A stretch of DNA of 59,677 nucleotides from a virus. The notes under the pieces are model-generated. The model was not told where the DNA came from, did no database searches, and saw only the letters and a list, made by a program, of their open reading frames with translations. Made by a program: the position numbers and the translations under genes. Where the stretch lies: the IMG/VR virus record IMGVR_UViG_3300003322_000768, positions 1-59,677 of that record, one strand, 5' to 3'. Positions 1 through 59,677 of this stretch are shown piece by piece (the stretch's first letter is position 1; the number at the start of each line of letters is the position of its first letter).

Positions 1-194
1 TCGACCCGGCCACCGGCCAGCCGCTTGCACCGCCAGGTGCACAGCCTGATACGCGCCCGCCGACGCCGGCAGAGGCGCCGACCTCTACCCCACCGGATAT
101 GCGCGCCTTGGCTAAGCAGGCGTTGCAGGATCCAGACGCGAGCGAAGAGCACAGGGCAGCCGCCCGAAGGGTGCTGGCCGCGAACGGGGAGTAA
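1..194 (+). CDS. Portal protein, C-terminal end (partial)
   Basis: Open frame with no start in view, ending TAA at 192-194. The 63 visible codons read as a Pro/Ala/Thr-rich tail (starting DPATGQPLAPPGAQP) followed by a short helical end (ALAKQALQDPDASEEH). It is in frame with the gene running off the right edge: the last base of the window (g) plus the first two (tc) form GTC, and the frame then continues at position 3. I therefore read it as the C-terminus of the portal protein that begins at 57679. The disordered tail is a common way for phage portals to end. The next gene starts 4 bp downstream. Confidence 0.85.
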   Translation, partial: DPATGQPLAPPGAQPDTRPPTPAEAPTSTPPDMRALAKQALQDPDASEEHRAAARRVLAANGE

Positions 195-197
195 GCC

Positions 198-1100
198 ATG
201 AATCAATACGATTCGCTGCTATCCCATCCGGCCAACCAAGAGCCGAGCGTCATCGAGCGCAAAACCGAGCGGTTCGTCATGTGCCGGCCCGCCTACCTCT
301 CGACGGCCATCCCGAACAACGTATTTATGACCGGGGAGAAGGTTGATGTGAAGCGGGCGGTTCGCCAGTTCACCCACATCACCAGGCTCCTGCGCGAATT
401 GGGTGTTACCGTGCTGGAAATCCCGCCCGTTGAAGGCGCGCAGGACCAGACCTATACGGCCAACATCGCGGTAGCCATCCCGGACGACAACGGGTCGGGA
501 AAGATCGTGCTGGCGAACTACAAGGCGCCAGGGCGCGCGATCGAGGAGCAGCCGGCGCGCGAGTTCTTCGAACAGATGGGTTACGATGTGATCAGGCCGT
601 CGACCTACTTCGAGGGCGAGGCGGATTTCAAGCTGTGGAAACCGGGGGTATACTTTGGCGGACACGGCAAGTTCACCGACCGGCGCTCGCTCGACTGGAT
701 CAGCCAGAAATGCGGCATCCAAGTTATCCCGATCGAAGAGACATCCGATGAGCTCTACCACTTGGATTGCAGTCTATGGGTGATCGATCCGGAGCACTTC
801 CTTGTAAACCGGGACGGGATGAGCAAGGAGAGCTTCAAGCGGCTCGAGACTCTCGGGGAAGTGATCGTTGTGCCGCCTGAGATCATGGCTTGCGGGGCTA
901 CCAACGTCGTCCGCGTACCGGGTAAGAACATCGTCCTTTCCGGGATGTTTTTCCCTGAGGTGAAGCAATACCAAAAGGCAATGGACTGGATGTACGAGCA
1001 GTGCGACCGCTTCGGCCTATCGGTGATCTTCGTCGATATCGACCAGGCGGATTTGAGCGGCGCCGATGTATCCTGCTGCGTAATGCACTTGCCTTTCTGA
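198..1100 (+). CDS. Pentein-superfamily enzyme (DDAH / arginine deiminase / amidinotransferase-like)
   Basis: 300 aa, a normal length for dimethylarginine dimethylaminohydrolases (about 255-285 aa). Visible family features, in order: the N-terminal strand RFVMCRPAYL (25-34); DQTYTANIAVAI (83-94), the acidic/Asn substrate loop; FEGEAD (138-143), matching the EGxxD motif; YHLD (187-190) with the candidate catalytic His188; CGATNVV (232-238); and a C-terminal SCCVMHL (292-298), where Cys293 aligns with the catalytic Cys of the TCC motif ending mammalian DDAH. Known members hydrolyse arginine, methylarginine or other guanidines to citrulline or ureido products, or transfer amidino groups. The substrate here cannot be told from sequence. 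It sits 4 bp after the portal gene and before virion genes, so it belongs to the late block, and no signal peptide is visible. I am confident of the superfamily and unsure of the reaction. Confidence 0.8.
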   Translation: MNQYDSLLSHPANQEPSVIERKTERFVMCRPAYLSTAIPNNVFMTGEKVDVKRAVRQFTHITRLLRELGVTVLEIPPVEGAQDQTYTANIAVAIPDDNGSGKIVLANYKAPGRAIEEQPAREFFEQMGYDVIRPSTYFEGEADFKLWKPGVYFGGHGKFTDRRSLDWISQKCGIQVIPIEETSDELYHLDCSLWVIDPEHFLVNRDGMSKESFKRLETLGEVIVVPPEIMACGATNVVRVPGKNIVLSGMFFPEVKQYQKAMDWMYEQCDRFGLSVIFVDIDQADLSGADVSCCVMHLPF

Positions 1101-1123
1101 CCGGCGACAGGTAGTCAGCCAGC

Positions 1124-1258
1124 ATGAAGTCGAAAGCCAAGCGCTTCCTTCCCTGTGCAGACTGCCCGCACCTCAAGCGCGCAAGCTGGCCCCAGAGACG
1201 TTACGCGCCAACCCCATGCGAGGCAAAACACCACTGCGAGAGAAAATGCCGGAAGTAG
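1124..1258 (+). CDS. Small cysteine-rich basic protein
   Basis: 44 aa, starting at ATG 1124 and ending at TAG 1256-1258. It contains Cys11 and Cys14 (CADC), then Cys32, Cys38 and Cys42 with neighbouring histidines (CEAKHHCERKC), a pattern suggesting a small zinc-binding fold. It is strongly basic. Third-position GC is about 70 percent by hand count, in line with neighbouring genes. It overlaps the next gene's start by 13 bp, which supports translational coupling. I do not recognise the family. The weak Shine-Dalgarno and small size keep confidence moderate. Confidence 0.5.
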   Translation: MKSKAKRFLPCADCPHLKRASWPQRRYAPTPCEAKHHCERKCRK

Positions 1259-1503
1259 ACCCCAAAGCATCAACCGCGCGCGCGAAGCTCATCGAGATCG
1301 AGCAATTCGAGGCTTCCTACATCGGCCAGGCGCTCAAGGCAGAGATCGAGCGCCGCGCGAAAAACGCCCAGTCGCGCGCCTGCGACTTGGATCTCCCAGG
1401 GAAGAAGAGAGCCGGCGGGGCCGGGGCAGCCCGGGAACTCGAGCAATTGCTGGAATTCATCCCCCAGTTAAAGCGAGAATTGTCCTCCCAGCTGAAAAAA
1501 TAG
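1246..1503 (+). CDS. Small hypothetical protein, helical
   Basis: 85 aa from ATG 1246 (MPEVDPKAST), preceded by the purine-rich GCGAGAGAAA, which is the better ribosome-binding context than the upstream ATG at 1216. The sequence is charged and mostly helical (AKLIEIEQFEASYIGQALKAE), with a basic middle and a helical end (ELEQLLEFIPQLKREL). It overlaps the cysteine-rich gene by 13 bp. No function recognised. Its position between portal/pentein and virion genes makes it part of the late operon. Confidence 0.55.
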   Translation: MPEVDPKASTARAKLIEIEQFEASYIGQALKAEIERRAKNAQSRACDLDLPGKKRAGGAGAARELEQLLEFIPQLKRELSSQLKK

Positions 1504-1525
1504 CGGAGTTTGAGAAAGTAGGCTG

Positions 1526-1546
1526 GAAATCCATTGCTTGGATTTC
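1526..1546. other. Inverted repeat in the 94-bp gap before virion genes
   Basis: GAAATCCA (1526-1533) and TGGATTTC (1539-1546) form a perfect 8-bp stem with a 5-nt loop. No T-run follows, so it is not a classical intrinsic terminator. A second, looser pair, ACACGGG and CCCGTGT, lies just before the start codon at 1598. These could be mRNA-processing or attenuation structures. Confidence 0.35.
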
Positions 1547-1597
1547 AGGAAAGGCGCACACACGGGAAACGCCAACATCAACCCCGTGTAAAAACCT

Positions 1598-2170
1598 ATG
1601 CTTACGAACCTCGAAAAAGCCGCTGACCTCTTCTTCAAGACCTACCCGAAGACGATCGAGACGGGAGGTGTTGACCTCGAACCCTCTTTCGCTGCGTGCG
1701 CGCTGATGATTCCGCAGAACGCGGATGGGTCCAAGGGCCTCATTCAGGTTCTGGATCCGGTAACCAACACCTTCCGCGATATCTCATCCGCGGACCTGAT
1801 GGCCGACCGGCGCATCGCCAGCGCCTCCGGCAAGCTCGGTTTCTCCACCGGTTCAGGTGGTGCGGTCACCCAGGCGACCAACTCGGCCACGGCGGTCACG
1901 CTGAACAAGTCGAACGGCCAGATCACCACCGTTGCGCTGACCACCGCGGCAGCCGCCGAAGAGCGGTTCACGGTGAATAACAGCCTCGTCGCGGCCACGG
2001 ATGTCATCGTTGTTTCCACGACCTACAACGGCAACGGCACGCCGGCCGTAAGCGTCCTGCACACTGCGGCCGGCGCATTCGATATCGTGATCACCAACCT
2101 TCACGCCTCCGCGGCGCTCAATGCGGCAATGGTGATCAACTTCGCAGTCATCAAGGCCGTAGCCGCCTAA
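1598..2170 (+). CDS. Virion structural protein (phage capsid-associated/decoration type)
   Basis: 190 aa. The N-terminal 75 residues are mixed helical (LEKAADLFFKTYPKTIETGG). The rest is Ala/Thr/Val-rich beta sequence with the run VTLNKSNGQITTVALTTAAAA, followed by RFTVNNSLVAATDVIVV and an end FDIVITNLHASAALNAA. I know this beta domain (xxLNKxxGQIT ... FTVxNxxxAATDVVVV ... NxxxxxLxxAVxINF) from many phage genomes, where it lies in late clusters as a virion or fibre-associated module. The exact role (decoration, fibre or head vertex) is not assignable here. It is the first of three structural genes separated by 3-4 bp. Confidence 0.6.
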   Translation: MLTNLEKAADLFFKTYPKTIETGGVDLEPSFAACALMIPQNADGSKGLIQVLDPVTNTFRDISSADLMADRRIASASGKLGFSTGSGGAVTQATNSATAVTLNKSNGQITTVALTTAAAAEERFTVNNSLVAATDVIVVSTTYNGNGTPAVSVLHTAAGAFDIVITNLHASAALNAAMVINFAVIKAVAA

Positions 2171-2174
2171 TCTC

Positions 2175-2642
2175 ATGTCCGTTCCAAACGTCGTAAAAGG
2201 GCCAATCGGAGATCTCCAGACATCCTTCTCGGACAAGTCTGGAGCGGTACGCGCGCCGAATATCTACGATTGGCCGGTCCTGCAGCTGGGTAGGACATCA
2301 TCGGGACTTTTAGTTCCGATCGCCGTCGGTTCCGACGGTTCGGTCTCCACCACACCGACCCCGACTTCCAGCGCGCTGACAGATCGTAGCGGAACGATTA
2401 CGTCGGGCGGCAGCGCCCAGACCATTGCGGCGGCGAATGCGTCTCGGAAGTATCTGCTCTTCCAAAACAACTCCGATATTGACATGTGGATCAACTTCGG
2501 AGTTACCGCCGTGGCCAACCAGCCGAGCATCAAGATTGTCGCCGGAGGATACTACGAAAACCCGGCGCACTTCTGCCCGTCCGGTCTCGTCAGCGTCATC
2601 GGCGCCACGACCGGCAAAACCTTTACCTGCAAGGAGGCATAA
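2175..2642 (+). CDS. Virion structural protein with C-terminal beta domain
   Basis: 155 aa. The second half carries a module common in phage late regions: DRSGTITSGGSAQTIAAANA, then SRKYLLFQNNSDIDMWINFG, which is a small beta-sandwich found on its own or at ends of virion proteins. The N-terminal part (about 1-65) is variable (SGLLVPIAVGSDGSVSTTPT). It starts 4 bp after the previous stop and ends 3 bp before the next start, so it is co-transcribed with both. Probably an exposed virion or fibre protein; the receptor-binding versus decoration role is unresolved. Confidence 0.6.
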   Translation: MSVPNVVKGPIGDLQTSFSDKSGAVRAPNIYDWPVLQLGRTSSGLLVPIAVGSDGSVSTTPTPTSSALTDRSGTITSGGSAQTIAAANASRKYLLFQNNSDIDMWINFGVTAVANQPSIKIVAGGYYENPAHFCPSGLVSVIGATTGKTFTCKEA

Positions 2643-2645
2643 GCA

Positions 2646-3617
2646 ATGCCTATCGGTGGTCCTTCCTCAGGAGGTAGTTCAATCTCAGATCCAACCGTCG
2701 CATACATCCGAAGCGACGGCAATGATGACAGTGGCGACGGCTCTCCCGGAAAGCCATTCGCTACGGCACAAGCCGCCTACGATGCCGGCTTCCACATATT
2801 CAACCTCGGCACTGGCGACTTTGGAACCATTACTGTCACGAGCAACCGCACAATTCTATTTTTCAAAGGCCCGGGCGCATCCAACTTCTTCGCCAACAGC
2901 GCCAGCGGCTACGGCGATCAGTTGAACGGATCGTTCACCGAAAGTAGCCTTCTCTGCACAGTTACAATCGCCACTACAATATCTGACCACGTACACGTCT
3001 ATTCAGACAAATCCGTGCGATTCAAGGCGCAGGGTAGCGGTTCAGGTGGCGGTGCCGAAATTCAATTCTTCAACTGCTTCGTAAGCGAACTGGCTCTGCA
3101 AGGTGCTAACGGTTCGGATGGAGAGAATGGATCTGACGGAGTCGGAATTGGTGGCACTGGCACCGATGCGACATCTGGAGTGAATGGAAATCCGGGGGCT
3201 TCTGTAGCCTTTTTTGACTGCTTGGTCATCGGCCCCGTCAATGTCAATGGTGGAAACGGGGGCACAGGTGGTAATGGAGGAAACGGCCAAGATGGCGATC
3301 CGGGAACAACCGGAGGAAATGGCGGGCGTGGTGGCAATGCTGGCGCAGGCGGTAACGCGGGGGCTATTTACAGTTGTAATTCAATAATCGCATGCATCCC
3401 AGTTGCTAATAGGGGGACTGCTGGAAGCCCTGGTAACGGCGGGGCCGGAGGCGCCGACGGCGGCAACGGACCGGGAACCCCGGGTAGCTCCGGCGATGTT
3501 GCCAGCAACGGAAACGACGGTTATTGCCGCTTGGAATTCACGCGCATCGACGACTCAATTGTCGGCGTTGGAACTTCCGTTATCAAAGGCAGTATCATCA
3601 ACGGAACATTCACCTAA
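2646..3617 (+). CDS. Glycine-rich, collagen-like virion protein (tail fibre candidate)
   Basis: 323 aa. The N-terminal portion reads like a pectate-lyase/beta-helix start (TVAYIRSDGNDDSGDGSPGK, then PFATAQAAYDAG). Roughly residues 150-300 are dominated by GGNGG, GGTGGNGG, GAGGNAGA and PGNGGAGG runs interrupted by a hydrophobic strand with Cys (GAIYSCNSIIACIPV). Gly-rich repeats like these form polyproline-II or collagen-like rods in phage fibres and spikes. The C-terminus (TRIDDSIVGVGTSVIKGSII) resembles beta-helix rungs. GC is lower than in neighbouring genes in several stretches, which fits a modular, exchangeable host-range protein. Its TAA overlaps the next ATG (TAATG). Confidence 0.6.
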   Translation: MPIGGPSSGGSSISDPTVAYIRSDGNDDSGDGSPGKPFATAQAAYDAGFHIFNLGTGDFGTITVTSNRTILFFKGPGASNFFANSASGYGDQLNGSFTESSLLCTVTIATTISDHVHVYSDKSVRFKAQGSGSGGGAEIQFFNCFVSELALQGANGSDGENGSDGVGIGGTGTDATSGVNGNPGASVAFFDCLVIGPVNVNGGNGGTGGNGGNGQDGDPGTTGGNGGRGGNAGAGGNAGAIYSCNSIIACIPVANRGTAGSPGNGGAGGADGGNGPGTPGSSGDVASNGNDGYCRLEFTRIDDSIVGVGTSVIKGSIINGTFT

Positions 3618-4258
3618 TGCAGGGGAAAGACTGGCTCGAAACACTGGAGATGCCAGGGAAGTTTCTCGGGGCACTTACCGCGTTGATAGGGATTTTGGTC
3701 CTTATCCCGAAGCTGTTTCGTGTCCTCATGTCTTTCTACTCGGGGGCGAAGTTCACGCTTGAGATCAAAGAGCACCTCGAAAACTCCCGAAAGGAGATGC
3801 TGCTCGAGATCGAGAACACCAGGCGCCAGATCACGGAGCACTTGGGCCGCATCGATGACGGCCAGTTGAACCTAATCGAGATCCGGCGTCACACTTTGGA
3901 CGCCGATATTTCATGCGTCTGGTTTGTGACCGACAGCCATGGGCAAACCGAGTGGACGAGCGACGCATGGACGAAGGTCACCGGCATGGCCACCGAGGAC
4001 GCCCGCGGGAGCGGATGGGAGCTTGGAGTGGCAGCCGATGAACTGGCCAGGGTGCTCACCGCTTGGCGTCTGGCCGTCGACCACAAGCGCCGCTACGTCG
4101 ACGAATTCAACCTTGTCCACGTCATCAACGGACGGAGGACAAAGGTCCATGTCGTGGCCAACCCGATCAAGCGGTCGGACGGCACGGTGCTCAATTACTT
4201 CGGGTGCGCGCGGTTCGACCACGATACTGCGCTCACATTTCACGCTCCTGAACCATGA
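3617..4258 (+). CDS. Membrane-anchored PAS-domain protein in the lysis cassette
   Basis: 213 aa from ATG 3617, which overlaps the previous stop (TAATG). It has an N-terminal transmembrane helix at about 15-41 (FLGALTALIGILVLIPKLF), a charged coiled coil at 47-92 (LEIKEHLENSRKEMLLEIEN), and a PAS fold at about 98-201. PAS landmarks are ISCVWFVTDSHGQTEW, DAWTKVTGM, the later YVDEFNLVHVINGRRTKVHV strands and the closing DGTVLNYFGCARF. PAS domains sense small ligands, redox state or light, or mediate dimerisation. Here there is no kinase or output domain, so the coiled coil and membrane helix are the only output visible. It is translationally coupled (ATGA) to the spanin, holin and endolysin genes, which suggests a role in lysis timing or as part of the holin complex; that role is inference. 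Confidence 0.65.
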   Translation: MQGKDWLETLEMPGKFLGALTALIGILVLIPKLFRVLMSFYSGAKFTLEIKEHLENSRKEMLLEIENTRRQITEHLGRIDDGQLNLIEIRRHTLDADISCVWFVTDSHGQTEWTSDAWTKVTGMATEDARGSGWELGVAADELARVLTAWRLAVDHKRRYVDEFNLVHVINGRRTKVHVVANPIKRSDGTVLNYFGCARFDHDTALTFHAPEP

Positions 4259-4941
4259 AAAACCTGCTGCTCCCCATCATCCTCGCCGCGGCCCTCTGCT
4301 CTTGCGCGACCAAGCCAACGATCTACAAGGCGCCTGACACGACCAGATTGGACCAGAGCGTGAAGCGGACGGACGAAAGCGCCCATCGCATGCACAAGGC
4401 TGTCACCGCCGCGAAAGAGACGCATGCGCAGGTCCGAACGGAGGTTGCGGCCGTCAAGGGACTGGTGAAGCACGAAGGAGAGGTTATCGAATCGCTCAAG
4501 CCGAAACTGGAGGATCTCCTTCGCGTCTCCCCGCCAGAGCTTCGCGACCAAGTCGACGCGGCCAGGATGCAGGTCGAATCGCTGGCTGAAGATCACACGT
4601 CCATCGCCTCGAGGATCGAAACCGTCTCGGCCCTCCAAGGAACCGAAGGCGGACAGCTCGAGGAAGCGAACGCGGCCGACAAGCAGCATTTGCTCGACTT
4701 GGCCGACACCAAGGCCGAGGTGACGAAGATAAAGGCCGAGGCGGCTGAACTCGCGCGGAAAGCCACGGAGGAAAGCGAGGCCAAGGCTGCCGCACAGAAC
4801 GAGGTGCGGGAATTGAAAAGCAAGAACTGGATCCGGCGCGCGTTCGAAGGGCTAGCGGCAATCGCAATCTTGGTGGTGGGGTTTCTCTACTTCACCGGCA
4901 GGTTAACTCTATCCGCGGCGGCGAAATCGGTCATCCCATGA
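4255..4941 (+). CDS. Unimolecular spanin (u-spanin) candidate
   Basis: 228 aa. The N-terminus is a lipoprotein signal (MKNLLLPIILAAALCSCATK) with lipobox LCSC and lipidation at Cys17. Next comes a long Ala/Glu/Lys coiled coil (about 30-190), then one C-terminal transmembrane helix (about 200-216, LAAIAILVVGFLYFTG) and a short tail. An outer-membrane lipid anchor plus an inner-membrane helix in one chain is the defining layout of T1 gp11-type u-spanins, which fuse inner and outer membranes in the last lysis step. This implies a diderm host. It overlaps the PAS gene and the holin candidate by 4 bp each. Confidence 0.75.
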   Translation: MKNLLLPIILAAALCSCATKPTIYKAPDTTRLDQSVKRTDESAHRMHKAVTAAKETHAQVRTEVAAVKGLVKHEGEVIESLKPKLEDLLRVSPPELRDQVDAARMQVESLAEDHTSIASRIETVSALQGTEGGQLEEANAADKQHLLDLADTKAEVTKIKAEAAELARKATEESEAKAAAQNEVRELKSKNWIRRAFEGLAAIAILVVGFLYFTGRLTLSAAAKSVIP

Positions 4942-5321
4942 AGCTTCACACGCATTTCCCATGGCAACGGCTGGTGATGACGATCCTGTTCGACATCACG
5001 ATGTATCTCACATGCCGGCAGTACGTCGACTGGCTCTACTACTTCGCCACGCTCGACCCCACCAAGACCAGTGCGGCCGCGGCAATCACCGCACTTAGTG
5101 CTGGTATGGGGGTGCTCTTCGTCTGCTTCGCCGCGGTGCAAATCTGGTTCATCACCGGCTCGACCAAATCGGTGGAAGCGATGTTCAAGTTCAACGCGGC
5201 CACTGTCGCGGCGACCAGCTTGGCTTCACAGGCCATCCAAGAGAATCGGCATGAAGAGATCGAGCAGACGTTGCGCGAGTTTTCCACCCCAGAATTGACC
5301 GAACGCTACGGAGACCGATGA
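4938..5321 (+). CDS. Holin candidate (two transmembrane segments)
   Basis: 127 aa. Two hydrophobic stretches are visible: about 12-36 (LVMTILFDITMYLTC, then WLYYFA) and about 45-73 (SAAAAITALSAGMGVLFVCF, then AAVQIWFIT). An amphipathic, charged cytoplasmic tail follows (QENRHEEIEQTLREFSTPEL). Size, topology and position directly between a spanin and an endolysin are those of a class II holin. No family motif is recognised, so the call rests on context and topology. Start and stop overlap both neighbours as ATGA. Confidence 0.6.
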   Translation: MKLHTHFPWQRLVMTILFDITMYLTCRQYVDWLYYFATLDPTKTSAAAAITALSAGMGVLFVCFAAVQIWFITGSTKSVEAMFKFNAATVAATSLASQAIQENRHEEIEQTLREFSTPELTERYGDR

Positions 5322-5908
5322 AAATCAGCGAAAAGGCCGTCAACCTCATCCTCCGCTTCGAAGGTCTCGACCAGCCGGGAGTGTGGCCAGGGGACGCCTC
5401 TGGCGTGTCGATCGGCTGCGGATACGACCTTGGCTACGAGCCGAACTTTGAACAGGACTGGGGCGGACTCTTGCCGGCGAATGTCATGGAGCGCCTGCGC
5501 CACACGGTTGGGCTGAAGGGCCAGGCCGCGCACCACGCGGCGATGGGGCTGCGCGACATCCGCATCCCGCTGGACAAAGCGCGGCAGGTCCTAGAATCGG
5601 TCACCATCCCGCGCGAGGAAGCTACGACAGCAAAGGTATTCCCAGGCGCGGAGACGCTGCCGGCGGATGCGTTCGGGGGGCTGGTATCGCTCATCTACAA
5701 CCGCGGCCCGCTGGTCGACAAGACCCCAAGGCGAAAGGAGATGCTCGAACTATTCCAGCTGTTCAGGAAAGGCGCGCCCTACGACCTGAACCGGATTGCC
5801 GATCTCGTCGAGGCCCAGAAACGCCTCTGGCCGCACGTCCGCAACTCCGACGGCGACCTGTGGACGCGGCGAATCGAGGAAGCGAAGCTCATTCGCAACG
5901 CAGCATAG
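5318..5908 (+). CDS. Endolysin, lysozyme-like (T4-lysozyme/pesticin-type muramidase)
   Basis: 196 aa without a signal peptide, so export would depend on the holin. The N-terminus KAVNLILRFEG places the catalytic Glu at position 15 (RFEG), and SIGCGYDLGY (31-40) matches the second catalytic region (Asp37) of phage muramidases related to T4 lysozyme and pesticin. The downstream helix with ADAFGGLVSLIYNRG is the usual FxAxxSxxYNxG signature of this fold. It cuts peptidoglycan glycan strands. It overlaps the holin gene by 4 bp and its TAG overlaps a GTG at 5908. Confidence 0.8.
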   Translation: MKISEKAVNLILRFEGLDQPGVWPGDASGVSIGCGYDLGYEPNFEQDWGGLLPANVMERLRHTVGLKGQAAHHAAMGLRDIRIPLDKARQVLESVTIPREEATTAKVFPGAETLPADAFGGLVSLIYNRGPLVDKTPRRKEMLELFQLFRKGAPYDLNRIADLVEAQKRLWPHVRNSDGDLWTRRIEEAKLIRNAA

Positions 5909-6060
5909 TGGCACCGGGGCGTAAGCGCACGTCCTTCCGAGGCGATGACGCATGGCGGAAACGCTGTGCCCAGAGCGTAGCGGCGCCGCCCCTCTCGTAC
6001 TCAGCCAATTGGAATCCCGGTACAAAAATGCTCCCCCCGAGTATCACACATCCCGCCTAG
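5908..6060 (+). CDS. Small basic protein, possible last gene of the lysis operon
   Basis: 50 aa if translation starts at GTG 5908, which overlaps the endolysin stop (TAGTG). It begins GRKRTSFRGDDAWRKRC and ends NWNPGTKMLPPSITHPA. Third-position GC is about 66 percent by hand count. Translational coupling is the main support; no family is recognised. It may be an unused open frame. Confidence 0.35.
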   Translation: MAPGRKRTSFRGDDAWRKRCAQSVAAPPLSYSANWNPGTKMLPPSITHPA

Positions 6061-6121
6061 CCTTCACCCCGTCTCACGACGAGGCCCGGGGGCAACCAAA
6101 GTAGGAACTTTTTCGCCGAGT

Positions 6122-6151
6122 TTGTCAAACTCGACCTCGCCACACTAGACA
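6122..6151 (+). promoter_or_regulatory. Candidate promoter before the head genes
   Basis: TTGTCA (6122-6127) and TAGACA (6146-6151) are spaced 18 bp, a 5/6 match to the -35 consensus but only 3/6 to the -10. The element lies in the only non-coding gap of the late block (6061-6182). The same gap holds a 7-bp hairpin, CGAGTTT (6117-6123) with AAACTCG (6127-6133), and a GC-rich dyad directly before the scaffold ATG. Weak evidence only. Confidence 0.25.
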
Positions 6152-6182
6152 CACCTTCTGGAAAGCGCGCAATTTCGCGCAC

Positions 6183-7319
6183 ATGGCAGAAATAGCTACG
6201 GGTGACGCGCCAGCCTCCACGGCGGCGACCAACCCAACACCGGACGCGCCAGCCTCCACGGCGGCAGCGACCGAACAGGCCACGCACGAAACTGGAGCCG
6301 CAAAGCCCGAGGGCTCGTCGGATTCAGCCAAGTCGGATGTCGACTTCGGAGGCATCGAGGATATGAGCACCTTGGAGAGTATTCTCGAAGGCGCGCACGA
6401 TCCCGAGCTCGAGAAGAAGAAACCGGCTCAGCAACAGGAAAAGGGAAAAGAGATCAAGCCGACGGAAGAGAAACCTCCCGTTGAGACCAAGATCGACGAC
6501 CCCAAACCTACGGAAGCAGAAGAGGTAAACCTCGATCAGGAGAAAGAGCTCGCGAAGAACTACCGTTTTCGGACGGAAGATCCGAGGATGCAAAAGCTCC
6601 TGACGCTGATTCGCCGAAACCCCGATTCGAACCCCGTCGAGCTTGCAATCCAAGCCGGATGGGAAGGACCGAAGGCCACGGCAGCAGCGACCGAGGCTCA
6701 AAGGCAGGAGCAACAGCAGGAGACGAAGAGGGAAACCCCGCCAGACAGCCGGGTCGAATCTGCGAAACAGAAAGTCGCGGAGTTAAAGACCAAGCTGGCC
6801 GAAGCGGAGAAGAACTTCGAGTCAACCGCTGAGATCATGGACCAGTTGCAGGACGCGAAGCTCGATCTTCGTGATGCCGAGCGGCAGGTTCAGGCCGAGG
6901 CCCAGTCCGAAGCGCATTTCACTGCGCAATGGCAGTCTGCCGAGGCTGAAGCGATCAAGCTCGCCCCAGAGACCGGGAAACCGAACACGCCTCAATACGA
7001 GGAAATCCAGCGCGAAGTCGCCTTCCTCGAGAGTCAGAACTCGGAGATCCTGAACGATCCGCGAGGCCCCTTGAAGGTCCTGCAGAGAGTGATGGCCCGC
7101 CGCCCTGACCTGTTTCCAAAGGACAAAACTGTTGCGAAAACGACCGAGACGAAGCCAGCGCCGCAAGGCGGGGCACGTCCCACCGGCCAGGTTGAAAGTG
7201 CGGCCACCTCTGCCCAACCCACTGCGCTGAACTCTGAGCAGGCTGCTCGGAAGATCGACGACATGTCACTCGAAGAGCTGCAAGCGATTGCAGACATGAC
7301 GGGTGAGAAACGCCGGTAA
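6183..7319 (+). CDS. Head scaffolding protein
   Basis: 378 aa, directly upstream of the major capsid gene. Highly charged and low in aromatic residues: Ala/Thr/Pro-rich N-terminus with a duplicated DAPASTAA, a Glu/Lys/Gln-rich region, a central coiled coil (about 190-260, KQKVAELKTKLAEAEKNFES) and a disordered basic C-terminus ending in DDMSLEELQAIADMTGEK. This composition and position are typical of podoviral scaffolds, which fill the procapsid and leave before packaging. No protease gene adjoins, so it probably exits intact. No clear Shine-Dalgarno precedes the ATG. Confidence 0.7.
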   Translation: MAEIATGDAPASTAATNPTPDAPASTAAATEQATHETGAAKPEGSSDSAKSDVDFGGIEDMSTLESILEGAHDPELEKKKPAQQQEKGKEIKPTEEKPPVETKIDDPKPTEAEEVNLDQEKELAKNYRFRTEDPRMQKLLTLIRRNPDSNPVELAIQAGWEGPKATAAATEAQRQEQQQETKRETPPDSRVESAKQKVAELKTKLAEAEKNFESTAEIMDQLQDAKLDLRDAERQVQAEAQSEAHFTAQWQSAEAEAIKLAPETGKPNTPQYEEIQREVAFLESQNSEILNDPRGPLKVLQRVMARRPDLFPKDKTVAKTTETKPAPQGGARPTGQVESAATSAQPTALNSEQAARKIDDMSLEELQAIADMTGEKRR

Positions 7320-7378
7320 ACCGAGGATCCAGCAAAGGGAACGGCCCCACTCCTTAACCTCATTTTTTAACCATCCCT

Positions 7379-8869
7379 ATGGGAACCTATAATTCCGATC
7401 CCAGTGTATATACGTTGGCGCAAGCCGTTGCTGCCGACGCAAACGTCAAAGCCAAGCTTTGGAGCCGCATGCTCGAAGTTGGCGCCAACACCGAAGACGA
7501 CTTCAAGAAGTTCGAGGGCGAACCCGACTCGAAAAAGCCGTTCTGGAAAAAGCGTGAACTGTCCGCCGACGCGGGCGACGTCATCGTCTTCACGACGATC
7601 GGCGAAGCCGCCGGCCCGGGCGTGCGTGGTGAGGCCGAACTGACCGGCAACACCTCCAAGCCGCGGCTCGGCACCTACTCGGTGCAGGTCGACTTCTGGC
7701 GCGACGCGGTCGAACTGACCAAGAAGCAACTGAAGTTCCTCGCCACCGGCAAGAGCCTCGAGAACGTGCTGCTCGGCATGCTCTCCCGCAAGCTCGGCCG
7801 CAAGCGCATGTACGACATGATGATGTCGCTCATCCGTAAGGCGAACGGGAACGTCATGCGCCCGAACAACCGGAGCTCGCGCGACGCCATCCGCTACACG
7901 GACACGCTCACGCCGGCATTCTTGGTCAACGCCAAGGCCCGTCTTCAGGGCCAGGGCGCGCGGCCGGTTGACATGAGCAAGAGCCCGAGCGGCTCGCCTG
8001 TGATGAACTACCTCGCCTTCGTCGGCCAGGATGCGATGACCAACATCCGCAACAGTTCGTCCTATCAGAACGCGCTGAACAATGCGGCCAGCAAGAGCAA
8101 CACGGATAACCCCATCTTCAACGGCAAGCTCGTTGACTGGCAGGGTCTCTTCCTGTGGGAGCACATCATCGTCAACCCCGATGCTGACGACGTGCTCGGC
8201 TCTCCGCTCCAGCCCTACGGCGTGCTCGACACGGCGATCGCCGCGGGCACTACCGCCATTGACATCCTCTTCGGCGATGGCACCCACGACACCAAACCGC
8301 AATACTCCAGCTTCTACCCGGGCTATGATTGGATCTGGGTCGAAGGCCAGGACGCGAATACCGACTCGAACGACTACTACCTGTGGATCGTCAACCAGAG
8401 CGGCGCAAACGCCGGCAAGGCTGGCTTCTACAAGTATACCGGTAGCTCGAACAACGGTAACAAGATCACGATCAAGGCCGAGGCCGGCGACAGCGCTGGC
8501 GCGGGCGGTCGTCTCGGCTCCGCGACCTCCGGCTATCGCTCGACTCAGGTCGGTAATGTGACTTGGGACTCCACCACGATGACCGACGCCCACCCCGTGG
8601 GTTCGATCATTATTCCGGCGAACGCCTACGGCACGCCGATTGGTTACTCCTTCGTCTTCGGCGCCGGCGCCGCCCTCCGCGCGGAAGGCTCGCTCACTGC
8701 CGAGAAGATCGAGCAGAAGCGCGACTACGGCTTCGTCCGTGGTATGGGGTATGAAGGCATCTGGGGCCAGGGTCCGACCAAGGACACCAAAGGCCGTACT
8801 CGTCACTACGTGCTGCTCGAGCACGCGGTGGAGTACTCGGGCGTGACCGTCCCTTACGTCACGACCTAA
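7379..8869 (+). CDS. Major capsid protein (N4-gp56/DUF4043-like family)
   Basis: 496 aa. The N-terminal third contains the block AGDVIVFTTIGEAAGPGVRG followed by SVQVDFWRDAVELTKKQL, which I recognise from the N4 gp56-like and DUF4043 major capsid families (HK97 fold). The order scaffold, capsid, then connector-type genes also fits. A Gly/Ser-rich region (about 335-385, KYTGSSNNGNKITIKAEAGD) may be a surface insertion. No Shine-Dalgarno is visible before the ATG although this should be the most expressed gene; the leader is instead T- and A-rich. A strong hairpin follows the stop. Confidence 0.85.
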   Translation: MGTYNSDPSVYTLAQAVAADANVKAKLWSRMLEVGANTEDDFKKFEGEPDSKKPFWKKRELSADAGDVIVFTTIGEAAGPGVRGEAELTGNTSKPRLGTYSVQVDFWRDAVELTKKQLKFLATGKSLENVLLGMLSRKLGRKRMYDMMMSLIRKANGNVMRPNNRSSRDAIRYTDTLTPAFLVNAKARLQGQGARPVDMSKSPSGSPVMNYLAFVGQDAMTNIRNSSSYQNALNNAASKSNTDNPIFNGKLVDWQGLFLWEHIIVNPDADDVLGSPLQPYGVLDTAIAAGTTAIDILFGDGTHDTKPQYSSFYPGYDWIWVEGQDANTDSNDYYLWIVNQSGANAGKAGFYKYTGSSNNGNKITIKAEAGDSAGAGGRLGSATSGYRSTQVGNVTWDSTTMTDAHPVGSIIIPANAYGTPIGYSFVFGAGAALRAEGSLTAEKIEQKRDYGFVRGMGYEGIWGQGPTKDTKGRTRHYVLLEHAVEYSGVTVPYVTT

Positions 8870-8875
8870 GCTATG

Positions 8876-8905
8876 GCGGGGGCGTCTCACTCGAGGCGCC
8901 CCCGC
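8876..8905 (+). terminator. GC-rich hairpin after the capsid gene
   Basis: A 13-bp stem with one G-T wobble: GCGGGGGCGTCTC (8876-8888) pairs with GAGGCGCCCCCGC (8893-8905) around the loop ACTC. A T-rich run (8928-8934) follows about 22 nt later, so it may act as an imperfect intrinsic terminator or as a 3'-end stabiliser separating high capsid expression from downstream tail genes. Confidence 0.65.
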
Positions 8906-8937
8906 TCTCTATTCCCTGACACAAATCTTTTTTTCTC

Positions 8938-9663
8938 ATGCTCGCAAAAATCATCCTCGAAAACGTCCCGCACACCTCGTTCTTTCTCGCCTCCAGTCGA
9001 GATCAGCCGGACAAATTCCGGTTCGAAGTGGTCCCAGGTAAGGAGCACTTGGTGCAACGGGTCATCCCAGTGGAGCAGTTTGCCAAGGAAGCCCCGGAGA
9101 TGCTTTCGCTCTTCGGCTACCCGGACACCGCCGTAGCAATCGTTTTCGAGAAGGAACCGCGGGACGCCACGGGAGCCGCTGATGAGGTGATCGAAGAGAT
9201 CACAAAGCAGCTGGAGGCCGCGCAGAAGCAGTTGAAGGACCTGCGCGTGGATCACAACCAGGCGTTGGGCGTCATTCACGAACTGCGCAACCAGCAGCAG
9301 GCTGACCAGCAGAAGGGCGACCGCATCACCGACGATCAAATCGCCCAACTCGGCCTCTACGATCAGATGCTCGAAGTTTTGAAGCCGCTGGCCGGCGAGA
9401 TGGAGACTCCGCTCGATGTGGTTATCCGCCTTTCGCAGATCGGCGCACCGCCGGAGTGTGATTCTGATACCGTTCAGGAAATCGATGAACCAGCCCCTCC
9501 CGTGTTCGATGAAGCGAAACGCAGGGCTGAACTCGAAAAGATGACACTCGCCAGGCTGAAGAAGCTCGCCAAGCCGATCGAAGGCTCGGGTGATCTGAAG
9601 ACAGCGGGCGACCTCATCGAGGCCATTTTGATGCACGAAGCGGGCGCGCCCCAAGCGTCCTAA
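8938..9663 (+). CDS. Hypothetical protein with coiled coil and C-terminal helix-extended-helix
   Basis: 241 aa. The N-terminal 65 residues are a mixed fold with hydrophobic strands (KIILENVPHTSFFLASSR). Residues about 80-135 form a Gln/Glu/Lys coiled coil, and the C-terminal 40 residues (LEKMTLARLKKLAKPIEG, then TAGDLIEAILMHE) look like a HeH/SAP-type helical motif often found at ends of phage head proteins. Position right after the capsid suggests a head-completion or minor head role. Specific function unknown. Confidence 0.55.
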   Translation: MLAKIILENVPHTSFFLASSRDQPDKFRFEVVPGKEHLVQRVIPVEQFAKEAPEMLSLFGYPDTAVAIVFEKEPRDATGAADEVIEEITKQLEAAQKQLKDLRVDHNQALGVIHELRNQQQADQQKGDRITDDQIAQLGLYDQMLEVLKPLAGEMETPLDVVIRLSQIGAPPECDSDTVQEIDEPAPPVFDEAKRRAELEKMTLARLKKLAKPIEGSGDLKTAGDLIEAILMHEAGAPQAS

Positions 9664-9675
9664 CCTTTCAGCGGC

Positions 9676-10599
9676 ATGACTCCGCGAGACCTTGCATTTG
9701 AAGCGCTGGACATGATCAATGCCAGCGGCTCCGCAGCCACGATCGCCAGCGCAACAGCTCGTCAGCTGGCGCGCATCGCCCATGATATCACTGCGACCCT
9801 GCAGGAGATATCCATGACCGCCCCGTCGATCTACAAAACGCGGCGCGCCCAGTCGGCTATCGCCCCGGAGACGATCAGCATCACGGTGACCAATGGGGGG
9901 GTGAATTGCACGGCGACGGCCACGTTCGTAAATGGGTCCACGATCAAAATCGACGGGGACAACGCTTGGAACGAGATCCGGGTCGAGAGCGGGCAAAAGA
10001 AACTACTCTTCCCGTTTGGCGGGACGAGCGGCACCGTCAACGCCACGCTCTACCATGACGTGTTGAATCTGGACAGCGATGCGGCTGAACTGGTCGACAA
10101 GCCGATTCTCGAAGGGTTTGGATATCTGGATCCGTCGGCCAACAAAGAGGACCTGTTGACCTATCCGCGCAACTCGCCCGATTACAGGCGCAGAATCGCC
10201 TTCTCTTCGCCGCAAACGCGGCTCACCGGCCAGCCGTCGCGGTTCTTCCTCGAGAACGCCTACAATTCGGACCACACGACGACCGACCGAATCCGGGTAT
10301 ATCCGATCCCGCTCACGGCCTACCAGCTGTCCTACTTCATCAAGGTGAAGGCCAGGACGGTCACGGCCTCCGACTTGGGCTCAGACGGGGCAGACTCGAC
10401 ATTCGTCCTCCCCATCCAAGGCGACTATCACGAATCGATCTTGAAACCGCTCTTCCTCGAGCGTTGGAGCGGGTCCGCGTGGTTTCGCGAGGACAGCGTG
10501 AAAAAGTCGATCATCGAGGAGGCGAAGAAAGCCCGCGCCCTGCTGACCAGCTACCAGCCGCAACGCGTGCGCCCGCGGCGCCTGCGCGCACCCCTGTAA
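9676..10599 (+). CDS. Head-tail connector (adaptor) protein candidate
   Basis: 307 aa. It begins MTPRDLAFEALDMINASGSA, the usual short N-terminal helix of phage adaptor proteins (P22 gp4 / T7 gp11-like), and has a conserved-looking core (DYRRRIAFSSPQTRLTGQPS, RIRVYPIPLTAYQLSYFIKV) and a C-terminal helix preceding a basic end (PQRVRPRRLRAPL). An adaptor binds the portal ring and forms the first tail layer. The assignment rests on order (capsid, small gene, adaptor, large tail protein) and general resemblance. A beta insert at about 60-120 (TISITVTNGGVNCTATATF) is unusual. Confidence 0.5.
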   Translation: MTPRDLAFEALDMINASGSAATIASATARQLARIAHDITATLQEISMTAPSIYKTRRAQSAIAPETISITVTNGGVNCTATATFVNGSTIKIDGDNAWNEIRVESGQKKLLFPFGGTSGTVNATLYHDVLNLDSDAAELVDKPILEGFGYLDPSANKEDLLTYPRNSPDYRRRIAFSSPQTRLTGQPSRFFLENAYNSDHTTTDRIRVYPIPLTAYQLSYFIKVKARTVTASDLGSDGADSTFVLPIQGDYHESILKPLFLERWSGSAWFREDSVKKSIIEEAKKARALLTSYQPQRVRPRRLRAPL

Positions 10600-12123
10600 A
10601 TGGCCAAGCCTCCCCTTTACCTCCTTCAACGGTTACGGGCGTTGCGGGGCGACGCCTTTGTCAGCTACCCCTACGGCAGCCTGAATTACAAGCGGGTTGA
10701 GCGGACGCTCACCATCCCGCGGTCTCAGGGCCCGGGTGACTTCCTGTCGGTGGACGGCGAGCACTACACAACGAAGCTACTCGAGCAGCACATCACCGGG
10801 GGCGACGCGCAGTACGTTGAGATCTACCAGAAGTACGAGACGATCCCGGGTCCGCACTTCGTAGACGTCAACACCGACGAGAGCGGTCTACCGATGATCG
10901 TCTCGAAGCGGCACATTCTGTCATCTTCGACGGACTACACCCCGGGCGAGATCGTGCCGCCGTCGATGAATATCGTGCAGATCGATATCTACACCGATGG
11001 CAGCACCGAATACGCGCGCGTGCAGGTCGATCGAGCGCACACCCTCTCTCCCAGGATGTGGGTGAAACTGGACGGCACGGGGCTGATGGATGGGAATTAC
11101 CGGATTGCGGCCGTCCCGTTCGAGGACCAGTTTTTGATCCTTGGCGAGGTTCCAGACCCAGGCTCTTCCACCACCGGCACGGCCCAAGGGATAAATCGTA
11201 TCACGCGTGAAATCCGGTCTACGGATAACCTGAACATCTCGATCGTCATCGATAGCTGTTTTGAAGGGCAAGACGTCACGGCGCACAACGAGATCGATGT
11301 CCCATGCTTCAAGAACCACTCCCTGCCGGCCTATTTGCGGCAGGCAACGGCTTTCGGCGATGGCTCCAGGTCGTTCTCGAGTACTGTAGGCACGGTCTAC
11401 GAGAGCTCTGTGTCGATGTCCGGCACGGCAAACGTCTCGCTGGACATCGAGGAAGGCTACAGCGGCCCGTTCAAGGCGCATCGCTCTAAGCTCTATTTCA
11501 TGGGCCCGCCGCCGGATGACTTCGGAGACGCGACGATCAAGCCGACGATCATTAAGACATCTTCGGGCACCGTGATGGTTACCGGCGGGGCGATCTCGTT
11601 TCGCGACGCCACAAACGGCAGCAGTGCCTCGAATTCATGGTCTATGTCTGGATCCGCCCGGGCGGTTCGCGTCTCCAACGTGCTTACCGGGGACACACCA
11701 GGCATTCTGGATCCGGGGCTGTCCATCTTTCACGTCAACTCGATCAGCGTCTCTTCGGGTGGACTGGTCACGATTGCCACGACGGCCGCGCACGGGTTTG
11801 CCGTCGGCGACTTCGTGAAGTTCGACTCCACGAACTCAACGCCAAATATCGACTTCGGATATAGGGTGGTAGAGGTTCCATCGTCCACCTCGTTGAAGAT
11901 CCAGGAAAGCCGCGTAACGGGCACGGGCAACACGGGGAACATGCAGAGCGCCCAGCGGGCGAACGTCAATATCTCCATTCCGTTGTCCTACCCGACCAAG
12001 TTCACTGCCGGGGACATTATCCGCGTGATGAACGAGCCGGAGAAGCTCAAGGCCGGCGGGGTGTGGGTGCTCTACTACTGGAAGCTCATCGTGCCCTACA
12101 CCAGTGGCGCCAATCCACCGTAA
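10600..12123 (+). CDS. Tail structural protein (tail hub/tubular-like)
   Basis: 507 aa, starting immediately after the previous stop. Mostly beta sequence: N-terminal region with VSYPYGSLNYKRVERTLTIP, a central region with Ser/Thr-rich strands, and at about 370-440 a module of the type INxISxxxxVTxxTxxxHGFxxGDxVxFxxT (SVSSGGLVTIATTAAHGFAV). That module recurs in phage tail and virion proteins. Likely part of the short tail. Which tail piece it is (nozzle, hub or baseplate) cannot be decided here. Confidence 0.5.
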   Translation: MAKPPLYLLQRLRALRGDAFVSYPYGSLNYKRVERTLTIPRSQGPGDFLSVDGEHYTTKLLEQHITGGDAQYVEIYQKYETIPGPHFVDVNTDESGLPMIVSKRHILSSSTDYTPGEIVPPSMNIVQIDIYTDGSTEYARVQVDRAHTLSPRMWVKLDGTGLMDGNYRIAAVPFEDQFLILGEVPDPGSSTTGTAQGINRITREIRSTDNLNISIVIDSCFEGQDVTAHNEIDVPCFKNHSLPAYLRQATAFGDGSRSFSSTVGTVYESSVSMSGTANVSLDIEEGYSGPFKAHRSKLYFMGPPPDDFGDATIKPTIIKTSSGTVMVTGGAISFRDATNGSSASNSWSMSGSARAVRVSNVLTGDTPGILDPGLSIFHVNSISVSSGGLVTIATTAAHGFAVGDFVKFDSTNSTPNIDFGYRVVEVPSSTSLKIQESRVTGTGNTGNMQSAQRANVNISIPLSYPTKFTAGDIIRVMNEPEKLKAGGVWVLYYWKLIVPYTSGANPP

Positions 12124-12124
12124 T

Positions 12125-12454
12125 ATGGACGACCTCGACGACTCAGACCTTTCGATCAGCCCGAGCGCCGGCATCCGCTCGGTGAAAGCTTCGTGGCAGG
12201 ATGATGGCCCAGGGCTGGGAGGGCCGCGCCCGATAGACCAAGGCCCTCCCGATGTGAACTATCTGAGTAAGGTGGAGGAAGATCCTGCCGGCGGCGCCGG
12301 CGATGGTCTAGCACCGGCCGCTGAACTCGGGGGCCCGATCGACACAGGCTCTCAGCCTCCGGAAGCAGCGCCCGAGACGGTTACCGCCCAATATGTGGAA
12401 GTCACTGGAGGAACGACTGTAACCTCGACGGCGAATTTCGTCATCGTGCCGTGA
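12125..12454 (+). CDS. Small acidic virion-region protein
   Basis: 109 aa from ATG 12125 (MDDLDDSDLSISPSAGIRSV), 1 bp after the preceding stop. Asp/Pro/Gly-rich and probably disordered, ending in a short beta segment (YVEVTGGTTVTSTANFVIVP). It overlaps the next gene through GTGA at 12451. Unrecognised; possibly a tail-assembly or fibre-linked protein. Confidence 0.55.
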   Translation: MDDLDDSDLSISPSAGIRSVKASWQDDGPGLGGPRPIDQGPPDVNYLSKVEEDPAGGAGDGLAPAAELGGPIDTGSQPPEAAPETVTAQYVEVTGGTTVTSTANFVIVP

Positions 12455-13137
12455 TTCGGTTCGTCGGAAGCTACACGCCAGAGCGGCCGTATTTGATGTC
12501 AGGAGGCACCTACGGACCAGGCACCGCATTTCCAATTCAGTGGAAGCGATACGCATCCACCTCATCACATGTCTCTGACGACATTGTAAGGTTTCAGTGG
12601 CGAGCCAATAAGGTCAAACTGGAGTGCGAGGGGAGTGTAACAATAACATTCCAAGACCCAAACCCGCTGAGCACGGCGACCGAGACAAAGACGGCCAGCT
12701 TTGCCTTATCCACGGAGATCACAGCAGACATCACTGGAGCAGACGCTTCGGTAAGACTTCCAACCGACCTAACTAATGGTGACTCGGCGTCGTTCAACGG
12801 AAATGCGAGCGATGTTTTGCCGGTTACCTGCTCTTGGGGCCCCGAGGATATAGCCGTAAACGCTTCCTTGGCCATAGGCGCACCTTACAACGGAAATCTT
12901 GGGATAGAAGACGATGGTTTCCTTAATTACAGGAAGGGAATCTCGGTGAACTTCCTTGGGGCTGGAAGCGGGTTTGCGAACACGGTTTTTATTAGTTCGT
13001 TTTCCTTCAACGGACCAGCCACAGGGGAGAACGCCGATATTTTCTTCGGCACAGCACCGCTCTATACCAGTGGTTTGGGGTCGGCCACTTTCACGAAGTT
13101 CAAGGTGACGCTGACGGACGAATTACCCGTTCCTTAG
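12451..13137 (+). CDS. Hypothetical beta-rich protein, probable tail/fibre protein
   Basis: 228 aa from GTG 12451, coupled to the previous gene. The sequence is beta-rich with Thr/Ser/Asn/Gly, several aromatic strands (IQWKRYASTSSHVSDDIVRF) and an end that reads FTKFKVTLTDELPVP. GC is visibly lower than in the flanking genes (12550-13000), consistent with an exchangeable host-interaction gene. No catalytic motif seen. Last gene of the late block on this side. Confidence 0.5.
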   Translation: MIRFVGSYTPERPYLMSGGTYGPGTAFPIQWKRYASTSSHVSDDIVRFQWRANKVKLECEGSVTITFQDPNPLSTATETKTASFALSTEITADITGADASVRLPTDLTNGDSASFNGNASDVLPVTCSWGPEDIAVNASLAIGAPYNGNLGIEDDGFLNYRKGISVNFLGAGSGFANTVFISSFSFNGPATGENADIFFGTAPLYTSGLGSATFTKFKVTLTDELPVP

Positions 13138-13166
13138 TATCGGAAAAAAGTATCGTCGAATCGCAA

Positions 13167-13198
13167 ATGAGGCATTGACTCATTGAGGCATTGAGGCA
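13167..13198 (+). repeat. Four tandem 8-bp repeats, operator candidate
   Basis: Consecutive octamers ATGAGGCA, TTGACTCA, TTGAGGCA and TTGAGGCA fill 13167-13198 without gaps. The last ends 10 bp before the ATG of a ribbon-helix-helix protein. Arc/MetJ/CopG-type proteins bind tandem short boxes with 8-12 bp spacing, so this array is a natural autoregulatory operator. Confidence 0.5.
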
Positions 13199-13208
13199 AA
13201 CTGCGCCC

Positions 13209-13397
13209 ATGCCTCACATTACTGCGAACCTCAAAGACGAAGAGGAAATCGCCCACGCCAGGCGCATCGCCCTTTCGCAAGGGAAGTCGTTGCGCCAGTG
13301 GGCCGGGGAAGTCGTGCACAACGAGATTGCCACCATCCTCGAAACCGAGAGGCAAAAGATTTACCCCGCTACCAAGCGGGCGCGCGGGAAGCGATAG
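13209..13397 (+). CDS. Small ribbon-helix-helix (Arc/CopG-like) regulator candidate
   Basis: 62 aa from ATG 13209. The order is a short N-terminal strand (HITANLKD), helix A (EEEIAHARRIALSQ), a turn with GKS, helix B (LRQWAGEVVHNEIATILE) and a basic tail (PATKRARGKR). That order is the ribbon-helix-helix plan, in which the N-terminal strands of a dimer enter the DNA major groove. The gene stands alone between the late block and the replication block, just after a tandem octamer array. It probably regulates itself and perhaps the adjoining replication genes. Function inferred from fold pattern and position. Confidence 0.55.
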   Translation: MPHITANLKDEEEIAHARRIALSQGKSLRQWAGEVVHNEIATILETERQKIYPATKRARGKR

Positions 13398-13402
13398 CGT
13401 CC

Positions 13403-13408
13403 TATAAT
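13403..13408 (+). promoter_or_regulatory. Candidate -10 box before the replication block
   Basis: A perfect TATAAT lies 34 bp upstream of the SSB-like gene's ATG. No good -35 hexamer is present 16-18 bp upstream (GC-rich there), so an extra activator or a different sigma factor would be needed. The leader 13409-13441 is A/C-rich and lacks a Shine-Dalgarno sequence. Confidence 0.35.
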
Positions 13409-13441
13409 AGACGCCCCACTTAACCACCAACCAAACTATAT

Positions 13442-14089
13442 ATGTCACTTACTGTTTCCGATTCCGGGGGAGGCCAGCGCCCGCTGTGTCCCTCTGGAAC
13501 TCACCTAGCGCGCTGCTATCGTCTTATCGACATCGGCACTCAGCACGAAGAATTCAAAGGCAAGCCCAAGGTCCTGCCGAAAGTCTTGGTCTACTGGGAA
13601 CTGCCGAACGAAACCGCTGTCTTCAAGGACGGCGAGGAAGAGCGTCCCTACTCGATCTCGAAGGAATACACGGCCAGCTTGGGAGAAAAGGCCAACCTCC
13701 GGCACGACCTCGAAGGGTGGCGGGGGCGTGCGTTCACCGAGGAAGAATTGAAGGCGTTCAACCTCAAGAACATCGTCGGCGTGCCGTGCATGATTACGGT
13801 CGTCCACCAAAAATCTAACGACGGGAAAAAGACCTACGACAAGGTTACCAGCGTAGCGGCGCTTCCGAAGGACCCGAAGACCAAGAAGCCGATCGAGATT
13901 CCAGCGCAGGTAAATCCGACCGTGATCTACGACATCGAGGACGGCGAGAACAACGTGTTCAACGACCTCCCAGACTGGCTCAAGAAAAAGATCAAAGAGT
14001 CGGAAGAGTTCAACGCCCGAGACAAGGCCGGCGCCGCAGCCGAAGAAGAGATCGAGCCGGAGGCCGGCGACGACAAAATCCCGTTTTAA
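13442..14089 (+). CDS. Single-stranded DNA-binding-like replication protein
   Basis: 215 aa. The core (PSGTHLARCYRLIDIGTQHE, KVLVYWELP, SKEYTASLGEKANLRHDLEG, WRGRAFTEEELKAFNLKNIV) is a protein I know from many phage replication modules, where it precedes recombination or replication genes. It ends in an acidic tail closing with GDDKIPF, almost identical to the DDDIPF tip that bacterial SSBs use to recruit partner proteins. That supports an SSB role, binding single strands and gathering helicases and repair enzymes. First gene of the replication block. Confidence 0.65.
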   Translation: MSLTVSDSGGGQRPLCPSGTHLARCYRLIDIGTQHEEFKGKPKVLPKVLVYWELPNETAVFKDGEEERPYSISKEYTASLGEKANLRHDLEGWRGRAFTEEELKAFNLKNIVGVPCMITVVHQKSNDGKKTYDKVTSVAALPKDPKTKKPIEIPAQVNPTVIYDIEDGENNVFNDLPDWLKKKIKESEEFNARDKAGAAAEEEIEPEAGDDKIPF

Positions 14090-14173
14090 CCAACTACCCG
14101 CAAGCGTCCGCACAACGCTCTACTGTCAGAAGTGCCGTGGGCGTGGCCGTAATCCACGTGCAACCCCAACACT

Positions 14174-14824
14174 ATGCTTACTCTCTCTATCTCTCCGCGC
14201 TTCCTGAAGGCGGCGCTTCTCTTCGTTTCTTCGGAAGAATATCGACCGATTCTCAGCCAGGTTCGTGTCGAGATCGATGCCGCATCGAAAAAGGCCGTCA
14301 TCACTGCAACCGATGGCCATAAGATGATCGTCATAAAGGCCGACGACGACGCAAATCACTCAGGCGACGGCCCTTTCGAATTCTGCATCCCGGGAAACCT
14401 GATCGCAAAGATGCCCAAGGTTCTCCCGGGGGACAAACTGGAAGTCACTGTCGAAAACAACAAGGTTACGTTGACCGGACGTTACCACTCTATCACTGGG
14501 AACCAGGTCCTTGAGGCTCACTACCCGAAATGGCGGGAGTGCATCCCGATGGGCGAGAAAGAACTGCTTTCTCATTTGGCGTTCCGGCTCGAAAACCTAG
14601 AGCCATTCTTGAGGGCATCGAAGATCATGGGAGACGAAGGTGCTATCTACATCGTCGCCAAAAAGCCTGCCAGCCCATCCCATTCCGAATTCCATCCATA
14701 CGCTATTCGCGCCATGTCCGATGCGTGGTTCGGAGTTTTGATGCCCCTCCGACATAACTTCGAAAGTCTCGTTCCTGAATGGATAAACCAAGAGCACGAC
14801 TGGACTAAGCCGATTGGTAAATAA
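14174..14824 (+). CDS. DNA sliding-clamp-like protein (DnaN-related)
   Basis: 216 aa. Visible clamp hallmarks: RPILSQVRVEIDAASKKAVI followed by TATDGHKMIV (45-53), the xATDGHRL signature of beta-clamp domains, and AWFGVLMPLRH (184-194), matching the C-terminal MPMR motif of DnaN. At 216 aa it has room for two domains rather than the three of bacterial clamps (about 370 aa), so the ring would be a trimer. The phage has no polymerase gene, so this clamp may serve the host polymerase or repair enzymes. The SF2 helicase at 19862 ends in a clamp-binding-type QLNLF. It starts 84 bp after the SSB-like gene. Confidence 0.65.
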   Translation: MLTLSISPRFLKAALLFVSSEEYRPILSQVRVEIDAASKKAVITATDGHKMIVIKADDDANHSGDGPFEFCIPGNLIAKMPKVLPGDKLEVTVENNKVTLTGRYHSITGNQVLEAHYPKWRECIPMGEKELLSHLAFRLENLEPFLRASKIMGDEGAIYIVAKKPASPSHSEFHPYAIRAMSDAWFGVLMPLRHNFESLVPEWINQEHDWTKPIGK

Positions 14825-14825
14825 T

Positions 14826-16838
14826 ATGAAGCATATTACCCATCTCCGCGCGGAAAATTTCAAGGGCCGCAATATCGACGTCGACTTGGAGCCACTGACA
14901 CTTATCAGCGGGCGCAACTTCACCGGCAAGACAGCTCACATGGACGCGATTGTCCTCGCCATGCTGGGGCACATCCCGGAAAGCGGGAAGAAGAACGACG
15001 CCATCTACGAGCTCGCCAGCGGCATCCGTATGGCCGTTCAACTCACTTTCAGCGACGGGTCGACGATCCAGCGCGAGTTTTGGCGGGACGGCGACAGCAT
15101 CCGCCAGGCCGGACCGAAGGAGACGATGAACATCCCTCTTCTGAACAAGCGCGCCTACTTCGACATGACGGACGGCGAGCGCCGGCATTACATCGCATCC
15201 AGGATGGAACTGAAAGGCTACAATCGGGATGACATCCTCACTGAACTGGCCACCCGGCTGGGTGGGATGGAGAAGTCGAATCACCGCGTGAACAGCGAGA
15301 TTCTCAACTGGACTACTACCGCTTTGGATGGGCCCAGCATCGGGGAGTGTCTGAAGGCGTTCCTTGACAAAAAGACAGGGAAACTCGCCGCGAAATACAG
15401 CGAGTGGTACGCGATCAAATCGAACTCAATCGGGGCCGTCCGCACGCTGGCCGAACTGCGCAACCGTGAGGCCGAGTGCTCTGCCGAGACGCTCGACAGC
15501 AGGCGCCAAGCCGTCCAAGAGGCTCAAACCGCCTTGGAGGCCGCGCTGAAGCATCAAGGTGAACTGGCCCAAGCGGCCATGCGCGCGAACAGCGACCGGG
15601 CGCGCCGGGATGCCTTGCAGCAGAAGGTATCCACCGCCGGCCCTGACCCGCTTCCCATGCCAGAGGCTCCTAAATTCGTGATCTCGATCGAGGCCATGAA
15701 GCAGGATCTCGAGCAGAAGGAGAAGGCCCATGCCGATGGAAGCGACCGCCTTTCGGTGCTTCCTCGTCTCCACGATCAGCTTGGAAAGCTACGGGAAAAT
15801 CTGGCCTACCTTTCGGCAGAAGCGACCGAACTGCACAAGGAATTAGAGGACACCCGGAACGCTCTCGAAGAGCTGGCCGAAGAGACCGAGTGCCCGCACT
15901 GCCTCTCCAAGTCGAAGGGCTGGAAAGCGCGCCGGGAGAAACTCCTGAAGGAAGAATGCAAGGCGATCCAGGCCAAGTACGACGAAAAGGCCAGGCAGAT
16001 CGTTGAAGGCCAGAAGGAGATGAGAGAGCTGGATTTCGAAATCTCCAACGAGAAGGAATTCCAAGCCGCGCGCGCCGAGCTCGAGCTCGAGCTCGGCTCG
16101 CTGCGCAAGCGCATCGATGCCCACAAGCGTATTATCGAGCGATACGAGCAGGAGGTGCAACGGACCAAGGAGCGCAACGAATCGGCCGAACGCGAGCACG
16201 CCGCGGGCGTCCGCGCCGCCCAGGAGGCTCTCGCTCAACTTCAGATCGAACAGGCGGACGAATCGGCATTGCAGGCCGCTGCCCAAAGCGTGGCCGACGC
16301 CAAGGCGATTCTCTCTACCGCCCAAGCCGAACTGGAGAAGGCCCTGAACCTTCAGCAGGATCTTCGCCGCGCGGTCGAGGCCGAAGAACGGCACGCGGAA
16401 GCATGCGCCTACGTCGACGCGATCACCGTGGCCGGCAAATACCTCGTCGAATGCCAAGAACGCGCGATCGCCAGCGTTTTCGTCACCCTACTCGATTCGG
16501 CCAACTACTACACGGACGGCATTCTCCTTACCCCGTTGGCCTACCACGACAAGGAGGTCGGGCGCTTCGACAAAGGGCGGTTCATCTATCACCGGACGTT
16601 CAGCGGGGCCGAGCGCGACATCACACACACGGCGATCGCCTGCGCGCTCTCCGAGAAATCCAGCCCTCGCATTGTCCTGCTGGACGAATTCGGCACGATG
16701 CACACCGACGTAAAGCAGAAGGTGCTTGACCGGCTTTACTGCGCTCGCAGACAGGGCCGCATCGACCAAGCCATCATCCTCGACCCAGAGCCATCGGAAA
16801 GTCTCAACTTGGTCGAGTGGCTACACATCAAACTCTGA
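14826..16838 (+). CDS. SbcC/Rad50-like SMC ATPase
   Basis: 670 aa from ATG 14826; a TTG 12 bp upstream is an alternative start overlapping the clamp gene. N-terminal Walker A GRNFTGKT (29-36), two long coiled-coil arms, and a central CPHC (356-359) that fits a zinc hook. The C-terminal half-site has the signature TFSGAERD (about 590) and Walker B IVLLDEFG (Asp620, Glu621). This is the Rad50/SbcC plan in a short form. SbcC works with the SbcD/Mre11 nuclease on DNA ends and hairpins, but no Mre11-like gene is visible in this genome, so it may pair with one of the phage nucleases or the host SbcD. Confidence 0.8.
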   Translation: MKHITHLRAENFKGRNIDVDLEPLTLISGRNFTGKTAHMDAIVLAMLGHIPESGKKNDAIYELASGIRMAVQLTFSDGSTIQREFWRDGDSIRQAGPKETMNIPLLNKRAYFDMTDGERRHYIASRMELKGYNRDDILTELATRLGGMEKSNHRVNSEILNWTTTALDGPSIGECLKAFLDKKTGKLAAKYSEWYAIKSNSIGAVRTLAELRNREAECSAETLDSRRQAVQEAQTALEAALKHQGELAQAAMRANSDRARRDALQQKVSTAGPDPLPMPEAPKFVISIEAMKQDLEQKEKAHADGSDRLSVLPRLHDQLGKLRENLAYLSAEATELHKELEDTRNALEELAEETECPHCLSKSKGWKARREKLLKEECKAIQAKYDEKARQIVEGQKEMRELDFEISNEKEFQAARAELELELGSLRKRIDAHKRIIERYEQEVQRTKERNESAEREHAAGVRAAQEALAQLQIEQADESALQAAAQSVADAKAILSTAQAELEKALNLQQDLRRAVEAEERHAEACAYVDAITVAGKYLVECQERAIASVFVTLLDSANYYTDGILLTPLAYHDKEVGRFDKGRFIYHRTFSGAERDITHTAIACALSEKSSPRIVLLDEFGTMHTDVKQKVLDRLYCARRQGRIDQAIILDPEPSESLNLVEWLHIKL

Positions 16839-16841
16839 GCC

Positions 16842-16985
16842 ATGCCCGACCAACCCACCTACGACGCAAGGGACTGGCAGCGCGAGCGCGATCTCCGGGA
16901 TGAAGAGGAAGAGCGGGGCGAAACCATGGAAGAGATCAAAGAACGACGCTTGGACCTGCGCATCTCTCAACACCTCGAATCATGA
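16842..16985 (+). CDS. Small charged protein coupled to the UvrD-like helicase
   Basis: 47 aa, ATG 16842 to TGA 16983-16985. The start lies 3 bp after the SbcC-like stop, and its stop overlaps the helicase start as ATGA. Composition is extremely charged (RDWQRERDLRDEEEERGE), probably one helix. Tight coupling on both sides is the evidence that it is translated. No function recognised. Confidence 0.55.
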   Translation: MPDQPTYDARDWQRERDLRDEEEERGETMEEIKERRLDLRISQHLES

Positions 16986-18637
16986 ACCTCGACGACCAAC
17001 AAAAAGAGGCCGTAATCTCGACCTCGCGCGAAACGGTCATTCTGGCCGGTCCAGGAAGCGGGAAAACCACTACCGTGGCAGAGCGCATCGCCCATCTTGT
17101 CCAGACCGGTTTGGATCCGAGTCGCATCATCGCCCTATCGTTCAGCAACGCCGCGGCCAACGAACTCCGCAGCAGGTTGAATAAGCTCATCATCGAGATC
17201 GCCTTCGTCGGGACCCTGCACGCCTATTGCATGCGCACCATGCGCGCCCACGGGCACCTCATCGGTTACCGGAAAGGTGGGCCGACCATCGCCCAGCCCG
17301 CGCTCGCCCGCGAGGTCCTCTTGGAGTGCCGCCGGCGGCTTGGCTGGGAAAAGAAGGTCACTGAGAAAGCGATCGAGGAAGCGCGCAACCGTGAGGCCAT
17401 CCAAATCAAGGAGGAATACCACCGGACGCTGAAGCGGCAGAACATGATCGACTACGACGGTATCCTCAGTGAGGCCGCGCTCCTGCTTCAAATCCCGGCC
17501 GCGCGCCCAAAGCTCGAAGCTGTTGTCGTCGATGAGGCCCAGGACTCGGAATTACTCGACTGGGTCATCTACGACGGGTTGGCAGGGCAAAAGACATTCG
17601 TAGGAGACACGGACCAGTCTTGCTACGGATTCCGCGGCGCCCGTCCTGAGTTGCTCCTGCACCGGATGCAAAGGGACGAGGTTGGGAAATTCTTCCTCGA
17701 GCGAAATTACCGCTCCGACGTTCTTATCTGCCAGGCAGCAAATACCCTGATCGCCCACAACACCAATCGTCCCGGGAAGGTCATCAACCCGAATTCGAAC
17801 GAACTGGGCGAGGTGGAAGTCATCGAATTTTCGTCAAGCAGGGAAGAGGCGATGCAGATCGCCAAACAGGTCTACATGGAAATCAGGGACGGGGTTTCTC
17901 CTAAGGAAATTGCCGTGCTGGCCCGGTACAATGCCCAAGTGGATGACATCCGGCACACGCTCGTTGAGATGTGTATCCCAGTGGCCGCTCGACAGGCCGT
18001 CGACCTGCCGAAAGACTGGGATTTCTGCCTTACGGCCATCCAGCTGATGGTCGACCGCGCAAACAACCTTCTGGCTGAGCGCTACCTTCTCGGGATTCAA
18101 ATTTCGCTCACCCAAGTGAACCGATGGAAGATGGAGTCGATGAAGACCGGGAAAACCATCGCCCAGCTTGCCGAACTACCGCAGTGGAAAACCGACTTGG
18201 AGGCGCTTCCGAACCAGCTTGTAGAGGCCGGCGTAGACGGCCCTTCTGTGGCGTTGGTCATGGAGCGCATCAACGCCTTGCCCGCGGCCCACCCGACACT
18301 CTCGGACCTGCTGGCCGACCTGTGGCGCCCGGATGACTGGAGCAGGGAAGGCAAGACCGAGGGAGTGACCTGCTCGACTATCCACGGGGCCAAGGGGCGC
18401 GAGTGGGACATCGTCTTCGTGGCCGGGTGCGAGGAAGGTATTCTACCGGGTGGCACGCAGCTGTCCAAGTTCATCCAGATCCTCGAGGAAGAGCGCCGGC
18501 TGATGTTCATCGCCATTACCCGCGCGCGTCATCGTCTGGTTCTGACCTACTGCGAGCACCGATTTATTTGGGGGAAGATGCGCGAGCAAACCCCCAGCCG
18601 GTTCCTTTCTGAAATCAACCTAAACTTCAAAGCATGA
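16982..18637 (+). CDS. UvrD/Rep-family SF1 DNA helicase
   Basis: 551 aa. Motifs in order: the Q motif near the start (LDDQQKEAV), Walker A AGPGSGKTT (22-30), motif Ia IIALSFSNAAANELRSRL, Walker B VVVDEAQD (181-188), motif III FVGDTDQSCYGFRGA, motif IV FLERNYRS, motif V TCSTIHGAKGREWDIVF, and motif VI EEERRLMFIAITRARHRL. All core residues of a 3'-5' UvrD-type helicase are present. It is shorter than E. coli UvrD (720 aa), with reduced 1B/2B insertions. It probably unwinds DNA for phage replication or recombination together with the SbcC-like ATPase. Confidence 0.9.
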   Translation: MNLDDQQKEAVISTSRETVILAGPGSGKTTTVAERIAHLVQTGLDPSRIIALSFSNAAANELRSRLNKLIIEIAFVGTLHAYCMRTMRAHGHLIGYRKGGPTIAQPALAREVLLECRRRLGWEKKVTEKAIEEARNREAIQIKEEYHRTLKRQNMIDYDGILSEAALLLQIPAARPKLEAVVVDEAQDSELLDWVIYDGLAGQKTFVGDTDQSCYGFRGARPELLLHRMQRDEVGKFFLERNYRSDVLICQAANTLIAHNTNRPGKVINPNSNELGEVEVIEFSSSREEAMQIAKQVYMEIRDGVSPKEIAVLARYNAQVDDIRHTLVEMCIPVAARQAVDLPKDWDFCLTAIQLMVDRANNLLAERYLLGIQISLTQVNRWKMESMKTGKTIAQLAELPQWKTDLEALPNQLVEAGVDGPSVALVMERINALPAAHPTLSDLLADLWRPDDWSREGKTEGVTCSTIHGAKGREWDIVFVAGCEEGILPGGTQLSKFIQILEEERRLMFIAITRARHRLVLTYCEHRFIWGKMREQTPSRFLSEINLNFKA

Positions 18638-18969
18638 GCGACCAACAACTCCGCGAAACTCTCTTCGCCCACTTCAGCGATTCCCATAACCTCCCGCTGC
18701 TCGAGAGCGAGATCGAAGATATCATCCAGATTGTCCGACCGCATCTCGGCGCGAGCGCGGCGAAGCTTCGGCTGACCGAAGACGAACTGAAGAGCACGAA
18801 AGAGGCGCTTGAAACGGTCATACGTGAGCGCGACATCCTCGCCTTGAAGGTGGCCGAGCAGGACCAAGAAATCGAGATGCTCTCTGAGCACGTCGGGGAA
18901 CAAAACAAGACCATGAACGAGATGTCCGCCCAGCTTATACGGATGGCCGACACGACGGAGGGCGAGTGA
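18634..18969 (+). CDS. Coiled-coil hypothetical protein
   Basis: 111 aa, coupled by ATGA to the helicase stop. Residues about 1-40 look globular (LRETLFAHFSDSHNLPLLES); 45-105 form a heptad-like coiled coil (LKSTKEALETVIRERDILAL). No enzyme motif. Its stop overlaps the GTG of the following HNH-like gene. Confidence 0.6.
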   Translation: MSDQQLRETLFAHFSDSHNLPLLESEIEDIIQIVRPHLGASAAKLRLTEDELKSTKEALETVIRERDILALKVAEQDQEIEMLSEHVGEQNKTMNEMSAQLIRMADTTEGE

Positions 18970-19298
18970 AACGCAGCGCCCCACTTTCCCGCGGCAAGAA
19001 GCGGATGCGCCAGTACTCGCCGGCCAGGGCGAGAGAGATGGCCAAATACCGCAAGGAGGCCAAGGAGTTTATCCGCTGGCACCGTGAAGCAGGTATTTTG
19101 TGCCCCGTGGCTCTCGCGCTCATGGAGAACAAAGAGCCGCGGCCGTCCGACTACCAGGTCGAGGACGTGCACCACAAAAAAGGCCGCGTGGGCAAGTTGC
19201 TCCGCGATCAACGCTACTGGCTTGCCGTCTCCCGCTGGGGCCATGAATTTATCCATTCGCATCCGAATATTGCACGAAAAATGGGTTGGTTGATCTAA
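18966..19298 (+). CDS. HNH-like small nuclease
   Basis: 110 aa from GTG 18966. A basic N-terminus (KRSAPLSRGKKRMRQYSPAR) precedes a compact motif VEDVHHKKGRVGKLLRDQRY, then WGHEFIHSHP and a final helix (NIARKMGWLI). The HH...H-x3-H arrangement is that of small phage HNH proteins of the recombination or packaging-associated kind. Two Cys typical of zinc-stabilised HNH proteins are absent. Likely a structure-specific or nicking nuclease in the replication/recombination block. Confidence 0.6.
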   Translation: MKRSAPLSRGKKRMRQYSPARAREMAKYRKEAKEFIRWHREAGILCPVALALMENKEPRPSDYQVEDVHHKKGRVGKLLRDQRYWLAVSRWGHEFIHSHPNIARKMGWLI

Positions 19299-19325
19299 TC
19301 ATTCGGTATATAGTGTATCCCCAAT

Positions 19326-19865
19326 ATGACCAGATCCGAGGCAGCCAGAATAAATGGACTGAAAAGCACGGGGCCGAAAAATCCTCATACGGGATCATTG
19401 AAGGATAATTCTCCCGCTATGTTTGCGCAGAAATTCTGGTCTAGAACAAAAATAGATGGGGATTGCCTTATTTGGATAGGGTGTAAATTCAAAAGCGGAT
19501 ACGGTAAGGTTAATTCAGGAGGAAGGATGTTACGCGCAAATAGAGTAGCTTGGGAATTATTGAACGGTCCAATCCCTGACGGTTTTTGCATACGGCACAC
19601 TTGTGACAATCCTTCGTGTGTTAAGCCGTCCCACCTATTAGTTGGAACTCAAAAGCAAAATGTTTGCGATATGATAGAGCGGGGAAGAAAAAATCCAGAG
19701 AAAGGAACAGCACGATATAACTGTAAGTTGGATGAGACAAAAATCAGGGAGATTCGCGCCCTTGCGCCATTCACTTCAGCGGCAGCACTTTCACGTAGGT
19801 ATGGAGTTGTGCCAAAGACAATATCGCAAATTATTGCCAGAAAACGCTGGAAGCACGTCAAGTGA
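19326..19865 (+). CDS. AT-rich HNH homing endonuclease (free-standing)
   Basis: 179 aa. The central motif CIRHTCDNPSCVKPSHLLVG followed by TQKQNVCDMIERGRK is the HNH_3-type nuclease core. A C-terminal helix-turn-helix (FTSAAALSRRYGVVPKTISQ) would bind the target. The N-terminus (SEAARINGLKSTGPKNP) resembles modular DNA-binding ends of such enzymes. The gene is visibly A/T-rich compared with all neighbours, with AT-ending codons, so it is a recent arrival. Despite that its stop overlaps the SF2 helicase GTG (GTGA). Such genes spread by cutting homologous sites; the target is probably the insertion site between the HNH-like and SF2 helicase genes. Confidence 0.85.
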   Translation: MTRSEAARINGLKSTGPKNPHTGSLKDNSPAMFAQKFWSRTKIDGDCLIWIGCKFKSGYGKVNSGGRMLRANRVAWELLNGPIPDGFCIRHTCDNPSCVKPSHLLVGTQKQNVCDMIERGRKNPEKGTARYNCKLDETKIREIRALAPFTSAAALSRRYGVVPKTISQIIARKRWKHVK

Positions 19866-21166
19866 TCACTCTCGAACCATACCAAGAGCGCGCGGTCGAC
19901 TTCCTCGCCTGCAGAACCAAGGCGCTCGTTCACTCCCCGGCTGGATCCGGCAAGACGATCATCGCCGCGGCCGCGCTGGATAGGGTGATACGTGCCCGCC
20001 CGCGGACGCGCAAGGTTTGCGTGGTGTGGATCGCCAACACGAACGAGCAGTGCGACCAAGGCCGCGCGGCGCTGGCCAGCTTCCCGGCTATCCAAGAGTG
20101 GTGCGAATGCTTCGTGGGCTGCCCAGCTGGTTTCACCAAAGACTTCGAGTGCGACGTGATGATCGTTGACGAATGCCACCACGCCCCGGCCCCGACGTGG
20201 TCCGCGATAATCGACCAGCACAAGGGGGCTCTCTGGATGTTCTCGGCCACGCCGTTCGACACGAACGAGGACCGCAACAAGCGGCTCCGGGAGATGTGCG
20301 ACAACCAGATCGTGAAGATCGAGCGCGCGGAGGTGAAAAATCGGGTCGTGCACGGAATCGTGAGAATGGTCGACGCGTCCGACACGATTCTCGAGGGAAC
20401 GGACAGTAACATGCAGGCCGGCATCGACGACGTGATCGAGAGTGAATTGAAGAGGCTGATTCCACGGGTGCTCTTCATGCAGCGCTGGGATTACTGGGGT
20501 AAGATCGAGCAATCTTTCTGTGCCGAGCATGGGCTGAAGCGGGGTGAGAACATCGACTTGACTTGGCAGATAGTCGACAAGGCGAATCTGACCAAGGAAG
20601 CAAATCTAGCGATTCATTCAGCCTGCAAAAAAGACATGTGGCCGCGCGTGGCATTCAAGGTCTGCCTTTCGCTTGGAATCGCAAAGAACCGGGAGCGCAA
20701 CCACACGGTGGTCGATATCGCCAAGGCTCACGCAAAGGACTCGACCCTTATCCTCATCCACTCGGTGGCACACGGGGAAGGGCTGTCCGACCATCTACCA
20801 GGATCGATCGTTTGCCACTCCAAGATGGGGGCGAAGAAACGCCGCGCGGCCATCGAAGGCTTTCGCGCCGGTTCGGTCCGCTGCCTGATCGCCACCTCAC
20901 TGGCCGACGAGGGGTTAGACGTGCCTAGGGCTAACGTCTTGGTCATGGCGTGCGGCGGGAAGTCCGCTGGACGGACCGAGCAGCGCGCCGGCCGAGCCAC
21001 CCGGGCGTTCGGCGAATTCAAGACGCACGGGACGATATACGACTTTCACGACTACCAGCACCCTCTACTCGCCTCCCAGTCAAGGAAGCGCCAAGCGGTC
21101 TACCGTGAACTCGGTTACACTATCGAAGAATATAACCCAGACCAACTCAACCTTTTCAACAAATGA
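19862..21166 (+). CDS. SF2 DNA helicase with clamp-binding-like C-terminus
   Basis: 434 aa from GTG 19862 (GTGA overlap). Motifs: Q-like LEPYQERAVDFL, Walker A SPAGSGKT (25-32), Walker B VDECHH (102-107), motif III MFSATPF, and the C-terminal domain with CLIATSLADEGLDVPRA and TEQRAGRATRAF (motif VI). It closely follows the DEAD/DEAH helicases of phage replication and repair modules (RadD/Hef-like), translocating on duplex or branched DNA. The last residues DQLNLFNK contain QLNLF (428-432), a match to the QL[SD]LF clamp-binding consensus, fitting the sliding-clamp-like gene in the same block. Confidence 0.85.
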   Translation: MITLEPYQERAVDFLACRTKALVHSPAGSGKTIIAAAALDRVIRARPRTRKVCVVWIANTNEQCDQGRAALASFPAIQEWCECFVGCPAGFTKDFECDVMIVDECHHAPAPTWSAIIDQHKGALWMFSATPFDTNEDRNKRLREMCDNQIVKIERAEVKNRVVHGIVRMVDASDTILEGTDSNMQAGIDDVIESELKRLIPRVLFMQRWDYWGKIEQSFCAEHGLKRGENIDLTWQIVDKANLTKEANLAIHSACKKDMWPRVAFKVCLSLGIAKNRERNHTVVDIAKAHAKDSTLILIHSVAHGEGLSDHLPGSIVCHSKMGAKKRRAAIEGFRAGSVRCLIATSLADEGLDVPRANVLVMACGGKSAGRTEQRAGRATRAFGEFKTHGTIYDFHDYQHPLLASQSRKRQAVYRELGYTIEEYNPDQLNLFNK

Positions 21167-21951
21167 GCGATGACGAACTTGAAGCAGAAGCGCTCCATGA
21201 CGAGCGAAGGAAACTAAGAGCCGAACTCGCCGCCGCGACCGCTAAGATTGAAGATATTACCGCAAGTAAGGAAGCGTGGGCAAAACAAGCGGACACCTTA
21301 GCATCGAAACTCACCAAACTCCAAACCGCCCACGACCAGCTCCAGCGAGACGCGGACGCGCTGACGGCCAGGCATGCGGAGGTTTGCGCAGAATTAGACA
21401 AGGCTCGACAGAATCGCAGGGACTCTGAATCCCGCTGGTTCAAGGAAGTGGAAAGCCTTCGCCAGCAACTTCACGCTGTGACTGAGCAGAGGGATGACGC
21501 GAGAAATGTTTGCATCGGTATGACGGCAGAGGCGCGGCATGAGTCGGAAAAAACATCCAAGGAAAAGCGAGAACTCCGCACCCAACTCACCGCCTCCGAA
21601 GCGCTGGTAAAGCAGCAGGCTGCGACGATTGAGGGGCTACGCATGCTGCTTGGTGGGCTTGTCCAAGCCGTTATCGATTCACAAAGGAAGCCAGGATTCG
21701 GCCCAGCACATGCCTACAAAATGGCACAGAAGATTCAGCAACAGCTTTTACAGAAAGGTGATGAGCGAGTGGAGCCCGTAAGCTTGGTGAAAGGCGTCGT
21801 TGGCAAATGCGTTGCCATCGGCACCCGCCGCGGACAGCCGCGCATCACCGTAGAGACCACGGAGGAAGAAATCAAACGAGCGCAGCAGGAATACGATAGC
21901 GGCTTCTACCTCCTGCAGTGCGAGGTGCGGTTGCTGAAAGGAGAGAAATGA
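21163..21951 (+). CDS. Long coiled-coil protein
   Basis: 262 aa, coupled by ATGA. Residues about 5-165 are continuous coiled coil (KLRAELAAATAKIEDITASK). A C-terminal globular part of about 70 residues follows (VEPVSLVKGVVGKCVAIGTR, ending YLLQCEVRLLKGEK). Overlaps the next gene by 4 bp. No family recognised; it may scaffold replication proteins. Confidence 0.6.
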   Translation: MSDDELEAEALHDERRKLRAELAAATAKIEDITASKEAWAKQADTLASKLTKLQTAHDQLQRDADALTARHAEVCAELDKARQNRRDSESRWFKEVESLRQQLHAVTEQRDDARNVCIGMTAEARHESEKTSKEKRELRTQLTASEALVKQQAATIEGLRMLLGGLVQAVIDSQRKPGFGPAHAYKMAQKIQQQLLQKGDERVEPVSLVKGVVGKCVAIGTRRGQPRITVETTEEEIKRAQQEYDSGFYLLQCEVRLLKGEK

Positions 21952-22508
21952 TTCCCACAACACCAGGTTATTCCGGGGCAACACCGGAACGTCCTACCAT
22001 CTATCAACTGCGCTTCGGAGCACGCGCGGTTTTAGAGACGGATTACGTAAAGCTTGAGAAACAACGCGACGCCGCTCTCGCACGGGTGAAGGAGTTGGAG
22101 CGAGACCTGTTGCAAATCAACCCCGACCGGATTGAAGAGCAGCGTGACGAAGCCAGGGCTGAACGCGACACCGCCCAAGCCGCGCTGGAGGTGATGCGGG
22201 AGGCGCTGGAATGGGCAAAAATTCGAATCGAATATCGCATTACCAAGAGCGAGCAGCTCGGAGGGGACTTAGGTACTGTCGAAAAGATTAAACAAGCCCT
22301 CGCCACCACACCCGCCGAGGCGCTGAAGGAACTCGCCGAACTACGGGAGGACCGGGCGCGGTTGGACGTAATAGACGCACTAATGGAGGGATACGGAACC
22401 GAGGGGATTCTTGAGGGAAACAGGTGGATCATAGACGGCCCATTCCGCGACATTCGTCACGCGGCTGATGTCATCAAGAAAGACGCGGCCAAGAAAGGAG
22501 CCGAGTAA
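21948..22508 (+). CDS. Coiled-coil hypothetical protein
   Basis: 186 aa from ATG 21948 (MIPTTPGYSGATPERPTIYQ), chosen because it overlaps the preceding stop as ATGA. Residues about 35-85 are coiled coil (KLEKQRDAALARVKELERDL). The C-terminal 60 residues include ELREDRARLDVIDALMEGYG and GNRWIIDGPFRDIRHAADVI, a short beta-helix unit seen in many phage hypothetical proteins. Function unknown. Confidence 0.6.
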   Translation: MIPTTPGYSGATPERPTIYQLRFGARAVLETDYVKLEKQRDAALARVKELERDLLQINPDRIEEQRDEARAERDTAQAALEVMREALEWAKIRIEYRITKSEQLGGDLGTVEKIKQALATTPAEALKELAELREDRARLDVIDALMEGYGTEGILEGNRWIIDGPFRDIRHAADVIKKDAAKKGAE

Positions 22509-22509
22509 C

Positions 22510-23031
22510 ATGGGCTGGAAGAACGTCAAAGAGGCCTACAAAATCGGCCACATCGTCCACGTAAGGGATAACTGCATCATGATCGGCTCGGCCTACGTGA
22601 CAGACCTGATCGTCATCAACCAGGAAGGGGAGATCGTTAAGGGAGATCGGGGATTTAAGACAGAAGACTTGGACCGCTACATTACCGAGATGCACGCCGC
22701 GCCGGCTACCTTGAAAAGGCTCGTCAAAGCAAAGGACAGTTTCGACAAGGCGATACCAGTTTACACCTACAAAGACGCGGAGATCATCACCGAGCATTGC
22801 GAAGAACTGGGCTTCCCGAATGTCACCCACGAGGGAAATATTCAGTACAATAATACCTACTCGAGCGACCGGGCCGAGGTGATCGAGTGGATGAAGAGAA
22901 ACGCGGAGGCGAGCGTAGAGTTATGGCAGCGGCGGGTCGAAGAGGACGAGAAAAGGCTCGCCGCGTCGAAAGAGAGCAGGGATGAAGCGTACAAAATTCT
23001 GGCAGCCGCCCGGGAAAAGTATCCCGACTAA
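22510..23031 (+). CDS. Hypothetical protein
   Basis: 173 aa from ATG 22510, preceded by AGGAG about 10 bp upstream, one of the clearer Shine-Dalgarno sites in this block. The N-terminal half is beta-like (IGHIVHVRDNCIMIGSAYVT), the second half helical with a charged end (EEDEKRLAASKESRDEAYKI). No recognised domain. A 37-bp gap with AAGGA before the next start follows. Confidence 0.6.
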   Translation: MGWKNVKEAYKIGHIVHVRDNCIMIGSAYVTDLIVINQEGEIVKGDRGFKTEDLDRYITEMHAAPATLKRLVKAKDSFDKAIPVYTYKDAEIITEHCEELGFPNVTHEGNIQYNNTYSSDRAEVIEWMKRNAEASVELWQRRVEEDEKRLAASKESRDEAYKILAAAREKYPD

Positions 23032-23068
23032 AAAATTTTGCCCAAAAACATAAGGATTGACCCCTAGC

Positions 23069-23344
23069 ATGAAATCGTCAAAACATCCGTCGACGTCTGC
23101 AACCGTCGACATGAGTCCCCCAACCGCTTCCCATCCGTCCCCGGCCCCCTTAAATGGGGAGTCTGCTGTCCTTTTCCGGCAGGCGTTGCAACCGGGGGCG
23201 GATGAGAGGCTGTTGTGCCCGGAGTGTGGGAACGAGCTGAAGGACGACTGGGCAGGATACGCCGCGTGTTTCTGCCTTTGGGGCGGACGCCGGCCAACAG
23301 CTGAAGAGGTAATCGAGGCAGCAGAAAACTCCCCCAACGCATGA
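23069..23344 (+). CDS. Small zinc-ribbon-like protein
   Basis: 91 aa from ATG 23069, with AAGGA 12-17 bp upstream. The N-terminal 45 residues are Ser/Pro/Thr-rich. The C-terminal part has CPECGNELKDDWAGYAACFC, a CxxC plus CxC pattern that suggests a zinc ribbon. It ends in an amphipathic helix (TAEEVIEAAENSP). Its TGA overlaps the next ATG. Confidence 0.5.
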   Translation: MKSSKHPSTSATVDMSPPTASHPSPAPLNGESAVLFRQALQPGADERLLCPECGNELKDDWAGYAACFCLWGGRRPTAEEVIEAAENSPNA

Positions 23345-23520
23345 GCAAGGTCAGTCCCAAATACCCACAAAGATGTGGAAGAAAGAATCAGGTCGACGAT
23401 CTCGGCTCTATCCGCGGAATGAACGAGCATCTGACAAAGGTACTTCGCGCCAAAGGAATGCTGGGACCATCGGTCCGTGAGCAGATCATCGCCCACCACA
23501 GAAGGGGGAAGCGGGCATGA
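23341..23520 (+). CDS. Small basic protein between coupled genes
   Basis: 59 aa, ATG 23341 overlapping the previous TGA and TGA 23518-23520 overlapping the initiator ATG, so coupled on both sides. Starts MSKVSPKYPQRCGRKNQVDD and ends in VREQIIAHHRRGKRA. Basic and possibly nucleic-acid binding. No family recognised. Confidence 0.55.
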   Translation: MSKVSPKYPQRCGRKNQVDDLGSIRGMNEHLTKVLRAKGMLGPSVREQIIAHHRRGKRA

Positions 23521-24296
23521 GACGTTTTACCGAGACCGACAAATGGCGCGATCCGTGGTTTCGTCAGATTCCATACGGGACCAAGCTGGCCTACACTTTC
23601 ATCGTCGACAACTGCGACCGCGCAGGGGTCTGGACGCCCGATTTCGAGCTCGCTAACTTCATGGTCGGCTACAAAATCGACTGGGACGGGGTAAAGAAGT
23701 CTTTGGGCGATCGCTTGGTGATCCTCGACAATGGCGACTGGCTTATCGCCAGGTTTGTCGCCTTCCAGTACGGAAGCTTGACCCACGCCTGCCCTCCGCA
23801 TCGGTCGATTATCCAGCTGATCGTACAGAAGCACCTCCGGAACGGATACCCGCTCGAACACGCCTGCCTGAAAGAGGGTCTGCGCACCGATCCAGATCCA
23901 GAACAAGAACCGGAGCCGCTCGAGGAAGCGGCGCCGGCACCAACCCGGGCGCAACCGGTAAAGAGGACCGTGCCGAAAAAGGGCAGGGCGACAAAGGAAG
24001 AGGTGATGGTATTCGCAGAGGTGGCCGGCATCGAGAAATCGGATGCCGAATGGTTCTTTGAGAAATGCGAAGGACAAGGGTGGTGCGTCCAGGGCCGTCC
24101 CATCATCGATTGGAAAGCCACCTTCCGAGGGTGGAGAGCAGGTAAGTATCTCCCCAGCCAGAAGCAAAAACAGAAAGCCGATGAACAACAAAAACGTCAC
24201 TCCAATAGCGGCAGCGGTGCAAACCGCAATGCAGGGCATAACCGGCCAGACTACAGCGTCCGACCCCAAAAAGCTGCGGGTGGGCCTACGGGATAA
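23517..24296 (+). CDS. Replication initiator (replisome-organiser-like) protein
   Basis: 259 aa. The N-terminus (RRFTETDKWRDPWFRQIPYG, then TKLAYTFIVDNCDRAGVWTP, DFELANFMVG) is a winged-helix initiator domain widely seen in phage replisome organisers. A central acidic Pro-rich linker (PDPEQEPEPLEEAAPAPTRA) leads to a second helical domain (TKEEVMVFAEVAGIEKSDAE, WFFEKCEGQGWC, FRGWRAGKYLPS) typical of helicase-loader recruitment regions. It is followed by a helicase loader, as in lambda O/P-like or phage DnaD/DnaC modules. The last 38 codons are disordered (QKQKQKADEQQKRHSNSGSG) and overlap the loader gene in another frame. Confidence 0.7.
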   Translation: MRRFTETDKWRDPWFRQIPYGTKLAYTFIVDNCDRAGVWTPDFELANFMVGYKIDWDGVKKSLGDRLVILDNGDWLIARFVAFQYGSLTHACPPHRSIIQLIVQKHLRNGYPLEHACLKEGLRTDPDPEQEPEPLEEAAPAPTRAQPVKRTVPKKGRATKEEVMVFAEVAGIEKSDAEWFFEKCEGQGWCVQGRPIIDWKATFRGWRAGKYLPSQKQKQKADEQQKRHSNSGSGANRNAGHNRPDYSVRPQKAAGGPTG

Positions 24297-24897
24297 GGAG
24301 CGCAAAGCGGCCGACATGCTCATCGGGTTCAACGTCTTCGGCGAAAAGCCGCGCATCGATGACAAAGGACTCTGCAACGTGGCCTACATGGCCACCGCCG
24401 CCTACGATTTTATGGTAGCGATGGGCAGTTCCACCACACCGGCCCACTGGCTTACGCTGCTCGGACCGCCGGCTACGGGCAAGACCATGCTGGCCAAGCT
24501 CTGCCGTCGCTACTTCAGTCAGCATCTCGACTGCTTCACCGATGAGCGGTTCGACCCGGCCAAGGAGCGCAGGATCCGCCGCTGCATCTACATGCCATGG
24601 GTCGAGGCCGTGCGGATGATGCTCGAAGGGAACTACCGGTTCCTTACGGACATGCGCGAGGCGTGGCTGGTCATCATCGACGACATCGGGACCGAGTATC
24701 AAAAGAACCGCGAGCTTTCCACTTCAAAGCTTTTCGAGGTGCTGAACGCCAGGGAAGGGCTTTGGACCATCATCACGGCCAACTTGACCGTCCAGCAGAT
24801 CGCTGAACAAATGGACGCCCGAATTGCCTCCCGACTCCTGCGCGGCGGCTCGGTCGTCATCGACGTAGACGCTATCGATTATAATCTCAGACAGTAA
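24181..24897 (+). CDS. DnaC-like AAA+ helicase loader
   Basis: 238 aa from ATG 24181, overlapping the initiator gene by 116 bp in the +1 frame; ATG 24229 is an alternative. Walker A GPPATGKT (95-102), Walker B LVIIDDIG (about 161-168), sensor ITAN and the box with RIASRLLRGG match DnaC/IstB-type AAA+ ATPases. The protein would load a replicative helicase at the phage origin. No DnaB-like helicase is visible in this genome, so the host DnaB is the likely cargo. The initiator-loader pair points to theta-type initiation nearby. Confidence 0.85.
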   Translation: MNNKNVTPIAAAVQTAMQGITGQTTASDPKKLRVGLRDKERKAADMLIGFNVFGEKPRIDDKGLCNVAYMATAAYDFMVAMGSSTTPAHWLTLLGPPATGKTMLAKLCRRYFSQHLDCFTDERFDPAKERRIRRCIYMPWVEAVRMMLEGNYRFLTDMREAWLVIIDDIGTEYQKNRELSTSKLFEVLNAREGLWTIITANLTVQQIAEQMDARIASRLLRGGSVVIDVDAIDYNLRQ

Positions 24898-24918
24898 ATA
24901 ACCAACGAAAGGAAAAGA

Positions 24919-26370
24919 ATGAACACCAATGAACCACCGGCTGATGCAACTAAGCCGGTAGATACCGATGATCTCTTCATCGATGATACCGACCCGCAAA
25001 AGGCGCTCGCCGAAGCAAGCGGAGGACTCGACTTCAAGGCACTCTCCGAACGCCAGCAGACCTACGACAAAGCCAAACTGGCAGACGAGCAGCCTGTCAT
25101 TCAGCTATCGCCCGAGCAGGAACGCATCTGCACCGCCGCCCAGGTCGGCCATAACATCCTCATCACCGGCTCGGCGGGTACCGGCAAATCGGTCCTGCTC
25201 CGTGAGCTTCGCCGTCGGCTGGACACCGACGGATTCGGCGGGCGCTTCGTCGTCACCGCATCGACGGGCATCGCGGCCATCAACGTCCGAGGAGCTACCC
25301 TGCACAGCTGGGCCGGGTTGGGACTGGCCGAAGGATCCTGCGAGCAGTTGCTCGAGCGAGTGCGCGAGCGTCGCAAGGCCGTCCAGCGTATCCGGGAGGT
25401 AAAGCGGCTCGCCATCGATGAGATTTCCATGGTCAGCGCGGAGCTTCTGGAAAAGCTCGATTACGTGATGCGCCATGTCCGCGAGGAACGCGGCCGTCCG
25501 TTCGGCGGGGTGCAGATCATTGCCTATGGTGACTTCCTACAGTTGCCACCGGTCAGCAAGGGGGACGAGAAAGCCCGCTTCGCTTTCGAGAGCGAGGTGT
25601 GGAAGGGGGCAAATTTCAATACGGGTATCCTGACCAAAGTCTTTCGCCAGTCGGATGCCGCGTTTTCCCGGGCCCTGAACGAATTCCGGGTTGGCAACGT
25701 GACGGACGAGGCAGCTGAATTGTTCGCCACTCGCTACCAGGCAAAGGACGAAGATCCGACATTCCAGCCGATCGACATCTACATGACGAACGCGGACGTC
25801 GATAGCTTCAACTTGGAGAGGTTGCGGGAGATCGACGCGCCAGAGGTGTGCTACGAGGCGCGGGACTGGGGCGAAGAGTGGGACGTGAAGGCGATGGATA
25901 AAAGCTGTCTCGCTCCGAAAAACCTGCGCTTGAAGGTAGGCGCCCAAGTCATGCTCTTGACGAACCTGAACATCGAGTGCGGGCTGGCCAATGGCACAAT
26001 TGGCAGGGTGGTGGCGCTGCCGGATAAGGTGAAGGGATGGAAGTGCGGCCCTACCGTCGAGTTTCGAAACGGGCAACAGCGCGTGCTCGAGCTGGCCAAG
26101 TGGGAGATGAAGGTGGGCGACGACGTTGTTGCGGAGCGGTGGCAAATCCCGCTTCGGCTCGCGTGGGCCATCACGGGCCACAAGTCGCAGGGGATGACCC
26201 TCGACAAATGCCGGGTGCATCTCGCCAACGTCTTCGAGGCCGGCCAGGCATACGTAGCACTGTCCAGGGCGCGCACTCTTGACGGGCTGTTCATCCAGAG
26301 CACGCGGAAAGGCTGTATCAATGCCGACCCTCGAGCGGTCAAGTTCTATCAGGAGGCGAAAACCCTGTGA
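24919..26370 (+). CDS. Pif1/RecD-like SF1B DNA helicase
   Basis: 483 aa, with AAGGA upstream of the ATG. The first 60 residues are an acidic, probably disordered tail. Motifs: Q-like LSPEQERICTAA, Walker A GSAGTGKS (84-91), Ia VTASTGIAAINVRGATLHSW (the Pif1 signature), Walker B LAIDEISM (164-171), motif III IAYGDFLQLPPV, motif IV FRQSDAAFSRALNEFRVG, and the C-terminal AITGHKSQGMTLDKC and YVALSRART. All are diagnostic of the Pif1/Dda family of 5'-3' helicases. It probably assists replication-fork progress or recombination. Confidence 0.9.
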   Translation: MNTNEPPADATKPVDTDDLFIDDTDPQKALAEASGGLDFKALSERQQTYDKAKLADEQPVIQLSPEQERICTAAQVGHNILITGSAGTGKSVLLRELRRRLDTDGFGGRFVVTASTGIAAINVRGATLHSWAGLGLAEGSCEQLLERVRERRKAVQRIREVKRLAIDEISMVSAELLEKLDYVMRHVREERGRPFGGVQIIAYGDFLQLPPVSKGDEKARFAFESEVWKGANFNTGILTKVFRQSDAAFSRALNEFRVGNVTDEAAELFATRYQAKDEDPTFQPIDIYMTNADVDSFNLERLREIDAPEVCYEARDWGEEWDVKAMDKSCLAPKNLRLKVGAQVMLLTNLNIECGLANGTIGRVVALPDKVKGWKCGPTVEFRNGQQRVLELAKWEMKVGDDVVAERWQIPLRLAWAITGHKSQGMTLDKCRVHLANVFEAGQAYVALSRARTLDGLFIQSTRKGCINADPRAVKFYQEAKTL

Positions 26371-26666
26371 AGATGATCTTCGATGCCGCGGTCGTCGACG
26401 ACAACCCAACCCGCTGGACGCTCATGGCGCTATCGGCACTGGCCGACAACGCGCAATTCACCAGCCTCTTGAAAGAGAGCGTCGAGGCCCTGCACTGGTC
26501 CCAGGATGAGCGCGGGTGCACCCTAACATTTGTCATGCCGGAAAATCGGGCAGCAGAGATGCGCCGGCTGCTGCCGCGTCTATTCGGCAAACTGAAAAAA
26601 GGGATCGAGCTCGATGGCGGGATCACCCTGTTCAACCTCCGCGCGTGTCCGCGGGAAGCGCTGTAA
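26367..26666 (+). CDS. Small hypothetical protein
   Basis: 99 aa from GTG 26367 (GTGA overlap with the helicase stop); ATG 26373 is an alternative. It contains a helical middle (MALSALADNAQFTSLLKESV) and a strand-helix-strand portion (GCTLTFVMPENRAAEMRRLL). No motif recognised. Sits between the helicase and a LexA-type regulator. Confidence 0.55.
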   Translation: MKMIFDAAVVDDNPTRWTLMALSALADNAQFTSLLKESVEALHWSQDERGCTLTFVMPENRAAEMRRLLPRLFGKLKKGIELDGGITLFNLRACPREAL

Positions 26667-26669
26667 CCT

Positions 26670-26891
26670 ATGCCAGAGACATCCTACCCTCTGACCGACC
26701 GTCAAGCCGAGGTGCTCGCATTCATCCTCTACTTTCGCGCGGCGAACCAATTCAGCCCTACTACGCGCGAAATTGCCGAGCACTTCGGTTTCCTCCAAAC
26801 GGCAGCACAAAACCACATCCGCGCGCTCGAAAAGAAAGGCGCGATAACCACTCAACCAGGAAAGGCGCGCACGATCGTGCCGAAAATATAA
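26670..26891 (+). CDS. Stand-alone LexA-type winged-helix DNA-binding domain
   Basis: 73 aa, entirely covered by a LexA N-terminal-like winged helix: LTDRQAEVLAFILYF, SPTTREIAEHFGF, NHIRALEKKGAI and the wing QPGKARTIVPK. The C-terminal autoprotease domain of LexA and CI-type repressors is absent, so it cannot be inactivated by RecA-stimulated cleavage. It may compete with host LexA at SOS boxes or control phage genes. The next gene is a DNA-glycosylase-like repair protein, which fits a repair-linked regulator. Confidence 0.7.
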   Translation: MPETSYPLTDRQAEVLAFILYFRAANQFSPTTREIAEHFGFLQTAAQNHIRALEKKGAITTQPGKARTIVPKI

Positions 26892-26895
26892 CCCC

Positions 26896-27408
26896 ATGAA
26901 CACTCAGAAACCTATCCTAGCCTTCATGCAAAACATGTGGGTCCGCCGCCCCGAGCGCATACGGGCGATGATCTCCACCTGCGGCGACAGCGATCGCGAG
27001 CAGTATCGCCGAGACATTATCGAGCGACTCCTGTTCGCCGGTTGCCTTACCGGCCAACGCCTCAAGCAGACTTTCGGCGAGTGGTGCGACCGCATCGTCT
27101 GGGACGAGAGCACGCGGGAGATTGCCGACAACCCGAAGACGATCTTCCCTGCCGACCTGAACCACATGCGGCAGGTGATCGTCGAGATCAAGCCGAGGGC
27201 GATCATCGCTTTCGGGAAGATCGCGGGCGATGCCCTTTGCAAGATCTCGAACAGTTGGATCCTTGCGCCGCACCCGGCAGCCAGGGGGAATGACACCATT
27301 CAGCGCTTGGTGCGTGCGAAGATGCAGTTGGAAGAGCGTTTCGAACACCACAAGGGCGAGCCTCCGATCATCTATCTCTCCCAGTATGAAACCCGCCTTC
27401 CACTGTGA
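26896..27408 (+). CDS. Uracil-DNA-glycosylase-superfamily-like protein
   Basis: 170 aa. Family 4/5-like landmarks: the N-terminal strand PILAFMQNMW, FAGCLTGQRLKQTFG (the glycine-rich GRxGxxL loop), VEIKPRAIIAFGKIAGDALC (central strand-helix), and the C-terminal LAPHPAAR, which aligns with the HPS/HP catalytic motif. The classical GEAPG water-activating loop is degenerate (MQNMW), so activity on uracil is uncertain; it may act on another base or only bind DNA. Its end overlaps the next small gene by 23 bp. Confidence 0.55.
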   Translation: MNTQKPILAFMQNMWVRRPERIRAMISTCGDSDREQYRRDIIERLLFAGCLTGQRLKQTFGEWCDRIVWDESTREIADNPKTIFPADLNHMRQVIVEIKPRAIIAFGKIAGDALCKISNSWILAPHPAARGNDTIQRLVRAKMQLEERFEHHKGEPPIIYLSQYETRLPL

Positions 27409-27568
27409 CGAGAAAACAGGGGATATCTGGTATGAGTGCCAGAAATGCCACGAGCGCCTCGTCATCGACTTCCCCATCACTGCTCTAAACTGGATCGCGA
27501 AAGCCAAGGAATTTTCTGAAACCCATGAGTGCCCAAAAGCGACAAGGCCGGAAGTTCTGACACCATGA
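27386..27568 (+). CDS. Small zinc-binding-like protein
   Basis: 60 aa, ATG 27386 to TGA 27566-27568. It begins MKPAFHCDEKTGDIWYECQK and ends FSETHECPKATRPEV. Cys and His at CQKCH and HEC suggest one zinc site. It overlaps the previous gene by 23 bp and the next by 4 bp (ATGA), so is most likely translated by coupling. Unknown function. Confidence 0.5.
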   Translation: MKPAFHCDEKTGDIWYECQKCHERLVIDFPITALNWIAKAKEFSETHECPKATRPEVLTP

Positions 27569-28116
27569 TTACAGCTAAGGAGATAACTAATTCCCTCTAC
27601 TGGTCGCTCAGATCCAGCTCGGACTTGATAATACCACGATACACTCCACGCGATTGGTTTGAGTGCGACGTCTGGCGCCTGACGAAGAGCGGGTACGTCG
27701 ATGAGTTCGAAATAAAGACGAGTCTCTCGGACTTCAAGGCCGACGCTGATAAGAGCAAGCGAGGCCGGATTATTTGGAACAAGGAAACTCGTGGCTGGGA
27801 TGAAACCCCAGGTAGCAACAAGCACGCTCTTTTGTGCGATGGAGACAAGGGCCCAAACAGGTTTTGGTTCGTCGTTCCAGAGAAAATGGAATCGGTCGAC
27901 GTGCCGCCGTGGGCGGGATTGATGATCGCCTGCAGCAAATACCACACTTACGTTGCGAAGCCTGCCCCGAAGCGCCACGCAAAGAAGTGGGCCGGGAACA
28001 GGGCGAAGCTTCTCGAGGCTTACTACTACCGGTACTGGAACCACGAGGCGAAGCGAACGGATGGCGAGATCGTGCCAATCCTCGATGTGGATCCAGAGCC
28101 CGAATTTTCGATATGA
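27565..28116 (+). CDS. MmcB-like PD-(D/E)XK nuclease-fold protein
   Basis: 183 aa from ATG 27565. The N-terminal helix ITAKEITNSLYWSLRSSSD leads into RDWFECDVWRLTKSGYVDEF, then EIKTSLSDFKADADKSKRGR. The D...ExK arrangement plus the SDFxxDxK continuation matches the MmcB DNA-repair family. The remaining residues give a regular alpha/beta end (RFWFVVPEKME, then VPPWAGLMIACS). Probably a repair or recombination nuclease. Overlaps both neighbours by 4 bp. Confidence 0.6.
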   Translation: MITAKEITNSLYWSLRSSSDLIIPRYTPRDWFECDVWRLTKSGYVDEFEIKTSLSDFKADADKSKRGRIIWNKETRGWDETPGSNKHALLCDGDKGPNRFWFVVPEKMESVDVPPWAGLMIACSKYHTYVAKPAPKRHAKKWAGNRAKLLEAYYYRYWNHEAKRTDGEIVPILDVDPEPEFSI

Positions 28117-28580
28117 ACCCCGACGGACAGAAACTCAAGGCGCGGTTACCTTTCTCTAGGAATGTTATGGCACTCAACCCGGGAGTGTTCGGAGACGCGC
28201 CGAGTGCTCCTGTATCCGACTCGAAAAAGGCCGCACGCGCCCCGCGGGAGCACTCGATACGTCTGAACGGCGTGGAGATCAGGATGCGCGACTGGCTCGA
28301 GGCTCGACTGCGCCGCGGGGAGATCAGCGGATGGAAGCCGCACGCGATGAAGCTGCGCTATGCCTTGCACGATGCAGCGGACGGCACGACCAAGTATTGC
28401 ACCTACTCCCCTGATTTCGTCGTCGAGGAACTCTCTGGCAAGCTGACCATGATCGAGACCAAGGGAGGCTACGCCAGGACGAAGGACACGACCCGCTACA
28501 AGGCCGCGCGCTCGGACTGGCCGTGCTTCAACTTCGAACTCTGGCAATGGGCAGAAGGCCAGTGGCACAAAGCTTTATGA
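28113..28580 (+). CDS. DUF1064-like PD-(D/E)XK nuclease-fold protein
   Basis: 155 aa from ATG 28113 (ATGA overlap). Middle and end: HAMKLRYALHDAADGTTKYC, TYSPDFVVEELSGKLTMIET, then KGGYARTKDTTRYKAARSDW. The PDF...ExK triad is typical of phage Holliday-junction-resolvase-like or VRR/DUF1064 nucleases. Likely resolves branched intermediates before packaging. The first 45 residues are basic and Pro/Ala-rich, probably flexible. Confidence 0.6.
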   Translation: MNPDGQKLKARLPFSRNVMALNPGVFGDAPSAPVSDSKKAARAPREHSIRLNGVEIRMRDWLEARLRRGEISGWKPHAMKLRYALHDAADGTTKYCTYSPDFVVEELSGKLTMIETKGGYARTKDTTRYKAARSDWPCFNFELWQWAEGQWHKAL

Positions 28581-28948
28581 AACTGAAACCTCCAACACCG
28601 AAATTCAAAGAGCGCGTCGAGGGCGTGCTGGCAGCGGCATACCGCGGACTGCATCACGTCCCATCCTCCAACAAGGGGATCGAGTTCAATGGCGACTACG
28701 TCGCGGTCGTCCGCGTGCACGGATCTATCTCCACGACCGACAACGATATCCTGACCCGACTCGTCTTCGCCGCGCATGACCAGTGCGTGCGGGTGGAGAT
28801 AAGTCCGTGTAATCCGCACTTCTTCAAAATCGTGCTGCACCCGCGAGTCAGGGGTGATAGCTACACCGAGTGTCACCCGCGCCTGTCCGAGGCCATCGAT
28901 AAGTACCGCAAAAACCATCCACAAGAAAATGAACGAAACCCCTACTAA
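28577..28948 (+). CDS. Hypothetical protein
   Basis: 123 aa from ATG 28577, coupled by ATGA to the nuclease gene. Alternating strands (YVAVVRVHGSIS, CVRVEISPCNPHFFKIVLHP) between helical ends. No recognised motif. Its end overlaps the next start by 20 bp. Confidence 0.55.
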   Translation: MKLKPPTPKFKERVEGVLAAAYRGLHHVPSSNKGIEFNGDYVAVVRVHGSISTTDNDILTRLVFAAHDQCVRVEISPCNPHFFKIVLHPRVRGDSYTECHPRLSEAIDKYRKNHPQENERNPY

Positions 28949-29342
28949 CCCAGCAAAGCACTTCCTCGATCCGCAAGCACTCCCTCCGGCCAGGGGCGAG
29001 CAGGTCGACCACTTCACCCACGTCCTCCGGGAAGAGGGCGGACCGACCAAGGAAAACTTGGTCCTCATGGCGTTCGGCTACGCCTCGAGCGCCATCGACC
29101 ATTTCCAGCGCCGACAGATCGAGACGGGAAACCTGCCGTTGACCGATCAGCAGGAGCAAATCTTGGTCATGCTCGCGACTGACTGCATGGTAGCAGGAGC
29201 CAAACAAGGCGCGATCCAATCGAAGACCGGCCAGGACGTGACGGACTGGGCGACGATCACCGAGCAGGAGGCCACGGCGATCGCCTTCCGCCAGTTTGAA
29301 CTGATGTTCTGCAACGAGAAGACCCGAAACAAGGAGGACTAA
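28929..29342 (+). CDS. Hypothetical helical protein
   Basis: 137 aa from ATG 28929, overlapping the previous gene by 20 bp. Mostly helical (ENLVLMAFGYASSAIDHFQR, TDQQEQILVMLATDCMVAGA). Family unknown. It ends directly before the next ATG (TAAATG). Confidence 0.55.
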   Translation: MNETPTNPAKHFLDPQALPPARGEQVDHFTHVLREEGGPTKENLVLMAFGYASSAIDHFQRRQIETGNLPLTDQQEQILVMLATDCMVAGAKQGAIQSKTGQDVTDWATITEQEATAIAFRQFELMFCNEKTRNKED

Positions 29343-29558
29343 ATGAAAACAAAAGCTAGCCCGAGAGCCTGCTATACGATCCGAAGGGCCTACCGTTCTG
29401 TCATGATTTATCTCTTCAATGAGAAAACGAAGGAGATCCAAGTCCTCATCACTGGAAGGCCAAACAAGGAACTTCCGAAGAAGGAGCGCTACGACCAAAT
29501 TTGCAAGCAGCTCGCCATCTCAAAGATTCCACTACCGGAGTACGATCCAAAGCAATGA
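29343..29558 (+). CDS. Small hypothetical protein
   Basis: 71 aa, starting right after the previous TAA. It contains a strand pair (RSVMIYLFNEKTKEIQVLIT) and a basic end (KKERYDQICKQLAISKIPLP). Base composition is slightly more A-rich than the neighbours. Its stop overlaps the methyltransferase start as ATGA. Confidence 0.5.
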   Translation: MKTKASPRACYTIRRAYRSVMIYLFNEKTKEIQVLITGRPNKELPKKERYDQICKQLAISKIPLPEYDPKQ

Positions 29559-30808
29559 GCACGCCGGTTCCCCAATGCCCGGTAAGAGTGTGGCATCACT
29601 GCTACGAGGACAGCTGGAAAGGCTACGTCACCGACGAATCGTTTGCCCACCCGGCCAAGATGGCGCGCGGGCTCCTGCGGAGGATCCTGCAGCATGGCTT
29701 CGCGCAAGGGTGGTGGAAGAAGGGTGATGTGATCGGCGAGCCGTTCGGCGGGATTGGGTCGACCGCCTTGGAGGGCGCATACATGGGACTCAAGGTCATC
29801 TCGAACGAGCTCGAACCGGAGTTTGTGAAGATCGCACTCGCTAACCTCCAGTGTCACCGTTGGCGGTGGGAGACACTGGGCTACCCGCAACCGATCTTTC
29901 ACCAGGGCGACAGCCGCCGGTTCGACGAGATCGTGCGGGACGCCGGGGCAGTTCTTACCAGCCCGCCATTCACATCCGACCAGCCTTGCGCCGCTCAGAG
30001 CAGGCTGAATGGGAACATCCAAGGCGCGGCGAAGCGCAACCACGGATTCACGACCCAAGGAAACATCCAGCTTTGCAGGGAAGGTGTTCTCGACGCGGCG
30101 ATCACCAGCCCGCCCTACGCGACGATCGCGGCCGGCGCTGGCGGGCTGAACCATCTCCCGCCGAAAGAAAACGGCCAGCAAACGGGCCGAGCCAAGGGAG
30201 CAAGCCAGTCCGCCGACAGCCGCTACGGGAAAGAACCAGGTCAGATCGCCGGGACGGCAGAGGGCGAAGTCGACGCGGTACTGACCTCTCCCCCATGGGA
30301 GAAGAACGTCGAAGGCCACCTCGCCCAAGGCAAGCTGGCTGACCCGATGAAGGCGAAGCGCGGGAAAGGCTGCTCCGACGAAGCGCGCGCCAGGCAGATC
30401 GAGCGCGACGCAAAGAAGACCTACGGGACCACCGAAGGCCAGATCGGACGGGAAGAGCGCGAGACCTACTGGCAGTCCATGAAGATGGTCTACGCGTCCG
30501 TCTACCGGGCACTCAAACCCGGCGGGGTGGCGTGCATCGTGGTGAAAGACTACGTGCGGGACAAAAAGCGGGTGCGGCTGTGTGACGAAACCTTGCGCCT
30601 GCTGTGCTATCTGGGGTTCGAGTCGGTCGAGAGAATCCACGCGATGCTTGTAACTGAGACCTCCCACGTCGACCTGTTCGACGGACAGGTCACGAAGAAG
30701 AAGGAGCGGAAGAGCTTCTTCCGCCGGCTGGCCGAGAAGGGGATGAGTGCGGACGATGAGCGCCGCATCGACTTCGAAGAGGTGATCGTGGTAAGGAAGC
30801 CCGCATGA
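29555..30808 (+). CDS. DNA methyltransferase (beta class, three TSPP motifs)
   Basis: 417 aa from ATG 29555. The SAM-binding motif GEPFGGIGSTALEGAYMGLK (61-80) plus a second acidic strand (NELEPEFVKIA) is followed by three copies of the catalytic TSPP motif: TSPPF (135-139), TSPPY (184-188) and TSPPW (244-248). A C-terminal Rossmann end follows (YRALKPGGVACIVVKDYVRD). (T/N/D/S)PP(Y/F/W) is the base-flipping motif of N4-cytosine and N6-adenine methyltransferases; SPP is usual for N4-cytosine enzymes. Three motifs with inserted segments between them are atypical. Likely protects phage DNA from restriction; no partner endonuclease adjoins. Confidence 0.8.
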   Translation: MSTPVPQCPVRVWHHCYEDSWKGYVTDESFAHPAKMARGLLRRILQHGFAQGWWKKGDVIGEPFGGIGSTALEGAYMGLKVISNELEPEFVKIALANLQCHRWRWETLGYPQPIFHQGDSRRFDEIVRDAGAVLTSPPFTSDQPCAAQSRLNGNIQGAAKRNHGFTTQGNIQLCREGVLDAAITSPPYATIAAGAGGLNHLPPKENGQQTGRAKGASQSADSRYGKEPGQIAGTAEGEVDAVLTSPPWEKNVEGHLAQGKLADPMKAKRGKGCSDEARARQIERDAKKTYGTTEGQIGREERETYWQSMKMVYASVYRALKPGGVACIVVKDYVRDKKRVRLCDETLRLLCYLGFESVERIHAMLVTETSHVDLFDGQVTKKKERKSFFRRLAEKGMSADDERRIDFEEVIVVRKPA

Positions 30809-30945
30809 AAAGCCGATCTCTTCACGGACTCGCCTATCTGTCGACCGTGTCCGCGGTCTACTTGGCGCTCAATGGGTGCTGGCTCGTCCCTTGCGCGCTG
30901 ATCGTTTTCGCCTTCGTCCTGATCCTGTTCGGGACAGAGCCATGA
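30805..30945 (+). CDS. Small two-helix membrane protein
   Basis: 46 aa, ATG 30805 to TGA 30943-30945, overlapping both neighbours as ATGA. Two hydrophobic stretches (LAYLSTVSAVYLALNG and WLVPCALIVFAFVLILF) joined by a short turn suggest a helical hairpin in the inner membrane. Double coupling supports translation. Function unknown. Confidence 0.55.
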   Translation: MKSRSLHGLAYLSTVSAVYLALNGCWLVPCALIVFAFVLILFGTEP

Positions 30946-31313
30946 AAGTAACCGTCATCGGGCGCCTGCACTTCCTCGTCTCGAGCCGATCCAGGGCGGG
31001 GCTGGAGCACCTCGTAGACTTAGAGCCGGACTACGACGACCCGCGCCACCGGTACTTTTGCAGCTGCGAAAGGTTCACACTCAGCCCCGACTACCACCAC
31101 ACCCCATGTCATCACATCGAAGCCGCAGTAAGGATGATCAGGCCGAACTACCAGGAATGGAGCGACCCAGCAGGCTCCGCATCTTCAAGCGCCGCCGGGG
31201 AGGAAACTGGCAATGCCGCTTTTGGTTCCAGAAGGTACTACACCGTCGATCAACCGGAACGCGCAACCGTGGAGCGGCTTTTCAGGCCGGGAGAGCGTGG
31301 CGGGACCAAATAA
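30942..31313 (+). CDS. SWIM-type zinc-finger protein
   Basis: 123 aa from ATG 30942. FCSCERFTLSPDYHHTPCHH reads as C-x-C-xn-C-x-H, the SWIM zinc motif, which binds DNA or proteins in recombination mediators and transposase-associated factors. The N-terminus is a short strand unit (KVTVIGRLHFLVSSRSRAGL). After residue about 72 the chain is low-complexity (DPAGSASSSAAGEETGN), and that part is overlapped by another open frame at 31157. Confidence 0.6.
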   Translation: MKVTVIGRLHFLVSSRSRAGLEHLVDLEPDYDDPRHRYFCSCERFTLSPDYHHTPCHHIEAAVRMIRPNYQEWSDPAGSASSSAAGEETGNAAFGSRRYYTVDQPERATVERLFRPGERGGTK

Positions 31314-31366
31314 CAAGGCGCGGCAAGCCGACCCGTGGGCCAGCCTGCCGCGCCGATGAGGTTTAG
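31157..31366 (+). CDS. Orphan integrase arm-binding-like domain, overlapping gene
   Basis: 69 aa, ATG 31157 with AGGA just upstream, reading out of frame through the disordered end of the SWIM gene. The block RLRIFKRRRGGNWQCRFWFQ followed by KVLHRRSTGTRNRGAAFQAG closely follows the N-terminal arm-type (AP2-like) DNA-binding domain of tyrosine recombinases (xxRxxGxWxxRFxxxGKxxRRSTGTxNxxxA). No catalytic domain follows. It may be a remnant of a lost integrase or a small protein that binds integrase sites. Third-position GC does not separate the two frames clearly (about 65 versus 60 percent), so the call rests on the motif. Confidence 0.45.
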   Translation: MERPSRLRIFKRRRGGNWQCRFWFQKVLHRRSTGTRNRGAAFQAGRAWRDQITRRGKPTRGPACRADEV

Positions 31367-31494
31367 CGCCAGTAGGTGCTGATCGATGACCAGCCGCCTT
31401 GCTTGCGGACCTCGCGCTTGAGCATCTCCACTCCCAGAAGGAGCAGGAGGGCCAAGAATAGGGTGGTGAGCCAGTGTCTATCGTCTTTGTTCAT
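31363..31494 (-). CDS. Small single-pass membrane protein
   Basis: 43 aa from ATG at 31494. One transmembrane helix (LTTLFLALLLLLGVEML) is flanked by charged residues. It follows the 94-aa gene by 1 bp and is the last gene of the minus-strand module. It converges with the plus-strand overlapping frame, sharing 4 bp. Unknown function. Confidence 0.5.
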   Translation of the reverse strand: MNKDDRHWLTTLFLALLLLLGVEMLKREVRKQGGWSSISTYWR

Positions 31495-31495
31495 G

Positions 31496-31780
31496 TTATT
31501 GGAGGGTGAAGTAGAGCGCGCGGGCGCGGTGGATGGCTGGGGCAGAATGGGGACGACTAGGGAATAGCATGGCAAGCGCCATCGCGAACACCTTGTAGTC
31601 CTTGTCGTTCATTCGCCGCTCGAGCAGAGCGCAAATTGCTTCCGAGTGCGTCCAGAGTGGATCGTTGCGATAACGTGGCGCGCTGAAAACATAGGCGGCA
31701 ATCATGTCGAGCTCGGCATTCAGCCGCTTGTCTGTAATCGCCTTCACCGCTTCCAAGGTGAGGTACTTGGGTTTAGGCAT
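31496..31780 (-). CDS. Hypothetical protein
   Basis: 94 aa from ATG at 31780, preceded on the minus strand by a strong GGAGG about 7 bp upstream, which decides the start. Helical sequence (LEAVKAITDKRLNAELDMIA, ICALLERRMNDKDYKVFAMA). It overlaps the upstream gene by 8 bp. No motif recognised. Confidence 0.55.
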   Translation of the reverse strand: MPKPKYLTLEAVKAITDKRLNAELDMIAAYVFSAPRYRNDPLWTHSEAICALLERRMNDKDYKVFAMALAMLFPSRPHSAPAIHRARALYFTLQ

Positions 31781-32030
31781 CGGTCCTCCCAGGAAGCTCG
31801 ATGTTGGCAAAGGACGCCCATGCGCAATACGAGTTTTCTACCGTGCCTCCGGTCGGGATGTAGCCGAAGTCGACCCGGCCAAAGCCCATTTTGGCATCCA
31901 CGATGGTCACCGGGAATTTGATCACGACGTCCGTGTCGCGCGGCTTGATGATGTAGTAAGCCTGCGCGTCGAGGTATTTCGCCGCTTCGCGCAGGGTGAT
32001 GGTTTGACTCTCTTTTTTGGGTTTTGGCAT
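31773..32030 (-). CDS. Hypothetical protein
   Basis: 85 aa from ATG at 32030. Begins MPKPKKESQTITLREAAKYL, then beta sequence (YYIIKPRDTDVVIKFPVTIV). It shares the opening MPKPK with the following gene, which may reflect a common expression leader. Unknown function. A perfect GC-rich hairpin lies in its 71-bp leader. Confidence 0.55.
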   Translation of the reverse strand: MPKPKKESQTITLREAAKYLDAQAYYIIKPRDTDVVIKFPVTIVDAKMGFGRVDFGYIPTGGTVENSYCAWASFANIELPGRTDA

Positions 32031-32066
32031 AGATTGGATCGGTTGGCGAAGCGTGATTGCTTCCTG

Positions 32067-32089
32067 CCGCCCGGGACGCGCCCGGGCGG
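32067..32089 (-). other. Perfect GC-rich hairpin in the minus-strand operon
   Basis: CCGCCCGGG (32067-32075) and CCCGGGCGG (32081-32089) form a 9-bp stem with a 5-nt loop in the 71-bp gap between two minus-strand genes. No T-run follows on either strand, so attenuation or mRNA stabilisation is more likely than simple termination. Confidence 0.5.
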
Positions 32090-32101
32090 TATGGTAACAA
32101 C

Positions 32102-32383
32102 TCAGTGCGTGGCGTCGTAGATGCGGTTCCCCTCCAAAATGGTCTTGTCCGTAACCTCCTTGTTGTAGTGCGGGCTGTAGGGGTCGGACTGCTCGTAGAG
32201 AGTGAGGCGGCACATCAGCGCGTTCAGCTGTGGGTCGTTCAACTCGATCGCCCGCTGCGCAACCCGGTCGATGATCTCGCGCGTGATCCGCAGCGGGATG
32301 ACCAAGGCCGAGCACTGCGGGTTGTTTGCTATTTCCTCGATGAGGCGGGGAAGATGCGCCCGCCACTGGGGTTTTGCAGGCAT
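32102..32383 (-). CDS. Hypothetical protein
   Basis: 93 aa from ATG at 32383, which overlaps the last base of the upstream gene. Helical, with a recognisable even spacing of Ile/Leu (RLIEEIANNPQCSALVIPLR, ITREIIDRVAQRAIELNDPQ). It ends in a short strand (KTILEGNRIYDATH). No family assigned. Confidence 0.55.
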   Translation of the reverse strand: MPAKPQWRAHLPRLIEEIANNPQCSALVIPLRITREIIDRVAQRAIELNDPQLNALMCRLTLYEQSDPYSPHYNKEVTDKTILEGNRIYDATH

Positions 32384-33105
32384 CAGATACCTCCTTTCGA
32401 CAGTTCAACCGATGCCTCGACGGCCAGTCGCGAGAACTGGCAGACACCCATCGGGTTGTTTGCGTCCATCGCTTTCTCGACCAGATCGAGCGCGGCTTTC
32501 ATCAGGTCGAAGGTGTCAGGCACGGTCTGTTTCGCCGACTTGGCGCACACCCGGCCTTGAGCCAGCGTGTAGCCGGCGGCCGCGCAGAGGCGGACAAAGC
32601 CTTCGGGCGACATTGGGAGAGCGCCGAACTCCGTAACGTGCTTCTGCGCGTCGTTGGTGATCTTCGCGACGGCCTCCATGGAAATCGGGGAGGTCAGGAA
32701 CTCCGTGAATTCGGCCTTGTCGATCTCCGCAAGGCTGTGGGCCGAGATCTCGGTAATGACAATGCCTGCGGACTGGAGATCAGCCAGGGAGGCGCAATCC
32801 ATCTCGCTAAGCACCTTTGCGCGTGCCTGCTCGCAATTCCCGCCAAGGACGTGAATGATGACCTTGGCCCTGACCTCGAAGCAATACTGCATCGAGTGGC
32901 CGTCGACGTGGCGCAGGGCATATTCGGCCTCCCGTAAGCTATTCGCCTTGCCGCTGGAGCCGTTCGAATGCGACCACTCGAACACCGACGGCGCGACACG
33001 GGAAATCTTACCAGAGCGGCCATTCTCAAATGGAATCCAAAATGCGGTTTCCGCCGCGGCGGGCTCGATGGACGAGCGTGTGTGTTGAGGGTTGCTATCT
33101 GGCAT
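32383..33105 (-). CDS. Hypothetical protein, largest complete unknown of the minus module
   Basis: 240 aa from ATG at 33105 (MPDSNPQHTRSSIEPAAAET), with GAAAGG upstream. The first 90 residues are beta-like (TAFWIPFENGRSGKISRVAP, QYCFEVRAKVIIHVLGG), the rest helical (ISMEAVAKITNDAQKHVTEF, ending LAVEASVELSKGGI). No catalytic motif seen. As the largest gene of an accessory-looking module it is a candidate host-takeover or anti-defence factor, but nothing in the sequence shows this. Confidence 0.55.
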   Translation of the reverse strand: MPDSNPQHTRSSIEPAAAETAFWIPFENGRSGKISRVAPSVFEWSHSNGSSGKANSLREAEYALRHVDGHSMQYCFEVRAKVIIHVLGGNCEQARAKVLSEMDCASLADLQSAGIVITEISAHSLAEIDKAEFTEFLTSPISMEAVAKITNDAQKHVTEFGALPMSPEGFVRLCAAAGYTLAQGRVCAKSAKQTVPDTFDLMKAALDLVEKAMDANNPMGVCQFSRLAVEASVELSKGGI

Positions 33106-33129
33106 AGGATCGAGCCTTTCGACTCTCTG

Positions 33130-33154
33130 CCGCCCCTGTGGCATTCAGGGGCGG
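33130..33154 (-). other. Second perfect GC-rich hairpin in the minus-strand operon
   Basis: CCGCCCCTG (33130-33138) and CAGGGGCGG (33146-33154) form a 9-bp stem with a 7-nt loop in the 61-bp gap before the 240-aa gene. It resembles the hairpin at 32067-32089 in length, GC content and position relative to a start codon. Confidence 0.5.
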
Positions 33155-33166
33155 ACGAGGGGCGAA

Positions 33167-33331
33167 TCAGCGGATTAACGCTTGGATGTATTCCCGCGTG
33201 CCACCAAGGACGTTGTCGACGATAATGGAACCGTGCAGTTTCCATCCCTGCTGCATCAGTTGGCTCACATCTCTGGCAAGGACATCGGTTCTACTTGCGA
33301 CTACGTAGGTTACTTCGGTGTATTCAGGCAT
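33167..33331 (-). CDS. Small protein, DUF1737-like
   Basis: 54 aa, ATG at 33331 to TGA at 33169-33167. The sequence MPEYTEVTYVVASRTDVLAR, then DVSQLMQQGWKLHGSIIV and a final YIQALIR, follows the plan of the small DUF1737-like fold (YxVV...V..xxxxGWxLxGxxxV...YxQA). That fold is common in bacteria and phages without a known activity. It is part of the minus-strand operon. Confidence 0.55.
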   Translation of the reverse strand: MPEYTEVTYVVASRTDVLARDVSQLMQQGWKLHGSIIVDNVLGGTREYIQALIR

Positions 33332-33352
33332 ATGTGGTGGTTTTGTTTGAAA

Positions 33353-33628
33353 TTAGCCCCACTGCTCGGCCATGGCGCGGGCGATGCCGGGATAGGTCTC
33401 GGCCCGCTTCTTTGAGCGCAGGACGATCACCGGCCCGCTACCGAGCTCTGTAGACCACAGGACTGTGGCCCGACGCACGTAGCACTGAAACACCGTGCCA
33501 TCGTGCAGCACCTTCAGCACCGGGACGTAGCAAATGTCGCCTTCCTTCCATGAGTTGACCACCTTACGCGTGGTGTTCGGCTCTGCACGGCGAGCAGCCT
33601 TCTTGTTGGTGTTGGGGTTTTTCTTCAT
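33353..33628 (-). CDS. Small basic hypothetical protein
   Basis: 91 aa. A Lys/Asn/Arg-rich start (KKNPNTNKKAARRAEPNTTR) is followed by a beta barrel-like part (WKEGDICYVPVLKVLHDGTV, FQCYVRRATVLWSTELG). It could be a small SH3/OB-like nucleic-acid-binding protein. A 13-bp palindrome lies just before its start. Confidence 0.55.
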   Translation of the reverse strand: MKKNPNTNKKAARRAEPNTTRKVVNSWKEGDICYVPVLKVLHDGTVFQCYVRRATVLWSTELGSGPVIVLRSKKRAETYPGIARAMAEQWG

Positions 33629-33632
33629 TACT

Positions 33633-33645
33633 CAGTGAGTCACTG
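33633..33645. promoter_or_regulatory. Short palindrome before a minus-strand gene
   Basis: CAGTGA (33633-33638) and TCACTG (33640-33645) flank one central base, 5 bp upstream of the minus-strand ATG at 33628. It could bind a dimeric regulator or block ribosome access when folded. Short, so chance cannot be excluded. Confidence 0.25.
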
Positions 33646-33692
33646 CCGACTCGCGCGCGCCCACCCGGTCAGGATGAGCGCGAGTGAACCGC

Positions 33693-34313
33693 TCAGCCTT
33701 TCAACAAATCCCGTGCAGCAACCACATTTGCATTCTCGGCCTTGCCGAATACGTTCGCTGGCTTGGGATGATCGGCGATGCCGTCGAGGATCATCCGCAG
33801 AGCGCGGCGGGCGATGCCGATGTTGGTATAGTCGCCGCTCATCGTATCCCAGCGTTCATTGCGCTGGATACCATCTTTCGGCCGGCGCAGTTTGAAATCG
33901 CGCGCGATGGCCTCTCCAATGGCAGCGGCCTGTTCGTCGGTGAGCGTGATGCTGGTCGCGCCAAATGCCCGCACCCAGCGCTCGCACTCACCGCGCACAT
34001 CACCGAGAGTAGTGCAGGGATTGCCCGGCAGGAAATCCTCGCAGATGTGTGTCCAGAGAAGCGACCATGCATTTGGATATCGGTCGACCGCCGCGCGCGT
34101 GATATTCTCGATCTCGTCGATATCGGGGTGTGCCGCGCTCCTGTATTTCTCAGCTTCTTCACGGAGCCGCATTGCCTTAATGCGATCATCGGTCCCGCTG
34201 GACCCGCGCCGCGCTGCGTTCTTTTCCAATGCGTCCGCCTCTGCAATCAGAGCGTCCGCCTTTTGCACTGTCGTCGCCGTGCTCGCGTTAGTAGTGGTGT
34301 TGGGGCTGCTCAT
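33693..34313 (-). CDS. Hypothetical protein, first gene of the minus module
   Basis: 206 aa from ATG at 34313. A Thr/Ala-rich N-terminus (SSPNTTTNASTATT) leads to a helical hairpin (ADALIAEADALEKNAA) and a helical C-terminal domain (WSLLWTHICEDFLPGNPCTT, YTNIGIARRALRMILDGIAD). No motif recognised. It lies next to the divergent control region at 34314-34415. Confidence 0.55.
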   Translation of the reverse strand: MSSPNTTTNASTATTVQKADALIAEADALEKNAARRGSSGTDDRIKAMRLREEAEKYRSAAHPDIDEIENITRAAVDRYPNAWSLLWTHICEDFLPGNPCTTLGDVRGECERWVRAFGATSITLTDEQAAAIGEAIARDFKLRRPKDGIQRNERWDTMSGDYTNIGIARRALRMILDGIADHPKPANVFGKAENANVVAARDLLKG

Positions 34314-34337
34314 AGTGGATAATTGTCCTTACGCGTA

Positions 34338-34361
34338 TAATTAACCGCGCAGGGTTAATTA
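34338..34361. promoter_or_regulatory. Operator-like dyad in the divergent control region
   Basis: TAATTAACC (34338-34346) and GGTTAATTA (34353-34361) form perfect 9-bp inverted arms around GCGCAG. It lies between the minus-strand module and the terminase genes. A TATAAT overlaps it on the plus strand (34336-34341), and on the minus strand TTGCAT lies about 18 bp from TAATTA, so a bound dimer would cover promoter elements in both directions. Confidence 0.5.
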
Positions 34362-34415
34362 ATGCAAACAATTTTTTCTCGATAGACCCACTTTTTTTTG
34401 GTCCTCTCTGTAATC

Positions 34416-35048
34416 GTGCCTCCCCGCGCCAGCAAAAAACCAGGATCACTACGTAGCCCAGTCAACGGAAAGCCCGACTTGGCCTCATCCGACCCGAAGC
34501 TGGATAAGCCCGCTCTCGCGCCGACTGCGCCGCGGGGATCCGGGGGAATGAGCGTTTACGAGCAACAGGAGATGCTGACCGTCTACTTGGCCGAACTCGA
34601 AGAGAATGGGGGTCACGTGGCGAATGCGTGCCTAAAGGCCGGGACGACGCCGCTTACGATCTGGAAGATACGGGAGGCCGACGACAGCTTCCGACGGCAG
34701 GAGCTCGACAGTTTCAAGAGGGCCAAGCGCGTGGCCGAGGATGCCGCTATCCAGCGCGCAATCCATGGCGTGGTCACCAAGCGCATCACCAAGACCCTGA
34801 AGAACGGGGAGCAGGTCGTGGCCGAGGAAATCACGTATAGCGACACGGCGCTGCTTCGGCTGCTGGAGAAGCAGGAGACCGGCAGCTGGTCCAAGCGCAT
34901 CATCCAAGGGCAGGATGGGACGCTGACCTTTGAAACCAGGGCAGAGCGGAAAGCCGCGGTTGATCGGGCGCGGGCCGAGATGGCGGCGGGACAGGCGAAG
35001 CTAGGGGAGAAGCGGCTGACAACGGCAGCGCCGACGGAGGACCAGTGA
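34416..35048 (+). CDS. Terminase small subunit candidate
   Basis: 210 aa from GTG 34416; a TTG at 34398 is an alternative. A Lys/Pro-rich leader (SKKPGSLRSPVNGKPDLASS) precedes a helix-turn-helix region (YLAELEENGGHVANACLKAG, TTPLTIWKIREADDSFR) of the kind used by small terminases to bind pac/cos DNA. A helical oligomerisation part and the conserved-looking YSDTALLRLLEKQETGSWSK follow. It lies directly upstream of the large terminase gene with two small genes between, the usual order. It would select phage DNA for packaging, possibly through the TTAGGGTAA arrays. Confidence 0.7.
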   Translation: MPPRASKKPGSLRSPVNGKPDLASSDPKLDKPALAPTAPRGSGGMSVYEQQEMLTVYLAELEENGGHVANACLKAGTTPLTIWKIREADDSFRRQELDSFKRAKRVAEDAAIQRAIHGVVTKRITKTLKNGEQVVAEEITYSDTALLRLLEKQETGSWSKRIIQGQDGTLTFETRAERKAAVDRARAEMAAGQAKLGEKRLTTAAPTEDQ

Positions 35049-35118
35049 TGCAACCTACTTGCGCGCGAGTGTCTCTAAACCCGACTTTTGCCACACCAAG
35101 ACGCAACTTACTTGCAAT

Positions 35119-35193
35119 ATGACCGCAATAGCCATTCTCGTCCTGTATGTGATCTTCGTTGGTCTATTTCTCGCATGGGGACCGCGACCATGA
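35119..35193 (+). CDS. 24-residue membrane microprotein
   Basis: ATG 35119 to TGA 35191-35193, reading MTAIAILVLYVIFVGLFLAW then GPRP, essentially one transmembrane helix. Its stop overlaps the next ATG (ATGA at 35190), the coupling pattern used throughout this genome. Unusually small and far below normal annotation cut-offs. Confidence 0.4.
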   Translation: MTAIAILVLYVIFVGLFLAWGPRP

Positions 35194-35417
35194 CCGCCGT
35201 TCTACAGCTTTCGCCGCCGATCCACGTCTACACGCCTCTGGGTGAAGGCTTTGCGAGGATCCTCATCGACTACGGGCCGGACACGAACACCGTGTTCTTG
35301 GTCGACATCTTCGCCACCAAGGAGTGTAAGGCGGTCGATTCGAACGATATCCGCTTCGGCGAGAACTACATGTACGGACTCGGCAAACCCAAGTTGCCAG
35401 TTGAGAGCAGGCCATGA
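35190..35417 (+). CDS. Small hypothetical protein
   Basis: 75 aa from ATG 35190. A beta-barrel-like small fold (PPIHVYTPLGEGFARILIDY, then NTVFLVDIFATKECKAVDSN). Similar small proteins near terminases are frequent in phages without known function. It is followed at once by the TTAGGGTAA repeat array. Confidence 0.55.
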   Translation: MTAVLQLSPPIHVYTPLGEGFARILIDYGPDTNTVFLVDIFATKECKAVDSNDIRFGENYMYGLGKPKLPVESRP

Positions 35418-35420
35418 TCC

Positions 35421-35484
35421 TTAGGGTAATGCTTACCCTAAGCTTAGGGTATTATTACCCTAATATTACCCTAATATTACCCTA
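35421..35484. repeat. Array of six TTAGGGTAA/TTACCCTAA units phased at 11 bp
   Basis: Units start at 35421 (TTAGGGTAA), 35433 (TTACCCTAA), 35444 (TTAGGGTAT), 35455 (TTACCCTAA), 35466 (TTACCCTAA) and 35477 (TTACCCTAC). The last five are exactly 11 bp apart, about one helical turn, so a protein would see all sites on one face. The first two units also form a 10-bp hairpin with a 3-nt loop (35420-35442). The array fills the gap between the 75-aa gene and the large terminase ATG at 35488, leaving no Shine-Dalgarno for that gene. A related array lies after the terminase gene. Candidate packaging (pac) or operator site. Confidence 0.75.
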
Positions 35485-35487
35485 CCG

Positions 35488-37980
35488 ATGACCGAATTCC
35501 CAAGTATCCACACGGGCGACCGCGCGCTCTGCCTACATCCCGTTGGCGCTGGCCTCGAATTCCCCGACGCCGATAGCATCGCCATTGTTCACGCCTGCAA
35601 GACCTGCCACTCTAAGCTCTGCGGCCAACCGGCCAGGGATCATCCCGACTACCTCTACGCCGAGGATGGTGGCGAGCTTTACCTGAACCTGATCGACCCG
35701 GACCTGCCGCTCTTCCGGCTCGAGCTCTTCACCCATGCTCTTGACTGGATGGAGAAGGCTTACCGCCAAGGGTCTGAAGTGGTGATCCACTGCGACCAAG
35801 GCAACTCGCGTTCTCGGACGCTCGCGCTCCTGCTGGCCGCTCGGGTTGGGCTGATCACCAGGAAGAGCTACCTACTGGCTTCGATCGAGTTCTCTCGGCA
35901 GACCGGGCGCCTGTTCACCCCGGGCAAGGGTATCCGCACCTTCGTGTCCGCCGAGTGGGAGGCATTGACGGCCGAGAAGGTCATAGCCGTGCGCGCCAAG
36001 CCAGAGCCCAAGGTGATCGAGGTGGAGATCGTGCAGGAGAAGCCAGTCAACCTCTGGGCCTCGACTGGGGCCAAGGAGAAGCAGGAGGAACGAGCAGCCA
36101 ACGACGGATGGAGCGCCATCGAGGTGGACGAGATTGCCGACGACCCGGAGATGTGGGCCAGGACCTACGGGAGGATTGAGGAGCGGGTGACCAAGGACCC
36201 AATCCGCTACGTCCTTTCCCCGCTCCAGATTCGCCTCTTTGCGTGGTACCGGCATTGCCAAGCACACCAGATACCTTGCCGGGTGATCATGCCGAAGATT
36301 CGTCGTGGCGGCGGGTCGACCGGGGCCGAAGCGATCCTCTACTGCCACGCGCACAACTACAAATCGCGACTCGGCAGCGTCGGGACCGACAACACGGTCG
36401 CGATGAACATGTTCGGGATGATGCGGTTCTTTGACCAGCACGACAAGTTCACCGGCTGGGGCCGCGCGACGAAGATCCTTGAGACTGGGTATCTCGAATG
36501 GTCCAACGGTTCGACGTGGGAGACCTACACGGCCGAGAACCCGGAGGCCGCGCGCTCGGCAGGTCTGCAGGGCTACCACGCCTCAGAGGTTGGCCGCTGG
36601 CAGAACGGCGGGGCCAAGGACGCCAAGGAGACCCTCAAGTCGATGTTGGGCGCAGTCCCTCGCCGTGGATTCACCGTGGTCATCGAGGAATCGACCGCCC
36701 AGGGCGCGCAAGGTGCGTTCTTCGATCGGTTCCAGTCCGGCCGCTGGCCGACTGCGGCAGAACTGGGATGCCTGGAGGGCGAAGAGTACTGGCGGAAATG
36801 GGAGGACGAGACACCCCAGAACATCGCGCGCAACCCATCGGAGCGGGCATTCCAGTTCGTCCGCTGCTTCGCCGCGTGGTTCGAGGACGACGAGAACCGG
36901 CCAGAGAGTGGGGTGACAGCGGATGAAGAGGAATACATCCGGGCGACCTTGGACAAGAAGGAGATCGAACTTATCCGCCGGTATCGGACCATCGGCCCGC
37001 AGGGTGAACGGCTGGGTCACCAGGCAGAGCGGGCGACGCTGATCGAGCAGCTGGCTTGGCGGCGGGCCGTGATCAAGACCGAGTTCGAGGGTGACACCGA
37101 TGGCTTTGAGCAGGAAAACCCGAGTAGTCCCAAGGAAGCATTTGCCTCGAGCGGGCGCCACACGTTCAACCGCGCCGGCTGCACGTGGATGACCGAGACG
37201 GCCAAGCAGCGGACGCCCATGATAGGCGTGCTGGATCGGGTGGAACAGGGTGTGATCTTCCGCGAGACCACCGCAGCCGATGCGTGGATCCAGATCTGGG
37301 ACACGCCGAAAGAGGGCATGCGCTACATCTCATCCCTCGATACCATGGGTGGCCGGTCGCACACGAAGAACCTGAAAGACGCGGACTACAATGCCGGGGT
37401 GACGCTGCGGGCGGCATACGTCGACCAGGCCGATGGGAGGAAGCGGGCGCACCAAGTGGTTGCAGCCCTCATGCCGAAGAACCAAGACGACCCGGACATT
37501 CTGACCCAGAAGATGGGGTTGATGAGCGACTTTTACGGAGGCTGCTTGGTCGTCCACGAGGACAACAACACCGGGGCGGCATTCCGACAGGAAGCCATGC
37601 GGGCGGGGTTGAACCTCTACCGCAGGATCGAGACGGACAAGTTCACTCAGGAGCAGACCGATTACGTGGGGTGGATGACGACACCGGAGACCCGGCCGCA
37701 ACTCTTCGCCACCGGCAAGAAGCTCGTCCGCAACAACGCCAACCCGGCCACCAGGGAAGACGGTTTCCAATGCTGGGACGAGGCGACCTGCCAGGAGTTT
37801 GCCGACTGCATCCGAGATGTCGACGGGCAGGACCGTGCTCCGGGATCAAAGCATGACGATAGGTTGATGGCTACGCTCATCGGGCTGCACTGCATCGAGG
37901 GAGCGACCTACTACGCTGGGCACAAGCGTAAGCGGACGGGACCGGCTGACCGGTCACTTTGGAGGCCGGCGAGAGGTTAG
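35488..37980 (+). CDS. Large terminase with N-terminal dual-specificity-phosphatase-like domain
   Basis: 830 aa, much longer than usual large terminases (about 450-600 aa). Residues about 10-160 form a phosphatase-like domain: YLNLIDPDLPLF (65-76) with candidate general-acid Asp70/Asp72, and VVIHCDQGNSRSRTLALLLA (98-117), whose H101-C102-x5-R108 is the HCx5R active-site loop of dual-specificity phosphatases. From about 225 on is the packaging motor. It has a Gly-rich Walker-A-like PKIRRGGGSTG (269-279), Walker B TVVIEEST (397-403) with Glu400/401, and nuclease acidic residues Asp618 (SSLDTMGG), Glu691/Asp692 (VVHEDNNTG) and Asp790/791 (KHDDRL). It cuts and pumps DNA through the portal. Repeat arrays flank it on both sides. 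The fusion is continuous, without a frameshift. Confidence 0.85.
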   Translation: MTEFPSIHTGDRALCLHPVGAGLEFPDADSIAIVHACKTCHSKLCGQPARDHPDYLYAEDGGELYLNLIDPDLPLFRLELFTHALDWMEKAYRQGSEVVIHCDQGNSRSRTLALLLAARVGLITRKSYLLASIEFSRQTGRLFTPGKGIRTFVSAEWEALTAEKVIAVRAKPEPKVIEVEIVQEKPVNLWASTGAKEKQEERAANDGWSAIEVDEIADDPEMWARTYGRIEERVTKDPIRYVLSPLQIRLFAWYRHCQAHQIPCRVIMPKIRRGGGSTGAEAILYCHAHNYKSRLGSVGTDNTVAMNMFGMMRFFDQHDKFTGWGRATKILETGYLEWSNGSTWETYTAENPEAARSAGLQGYHASEVGRWQNGGAKDAKETLKSMLGAVPRRGFTVVIEESTAQGAQGAFFDRFQSGRWPTAAELGCLEGEEYWRKWEDETPQNIARNPSERAFQFVRCFAAWFEDDENRPESGVTADEEEYIRATLDKKEIELIRRYRTIGPQGERLGHQAERATLIEQLAWRRAVIKTEFEGDTDGFEQENPSSPKEAFASSGRHTFNRAGCTWMTETAKQRTPMIGVLDRVEQGVIFRETTAADAWIQIWDTPKEGMRYISSLDTMGGRSHTKNLKDADYNAGVTLRAAYVDQADGRKRAHQVVAALMPKNQDDPDILTQKMGLMSDFYGGCLVVHEDNNTGAAFRQEAMRAGLNLYRRIETDKFTQEQTDYVGWMTTPETRPQLFATGKKLVRNNANPATREDGFQCWDEATCQEFADCIRDVDGQDRAPGSKHDDRLMATLIGLHCIEGATYYAGHKRKRTGPADRSLWRPARG

Positions 37981-38022
37981 TCTATCAAGTAGCCGTTTCG
38001 GTCGTTTTTTGGCCGCTAACCG

Positions 38023-38066
38023 TTACCCTAAAGGTTAGGGTAAGCTTACCCTAGGCACTAGGGTAG
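38023..38066. repeat. Second TTAGGGTAA-type array, after the terminase gene
   Basis: Four units begin at 38023 (TTACCCTAA), 38035 (TTAGGGTAA), 38046 (TTACCCTAG) and 38058 (CTAGGGTAG), with 12, 11 and 12 bp spacing and alternating orientation. Adjacent units pair into hairpins: 9-bp stem with loop AGG (38023-38043) and 8-bp stem with loop GCA (38047-38065). It starts 43 bp after the terminase stop. Three tandem AATAC pentamers follow (38067-38081), then a purine-rich stretch. The motif matches the array before the terminase gene. Confidence 0.7.
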
Positions 38067-38119
38067 AATACAATACAATACAAGATAGAGGTAGGGAGGT
38101 GCAGGAGGGAAGGAGGGTT

Positions 38120-38156
38120 GCGGGGGCCTCGGTCACTCCATGATCGAAACCCCCGC
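38120..38156 (+). other. GC-rich hairpin in the 245-bp gap 37981-38225
   Basis: GCGGGGG (38120-38126) and CCCCCGC (38150-38156) can pair across a 23-nt loop, followed by GCTGTGTTCCCC. It may be a weak terminator of terminase transcription. The rest of the gap holds the repeat array, the AATAC pentamers and no convincing gene. Confidence 0.35.
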
Positions 38157-38225
38157 GCTGTGTTCCCCAACACGGGCGCGAGAATTTGCTTGGCACGCGG
38201 CGAAGGCAAGGGCAAACATCGCGAT

Positions 38226-38912
38226 ATGTCCCAACTCGCCCAAATTATCTCCGGTCCACTCCTGAAACTCCGCGGCGCACTCGATCGCTTCATCGCCCAC
38301 GCCGACGACATCAATGGTCAACAGAACCGTCAACGTATCCGCAACGAAGGTACCGGCGGTGCGGCCCAGCAGAACGAGAAGAACACGTTGAAGCTCGAAG
38401 AGCTCAAGGCCGAAGTCTCCGGCCACGTCGACCAGCTGATGAATCACGTTGCAGACCATCTCAAGGATTCCGTTCAACCGGACGCTCCGCGCATGCGCTG
38501 CAAGATGCTGGTGACCCACGTCGAGCGCTTCATGGAAGGCGACCAAGTCATTGGCGAGAAGATCAACTGCATGGCGGTCGGAGGCGATAAGGTGCAGAAG
38601 GAAGGCTATCCCTCCGATGGCATCGACGAGGACAACGATTTCGCGCGGTTCAGTCCGTCGGGCAGCTTCGAGGTATACTGCGTCAACCCGGCACTGATCG
38701 GCACGATCAAAGAGGGCGAGCGCTACTACGTCGATTTCACGCTGGCAAATGGCGTGCCTGTTGCGACCAATGGTCCCGATACGGCCCCGGACAACTCGGC
38801 CACTCAGAGCGGTTCGACTACGGGCAATACCGCAGTCGAGAGCGGCGGTCTAACCACCGCTGAGCCCGATACCAAAGGTTCCTCTGGACAAGTCGATACG
38901 AATCCGGCATAG
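38226..38912 (+). CDS. Hypothetical protein with disordered C-terminal tail
   Basis: 228 aa from ATG 38226 (MSQLAQIISGPLLKLRGALD). The N-terminal half is helical (KLEELKAEVSGHVDQLMNHV), followed by a beta part with FMEGDQVIGEKINCMAVGGD and FSPSGSFEVYCVNPALIGTI. The last 50 residues are a Ser/Thr/Gly/Asp-rich tail. It is flanked by a hairpin upstream and a strong terminator downstream, so it may be its own highly expressed unit, possibly a virion protein. Family unknown. Confidence 0.6.
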   Translation: MSQLAQIISGPLLKLRGALDRFIAHADDINGQQNRQRIRNEGTGGAAQQNEKNTLKLEELKAEVSGHVDQLMNHVADHLKDSVQPDAPRMRCKMLVTHVERFMEGDQVIGEKINCMAVGGDKVQKEGYPSDGIDEDNDFARFSPSGSFEVYCVNPALIGTIKEGERYYVDFTLANGVPVATNGPDTAPDNSATQSGSTTGNTAVESGGLTTAEPDTKGSSGQVDTNPA

Positions 38913-38946
38913 TTCATCCGTTGTTTGTTTGTTGATGGTTGCTCGC

Positions 38947-38985
38947 ACAGCCGGTCCTCGAAAGGGGGCCGGCTGTTTTTTGTTT
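38947..38985 (+). terminator. Strong intrinsic terminator
   Basis: ACAGCCGG (38947-38954) pairs with CCGGCTGT (38969-38976), extended inward by TCC with GGG (one wobble), and is followed by TTTTTTGTTT. It has the full form of a rho-independent terminator, placed 34 bp after the 228-aa gene. Confidence 0.85.
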
Positions 38986-39035
38986 GCACGGATGTTAGGA
39001 ATCTGCATCATCACCGCAGCAATTACCCCAACACC

Positions 39036-39695
39036 ATGCCCACCTACCAAAAAGCTCCTGCCGAGATCCACGAACTGGCCACCGAATTGCTCGAGGAATA
39101 TCGAGACGCGCACGATAAGATGTATGGCCACATCCTCGACTCGAATCTGAAGATCGACCTGATGTTAGCATTTGCGGACGTCGACGACAAAACCGGCCAG
39201 CCACGTAACGACGCGATCACTCACCAGGGGATTCGCGCTCTCGGTTTGTGCAAGATCATCGGCAAGAAGGAGCGCGCGGCAGGGCTTGGTGACGTCAGGA
39301 TCCTGCTCGATGGCGATGAGTGGCCCAGAATGAGCGATGTTGAGCAACGCTCACTTCTCGACCACGAGTTGCAACACATCATGGTTCGCTCGCGCGATGG
39401 GGCGTATCTCCGTGACGATCTCAACCGACCACTTCTGAGCATGCGCAAGCATGACATCCACGTCGGCATGTTCAGCGTCGTGGCCGCGCGCCATGGTCAC
39501 CACGGCATCGAGCGCCGCGACTTCCGCAAGATGGTCGATGCCTACGGCCAATACCTAATGCCCGAGATGTTCGGCGAAGATACGGCCTCATCGACTCTGC
39601 TGTCCGCCGCGCGCCAATTCCGCAACTCCATTCCCGATGGAACTAAGGTGACGATTAGGTCTGGGGATGCCGAAGCGACGATCGATAAGTCTTAG
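39036..39695 (+). CDS. Phage metallopeptidase-like protein (HExxH)
   Basis: 219 aa from ATG 39036. The zincin motif DHELQH (109-114) supplies His110, Glu111 and His114, preceded by DVRILLDGDEWPRMSDVEQR and SLLDH. This is the arrangement of the putative phage metallopeptidase family (xxQRxxLLDHELxH). The following KHDIHVGMFSVVAARHG region may carry the third ligand. The C-terminal tail is helical. Substrate unknown; such proteins are common in phage genomes and may process virion or host proteins. It starts after the terminator, so it needs its own promoter. Confidence 0.7.
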   Translation: MPTYQKAPAEIHELATELLEEYRDAHDKMYGHILDSNLKIDLMLAFADVDDKTGQPRNDAITHQGIRALGLCKIIGKKERAAGLGDVRILLDGDEWPRMSDVEQRSLLDHELQHIMVRSRDGAYLRDDLNRPLLSMRKHDIHVGMFSVVAARHGHHGIERRDFRKMVDAYGQYLMPEMFGEDTASSTLLSAARQFRNSIPDGTKVTIRSGDAEATIDKS

Positions 39696-39698
39696 GCT

Positions 39699-39965
39699 TT
39701 GAACCCGCGCCCGACGATTGGCAGGATAGTTCACTACCTGCTTTCCGAAAGTGACTGCGAGAAGATCATGCGTCGTCGGGCGGATGGAGCGTATATCGGG
39801 ATACCTGTGGATCCGGGCGAAAAGGTGGCGATGATCGTCACTCGCGTTGGATTGCCAAACGAGGGAATCAATGGCCGGTGCGTCCTTGACGGGACGGATG
39901 AGTATTGGGTAACCGAAGTGTTCGAGGGGGAAGAGCCCGGAACATGGCAGTTTTCTAGTTATTGA
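39699..39965 (+). CDS. Small phage protein of the RPTIGRIVHY type
   Basis: 88 aa from TTG 39699, 3 bp after the metallopeptidase stop; no ATG gives a full domain. The start NPRPTIGRIVHYLLSES and the end EGEEPGTWQF match a small domain frequent in phages (RPTxGRxVxY ... aaIVTxV ... GTWxW). Its function is unknown. It converges with the J-domain gene, sharing 11 bp. Confidence 0.6.
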   Translation: MNPRPTIGRIVHYLLSESDCEKIMRRRADGAYIGIPVDPGEKVAMIVTRVGLPNEGINGRCVLDGTDEYWVTEVFEGEEPGTWQFSSY

Positions 39966-40503
39966 CCGGCTCTTCCAGCCGCTCGAAATCAGCGAGATAT
40001 TCGAGCGTCATCCTGCCGAAGTCGATCGCGTCTTCCCGCTCCTGAATCGACGCCTCTAACTTGGCGATCTTCAGGTCGATCATCTCATGGAAGGAGTTAT
40101 TCCCTTTCTTGGCGACGATCTTTGGACGCTGTGTGACCAGCTTCTTGATTAGCTGCCGGGAAAAGTTGATCTCGTCGGCCAGGGTTTGATTCTTCGCCTC
40201 GATCTCGCTGATGACCACTTGGAGAACATTGGTCTTCACTCCGCACTGATCAATAGCGCGCTCGAAGAAACTGTTGACGACCTGAACGACCGTTGTCACC
40301 TCATCCTGATACTTGCCGGTCTCGTCGTAGTAACGGCGCTTTTCCGGGTGGGATAGGACATTGTAGGCTAGGCGTGTCTTCTCGAACTTATCGCGGTCAC
40401 CCTGCTTGTCTGGGTGATGCTTCTTTGCCAGTTTGCGGAAGGCGCTCTTGATCTCGCCGATGGTCGCCTCGCGAGCGACGCCCAAAATTTGGTAGAGGTC
40501 CAT
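39955..40503 (-). CDS. J-domain (DnaJ-like) co-chaperone
   Basis: 182 aa from ATG at 40503. The first 66 residues are a complete J domain: YQILGVAREATIGEIKSAFR, KLAKKHHPDKQGD with the essential HPD (30-32), and LAYNVLSHPEKRRYYDE. The Gly/Phe region and zinc domain of full DnaJ are absent. Instead a helical C-terminus (TLADEINFSRQLIKKLVTQR) follows. J domains stimulate Hsp70 (DnaK) ATPase, so this protein probably recruits host DnaK for replication-complex remodelling or head assembly. It is the third gene of a minus-strand operon. Confidence 0.85.
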   Translation of the reverse strand: MDLYQILGVAREATIGEIKSAFRKLAKKHHPDKQGDRDKFEKTRLAYNVLSHPEKRRYYDETGKYQDEVTTVVQVVNSFFERAIDQCGVKTNVLQVVISEIEAKNQTLADEINFSRQLIKKLVTQRPKIVAKKGNNSFHEMIDLKIAKLEASIQEREDAIDFGRMTLEYLADFERLEEPVNN

Positions 40504-40504
40504 G

Positions 40505-40810
40505 CTAGATACGATCGGCCCCGGCGTCTTCGTATCCGGCCCAGCCGCGGTAGTTCAGGCGGCATGCGCGCTCGTCGTTCTCGGCCCGCTTTTCCATCCG
40601 GGCCACGTCATGCCCGCCTTGCTGCCACTTCGAGAACGAACGGCGGCGGGGAGTGGGACGTGGCGAGGTGTCGCGATGCGGAAAGAACCGGGTGGCGTCG
40701 GTCAGGATCGGGTCTTTCCTCACTTCGGCAATGCGCTCTTGGCCGATGAGGGCGCCAAGGCCGCAAAGCATGGCGATACGATGGATGAAACTGCGGGGTT
40801 TGGTTTTCAT
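40505..40810 (-). CDS. Small basic hypothetical protein
   Basis: 101 aa from ATG at 40810. It starts MKTKPRSFIHRIAMLCGLGA and becomes very basic (RDTSPRPTPRRRSFSKWQQG). It ends 1 bp before the J-domain ATG (TAGCATG). A possible short membrane or signal helix (IHRIAMLCGLGALIG) lies near the N-terminus. Unknown. Confidence 0.5.
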   Translation of the reverse strand: MKTKPRSFIHRIAMLCGLGALIGQERIAEVRKDPILTDATRFFPHRDTSPRPTPRRRSFSKWQQGGHDVARMEKRAENDERACRLNYRGWAGYEDAGADRI

Positions 40811-40814
40811 AAAA

Positions 40815-41051
40815 TCAGGCCCGCTGCATGAACGTCGGCAGCGGCGGCTTGCGGTAGACAGCGCATGTGTTCTCGGCGGGATCACGCACCACGCACCCAT
40901 TTTCCTTCAGGTCGATCATCGCGTGTGAGACAGCCTCGCGATTGACCCGCTGCCGCATTTTTACTGCCTTGATGACAAGGACGGTGAATCCGTCTTGTTG
41001 AGCTTCTGCGACGGTCAGATAAGTCGGGGTGAACTCAGTGGTGTGACACAT
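40815..41051 (-). CDS. Small hypothetical protein, first gene of the J-domain operon
   Basis: 78 aa from ATG at 41051. Helix-strand mix (LTVAEAQQDGFTVLVIKAVK, REAVSHAMIDLKENGCVVRD) that could be a small winged-helix DNA-binding unit. It stands next to the divergent control region with an inverted repeat, so it may be an autoregulator. This is inference; no motif is diagnostic. Confidence 0.5.
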   Translation of the reverse strand: MCHTTEFTPTYLTVAEAQQDGFTVLVIKAVKMRQRVNREAVSHAMIDLKENGCVVRDPAENTCAVYRKPPLPTFMQRA

Positions 41052-41062
41052 TGGGGAATGTG

Positions 41063-41080
41063 CCCGATTTTGCTATCGGG
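41063..41080. promoter_or_regulatory. Inverted repeat in a divergent control region
   Basis: CCCGAT (41063-41068) and ATCGGG (41075-41080) flank TTTGCT, 12 bp upstream of the minus-strand operon. The 121-bp gap 41052-41172 also holds a repeated CAGTTT and A/T-rich tracts, and must contain promoters for the J-domain operon and for the polyvalent gene pair. No clear -10/-35 pair is visible. Confidence 0.35.
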
Positions 41081-41172
41081 ATACGTCCAGTTTTGCAAAC
41101 TATTTGTGGCAGTTTGGGAAACTCCGCATGTTCGTGCTTGCTCGTAGTCCCAAAAATCAGAGGCTCGCCCGC

Positions 41173-42219
41173 ATGAGCGCATTCTCTGTTTCATCTCGTC
41201 GGACTGGCCTCCGCGGAGGCGTTGTGAACGGTTGGGGCACACAATCGGGGATCCACCCGATGTACACCATTGGCGCGAAGCGGGACCAGCACGGCAACTT
41301 GATGCGGACGAGCACCACGCCCGAGGGGAAGATGAGTGCCGATCACGACTGGAGCGGATTCGACGCGGCTTTCGCTGGGACTCATCACGCTCCGGTCACC
41401 GTGCCAGGGAAGACAGTCGACAACTCGGCTGGGGTGAAAAGTGTCGCCAATGCCGCGCGCAGCGCCTACGCGATTCCCGGAATGGCCGCGGCCGGCGCCG
41501 TCATGTCCGCTGCTGCTCCCGCGGCGAAACAGGTCATCCCTCCGGCCAATGTCCAGCCGCCGGCCACACGGCGCACGCTCGATGGTCGCACCGAATATCT
41601 GGATCCGCAGACCGGGCGCTACGTCCAGTCGACCGGGCCGGATAAGTCTTCGGCGCCGCCGCAGGTCAACAACGGGGTGCAGCCGCAGCAGACCAAGCAG
41701 GTCTCCGTGAAGCCGATTCCCGCGCCAATCACGGGCCCGGGCGGCAACGCGGCCACGGACGCGGCCAATCTCGCCCAATCCCAATCCATGTATAAACCGG
41801 GCGGTCTGACCGAGAGCGCCTACCAACGGCAAAACCGGATTGCCAATCCGGCCCCGAATCCCGCGGCGCTCGCAGCTGCCGGAACTGGCGTTAACGTTGC
41901 CACGCGCCCGGGCGATGTGGCGAAGTCGTCCTATGCTACGAGCGCCCCAGTTGTGTCCAAGTCTCCGACCCCAGGACCGGCGGCGGGTGCTCCTGCCGCT
42001 ACGAAGGGTATTCCCGGCATCCCGTGGACCCAGTCGGCCAACGGCATGCCGCCAGCAAATGAAATGTCGACCCCGGCCGCGCCCGCGCAGCCGGTTAAAC
42101 CGACCAGTGCGCCTACTGCGGTAGCGAGCGCGCCGGCCATCAGCCCAGCTCCGCAAGACGAGATCAAGCGCCAGAAAGCGCGCACTGCATACTCGCTCAG
42201 TCGCGGAGGTGCGCTGTAA
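41173..42219 (+). CDS. Pro/Ala/Gln-rich low-complexity protein paired with the polyvalent gene
   Basis: 348 aa from ATG 41173, with AGAGG upstream; in-frame ATG 41128 is an alternative. The N-terminus (SRRTGLRGGVVNGWGTQSGI) is followed by a region with AYAIPGMAAAGAVMSAAAPA, then long disordered Pro/Ala/Gly/Thr segments. The end is a charged helix (DEIKRQKARTAYSLSRGG). The stop overlaps the ATG of the 4,686-aa gene (TAATG), so the two are co-translated. It may be an internal virion or ejection protein delivered with its giant partner; that is inference. Confidence 0.55.
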   Translation: MSAFSVSSRRTGLRGGVVNGWGTQSGIHPMYTIGAKRDQHGNLMRTSTTPEGKMSADHDWSGFDAAFAGTHHAPVTVPGKTVDNSAGVKSVANAARSAYAIPGMAAAGAVMSAAAPAAKQVIPPANVQPPATRRTLDGRTEYLDPQTGRYVQSTGPDKSSAPPQVNNGVQPQQTKQVSVKPIPAPITGPGGNAATDAANLAQSQSMYKPGGLTESAYQRQNRIANPAPNPAALAAAGTGVNVATRPGDVAKSSYATSAPVVSKSPTPGPAAGAPAATKGIPGIPWTQSANGMPPANEMSTPAAPAQPVKPTSAPTAVASAPAISPAPQDEIKRQKARTAYSLSRGGAL

Positions 42220-45200
42220 TGGCAGACGAAATCCAAGAGGATCCGCTGACGATCGAGCAGCATCCCACGCCTACCGGCCAGATCATCGAGCAGAGCCAGC
42301 TTTCGCAGGCGCCAAACGAAGCACCGGCACCGGAGGCCGCACCGCAGGAAGTCAGCGCCTACGCCCGTGGCGAGGCCGCGCCGGCGCCAAGCAATCCCGT
42401 TCAGGAAATCCTGAGCAACCCGAGCGCCTACACACCACAGCGAATCGAAGAGCCGACGCTCACCCATCACAAGGCCGTAGACCCGTTCATCGAGTCGCGC
42501 ATTCTCGCTCGAGACCAGAAAGAGGCCCAGCGCGAGCAGAAGATTCTCCAGAAACAGGAGGATACCAGGGCCAAGGGTGCGCAGGCAGTGTTGAAGGATG
42601 CCGGGGTAGAGATGGAGATCGACCCGGCGACGGGCGCGCCACGTCCGAGGACCGACGAACAGGGCCGCGTGCTCTACAAACCGGCAGTCATCAATCCGTT
42701 CGAGCAGGACGAAAACGGCAATGTGTTCAGCCGGAAGCGCGATCGCTTCGGCAACGAGCAACTTGTACCGCTCCATCCGAAGACTGACCCAGAGACGGGC
42801 GAAAAATGGGTGACAGGAGAGGACGGAGTCTCGCGCGTCTCACTCGGCCCGGACGAAGATTTCCTCGCTAAGAAGAACTACCAGATCGCCGGCCAGGAAT
42901 TGACGGCCGCGCGCACCGATCTATCCGAGCAACAGAAGCGGCAAAAGCAGCTTCAGAAGCAGATCCAGCAGACGACCGTGCAAGCTGGGATGCTGAGCTC
43001 GAACAAGGACCTGACCGACGACCAGCGCGTTCAGTTGAAGCGTCTGCAGGACCAGAATGCCAAGGCCAGCGCTGAGCTCGCGCAGATCACCGAGGGATTG
43101 CCTGACCTTCAGAAGCGGCATGACGAGGCGCAGAAGACGCTCGACAGCGCCCGTGGAGTGATGATCAACCGGGCAAAGGCGAAGTATCAGCCGCTCACCG
43201 AGCAGGCGAAACAGACTTCGCCCGATCCTGTCGCAGATCAGATCGATGACGCGGTAAAAGCCAAGTTCACCCCACCTCCGACACCCGGCGCGACCGAGCA
43301 GGAGACGAAGACCGGACTTTTCAACTTCGCCGCACGCGTCCATCTGCAAACCGTGCACGGTATCGAGAAGGCGCTGGAGGGAGTGGCCCGTCTGGCCAAT
43401 GCCGACGTTTACGACGAGCACGGCTACAAGACCGGGACTGTCCTGCCGTTCATGCAGAAGGCCGCTGACTTCCTCAAGGAGCGCACCCAGAAGCAGGCCG
43501 ATGCGCTGAAGGGCGAATCCAAGGATCTCGGGTACAAGCTGGGCGAGCAGGGCAAGGTCGCATCGGTCGCTACGAACATCGTAGGCGGAATCGGCGCGAT
43601 GTCGCCAGGCATCGTTACCGGAGGCGTGGCCGGCCTGCTTACTCTTGGCGGTCAGGCCATGGCAGAAGGAAGCGCCAACGCTTACGACGAGGCCAAGGCG
43701 AAAGGGTTGTCGGACGACAAGGCGACGGCTGCGGCGTATAGCGCGGCACTGAAGACCGTCCCGTCGACCGCTCTTTTCGCGCTCACCGGAGCGGCCACGT
43801 CGAAGACGCTCACGAAGATTCTGCCGCTCGAGGCATCGCCGATCACCAGGGCCGCCGCGGCGCTCGTGGTTGGGTCTGGGGCGAACATGGCTGCCACTGC
43901 CGGCGGCAAGGCGATCATTGGTGAAAGCCCGAAGCTCACTGCGGAAGACGTCGTCAACTCCATCGTATTCGCCGCACACGGCTCGATGACCGAGGCCGAC
44001 CGGGCCCGGGACTTGTCGACCGCGCGCTCTATCATCGACGGCACGAATCCAGACGTTGCGTTGATGGACGGCATTGCAGAGGGCCGCGTGCCCGATGCGC
44101 CTCCGGCCATGCAGCAGCGCGCCAAGGAGATGGCCGAGGCAATCCGAAATGTGGCCAAGACCTTCGTCGAGAAGTCGGGCTATAAGGCGCCTGAATCGAA
44201 AATCTCGCCCGAGGCAAACCCGGACCAGCCGAAGCAGACCACCGGTCGCGTCGTGTCGACCACTCCGGCAGAGAATGCAGACCTTTCCGACGAAGAGCTT
44301 GCCAATCTGGCAGGCGAACAACCCGCACAATCCAATGAACAACTCGCCTTACCAGGACCAGAAGCAGAGCGCGTACACTCCGAAGAGGAAGCGAAAGGGC
44401 AAGGGGATGCCGGTACCAATGGACCCGGCGAGAACGAAGTTCCCAGCCAGCCCAGCGAGCAAGCAGCCGTAGAGAAGGGGGACAGCCCTGAGGTAAAACA
44501 GGGCAAGCTCGCGACGCGCGCGGCCAGGAAATATGGCATCACCTACCAAGGCGTGTCGGATGGGCTGCACGCGTTCAAGGATCCGGAGACCGGCGGCAAC
44601 TTCAGCCTGAAGGCCGACGAGATCACTCCAGAGGGAATCTCGCAAGCGCTGAACAAACTACGCGAGAGTTTTGCAGCCAACAAGGCAGGCGAGGTAGGCT
44701 CAAATTCTGATGCAGAAGTAGCGAAAGCGATAGAGGAACAGAAGGCCGCGGAAGCAGCGGCCCCGAAAGAGGCTGTTGACGAGGATCATATTGCCCCAGC
44801 AACGGAGATGGCGCAGGCAGAGGGAAAACTGACCCTGCCCATGGTTCAACGTAGGTTTCGCCTGAATCCTCGTAAAGCCACTGCGCTGATTGAGGAATTA
44901 AAGAGCCGAGGGGTGCTGGACGAGAAAGGAGAGGTGCAGCGCACTCCGAGCACATCGGGCCAGGAAAAGAGTGTTCGCACCATAGAGACAACTCCGGAGG
45001 AAAAACCGGAAAAACCGGCACCGACCCCAGAAGGCAAAGCTGCCGAGCAACCGACTCAAGGCAGCGAAAATCCCGCAGTTGGAGATCGAGTAACAATTCC
45101 GTCCCTGTCTGGTGATGGCTCATTTGAGGCTGAAGTTACTGGGGTTACGAACGGTGTAGTCAGCTATCGTACCGACGACGGTCGGACTGGGACTCGGCAG

Positions 45201-48200
45201 ATTTCCTCGATTCAACCAAAGGAATCGACTCGGACCAAATCCGAAGAAGCCGCTCCTGCTGCTCCGTCGGCTGAGGAATCAAAAAAAGGCTCTTCGCCGT
45301 CTGCTGATGTTCAAGAACAGCCTGCGCAAGAATCTCGGAAGAGTCCATCTGCCGCTGATAGCGAAAAACGCACCTCGACGCAACTGAACATCGAAGGCGG
45401 GGCGAAAGAGGCAGTCTTGAAACTGGGCCAGACCATCGCGCCTGAAGACCTTTACCACGGCGAAGAGGGCAGCGATTCGTACGGCCCGGAATACGGTTTG
45501 GAAACCGAGCCGCACATCACCGCGCTCTACGGTCTCGAGACCCAAGAACCTGCGGACGTGCGGAAGTTGCTCGAAAATTTCGGACCGGTCACCGCCAAAC
45601 TCGGCAAGGTCAGTCTCTTCGAGAACGAAAACCGCCCGTATGACGTGGTGAAGATCGACGTGGAGGGACCGGACATTCACCGGCTAAATGCCGAGTTGAA
45701 GAAGCTTCCATACAAGAGCGATTTCCCGGACTACCATCCGCACGTCACTCTCGCCTACGTCAAAAAGGGCACGGGTAAGAAGTATGTCGGGGCCAAGTCG
45801 GTCCTCACCGGAAAAACGATCACCTTCGACACGCTGAAATTCAGTGATGCCGAGCGCAATAAGACCGATTTACCGCTGGGCGAGAAGCCGGCCAGCGAGA
45901 CCAAGACCCAAGAGGCAACACGCCGTGTGCGCGAGGCGATGATCAAGGGCAGGGTCAATCAGTTCCTGCGGAGCCTCAAGGTCCAAGTCGAACCGACGGA
46001 CTCGCCGCGCTCCTTCCGTGCCAACTGGAAGGCCACTGGCCGCGGCAATCCTGCCTACTCGTTCCAGATCAACTACGCGCGGATTGGCGAGAAGATCGCC
46101 GGGATGAGCGACGCCCAGGCGCGCGAGTGGATCGAGTCCGCCATTGGCGAGGAAGTCGACCACTTCGCCCAATTCGAGGCCGTGCGCCGGGACTGGGAGA
46201 AGCGCAACCGCAAGGATCAGCACGACAAGCCCCAATCCTTCGGTGAAGCGCTCGAGGCGGAATACTCGGCAGTCGAGCAGGCAATGACCGACGAGCAGCG
46301 CCAGGCCGCGAAGGATGCCTACGAGGGCGACTCGGGTGTCGAGTTGCAGGGATCCGAACTTGGCGCCGAGTTCGTCCGCCAGATGCTCCAGCACGGGGCA
46401 GGGCAGAAGATCACCGAGGCCGCGATCCGCGCAAAGCCGATCATCGAGCGCATTCTCGGCGTGCTGAAAGACCTGCTTTCCAAGCTGGCCGATGCCCCCG
46501 CGGCCCTACGCAACTCGTACGAGCGCGCCAAGGCGGTGCTCGAAGAGCTTTCTCAGTCGTCTCCAGAAAAACAACCCAAGCCCGCGGACCGACCGGAGAG
46601 CACTGGAGAGCCTCCGGCCGGCCCGCGGCGCGTTCGCTTGGGTAACTCGCCCCAGAGTTATGAGGTGATCGAGGAATTGCCGCGCCAGAAGGGCGACCTT
46701 CCTGAAGAAAAGTATTTCCGCGTCCGAAACGAGAAAACTGGCGCCGTCCAGACCGTTGAACAGCGCGACATGAAGCCCATTGGGGCGCAACCGACAACCG
46801 AAAATGCCAGCAGTATCGAAAGCGCAAAACCGTTGGGTGAACAGCCCAGCGGGACACCGAGCACTGGGGGACCAGGGAGTGAAGGAGTGGAACGCGGAGA
46901 CCAAGGGCAAGAAACTCCCGGAAAGAGCCCCGAGCGCCTACAGCCTGAAAAGGCACCGAAAGTAAGCGGCGCATCCGAAGAGACGAAGCAGAAGGCCCGC
47001 GATGCCTTCAAGGGGCTCTTCGCGCCTGAACCGCCCAGCGATTCGGACTACCACGATCTCGAGCACACGACGAAAATGTCGGTCCTCAACGGGCTGGCCA
47101 GGAAATACGGCGTTTCTCAGGAAACGATCGATAAGGGCTGGAACGAGTACGGTCAATACTGGCTGCGCGAGCGCATCCGGGAGAAGATGGACGCCAACAA
47201 GGCTATCACCGCCGAGCCGACCAAGCCGGCGGCGCCGCAGGAATACGCGACGCTGGCCGATGCGATGCTCCAGGCGCAAATCGAGGACAAGGTGACGCCC
47301 GCTGTCCCTACGACCATCCGGGTGGAGAACAGGATGCGCGCCGAGGCAGACAAGCTCGAGGCGAAGACAGGATTCCCTGATGTTCCCATTGCCGATGTCC
47401 TCGAAAACTCCGGGTTCTCGATCGACCCGAAGTCGATGGCCAAGGCCAAGGGCGCGCTGGTAGCTCTTCATGCCCAAGGCAAAATTCAGTTTGGTGGCTA
47501 TGATTGGAGCCTTTCCTCCGACCGCGAAAAGGCGTGGGCAATTCGTTTACGTAAGGGCAGGGAAATCTATCTCACCGTCAAATTCGAGAAGGGGCTTTCG
47601 TCCGCTGAGCCGACTACAGAACCGCTCGAGCAAAAGCCGCTCCCGAAGGATCGGCGAGCCGCATTATTCGATCTGGCCGACAGCCTCGAAAAAGACGGCA
47701 TAGACACTCCGGAGAAGGTGGCAACTTTCCTCGACGAGATCAGTCCACAACTCCGTCCATACGCCCAATCCCTCTGGGACACGATGGGCGCCGCCGGCAG
47801 TGTTCCGCGTGGAACACACGACTGGCCGACCATTTTCGCCTCGCTTGACGAACCTGTAAAACAGCCCGAACCTATCACCGATGAAAACAGCGGCCCTATT
47901 TCCGAACGCGACGGGAGTACTGAACGTCAAGACGCTGAAGACGCTGGAGGACAACTTCAGCCGTCCGACGCTGGCGATCGTGGACGGATGGGCAGCGAGC
48001 AACCCGAAGAAACTCCGGGAACTGGAGAAGAGCGGGCATCTGTTCCAGCTGGTGAGGGACGAGGAGAAGAAGGAAACACTGGCCCAACAGAGGGCGGTGG
48101 AGACGCACGGGAGCTTGCCGCCTCTCGCTCCGTGGGAGATCGGGCGGATGTACGGCGGCGCAAGTCGCCAGCTCGCGTAGAGTCGAACTACGTCATCACC

Positions 48201-51200
48201 CCATCCGACGACATCGGCGGTGGTGGGATGGCGCAGAAGTTCGCGGACAACATCTCGGCCATTTCTCTGCTCAAAGAGATCGAGTCGGAAAATCGACCGG
48301 CCACCGACGAAGAAAAAGCCCAGCTGGTGAAATATGTCGGCTGGGGCGGGATGAAGAACGCATTCAACCCTGAAAATGCCGACTGGAAGAAGAAGGCCGA
48401 GGCGCTGAAGTCGATCCTCACTCCCGAGGAATACGAGACTGCCAGGCGGACGATCCAAGATGCGCACTACACCAGCCCGGATGTCATCAACGGCATCTAC
48501 AAGGCGCTCGCTCGTTTCGGTTTCAATGGCGGGAAGATGGTCGAGGGCGGCTCTGGCGTCGGGCATTTCATCGGCCTCCTGCCGGCTGGGATGCGCGATC
48601 GCACATCCTACCTCGGAGTCGAGCAGGACTCGGTAACCGCCCGAATCTCGAAGCTGCTCTATCCAAAGGCCCAGATCATAGAAGGCGGATTTCAGAACGC
48701 GAACCTTGAAAGGGACCACTTCGACGCGTCCGCCGGCAACCCGCCGTTTGGCCAGAAACAGCTCTTTGACCCGAACTTCAAGGACGCCAGCAACTTCTCA
48801 ATTCACAATTACTTTATCGCGAAGCAGATCGAACTCCTGCGCCCAAGCGGGGTAGGCGCATGGGTCGTTTCTCACTACTTCCTCGACGCCCAGAACCCGG
48901 CCGCGCGAAACTGGATTGCTGACCGGGCGAACTTCCTTGGCGCCATCCGCCTGCCCAACACGGCGTTCAAGAAGAACGCCAACACGGATGTGACGACCGA
49001 TATCGTCTTCTTCCAGAAGCTCATGCCGGGAGAGAAACCCTCTTCTCTGGACTGGACCGAAGTGGAAAAGATGCAGATTGGCGACACCCGCGGGGCGATC
49101 AGCCGCTACTTCGTCGATCACCCGGAAATGATGCTCGGCACTCCGACCATGGAGGGCACGATGTATCCAGGTCGCGAGGAATTCACGCTAAGCCCGAAAA
49201 CCGAGACACCGCTGGCCGACCAGATCAGCCAGGCAGTGGAGAAACTGCCGGAGGGAGTTTACGACAAGATCACCAATCAGGAGACCGACCGCCTCACCGC
49301 CCCAGAGGAAGGCGTGCTCGTCCCCGAAAATGTGAAGGTCGGAAGTTACTTCATCGACGAGAAAGGCCAGATCCACCGCCGCACTGCCGACCTGAACGAG
49401 CAGCGGCAATCGACGCCGGTCGAGTTCCAGAACGAGACCCAGCCGAAACGTGTCTCTGGCATGATCGGGATCCGCGACGCACTGAACGAGCTTATCCGCG
49501 CGGAGATCAGCGACGCGCCGGCAGGAGCAATGACTAAGCTACGGAAGAAGCTGGGAGCGGCCTACGATCAGTTCGTCGAGAAATTCGGACCGCTCAACAC
49601 TTTGACCAACCGCCGCGCCTTCAACGCCGACACCGACGCATTTAAGGTGTTGGCACTCGAGCGAGATTTCGATCCGGGTATCGGGCGGGAGGCCGCGAAG
49701 AAACGCGGCATCGAACCGCGCAAGCCGAGCGCGAAGAAAGCAGCGATCTTCGAGAAGAGGGTCAACGCCGGCTACAAGGAAGTGACGAAGGTCAGCGGCG
49801 CAAAAGATGCCCTGACCGTCAGCTTGAACCAACGGGGCACGGTCGACCTGCCCTACATGCAGAAACTCAGCGGCATGTCACGCGAGGCCATCCTGAAGGA
49901 ACTGGGCGACCAAGTCTTCCAAGATCCGCAAGGCGACTGGCAGCAGGCCGAGAAGTATCTTAGCGGAAATGTGCGGGAGAAGCTGCGCGCCGCAGAAGCA
50001 GCGGCGAAGAAAAACCCGGAATTCGAGCGCAACGTCGAGGCTCTGAAAAATGTCATCCCGGCGGACATCGCGCCACAGGACATCCGCGCCCCTCTTGGAT
50101 CGCCGTGGATCAAGCCCGAGTATTTCGCCCAGTTTGCCAAACAGCTTGTTGGCGAGACGCCGGAAATCATCGCCTACGCGCCCGCCGTGGCCCGATGGAA
50201 CGTCCGCATGCCAGACATGAGCGTTGCGGCGCACAGCGAGTACGGCGTCGAGTCGAGCCAGAAACACCGCGGCATCTCATTCGGCGGCATTTTGGACGCT
50301 TTGATGAACAACAAGCCCGTGCAGGTCATGGGCTACGGCTCGAAGGATGTCCCTCCCAAAGTGGACCAGGAAGGCACGGCCGCGGCCCAACAGAAGGCCG
50401 ATTTGATCAAGCAGAAATGGGCGGATTGGGTGATGCAGGATCCTGCCCGCCGAGAAGACCTGACCCGTGTCTACAACGACACGATGAACGTCTTTGCCGA
50501 CACCAAGCCGAACGGGCTGCACCTCACGCTCCCAGGGAAGACACCGCTCATCGAGCTCTACCCGCATCAGCTGAATGCCGCGTGGCGCATCATCACCGAC
50601 CGCACGGCCCTGCTCGATCAGGTCGTCGGCGCCGGCAAGACCTTCATCATGGCTACAGCTCTGATGGAGATGAAGCGGCTGGGGTTTGCCCGGAAACAGC
50701 TGCTGGTTGTTCCGAACCATCTCACCACCCAGTGGCGCGATGCGATCGTGACGCTCTATCCCAATGCGAACGTGCTGTATGCCACGCCCAAGGACTTCGA
50801 GAAGAAGAACCGGCAGCAGCTCTTCGCGCGCATGGTCACTGGTGAGTATGACGCGATCATTATCGGTCATTCGTCCCTGAAAAAGATCGGGATGCCGAAG
50901 CAGGCAGAGCAACAGCTTCTTCGCGAGATGCTCAACGAGATTGCCGGCGCCGTCGAAGACATGCGCCGCGCCGAGCGCTCGGAGGCCGGCCGTGGCACGG
51001 ATAGCCGATTCATCACCTCGCTCGAGAAGATGAAGGACTCGGTGCAGGCCAAGCTGGACCGGGCGATGGATAACACCGGGGAAAAGGACACCGCGGCCAC
51101 ATTCGATGAGCTTGGAATTGATGGCCTCTACCTCGACGAGGCCCACGAATTCAAAAACCTATTCTACACCACTGGTATGCAGCGGGTGGCTGGGCTGGGT

Positions 51201-54200
51201 GATCCGAAGGGCAGCGCAAAAGCCTTCGATCTCTTCGTAAAAACCCGCTGGATGCAGCAGCGCTACGGAGGTAAGGCGCCGCTAGTGTTCGCCACGGGCA
51301 CGCCGATCAGTAACTCGCTCGTTGAGATGTTCACCATGCAGCGATACCTGCAGGGCGACAAGCTCAAGGCCATGGGGCTGAACACACTAGACTCTTGGGC
51401 CAAGGTGTTCGGAGACGTGAAGAGCGTCTACGAGGTTGACCCATCCGGCACCGGTTACCGGATGGCCACCAGGTTCGCCAATTTCCAGAACGTGGGCGAG
51501 CTTGGGGCGATGTATCGCAGCGTCGCGGATGTGGTGACGCTGGATGACCTGAAGCGCCAGACCGCCGAGCGCGGCAAGATATTCCCTGTTCCGAAGGTGA
51601 AGGGCGGAAAGCCGAATAACTACGTGGTCGATCGATCGGATGCCCAAGCGCTCTATTTCGGCATTGAAACACCGGTTTTGGACGAAAAAGGCAATGAACG
51701 GTTGGACGCGGACGGCAATCCGATGGTGACCTACACCAAGGGTAGTATCCTCGATCGCATCCAGAACCTTGACCCGGCCAGGCCCGACATCGACAACATG
51801 CTCGTCATCACCAATGACGCGCGAAAGTCTTCTCTCGACATGCGGCTGGTCGACCCGAACGCCGCGGATTTCCCGGGATCCAAGCCTAACACGGCTGTGG
51901 CTGAGATCGTGCGAGTTTACCAGAAGTGGAACGAGAAGAAGGGCACCCAGCTCGTTTTCTGCGACTTGAGCGTCCCGGCCAGCGCCCGCGGCAAGGCGAC
52001 CGAGAAGGCCAAGGAGCAGGCGAACAAGCCGGAAAAGCCCGAGACGACCGACGATTCGGAGGAATTCGCCGAGGAAGAGAAAGAGCAGGCCATCAGCATG
52101 GATGAGATACTTGCCGATTCGTCTGATCACTCGGTTTACGACGACATGAAGGCCAAGCTGATCGCCGCTGGCATTCCAGAGGATGAGATCGCCTTTATCC
52201 ACGACTACGACAACCCGGATAAGAAGCAGAAGCTCTTCGACGCGATGAACGAGGGCAAGGTGCGCATCCTGTTTGGATCCACGCCGAAGCTTGGAGCCGG
52301 CACGAACGTCCAGCGTCGGCTGGTCGCGCTGCATCACCTCGACGCACCTTGGCGCCCGTCCGACTTGGAGCAGCGCGAGGGCCGTATTATCCGCCAAGGA
52401 AACCTGTTCTTTGAGGAATCGATCAAGGGCTACAAGACCAGGGAAGAATACGAGGCCGACCCGGAAGCCTTCGAGGTGGAGATCCACCGCTACGCCACGC
52501 GCCAGACCTACGACACGCGCATGTGGCAGCTGATCGAGCACAAAGCGGCCGGCATCGGCCAATTCCGGCAGGCCGACCGAACCACTCGCGACTTGGAAGA
52601 CGTGAGCGGCGAGGCTGCCAATGCCTCCGAGATGAAGGCCGCGGCCAGCGGCGACCCACTCATTCAGCAGGAGATCGAACTCCGCAGTAAGGTGAAGAAG
52701 CTCGACCTTCTTCGCCGTGCGTGGGAGTCCGCGAAGTACCAACATGAAAGCGAGGTCCGACGGTTGGAGAAGATTCCCGCCGAGTATGACCAGCAGATTC
52801 AAAGCTGGGAGCAGTGGAAAGAGTATGCCGCGGCCAACCCGAAGCCGGAGGACTTCAGCAAGGAGGACCGCGAGAAGCTGATGAACGACTTTGTCGAAGC
52901 ATCGAAGCGGGCCACCAATGGAGCAGAGACGTTCGCCACCTATCGCGGGGTCAAGCTGTCGGTTGCTCGCAACAAATTCACAGCCCGAATCTACGGCAAG
53001 GCCGGGAAACTCGACCGACAGCTGACCGAGTTCTACGAGAACGATCAGGTGACGATTACCGGGCTGAAACAGCGCATCGACAACGCGCTGGACGACAAGC
53101 CGGCGGAAGAGATTGAACGCTTGGAGGCAGGGAAGAAGCGGTCAGCCTCGCGCCTGCCCATCGAACGAGAACTTGCGGCCAAGCCGTTCGAGAGCCAGGC
53201 CGAACTCGACAGCGCTCGCTCTGAACACTCGGCCACCTTGGCGCAACTGCGCACGAATCGCCGCAAAAAGGAATCCGATCAGATTCCAGTCGTGGCGCCA
53301 GACGAACCCACTTCTTCCGGCGGACTTGAATCTCCGGAACCGCGCGGGGCAACGCCGAACCCGACTCCAGAACAGGAGGCCAAGGGGCGCGCCATGCGCG
53401 AGGCGTTCAATAAGCTCTCGGACATAGAGAAAAAGGTGCTGACCATGCGCCGCCGCGGTTCGACGAATGACCAGATCAAAGAGGCGACCGGATTTTCCGA
53501 TTTCCAGATCGAGAAAGCCTACCGCTCGGCCATGGCGAAACTGCAGGCGGCAGCCGCGGCGGCGCCGAAGCCCGTCGATCCGCCGCCGGCACGTCCTATT
53601 CCGCAGCCCAGTGCCACCCAGCAGAGGCTGGGTATTCCCGTCCCCACGCTGAACCAGGTCAGGAAGACATTCACGCCGGGGTTGGGCATAGCCAATGACA
53701 TCAAGAAGGGCATCCAATCCCTTCTCCTGCCTACGGCGGTCAGCCCCGAGCACCTCGCCGCGGCCGAACTCGTAGGCAGGCGACTGGGAGAGATGCACCG
53801 CAGAGCCGAGGTGGACATGCACGCCAACCGGGATGACCGGAAGTTATTCGAGCGCCTTGGAGTTGCCAATGAGCGGCTCCCGTTGGAGCAAAACCCGGGC
53901 GTGAAGTTCATGTCCGACATGTCCCAGGGCCGCGATGTGACCGGAGCGGGCTCTGTTGCTGACCGGATGAAAATCAAGGCTCTGGCCGAGCGCATCCGGG
54001 AACAGCAGCAGCAGCGCCTTGACTTGCTCGAGGAAGCTGGCGCCGAGCTGGAAGATGCCAGGGAACACTACTTCAAAGGCATGTGGACCTACGATTCCCG
54101 CAATGCCTTCGGTATCGCCATGGGCGAGGCTTTCCGTGATGGCCGGCTGGGCGATAACTTCGACGTCAACACCGCGAGCGCCGAACAGAAGAAGATGATT

Positions 54201-56279
54201 GCCGACCGGGTAAGGGATATCCTGCGCAACGGCCAGCCGCCGGACGCGAAGGACATGCTCCAGTATCTGACCCGCCGGCCATTGAAGGGAAAAGAGAGTT
54301 TCCGCCGCCGGAAGGTGTTTGATGACATCATGACGGGCGTGGAGTTTGGTCTCCAGCCGGTATCGAATAACCCGGTAGTTATTCACACGGTAGCCTTGGC
54401 GGAAATCGACCGCTCGATCATGGCCAACCAGGTCTTCCGCGACTTGGAGAAAAAGGGCGACCTGATCAATGTCAACAACGAGGGCGTGCCGATGAAGGAA
54501 GCGGCCAGGAAGAACTTCGACCGCTCCGAATGGACGAAGATCGACGACAAGTACGGTACGATCTGGAACAGGGACGAGAATACGGGTGCGCTGATCAAAC
54601 GAGGTGAGCGCTGGGCGAAGAAACCGGTTGCAGCCATCCTCAACAACTATCTCTCGAGCTCGCTCTACAATAATCCCTACTTCGGCAAGCTCTACACGGC
54701 ATGGATGGGCATGGCCAACCTGCTCAACCAGTCGCAGCTTGGCGTAGGGTCGGCATTCCACGCGGGCTTCACCGCCATGGAAAGCCAGATCTCGGCCGGC
54801 GCCAACATCCTGAACGATATCTACGGTGTGGCCAATGGCACACGGAGCGTCTCCAACCTCATCGAGACGGCAAAACGGTTCCCCGTGGCCATCGTTGAAA
54901 ACCCGATGACCGGCGACAAGGTCCTGAACGCTTGGCGCAACCCGGAGGGAACCATAGACCCGCGTATCGCCCAAGTGGCCCGGGCGTGGGAACTGTCTGG
55001 GGGAGGGTTCACCATGGAGAAAGGGCTCCAGACGAACCAACTCGATAAGCTCTACTCCGATTGGTATTCGGACCACCGCGTGCGCGCCGCGCTTCGCTCG
55101 CCGTTCGCCCTCATCGAACTGATGGCCAAGCCGATCATGGAATACCTCGTTCCGCGCCAGAAAGCGGGCGTCTTCGCTCACTTGGCGTGGAGGGTGATCG
55201 AGCAGAATCCGGGCAAGCCATTGGAATCGCTCACGCACGAATTCCGCGAGATCGCCATGCGCGTGGATGCCCGTCTCGGCCAGGTCCGCTATGACCGGCT
55301 GTTCATCAACAACACGGCGAAAAACGTGATTCAAGCGCTCGTCCGCGCCCCAGGCTGGACCGGCGGCACGATCGCGGAGATCGGCGGGGCGTTCAAGGAT
55401 ACGGCCGGTTTCTTCAAGGAATGGTCTAAGACCGGGCGAGCGCCGAAAGACTTGCCGAAGCGCCTGACCTACACACTCTCGCTCCTGCTCGGAGTGGCCA
55501 CGCTGAATGCGCTCCTGACCTACCTGTTCACCGGGGAAGGCCCGAGCGGTCTTGCCGATATTTTCTCCTTCCGAACCGGAGGAAAGGACGAGAACGGCAA
55601 CCCAGACCGCTACACCCTGCCGACCTACATGAAAGACGTGTGGGCCTACATGCAGCACCCGGGCGAGACCATTCTGCACAAGTCGCACCCGCTGCTGAAC
55701 TACTTCAGCGAGTTGTTCAAGAACAAGGATTACTACGGCGTGCAGGTGCGCGACGAGGACGCCAGTATCGTGGCCCAAGCCGGCCAGGTCGGAGCGCACG
55801 CGGTGAAAACCTTCGTGCCGTTCTGGATCCGCGGCTACCAAAAGGCGGACGAGCGCGGCGAGAGTCTGCCGGCCAAGGTTGCGCCATTGGTAGGCGTCAT
55901 GCCGGCTCCGAAGGACATGAACCAGTCGCCGGCATATCGTCTGGCCGCGGAGATCGTGCGCTCGCGCATGCCATCTGCGCCGATCACCGAGCAGCAGCAG
56001 GCCGCGCGCATCGATCGCTCGCAGGCGGTTGCGGGACTGCGCCGCGGCGACTACGGCCCGATGACCAAGGCGATCGAGAAAGGAACGATCAAGCCGTCGG
56101 ACGTGAACAAGATCACTGAAAAGGCATCACTCCCGCCGCTGGCCGCTATCGTGAAGAGCCTGCCACTTGATCAGGCCGAACGCGTTTGGAAGAAGGCCAG
56201 CGACGAGGAAAAACGCGAAATCGCTCCAGTGATGGAAAAGAAGCGGGAGAACGCGATGAAGAAGCAGATGGCGAATTAA
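42219..56279 (+). CDS. Giant polyvalent protein (DarB-like methylase-helicase, 2H phosphoesterase and other domains)
   Basis: 4,686 aa, 24 percent of the genome, with GGAGG upstream. Domains visible, approximate residues: coiled coil 225-330; hydrophobic Ala/Gly region 440-590; FtsK-gamma-like winged helix 860-905 (MVQRRFRLNPRKATALIEEL); SH3-like 950-1000; 2H phosphoesterase 1075-1220 with HIT (His1099) and HVT (His1175); an EExxH segment near 1311 (GEEVDHFAQFE); an N6-adenine-type methylase 1990-2320 with VEGGSGVGHF and NPPFG (2174-2178); an SNF2-like helicase with GAGKT (2804-2808), DEAH (2973-2976) and EQREGRIIRQGN near 3385; a sigma-region-4-like helix-turn-helix near 3740; and a C-terminal helical polyvalent-associated region with one hydrophobic helix (4415-4440). 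The methylase-helicase pairing follows phage P1 DarB, which protects incoming DNA. This fits the polyvalent proteins described by Iyer, Aravind and colleagues, thought to be injected with DNA. Three small genes are nested out of frame. Confidence 0.85.
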   Translation: MADEIQEDPLTIEQHPTPTGQIIEQSQLSQAPNEAPAPEAAPQEVSAYARGEAAPAPSNPVQEILSNPSAYTPQRIEEPTLTHHKAVDPFIESRILARDQKEAQREQKILQKQEDTRAKGAQAVLKDAGVEMEIDPATGAPRPRTDEQGRVLYKPAVINPFEQDENGNVFSRKRDRFGNEQLVPLHPKTDPETGEKWVTGEDGVSRVSLGPDEDFLAKKNYQIAGQELTAARTDLSEQQKRQKQLQKQIQQTTVQAGMLSSNKDLTDDQRVQLKRLQDQNAKASAELAQITEGLPDLQKRHDEAQKTLDSARGVMINRAKAKYQPLTEQAKQTSPDPVADQIDDAVKAKFTPPPTPGATEQETKTGLFNFAARVHLQTVHGIEKALEGVARLANADVYDEHGYKTGTVLPFMQKAADFLKERTQKQADALKGESKDLGYKLGEQGKVASVATNIVGGIGAMSPGIVTGGVAGLLTLGGQAMAEGSANAYDEAKAKGLSDDKATAAAYSAALKTVPSTALFALTGAATSKTLTKILPLEASPITRAAAALVVGSGANMAATAGGKAIIGESPKLTAEDVVNSIVFAAHGSMTEADRARDLSTARSIIDGTNPDVALMDGIAEGRVPDAPPAMQQRAKEMAEAIRNVAKTFVEKSGYKAPESKISPEANPDQPKQTTGRVVSTTPAENADLSDEELANLAGEQPAQSNEQLALPGPEAERVHSEEEAKGQGDAGTNGPGENEVPSQPSEQAAVEKGDSPEVKQGKLATRAARKYGITYQGVSDGLHAFKDPETGGNFSLKADEITPEGISQALNKLRESFAANKAGEVGSNSDAEVAKAIEEQKAAEAAAPKEAVDEDHIAPATEMAQAEGKLTLPMVQRRFRLNPRKATALIEELKSRGVLDEKGEVQRTPSTSGQEKSVRTIETTPEEKPEKPAPTPEGKAAEQPTQGSENPAVGDRVTIPSLSGDGSFEAEVTGVTNGVVSYRTDDGRTGTRQISSIQPKESTRTKSEEAAPAAPSAEESKKGSSPSADVQEQPAQESRKSPSAADSEKRTSTQLNIEGGAKEAVLKLGQTIAPEDLYHGEEGSDSYGPEYGLETEPHITALYGLETQEPADVRKLLENFGPVTAKLGKVSLFENENRPYDVVKIDVEGPDIHRLNAELKKLPYKSDFPDYHPHVTLAYVKKGTGKKYVGAKSVLTGKTITFDTLKFSDAERNKTDLPLGEKPASETKTQEATRRVREAMIKGRVNQFLRSLKVQVEPTDSPRSFRANWKATGRGNPAYSFQINYARIGEKIAGMSDAQAREWIESAIGEEVDHFAQFEAVRRDWEKRNRKDQHDKPQSFGEALEAEYSAVEQAMTDEQRQAAKDAYEGDSGVELQGSELGAEFVRQMLQHGAGQKITEAAIRAKPIIERILGVLKDLLSKLADAPAALRNSYERAKAVLEELSQSSPEKQPKPADRPESTGEPPAGPRRVRLGNSPQSYEVIEELPRQKGDLPEEKYFRVRNEKTGAVQTVEQRDMKPIGAQPTTENASSIESAKPLGEQPSGTPSTGGPGSEGVERGDQGQETPGKSPERLQPEKAPKVSGASEETKQKARDAFKGLFAPEPPSDSDYHDLEHTTKMSVLNGLARKYGVSQETIDKGWNEYGQYWLRERIREKMDANKAITAEPTKPAAPQEYATLADAMLQAQIEDKVTPAVPTTIRVENRMRAEADKLEAKTGFPDVPIADVLENSGFSIDPKSMAKAKGALVALHAQGKIQFGGYDWSLSSDREKAWAIRLRKGREIYLTVKFEKGLSSAEPTTEPLEQKPLPKDRRAALFDLADSLEKDGIDTPEKVATFLDEISPQLRPYAQSLWDTMGAAGSVPRGTHDWPTIFASLDEPVKQPEPITDENSGPISERDGSTERQDAEDAGGQLQPSDAGDRGRMGSEQPEETPGTGEERASVPAGEGRGEEGNTGPTEGGGDARELAASRSVGDRADVRRRKSPARVESNYVITPSDDIGGGGMAQKFADNISAISLLKEIESENRPATDEEKAQLVKYVGWGGMKNAFNPENADWKKKAEALKSILTPEEYETARRTIQDAHYTSPDVINGIYKALARFGFNGGKMVEGGSGVGHFIGLLPAGMRDRTSYLGVEQDSVTARISKLLYPKAQIIEGGFQNANLERDHFDASAGNPPFGQKQLFDPNFKDASNFSIHNYFIAKQIELLRPSGVGAWVVSHYFLDAQNPAARNWIADRANFLGAIRLPNTAFKKNANTDVTTDIVFFQKLMPGEKPSSLDWTEVEKMQIGDTRGAISRYFVDHPEMMLGTPTMEGTMYPGREEFTLSPKTETPLADQISQAVEKLPEGVYDKITNQETDRLTAPEEGVLVPENVKVGSYFIDEKGQIHRRTADLNEQRQSTPVEFQNETQPKRVSGMIGIRDALNELIRAEISDAPAGAMTKLRKKLGAAYDQFVEKFGPLNTLTNRRAFNADTDAFKVLALERDFDPGIGREAAKKRGIEPRKPSAKKAAIFEKRVNAGYKEVTKVSGAKDALTVSLNQRGTVDLPYMQKLSGMSREAILKELGDQVFQDPQGDWQQAEKYLSGNVREKLRAAEAAAKKNPEFERNVEALKNVIPADIAPQDIRAPLGSPWIKPEYFAQFAKQLVGETPEIIAYAPAVARWNVRMPDMSVAAHSEYGVESSQKHRGISFGGILDALMNNKPVQVMGYGSKDVPPKVDQEGTAAAQQKADLIKQKWADWVMQDPARREDLTRVYNDTMNVFADTKPNGLHLTLPGKTPLIELYPHQLNAAWRIITDRTALLDQVVGAGKTFIMATALMEMKRLGFARKQLLVVPNHLTTQWRDAIVTLYPNANVLYATPKDFEKKNRQQLFARMVTGEYDAIIIGHSSLKKIGMPKQAEQQLLREMLNEIAGAVEDMRRAERSEAGRGTDSRFITSLEKMKDSVQAKLDRAMDNTGEKDTAATFDELGIDGLYLDEAHEFKNLFYTTGMQRVAGLGDPKGSAKAFDLFVKTRWMQQRYGGKAPLVFATGTPISNSLVEMFTMQRYLQGDKLKAMGLNTLDSWAKVFGDVKSVYEVDPSGTGYRMATRFANFQNVGELGAMYRSVADVVTLDDLKRQTAERGKIFPVPKVKGGKPNNYVVDRSDAQALYFGIETPVLDEKGNERLDADGNPMVTYTKGSILDRIQNLDPARPDIDNMLVITNDARKSSLDMRLVDPNAADFPGSKPNTAVAEIVRVYQKWNEKKGTQLVFCDLSVPASARGKATEKAKEQANKPEKPETTDDSEEFAEEEKEQAISMDEILADSSDHSVYDDMKAKLIAAGIPEDEIAFIHDYDNPDKKQKLFDAMNEGKVRILFGSTPKLGAGTNVQRRLVALHHLDAPWRPSDLEQREGRIIRQGNLFFEESIKGYKTREEYEADPEAFEVEIHRYATRQTYDTRMWQLIEHKAAGIGQFRQADRTTRDLEDVSGEAANASEMKAAASGDPLIQQEIELRSKVKKLDLLRRAWESAKYQHESEVRRLEKIPAEYDQQIQSWEQWKEYAAANPKPEDFSKEDREKLMNDFVEASKRATNGAETFATYRGVKLSVARNKFTARIYGKAGKLDRQLTEFYENDQVTITGLKQRIDNALDDKPAEEIERLEAGKKRSASRLPIERELAAKPFESQAELDSARSEHSATLAQLRTNRRKKESDQIPVVAPDEPTSSGGLESPEPRGATPNPTPEQEAKGRAMREAFNKLSDIEKKVLTMRRRGSTNDQIKEATGFSDFQIEKAYRSAMAKLQAAAAAAPKPVDPPPARPIPQPSATQQRLGIPVPTLNQVRKTFTPGLGIANDIKKGIQSLLLPTAVSPEHLAAAELVGRRLGEMHRRAEVDMHANRDDRKLFERLGVANERLPLEQNPGVKFMSDMSQGRDVTGAGSVADRMKIKALAERIREQQQQRLDLLEEAGAELEDAREHYFKGMWTYDSRNAFGIAMGEAFRDGRLGDNFDVNTASAEQKKMIADRVRDILRNGQPPDAKDMLQYLTRRPLKGKESFRRRKVFDDIMTGVEFGLQPVSNNPVVIHTVALAEIDRSIMANQVFRDLEKKGDLINVNNEGVPMKEAARKNFDRSEWTKIDDKYGTIWNRDENTGALIKRGERWAKKPVAAILNNYLSSSLYNNPYFGKLYTAWMGMANLLNQSQLGVGSAFHAGFTAMESQISAGANILNDIYGVANGTRSVSNLIETAKRFPVAIVENPMTGDKVLNAWRNPEGTIDPRIAQVARAWELSGGGFTMEKGLQTNQLDKLYSDWYSDHRVRAALRSPFALIELMAKPIMEYLVPRQKAGVFAHLAWRVIEQNPGKPLESLTHEFREIAMRVDARLGQVRYDRLFINNTAKNVIQALVRAPGWTGGTIAEIGGAFKDTAGFFKEWSKTGRAPKDLPKRLTYTLSLLLGVATLNALLTYLFTGEGPSGLADIFSFRTGGKDENGNPDRYTLPTYMKDVWAYMQHPGETILHKSHPLLNYFSELFKNKDYYGVQVRDEDASIVAQAGQVGAHAVKTFVPFWIRGYQKADERGESLPAKVAPLVGVMPAPKDMNQSPAYRLAAEIVRSRMPSAPITEQQQAARIDRSQAVAGLRRGDYGPMTKAIEKGTIKPSDVNKITEKASLPPLAAIVKSLPLDQAERVWKKASDEEKREIAPVMEKKRENAMKKQMAN
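44335..44472 (+). CDS. Nested small basic protein 1 (out of frame in the polyvalent gene)
   Basis: 45 aa, ATG 44335 to TAG 44470-44472, +1 relative to the enclosing frame. It reads MNNSPYQDQKQSAYTPKRKR then KGKGMPVPMDPARTKF and ends PASPASKQP, a basic Pro/Lys-rich peptide like small phage virion-linked proteins. Hand-counted third-position GC is about 82 percent here versus about 50 percent in the enclosing frame, whose product is a low-complexity linker (EEEAKGQGDAGTNGPGENEV). The stop lies about 12 bp before the next folded segment of the polyvalent protein. No Shine-Dalgarno is visible. Confidence 0.5.
   Translation: MNNSPYQDQKQSAYTPKRKRKGKGMPVPMDPARTKFPASPASKQP
46804..46965 (+). CDS. Nested small protein 2, DUF3008-like (out of frame in the polyvalent gene)
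   Basis: 53 aa, ATG 46804 to TAA 46963-46965, +1 relative to the enclosing frame. It opens MPAVSKAQNRWVNSPAGHRA and contains VKEWNAETKGKKLPERA. This is the MPAxSKAQ ... KGKxLPE(R/K) pattern I know from a small widespread phage and bacterial family (DUF3008-like). Third-position GC is about 70 percent versus about 50 percent for the enclosing frame, which encodes a Gly/Ser/Glu/Pro linker. The family match in an alternative frame is the strongest single sign that these nested frames are real genes or recent ex-genes. Confidence 0.6.
   Translation: MPAVSKAQNRWVNSPAGHRALGDQGVKEWNAETKGKKLPERAPSAYSLKRHRK
47881..48180 (+). CDS. Nested protein 3 (out of frame in the polyvalent gene)
   Basis: 99 aa, ATG 47881 to TAG 48178-48180, +1 relative to the enclosing frame. 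It looks like an ordinary folded protein: LFPNATGVLNVKTLKTLEDN, FSRPTLAIVDGWAASNPKKL, RELEKSGHLFQLVRDEEKKE, then LPPLAPWEIGRMYGG. Nineteen of 99 codons end in A/T (third-position GC about 81 percent), while the enclosing frame has about 48 percent over the same bases and encodes a disordered run (EDAGGQLQPSDAGDRGRMGS). The stop is 2 bp before the codon that begins the methylase-helicase domain (NYVITPSDD). Function unknown. Confidence 0.6.
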   Translation: MKTAALFPNATGVLNVKTLKTLEDNFSRPTLAIVDGWAASNPKKLRELEKSGHLFQLVRDEEKKETLAQQRAVETHGSLPPLAPWEIGRMYGGASRQLA

Positions 56280-56500
56280 GCGACGCCGATGTGGCTTTGC
56301 TCAACTACTCTGTAGATTCGAATCCCCATGAACTCCATTAATACAGAGGGATCGAGACGGAAAAATTGGCTATTTATCCAAGTCGTGAAAGCGGAATGCT
56401 CTTCGATTCCGAGATAGATAGCCTTCGGCTCGATGCCTTTAATAATAACGCCCTCGACGTGATCACGGATGTAGGCCGCTATCGAATTTGGGTTATCCAT
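56276..56500 (-). CDS. Small hypothetical protein
   Basis: 74 aa from ATG at 56500 (MDNPNSIAAYIRDHVEGVII). Continues with KGIEPKAIYLGIEEHSAFTT and ends in a strand (MGIRIYRVVEQSHIGV), a compact alpha/beta sequence. It overlaps the upstream gene by 8 bp and converges with the polyvalent gene, sharing 4 bp. More A/T-rich than its surroundings. Unknown function. Confidence 0.55.
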   Translation of the reverse strand: MDNPNSIAAYIRDHVEGVIIKGIEPKAIYLGIEEHSAFTTWINSQFFRLDPSVLMEFMGIRIYRVVEQSHIGVA

Positions 56501-56909
56501 GGCGACGTTTCCTCCGCGCTCGCCATTTCCAGAACTGTTCGAACAAGTCGGACAGCCATGCCGGAGTGGCAAACAGGGTGAGCATTTTCACAGATCGCTT
56601 CCGCGCCTCGAGCCTACCCAAATTGCGGGAATGAATCGCCATGTGAGCCGAGTGCACGGCCCAAATGTGCGGCCAGCGCATGAAAAACCAGCGCTGCTCG
56701 CAAAGGGTGATCAGGCGCCGAAGAGAATCCATCATTTCAAGCTCACGCTTGAACGGCCCTTCGCACTCACGCAGGACCAGGAACCGATGGAACGGGCGTT
56801 GCGTGGCCCCGGCATCGGAGATCGAGCGCTCCTGCGCCTCGACAACGGTCATGCGGTTGCGGAAGCCGTCCTTACCGCAGTTGCAATCGCAGCGGTATTT
56901 CTGGCTCAC
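56493..56909 (-). CDS. Hypothetical basic protein
   Basis: 138 aa from GTG at 56909, overlapping the RyR gene stop (GTGA). Starts with a Cys cluster (QKYRCDCNCGKDGFRNRM), then a Trp/His-rich helical region (LCEQRWFFMRWPHIWAVHSA) and a very basic end (FWKWRARRKRRHG). The hydrophobic, Trp-rich middle may be membrane-associated. No family recognised. Middle gene of the RyR operon. Confidence 0.5.
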   Translation of the reverse strand: MSQKYRCDCNCGKDGFRNRMTVVEAQERSISDAGATQRPFHRFLVLRECEGPFKRELEMMDSLRRLITLCEQRWFFMRWPHIWAVHSAHMAIHSRNLGRLEARKRSVKMLTLFATPAWLSDLFEQFWKWRARRKRRHG

Positions 56910-57568
56910 AGCTTGAGATTGTCAGCGGTTTTCTCGACGACTGGAGAGGAAGGGTCGTAGCTATGGGGGTAGGGGTTGGCCGTGCCAAGCCCCTTCAGGA
57001 TCATGCCGCACCACATGATGACCTCTTTCAGCCGGCAAATTGCCACCGTGCGCGCCTGCTGTAGGTCTGTAGCTTCGCGCCGTGGCGCACCGAGAAGACG
57101 GGCGTGCTCTTCGTAGAGCTCGTCTTCCTTGTCCTTCATTTCCTGAAGGATCACATCGAGATCTCGGCGCCAGCGCTTCGTCTGGGCGACCATCGTTTCC
57201 GGTTCGGCCGGCGCCATGGCGTTGACGATCGCCTTGAAGAGCGCGTCTTTCTCCTGCTGGGCCTTGGGCAGCATCGAATAGGGCACGATGCACGGGTGTG
57301 TCTTCTGCTCCGGGTCTTTCACCGGTCCATACGTCCAACCTTCATTCACCTTATCGGTTACCCATGCTTCATGCTTGGCACTGGGTGGGGCGGTGGGATT
57401 CTGCATCGCGAAGACGACACCGCGGATGGCGCTTTCGCGTTGCCAGATGGGCGCTGCATCCCATGGAAACTGCGAGTTATCGCCGATGCTGGCGCAGTAG
57501 GCCCGGTTTGCCTCGTGGCAGATGCGGGCGATGGATTCGATGGTTGGGTCTACATGTGTTGGGGTCAT
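56906..57568 (-). CDS. RyR-domain protein
   Basis: 220 aa from ATG at 57568 (MTPTHVDPTIESIARICHEA). Residues about 8-110 form a RyR domain: ARICHEANRAYCASIGDNSQ, PWDAAPIWQRESAIRGVVFA, and the signature WTYGPVKDPEQKTHPCIVPY, then SMLPKAQQEKDALFKAIVNA. RyR domains are small helical modules named after ryanodine receptors. They are common in phages and in bacterial nucleotide-linked conflict proteins, with probable ligand- or partner-binding roles. The second half is helical (RRDLDVILQEMKDKEDELYE) and unassigned. It is transcribed away from the portal gene across a 110-bp gap. Confidence 0.75.
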   Translation of the reverse strand: MTPTHVDPTIESIARICHEANRAYCASIGDNSQFPWDAAPIWQRESAIRGVVFAMQNPTAPPSAKHEAWVTDKVNEGWTYGPVKDPEQKTHPCIVPYSMLPKAQQEKDALFKAIVNAMAPAEPETMVAQTKRWRRDLDVILQEMKDKEDELYEEHARLLGAPRREATDLQQARTVAICRLKEVIMWCGMILKGLGTANPYPHSYDPSSPVVEKTADNLKL

Positions 57569-57678
57569 GCACGACTTACAATCAGAACGGCCACCCGATG
57601 GCAACAAAATAGCGGACTTCGGCAAACTCGCCCCCGTCAGCCTTGCTTTTGGCGCAGGCTTTCCCCACATGGCTCTTT

Positions 57679-59677
57679 GTGTCAAAACGCGCCAAGACCC
57701 CACTCGAAACACTTCTTCCCCAGGAAAGCGACCGCGAGAAGCTTAAGCGCGCGATCGAAGACAGGGTTGAATCGATCAAATCCCAGTTGAGCGCCCGTTG
57801 GATGCGGCAGCGCATCTATCTGGCCCAGATGAACGACGATTTCTCATGGCGCCGAGGTGATCGCGGTGGAGATTACAGCGGAGGCGTGCGCGATCGATGG
57901 TTCGAACAGAACAGCATCAATGACTGGGGCGAGCGCATCTTCGATCTGCAAAATGACTCGTTGAACATCGTGGGCGGGTTTGCCGCTTTTATGTCGGCCA
58001 GGACAGCCGATGATTGCTTCGGCACAACCCCATTCTATCATCTCTTCCCAGAGGGCCCGATGGATCAGCTTCTCGCCGAGACGATGCAGAAGCACAGCGA
58101 ATGGAAGATCCGGCGGTCACCGTGGACGGAATGCGCCTTGGACGCGATCGACCTCGCCATCGGCTTGGGTGAAGGAGTGATGAAACAGGTTTGGGATAGG
58201 CAGGTTGACACCTTCGAGACCCGCCGCACCGTGCTCTACGACGTGGGTAAAAAGGACGCCTACCGCACAGAGGACGGGCAATTCATCTTCAAGGAAGACG
58301 CCATGATCGGGCAGTCGGATGAAAATCCCGATGGCTTCCAGACGGTGGAAATCAACGGGGTGAACGTGACGGCCATGGTCTTCGAAAAGGCCCCAATGGA
58401 GCCGATCAACGTGGCGGGGGTGATGTGGCAGGAGATGGAGATCGAGCAGGATAACATCACCTACAACAACATTCGGGCGAATACCTGTCACTTCGAGGAC
58501 TTCCTATGCGCGGAGAACGAGGGTGATATCCATGAGGCCGATTTCGTTGCGCACCGCATTCAACGCCGGCTCTCCCATTTGAGGGCAAAGTACAAGCTGG
58601 ACGACGATACGATAGCGACCCTCTCGACCGACACGTACGACCCGAAAACCGCGCAGCACAAGCCCAACCAAGAGCAGGGTGAGCAGACCGAGACCTACTC
58701 GGACGCGGAAAACCCCGACCCGTGGATCGAGCTTTACGAATGCTGGATGCGCTTCGACCCAAAGGGCGACGGCAAGCTACGCCGGATGATGGTCCTTTGG
58801 GCCCCGCTCCATGATGTGATTATCACCATGGACTACATTGCGAACGTCACCCCGGACGGCCGCTTGCCATTCGATGTGATTCGCGCTTTCCGGGTGAAAA
58901 ATCGGTGGTGGGGACGCGGTTACTACGAGATTTACGAGAAGGCCCAGGAATTCGTTGACCGGCATCTCAACTACATCGCCTATCGCAATCGGTTCCACTC
59001 GAACCCGGTTGTCGTCTACGATGATAGCATTCTCATCTCCGACGAAGAGTCGGAAGACTTCCAGTTCAAGCCCGGGTCATCCTACCGCATCAAGGCCGGC
59101 GCGAAGAAGGAAGACTTGATGCAGACGCTTCAGTTGCCCGACTTGGACGAGCGGACATGGCAGCTGATGCAGATGATGATCCAAGTCATCCAAGTGCGAA
59201 GCGGCGTGACCAGCGCGGCCCAAGGCCAAGTTTCGGACCTGCCGAGCTCTTCGACGGCCACCGGTATCGAGTCGATCCTGCAGAGCGCGAGCACGCTGGC
59301 CAGGATGCCGATGAACGAGATGAAGCGCGGCCTCGAGAAGTCTCTGCTCTACGCCATCAAGCTGATTCACGCCAACCTCGACCCGGAAGAGGTGTTCAAC
59401 TACTTCGAGGGCGATCAGCAGCGATTCGGAACGCTCATGGCTGAGACCGTGCAAGACATCGATATCAACGTGCGGCTGCTGATGACCCGCTTTCGCCAGC
59501 GCGAAGCACTGCAGGCGGCACAAACCGGTATCGGGATTGGCGTTCAGTATCTCCAGCTGCCAGAGCCGGAGAAACTTTCGCAACGTCCAATGTACGTCCA
59601 AGCAATCAAATCGCTTGGATTCGACAATGCGGATACGATCATCCGGCAGCCGATCCAGCAGCCTGACCCGGCGGCGG
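57679..59677 (+). CDS. Portal protein (runs off the window end)
   Basis: Partial, 666 codons in view from GTG 57679 (VSKRAKTPLETLL); joined to positions 1-194 the product is 730 aa, close to P22-type portals. GTG is chosen because no ATG precedes the folded region; TTG 57643 is an alternative. N-terminal helices (REKLKRAIEDRVESIKSQLS) are followed by WFEQNSINDWGERIFDLQND and the wing/stem region. The C-terminal part has VIQVRSGVTSAAQGQVSDLP and STATGIESILQSASTLARMP, the crown/stem helices typical of podoviral portals. It forms the dodecameric ring through which the terminase packages DNA. The window ends one base into a codon completed by positions 1-2. Confidence 0.85.
   Translation, partial: MSKRAKTPLETLLPQESDREKLKRAIEDRVESIKSQLSARWMRQRIYLAQMNDDFSWRRGDRGGDYSGGVRDRWFEQNSINDWGERIFDLQNDSLNIVGGFAAFMSARTADDCFGTTPFYHLFPEGPMDQLLAETMQKHSEWKIRRSPWTECALDAIDLAIGLGEGVMKQVWDRQVDTFETRRTVLYDVGKKDAYRTEDGQFIFKEDAMIGQSDENPDGFQTVEINGVNVTAMVFEKAPMEPINVAGVMWQEMEIEQDNITYNNIRANTCHFEDFLCAENEGDIHEADFVAHRIQRRLSHLRAKYKLDDDTIATLSTDTYDPKTAQHKPNQEQGEQTETYSDAENPDPWIELYECWMRFDPKGDGKLRRMMVLWAPLHDVIITMDYIANVTPDGRLPFDVIRAFRVKNRWWGRGYYEIYEKAQEFVDRHLNYIAYRNRFHSNPVVVYDDSILISDEESEDFQFKPGSSYRIKAGAKKEDLMQTLQLPDLDERTWQLMQMMIQVIQVRSGVTSAAQGQVSDLPSSSTATGIESILQSASTLARMPMNEMKRGLEKSLLYAIKLIHANLDPEEVFNYFEGDQQRFGTLMAETVQDIDINVRLLMTRFRQREALQAAQTGIGIGVQYLQLPEPEKLSQRPMYVQAIKSLGFDNADTIIRQPIQQPDPAA

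Follow-up and report, generated by a model that had tools for sequence, protein, structure and literature searches.

The closest described relatives of the locus reported here are the DarB-like polyvalent antirestriction proteins, including DarB of phage P1 (Iyer et al. 2017, PMC5512222). A term search of that paper returned no mention of overlapping genes or of linkers. Overlapping genes that arise by overprinting (PMC8227390) resemble the locus in placing two frames on the same bases, with one product disordered. Rz/Rz1 spanin genes resemble it in that a small gene lies fully within another in a different frame (e.g., Rz1 in Rz of PEp14). The spanins, however, are a lysis pair of similar size, whereas here a gene of roughly 100 amino acids lies within one of more than 4,000 and is unrelated to lysis. 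The main family of nested genes resembles TnpV (PF14198), a small protein encoded by mobilisable elements of the Tn4451 type. The TnpV gene has been described as standing alone close to serine recombinases, and an Xis-like role has been postulated for the protein (PMC3158075); the nested family instead lies inside a giant gene. We found no description in the literature of TnpV nested inside a methylase-helicase gene.

The window, a 59,677-nucleotide stretch of viral DNA from IMG/VR, carries a DarB-like polyvalent gene with three open reading frames nested inside it (Table 1). The product of the enclosing gene matches phrog_10089 (“DarB-like antirestriction”) with 1817.5 bits across residues 1882-3713 and contains the Pfam domains Eco57I, ResIII, Helicase_C, and 2H. 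It is DarB-like in that it combines the LPD36-adenine methylase-SNF2 helicase module with further domains in one polypeptide. Unlike P1 DarB, which starts at about this module, it has a long upstream part. All three nested ORFs are present where the first-pass annotation placed them, start with ATG, and occupy the +1 frame relative to the enclosing gene. None of them received a name from Pfam, PHROGs, NCBIfam, or PADLOC.

Table 1. Features of the DarB-like locus in window coordinates. The LPD36 GXGU motif is as given in PMC5512222.
Feature	Coordinates	Strand	Basis
Enclosing DarB-like polyvalent gene, 4,686 aa (4,686 codons)	42219..56279	+	phrog_10089, Pfam domains, translation
Candidate nested ORF1, 45 aa (ATG 44335) or 65 aa (ATG 44275)	44275..44472	+	Gene-like codon usage, no homologue
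2H phosphoesterase in enclosing gene	45489-45770	+	Pfam
Nested ORF2, 53 aa, +1 frame, “SKAQxRWVNSPAGHKALGxxGVKEWNxATKGKKLPE” family	46804..46965	+	IMG/VR homologues
Nested ORF3, 99 aa, +1 frame, conserved small helical protein of DarB-nested family	47881..48180	+	Window-free profiles
LPD36-methylase segment start, 3' of nested ORF3	48181..48330	+	GxGG motif “DDIGGGG”; alignment A6, 16 relatives
LPD36-type start in enclosing gene	about 48183	+	
Eco57I-type adenine methylase in enclosing gene	48690-48935	+	Pfam
SNF2/ResIII helicase in enclosing gene	50550-52400	+	Pfam

Profile homology identifies ORF3 as a member of a widespread family nested in DarB-like genes. The family was first recognised by the position of its ORFs in relatives. 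Profiles built without the window recovered ORF3 with E values of 3.6e-10 and 3.2e-11, as the best and sole match among 1,124 window ORFs, and ORF3 is thus homologous to the nested ORFs of other DarB-like genes. A nested +1 counterpart is present in 78 of the 80 best-scoring DarB-like IMG/VR loci collected by their methylase segment (query A6), a count that is not wholly independent of the nested gene, through which some loci in the query were first found. The remaining two loci also hold a nested candidate, which is unclassified. Most counterparts end within about 160 bp upstream of the methylase segment, and some 350-600 bp upstream. ORF3 itself lies upstream of this segment, with only two nucleotides between its end and the start of the methylase-segment alignment (48183). 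In 66 of 67 loci found with the profile of the large subfamily (family A), the small gene lies inside an ORF that is 1,154 amino acids or longer. None of 21 matching phage records annotates it separately. ORF3 of the window is divergent, sharing no more than about 26% identity with its closest relatives; for this reason, its use as a direct query gave no match in phages or viral contigs.

In family A, constraint falls on the nested frame. Across 14 independent pairs of relatives, substitutions at nested codon positions 1, 2 (enclosing position 3), and 3 (enclosing position 1) numbered 63, 57, and 173, and position 3 exceeded position 2 in 13 pairs. Downstream of the nested ORF, substitutions in the DarB frame show the ordinary excess at third positions. 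In relatives, the nested ORF opens at a conserved ATG that has a Shine-Dalgarno motif, and a stop in the nested frame often lies just five or so codons upstream. Shine-Dalgarno energies of at most -5 kcal/mol were found at 94% of family-A starts, versus 17-19% of controls; this figure is unbiased, while that for type-C relatives is biased by start codons picked partly by the motif itself. The three nested starts of the window lack a good Shine-Dalgarno motif. Since most sampled genes of this phage lack one too, its absence is uninformative rather than contrary.

Structure prediction is consistent with a small helical protein. The AF2 model of ORF3 has a mean pLDDT of about 90 over residues 10-60, and the family-A protein is predicted to form four helices with pLDDT above 90. 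Fold comparison gave no match in the PDB and, among viral models, returned only the read-through protein of PBC5 itself.

Some nested genes are true TnpV. Nested ORFs of two loci match PF14198 above the Pfam gathering threshold of 27 bits: L017 with 110 bits (E 6.7e-32) and L109 with 31.6 bits. Five of nine members of A2 match it weakly. In profile comparisons, family A scored 30 against family C and 31.5 against TnpV; shuffled columns, tested on the A-C comparison, scored at most 15.9. True TnpV is nested in the +1 frame inside SNF2/methylase genes at six loci (L017, L135, L136, L138, L140, and L141), and such SNF2-type genes reside on Gram-positive plasmids and gut phage contigs. ORF3 of the window had no TnpV match at E up to 1 in the Pfam search. 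Because it falls below the gathering threshold while relatives exceed it, profile evidence makes ORF3 TnpV-linked through the main branch of its family, family A, and not itself a TnpV. Nor are the DarB-nested copies carried by a mobilisable element next to a serine recombinase, an arrangement seen in L137 and L139.

ORF2 represents a real phage gene family, usually stand-alone, as judged from its homologues. IMG/VR holds 29 of them, the top ones with 72-80% identity, and a profile of relatives built without the window matched ORF2 with E 9.9e-28, establishing homology to stand-alone phage genes. At 24 of 25 loci with relatives, there is no open enclosing frame; in L019, the gene lies between those for the small and large terminase subunits. 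The family is also nested in two unrelated polyvalent-like genes (L024 and L026). Between the window and the homologue in L018, substitutions at nested positions 1, 2, and 3 numbered 6, 7, and 27. A tblastn search of phages with ORF2 returned no match.

Codon composition alone proves little about nested genes, because it always favours the +1 frame. The first-pass annotation had reported high third-position GC in the nested frames and low values in the enclosing frame, and measurement agrees: 82.6 vs 50.0% for ORF1, 68.5 vs 50.0% for ORF2, and 81.0 vs 44.0% for ORF3, against 74.4% in the enclosing frame gene-wide. Synonymous codon usage in ORF1, ORF2, and ORF3 falls at the 44th, 18th, and 42nd percentiles of ordinary genes of the phage, and is therefore within range; across these bases, the enclosing frame falls at about the 2nd percentile. 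The linker at 44994-45369 also has poor enclosing-frame codon usage, yet no nested ORF. That all three ORFs share one relative frame, to which the same annotation had drawn attention, is correct and largely expected, since the +1 frame is open over 11% of real 100-codon stretches of the phage versus 2% for the other frame. Its further claim, that each stop falls close to the next folded segment, holds for ORF3 and is vaguer for ORF1 and ORF2.

Could the nested ORFs be artefacts of composition, with nothing translated from the +1 frame? Linkers rich in E, Q, P, A, G, D, and R carry G or C at codon position 1, which makes the +1 frame look open and GC3-rich. All 350 candidates with swapped third-position GC in related loci lie in the +1 frame, so a swap alone does not show a gene and is too unspecific to serve as a detector; several candidate clusters are Arg/Leu-rich non-proteins, some of which we judged to be translations of repetitive linkers. 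Nor is ORF length in the +1 frame above that in codon-shuffled copies of the enclosing gene, and we rejected length as evidence. Homology, not codon composition, decides whether the nested ORFs are genes. ORF2 has stand-alone homologues in unrelated contexts, relatives conserve the nested frame rather than the linker frame, Shine-Dalgarno motifs are conserved at nested starts, and TnpV, a curated Pfam family, is among the nested proteins. This evidence already refutes an artefact for ORF2 and ORF3, and an artefact is highly improbable as an account of the nested ORFs as a whole. It may still hold for ORF1, for which no homologue emerged from tblastn in phages, from a scan of viral contigs using the 65-aa version, or from the full set of collected loci. 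ORF2 and ORF3 thus have evidence beyond composition (homologues and constraint), and ORF1 does not.

Two other readings accept that the nested frame is translated and give it a different role. A programmed frameshift could produce it as the C-terminal end of a truncated DarB, and not as a free protein. In PBC5, DarB is split nearby and its upstream half is in frame with the small gene (orf33), and PHROG 938 has the small domain at its C-terminal end. PBC5 may, however, simply hold an indel, and the existence of stand-alone copies, together with conserved starts so soon after a nested-frame stop, makes a frameshift very unlikely. Alternatively, translation of the nested ORF might bring ribosomes to an internal DarB-frame start, yielding a separate P1-like LPD36-methylase-helicase protein, with the peptide itself unimportant. 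The nested stop is close to the start of the LPD36-methylase module in most loci, and P1 DarB begins there without a nested ORF. However, in none of 53 loci does a DarB-frame ATG or GTG occur between -15 and +40 nt relative to the nested stop, on which ground we rejected re-initiation, and the nested ORF is conserved at the amino-acid level. It is the least credible of the readings considered.

How the nesting arose is a separate question. The first-pass annotation had proposed that the polyvalent gene grew by fusion of neighbouring genes, and that short genes between them are now read through as linkers. The second part is supported for ORF2 and ORF3, which are genuine families over which the enclosing frame is linker-like; ORF1 lacks homology. 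ORF2 and ORF3 also escape the two outcomes named as contrary to it: both have homologues elsewhere, and constraint is not confined to the enclosing frame, as relatives conserve the nested one. Local fusion around ORF1, ORF2, and ORF3 in this lineage fares worse. In its favour, ORF2 is mostly separate elsewhere, once between terminase genes, and yet lies nested in this locus and within two unrelated polyvalent-like genes, as would be expected of a formerly independent gene that is now read through. Nesting of ORF3, however, is common to almost all DarB-like loci and to Gram-positive SNF2-type genes; being so widely shared, it predates this lineage, and its distribution indicates that it is old and shared rather than a product of local fusion. 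The comparison that had been suggested, for split versions with an intergenic small gene, yielded no relative with ORF3 between DarB halves; in PBC5, the small gene is fused in frame, and stand-alone copies of the ORF3-family gene elsewhere do not adjoin DarB. We also considered whether P1 represents the unfused state, the small gene lying upstream, and rejected this, as no family member was found in its locus and Ulx also gave no match. The data are explained equally well by a small gene having inserted in place into a linker and by fusion through loss of a stop codon. We regard local growth by fusion as doubtful.

We conclude that ORF3 and ORF2 are very probably real protein-coding genes lying wholly inside a DarB-like polyvalent gene in the +1 frame, as indicated by their homologues, nested-frame constraint in relatives, and dedicated ribosome-binding sites at the nested starts of relatives. 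On the late mRNA, some ribosomes would begin translation independently at the nested ATG, which in this phage has no Shine-Dalgarno motif, and release the small protein as a free product. Other ribosomes would read the same bases in the DarB frame, producing a disordered linker. Codon usage and constraint suggest that the small gene's frame predates the other and is under stronger constraint, in which case the linker would be the DarB-frame reading of that gene. This would differ from the usual overprinting, in which a new small gene arises in an old large one; here, the linker would be the newcomer. Such nesting may be tolerated because, when a GC-rich gene is read one base out of register, stops are few and most residues are hydrophilic (E, D, G, Q, P, R, and S).

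The two genes may differ in their relationship to DarB. The ORF3 family appears to be small, helical, related to TnpV via its main branch, and tied to the LPD36-adenine methylase-SNF2 helicase module. We tentatively suggest that ORF3 could be a co-made partner of the module, such as a subunit of the antirestriction enzyme with a role in assembly, DNA loading, or regulation. ORF2 would be an ordinary small phage gene that ended up in a linker. More generally, it is conceivable, though short of an even chance, that DarB-like loci of phages of many hosts, Gram-positive plasmids, and gut phage contigs obligately encode two proteins, the second being a conserved TnpV-like partner of the antirestriction module that is encoded out of frame within the giant gene, and that polyvalent linkers repeatedly take in and house further small genes (ORF2 and families D and E).

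In many phages, DarB-like genes rank among the largest, and plasmids and other mobile elements carry them as well. Should they indeed encode a conserved second protein, it has been missed by annotation, PHROG, and proteomic work that begins from called genes. The mechanism of DarB antirestriction is poorly understood, and such a protein would be an obvious candidate for its missing partner. The locus would also provide a clear prokaryotic case of the less usual form of overprinting, in which the shifted reading of an old small gene becomes a new disordered linker in a large protein.

The positions given for the three nested ORFs in the first-pass annotation are confirmed, as is their +1 frame relative to the enclosing gene, a DarB-like polyvalent gene. 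Besides an LPD36-adenine methylase-SNF2 helicase module, this gene encodes a 2H phosphoesterase and further segments. The reported compositional contrast is also reproduced: third-position GC in ORF1, ORF2, and ORF3 is 82.6, 68.5, and 81.0% in the nested frame versus 50, 50, and 44% in the enclosing frame. Synonymous codon usage in the three ORFs resembles that of ordinary genes of the phage; read in the enclosing frame, the same bases lack this resemblance. Taken alone, these properties are weak signs of genes. In a GC-rich genome, linkers rich in E, Q, P, A, G, D, and R yield an equal +1 signature. Every one of the 350 candidates of this GC3 type across the fetched loci was in +1, and several were obviously non-proteins. 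Codon shuffling of the gene, moreover, does not make +1 ORFs of these lengths less frequent. That the three ORFs share one frame is largely accounted for by the same composition effect. The open +2 frame within the gene is probably non-coding because its third-position GC is low.

Coordinates of nested ORFs, enclosing gene, and related features (L-numbers denote other fetched loci)
Feature	Location	Strand or frame	Description
DarB-like polyvalent gene	window 42219-56279	+	phrog_10089 match, 1817 bits
ORF1	window 44335-44472	+1-nested	
ORF2	window 46804-46965	+1-nested	
ORF3	window 47881-48180	+1-nested	
FtsK-gamma-like segment	window 44790-44927		weak; in polyvalent protein
2H phosphoesterase	window 45489-45770		sub-threshold match to anti-CBASS protein Acb1
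Open frame	window 50105-50845	+2	246 codons; exceeds usual codon-shuffled length
Family A stand-alone protein	L129:7974-8759 (Pseudidiomarina)		262 aa, opened by family-A domain
Split DarB gene	L011:9602-11482 (Sinorhizobium phage PBC5)		annotated as two ORFs
TnpV	L136:6001-6339; L138:5992-6345 (Gram-positive plasmids)	+1-nested	annotated; enclosing ~2,100-2,200-codon SNF2-type frame omitted; gene table incomplete, may not be original
Family D	L006:17714-17920 and ~27 other loci	+1-nested	motif GLIDPPSPFDTLQKWKxW...LKQARQIIREKS
Family E	L007:11066-11257; L009:9419-9628; L111:4322-4480	+1-nested	ends SELTMH/SLTLH; Vibrio, Erwinia phage DarB-like genes

ORF3 belongs to a conserved set of nested proteins. 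Used directly as a query, it had no match in phages or viral contigs. The two closest relatives of the window's methylase segment, which directly follows ORF3, are in L002 and L003; each of these loci carries a +1 ORF that stops just upstream of the methylase segment and aligns with ORF3. The same position is filled in DarB-like genes from phages of Pseudomonas, Agrobacterium, Vibrio, Erwinia, Klebsiella, Ochrobactrum, Microcystis, and Burkholderia. When IMG/VR was scanned with a profile built from subfamily A, the largest, 67 loci matched, and all but one (66) are nested within an ORF 1,154 aa or longer. The profile also matched 20 loci in contigs of bacterial genomes: 14 are nested, and in the remaining six the enclosing frame is closed and the surroundings differ. 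Because the IMG/VR scan had searched for the nested gene itself, a second set was gathered via the methylase segment alone. Of its 476 loci, the 80 top scorers included 78 in which subfamily A, B, or C is represented by a nested ORF, although some rows of the query alignment derived from the earlier nested-gene scan. All 78 of these ORFs are in +1, and most stop no more than about 160 bp before the methylase segment (some at 350-600 bp); the other two loci each hold an unclassified nested candidate. Of the 1,124 window ORFs, only ORF3 matched window-free profiles well (E 3.6e-10 and 3.2e-11), which places homologues beyond its own locus. The A profile ranked it first, weakly (E 0.02), and profile comparison joined A and C (score 30; column-shuffled controls at most 15.9).

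Substitution patterns indicate which reading is kept. Across 14 independent family A pairs, changes at nested codon positions 1/2/3 (N1/N2/N3) number 63/57/173, and N3 exceeds N2 in 13 of the 14. Thus, the nested third position (DarB first) is the most variable and the nested second (DarB third) the least. Directly downstream, it is the third position of the DarB codon that changes in excess, as is normal. Type C has the same order (0.17/0.13/0.28 changes per codon). Constraint in relatives is therefore not confined to the enclosing frame, and this order indicates that, in families A and C, the linker reading follows the nested gene rather than vice versa.

The predicted structure of ORF3 is helical, with no informative match in structure comparison. 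Given how closely it is linked to the methylase-helicase module, it may be a partner protein of that module, a role that is the best guess but less likely than not. The C-terminal end of the Pseudidiomarina protein looks membrane-spanning. In PBC5, the upstream DarB ORF continues in frame into the small gene; the split may be a true frameshift or a sequencing error. PHROG 938, labeled endolysin, has a small domain of the PBC5 small-gene kind at its C-terminal end.

Family A matches TnpV (PF14198) weakly in a Pfam scan, and one member (L109) is above the Pfam cut-off; profile alignment scores 31.5. In L017, a gut phage contig, a true TnpV (E 6.7e-32) is +1-nested in the contig's own methylase-helicase gene. 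TnpV is likewise nested in Virgibacillus (L135), Cohnella (L136), Monoglobus (L138), and gut phage contigs L140 and L141, and stands alone at further loci examined. These nested copies differ from the TnpV of the literature, a gene that stands alone and whose product is postulated to act like an excisionase (PMC3158075). TnpV-bearing elements insert in snf2 genes of Streptococcus suis (PMC9815147), and we speculate that such insertion could have placed a TnpV gene within an SNF2-type gene. ORF3 itself has no direct match to TnpV; homology places it in the DarB-nested family and ties it to TnpV through A alone.

ORF2 also has relatives: 29 homologues in IMG/VR, with a window-free profile E of 9.9e-28. 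In most of them the enclosing frame is closed, and one (L019) lies between the genes for the terminase small and large subunits. The family is +1-nested in two other long genes (L024, 1,698 aa; L026, at least 1,557 aa). Relative to a stand-alone homologue (L018), changes at N1/N2/N3 are 6/7/27. The nesting of ORF3 is old, and that of ORF2 is probably younger. ORF1 had no homologue by tblastn in phages, in a viral-contig scan with a 65-aa version, or in any fetched locus; it is a candidate gene whose sole support is codon usage.

Family A nested starts have Shine-Dalgarno pairing of -5 kcal/mol or stronger in 94% of cases versus 17-19% of controls. In the window, none of the three ORF starts has a good motif, and neither do most sampled ordinary genes. 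This sample comprised 25 ORF starts in 198-42219, many of which probably belong to genes; the motif is absent at most of them, which suggests that the host uses SD-independent initiation. That the nested ORF is a re-initiation device is argued against by the lack of any DarB-frame ATG/GTG close to the nested stop in 53 loci.

Comparative analysis thus establishes two nested protein families, with constraint in the nested frame and predicted independent ribosome-binding sites in relatives. Separate initiation at the nested start would yield a free small protein, while the same bases would be read as disordered linker in the DarB frame. The shifted frame of a GC-rich gene contains few stop codons (11% of 100-codon stretches are open versus 2% for the other frame) and encodes mostly hydrophilic residues, which makes it the frame where a small gene could be absorbed. 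Absorption may have occurred by fusion of neighbors, as first proposed, or by insertion into a linker. The nested gene is separately annotated in none of the 21 phage records matched by tblastn. Term searches, confined to openly accessible literature, turned up no account of genes nested within DarB or polyvalent genes, although a prior description is possible.

Two more conserved +1 families, D and E, occur in DarB-like genes of other phages. Family D (~28 loci, mostly rhizobial phages) lies beyond the methylase-helicase part, on its downstream side, and an SD-like motif usually precedes it. Family E comprises 12 loci, and its substitution pattern is less clear (0.024/0.079/0.066), making the evidence for constraint weaker. 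Thus, the nesting of small genes in polyvalent linkers recurs.
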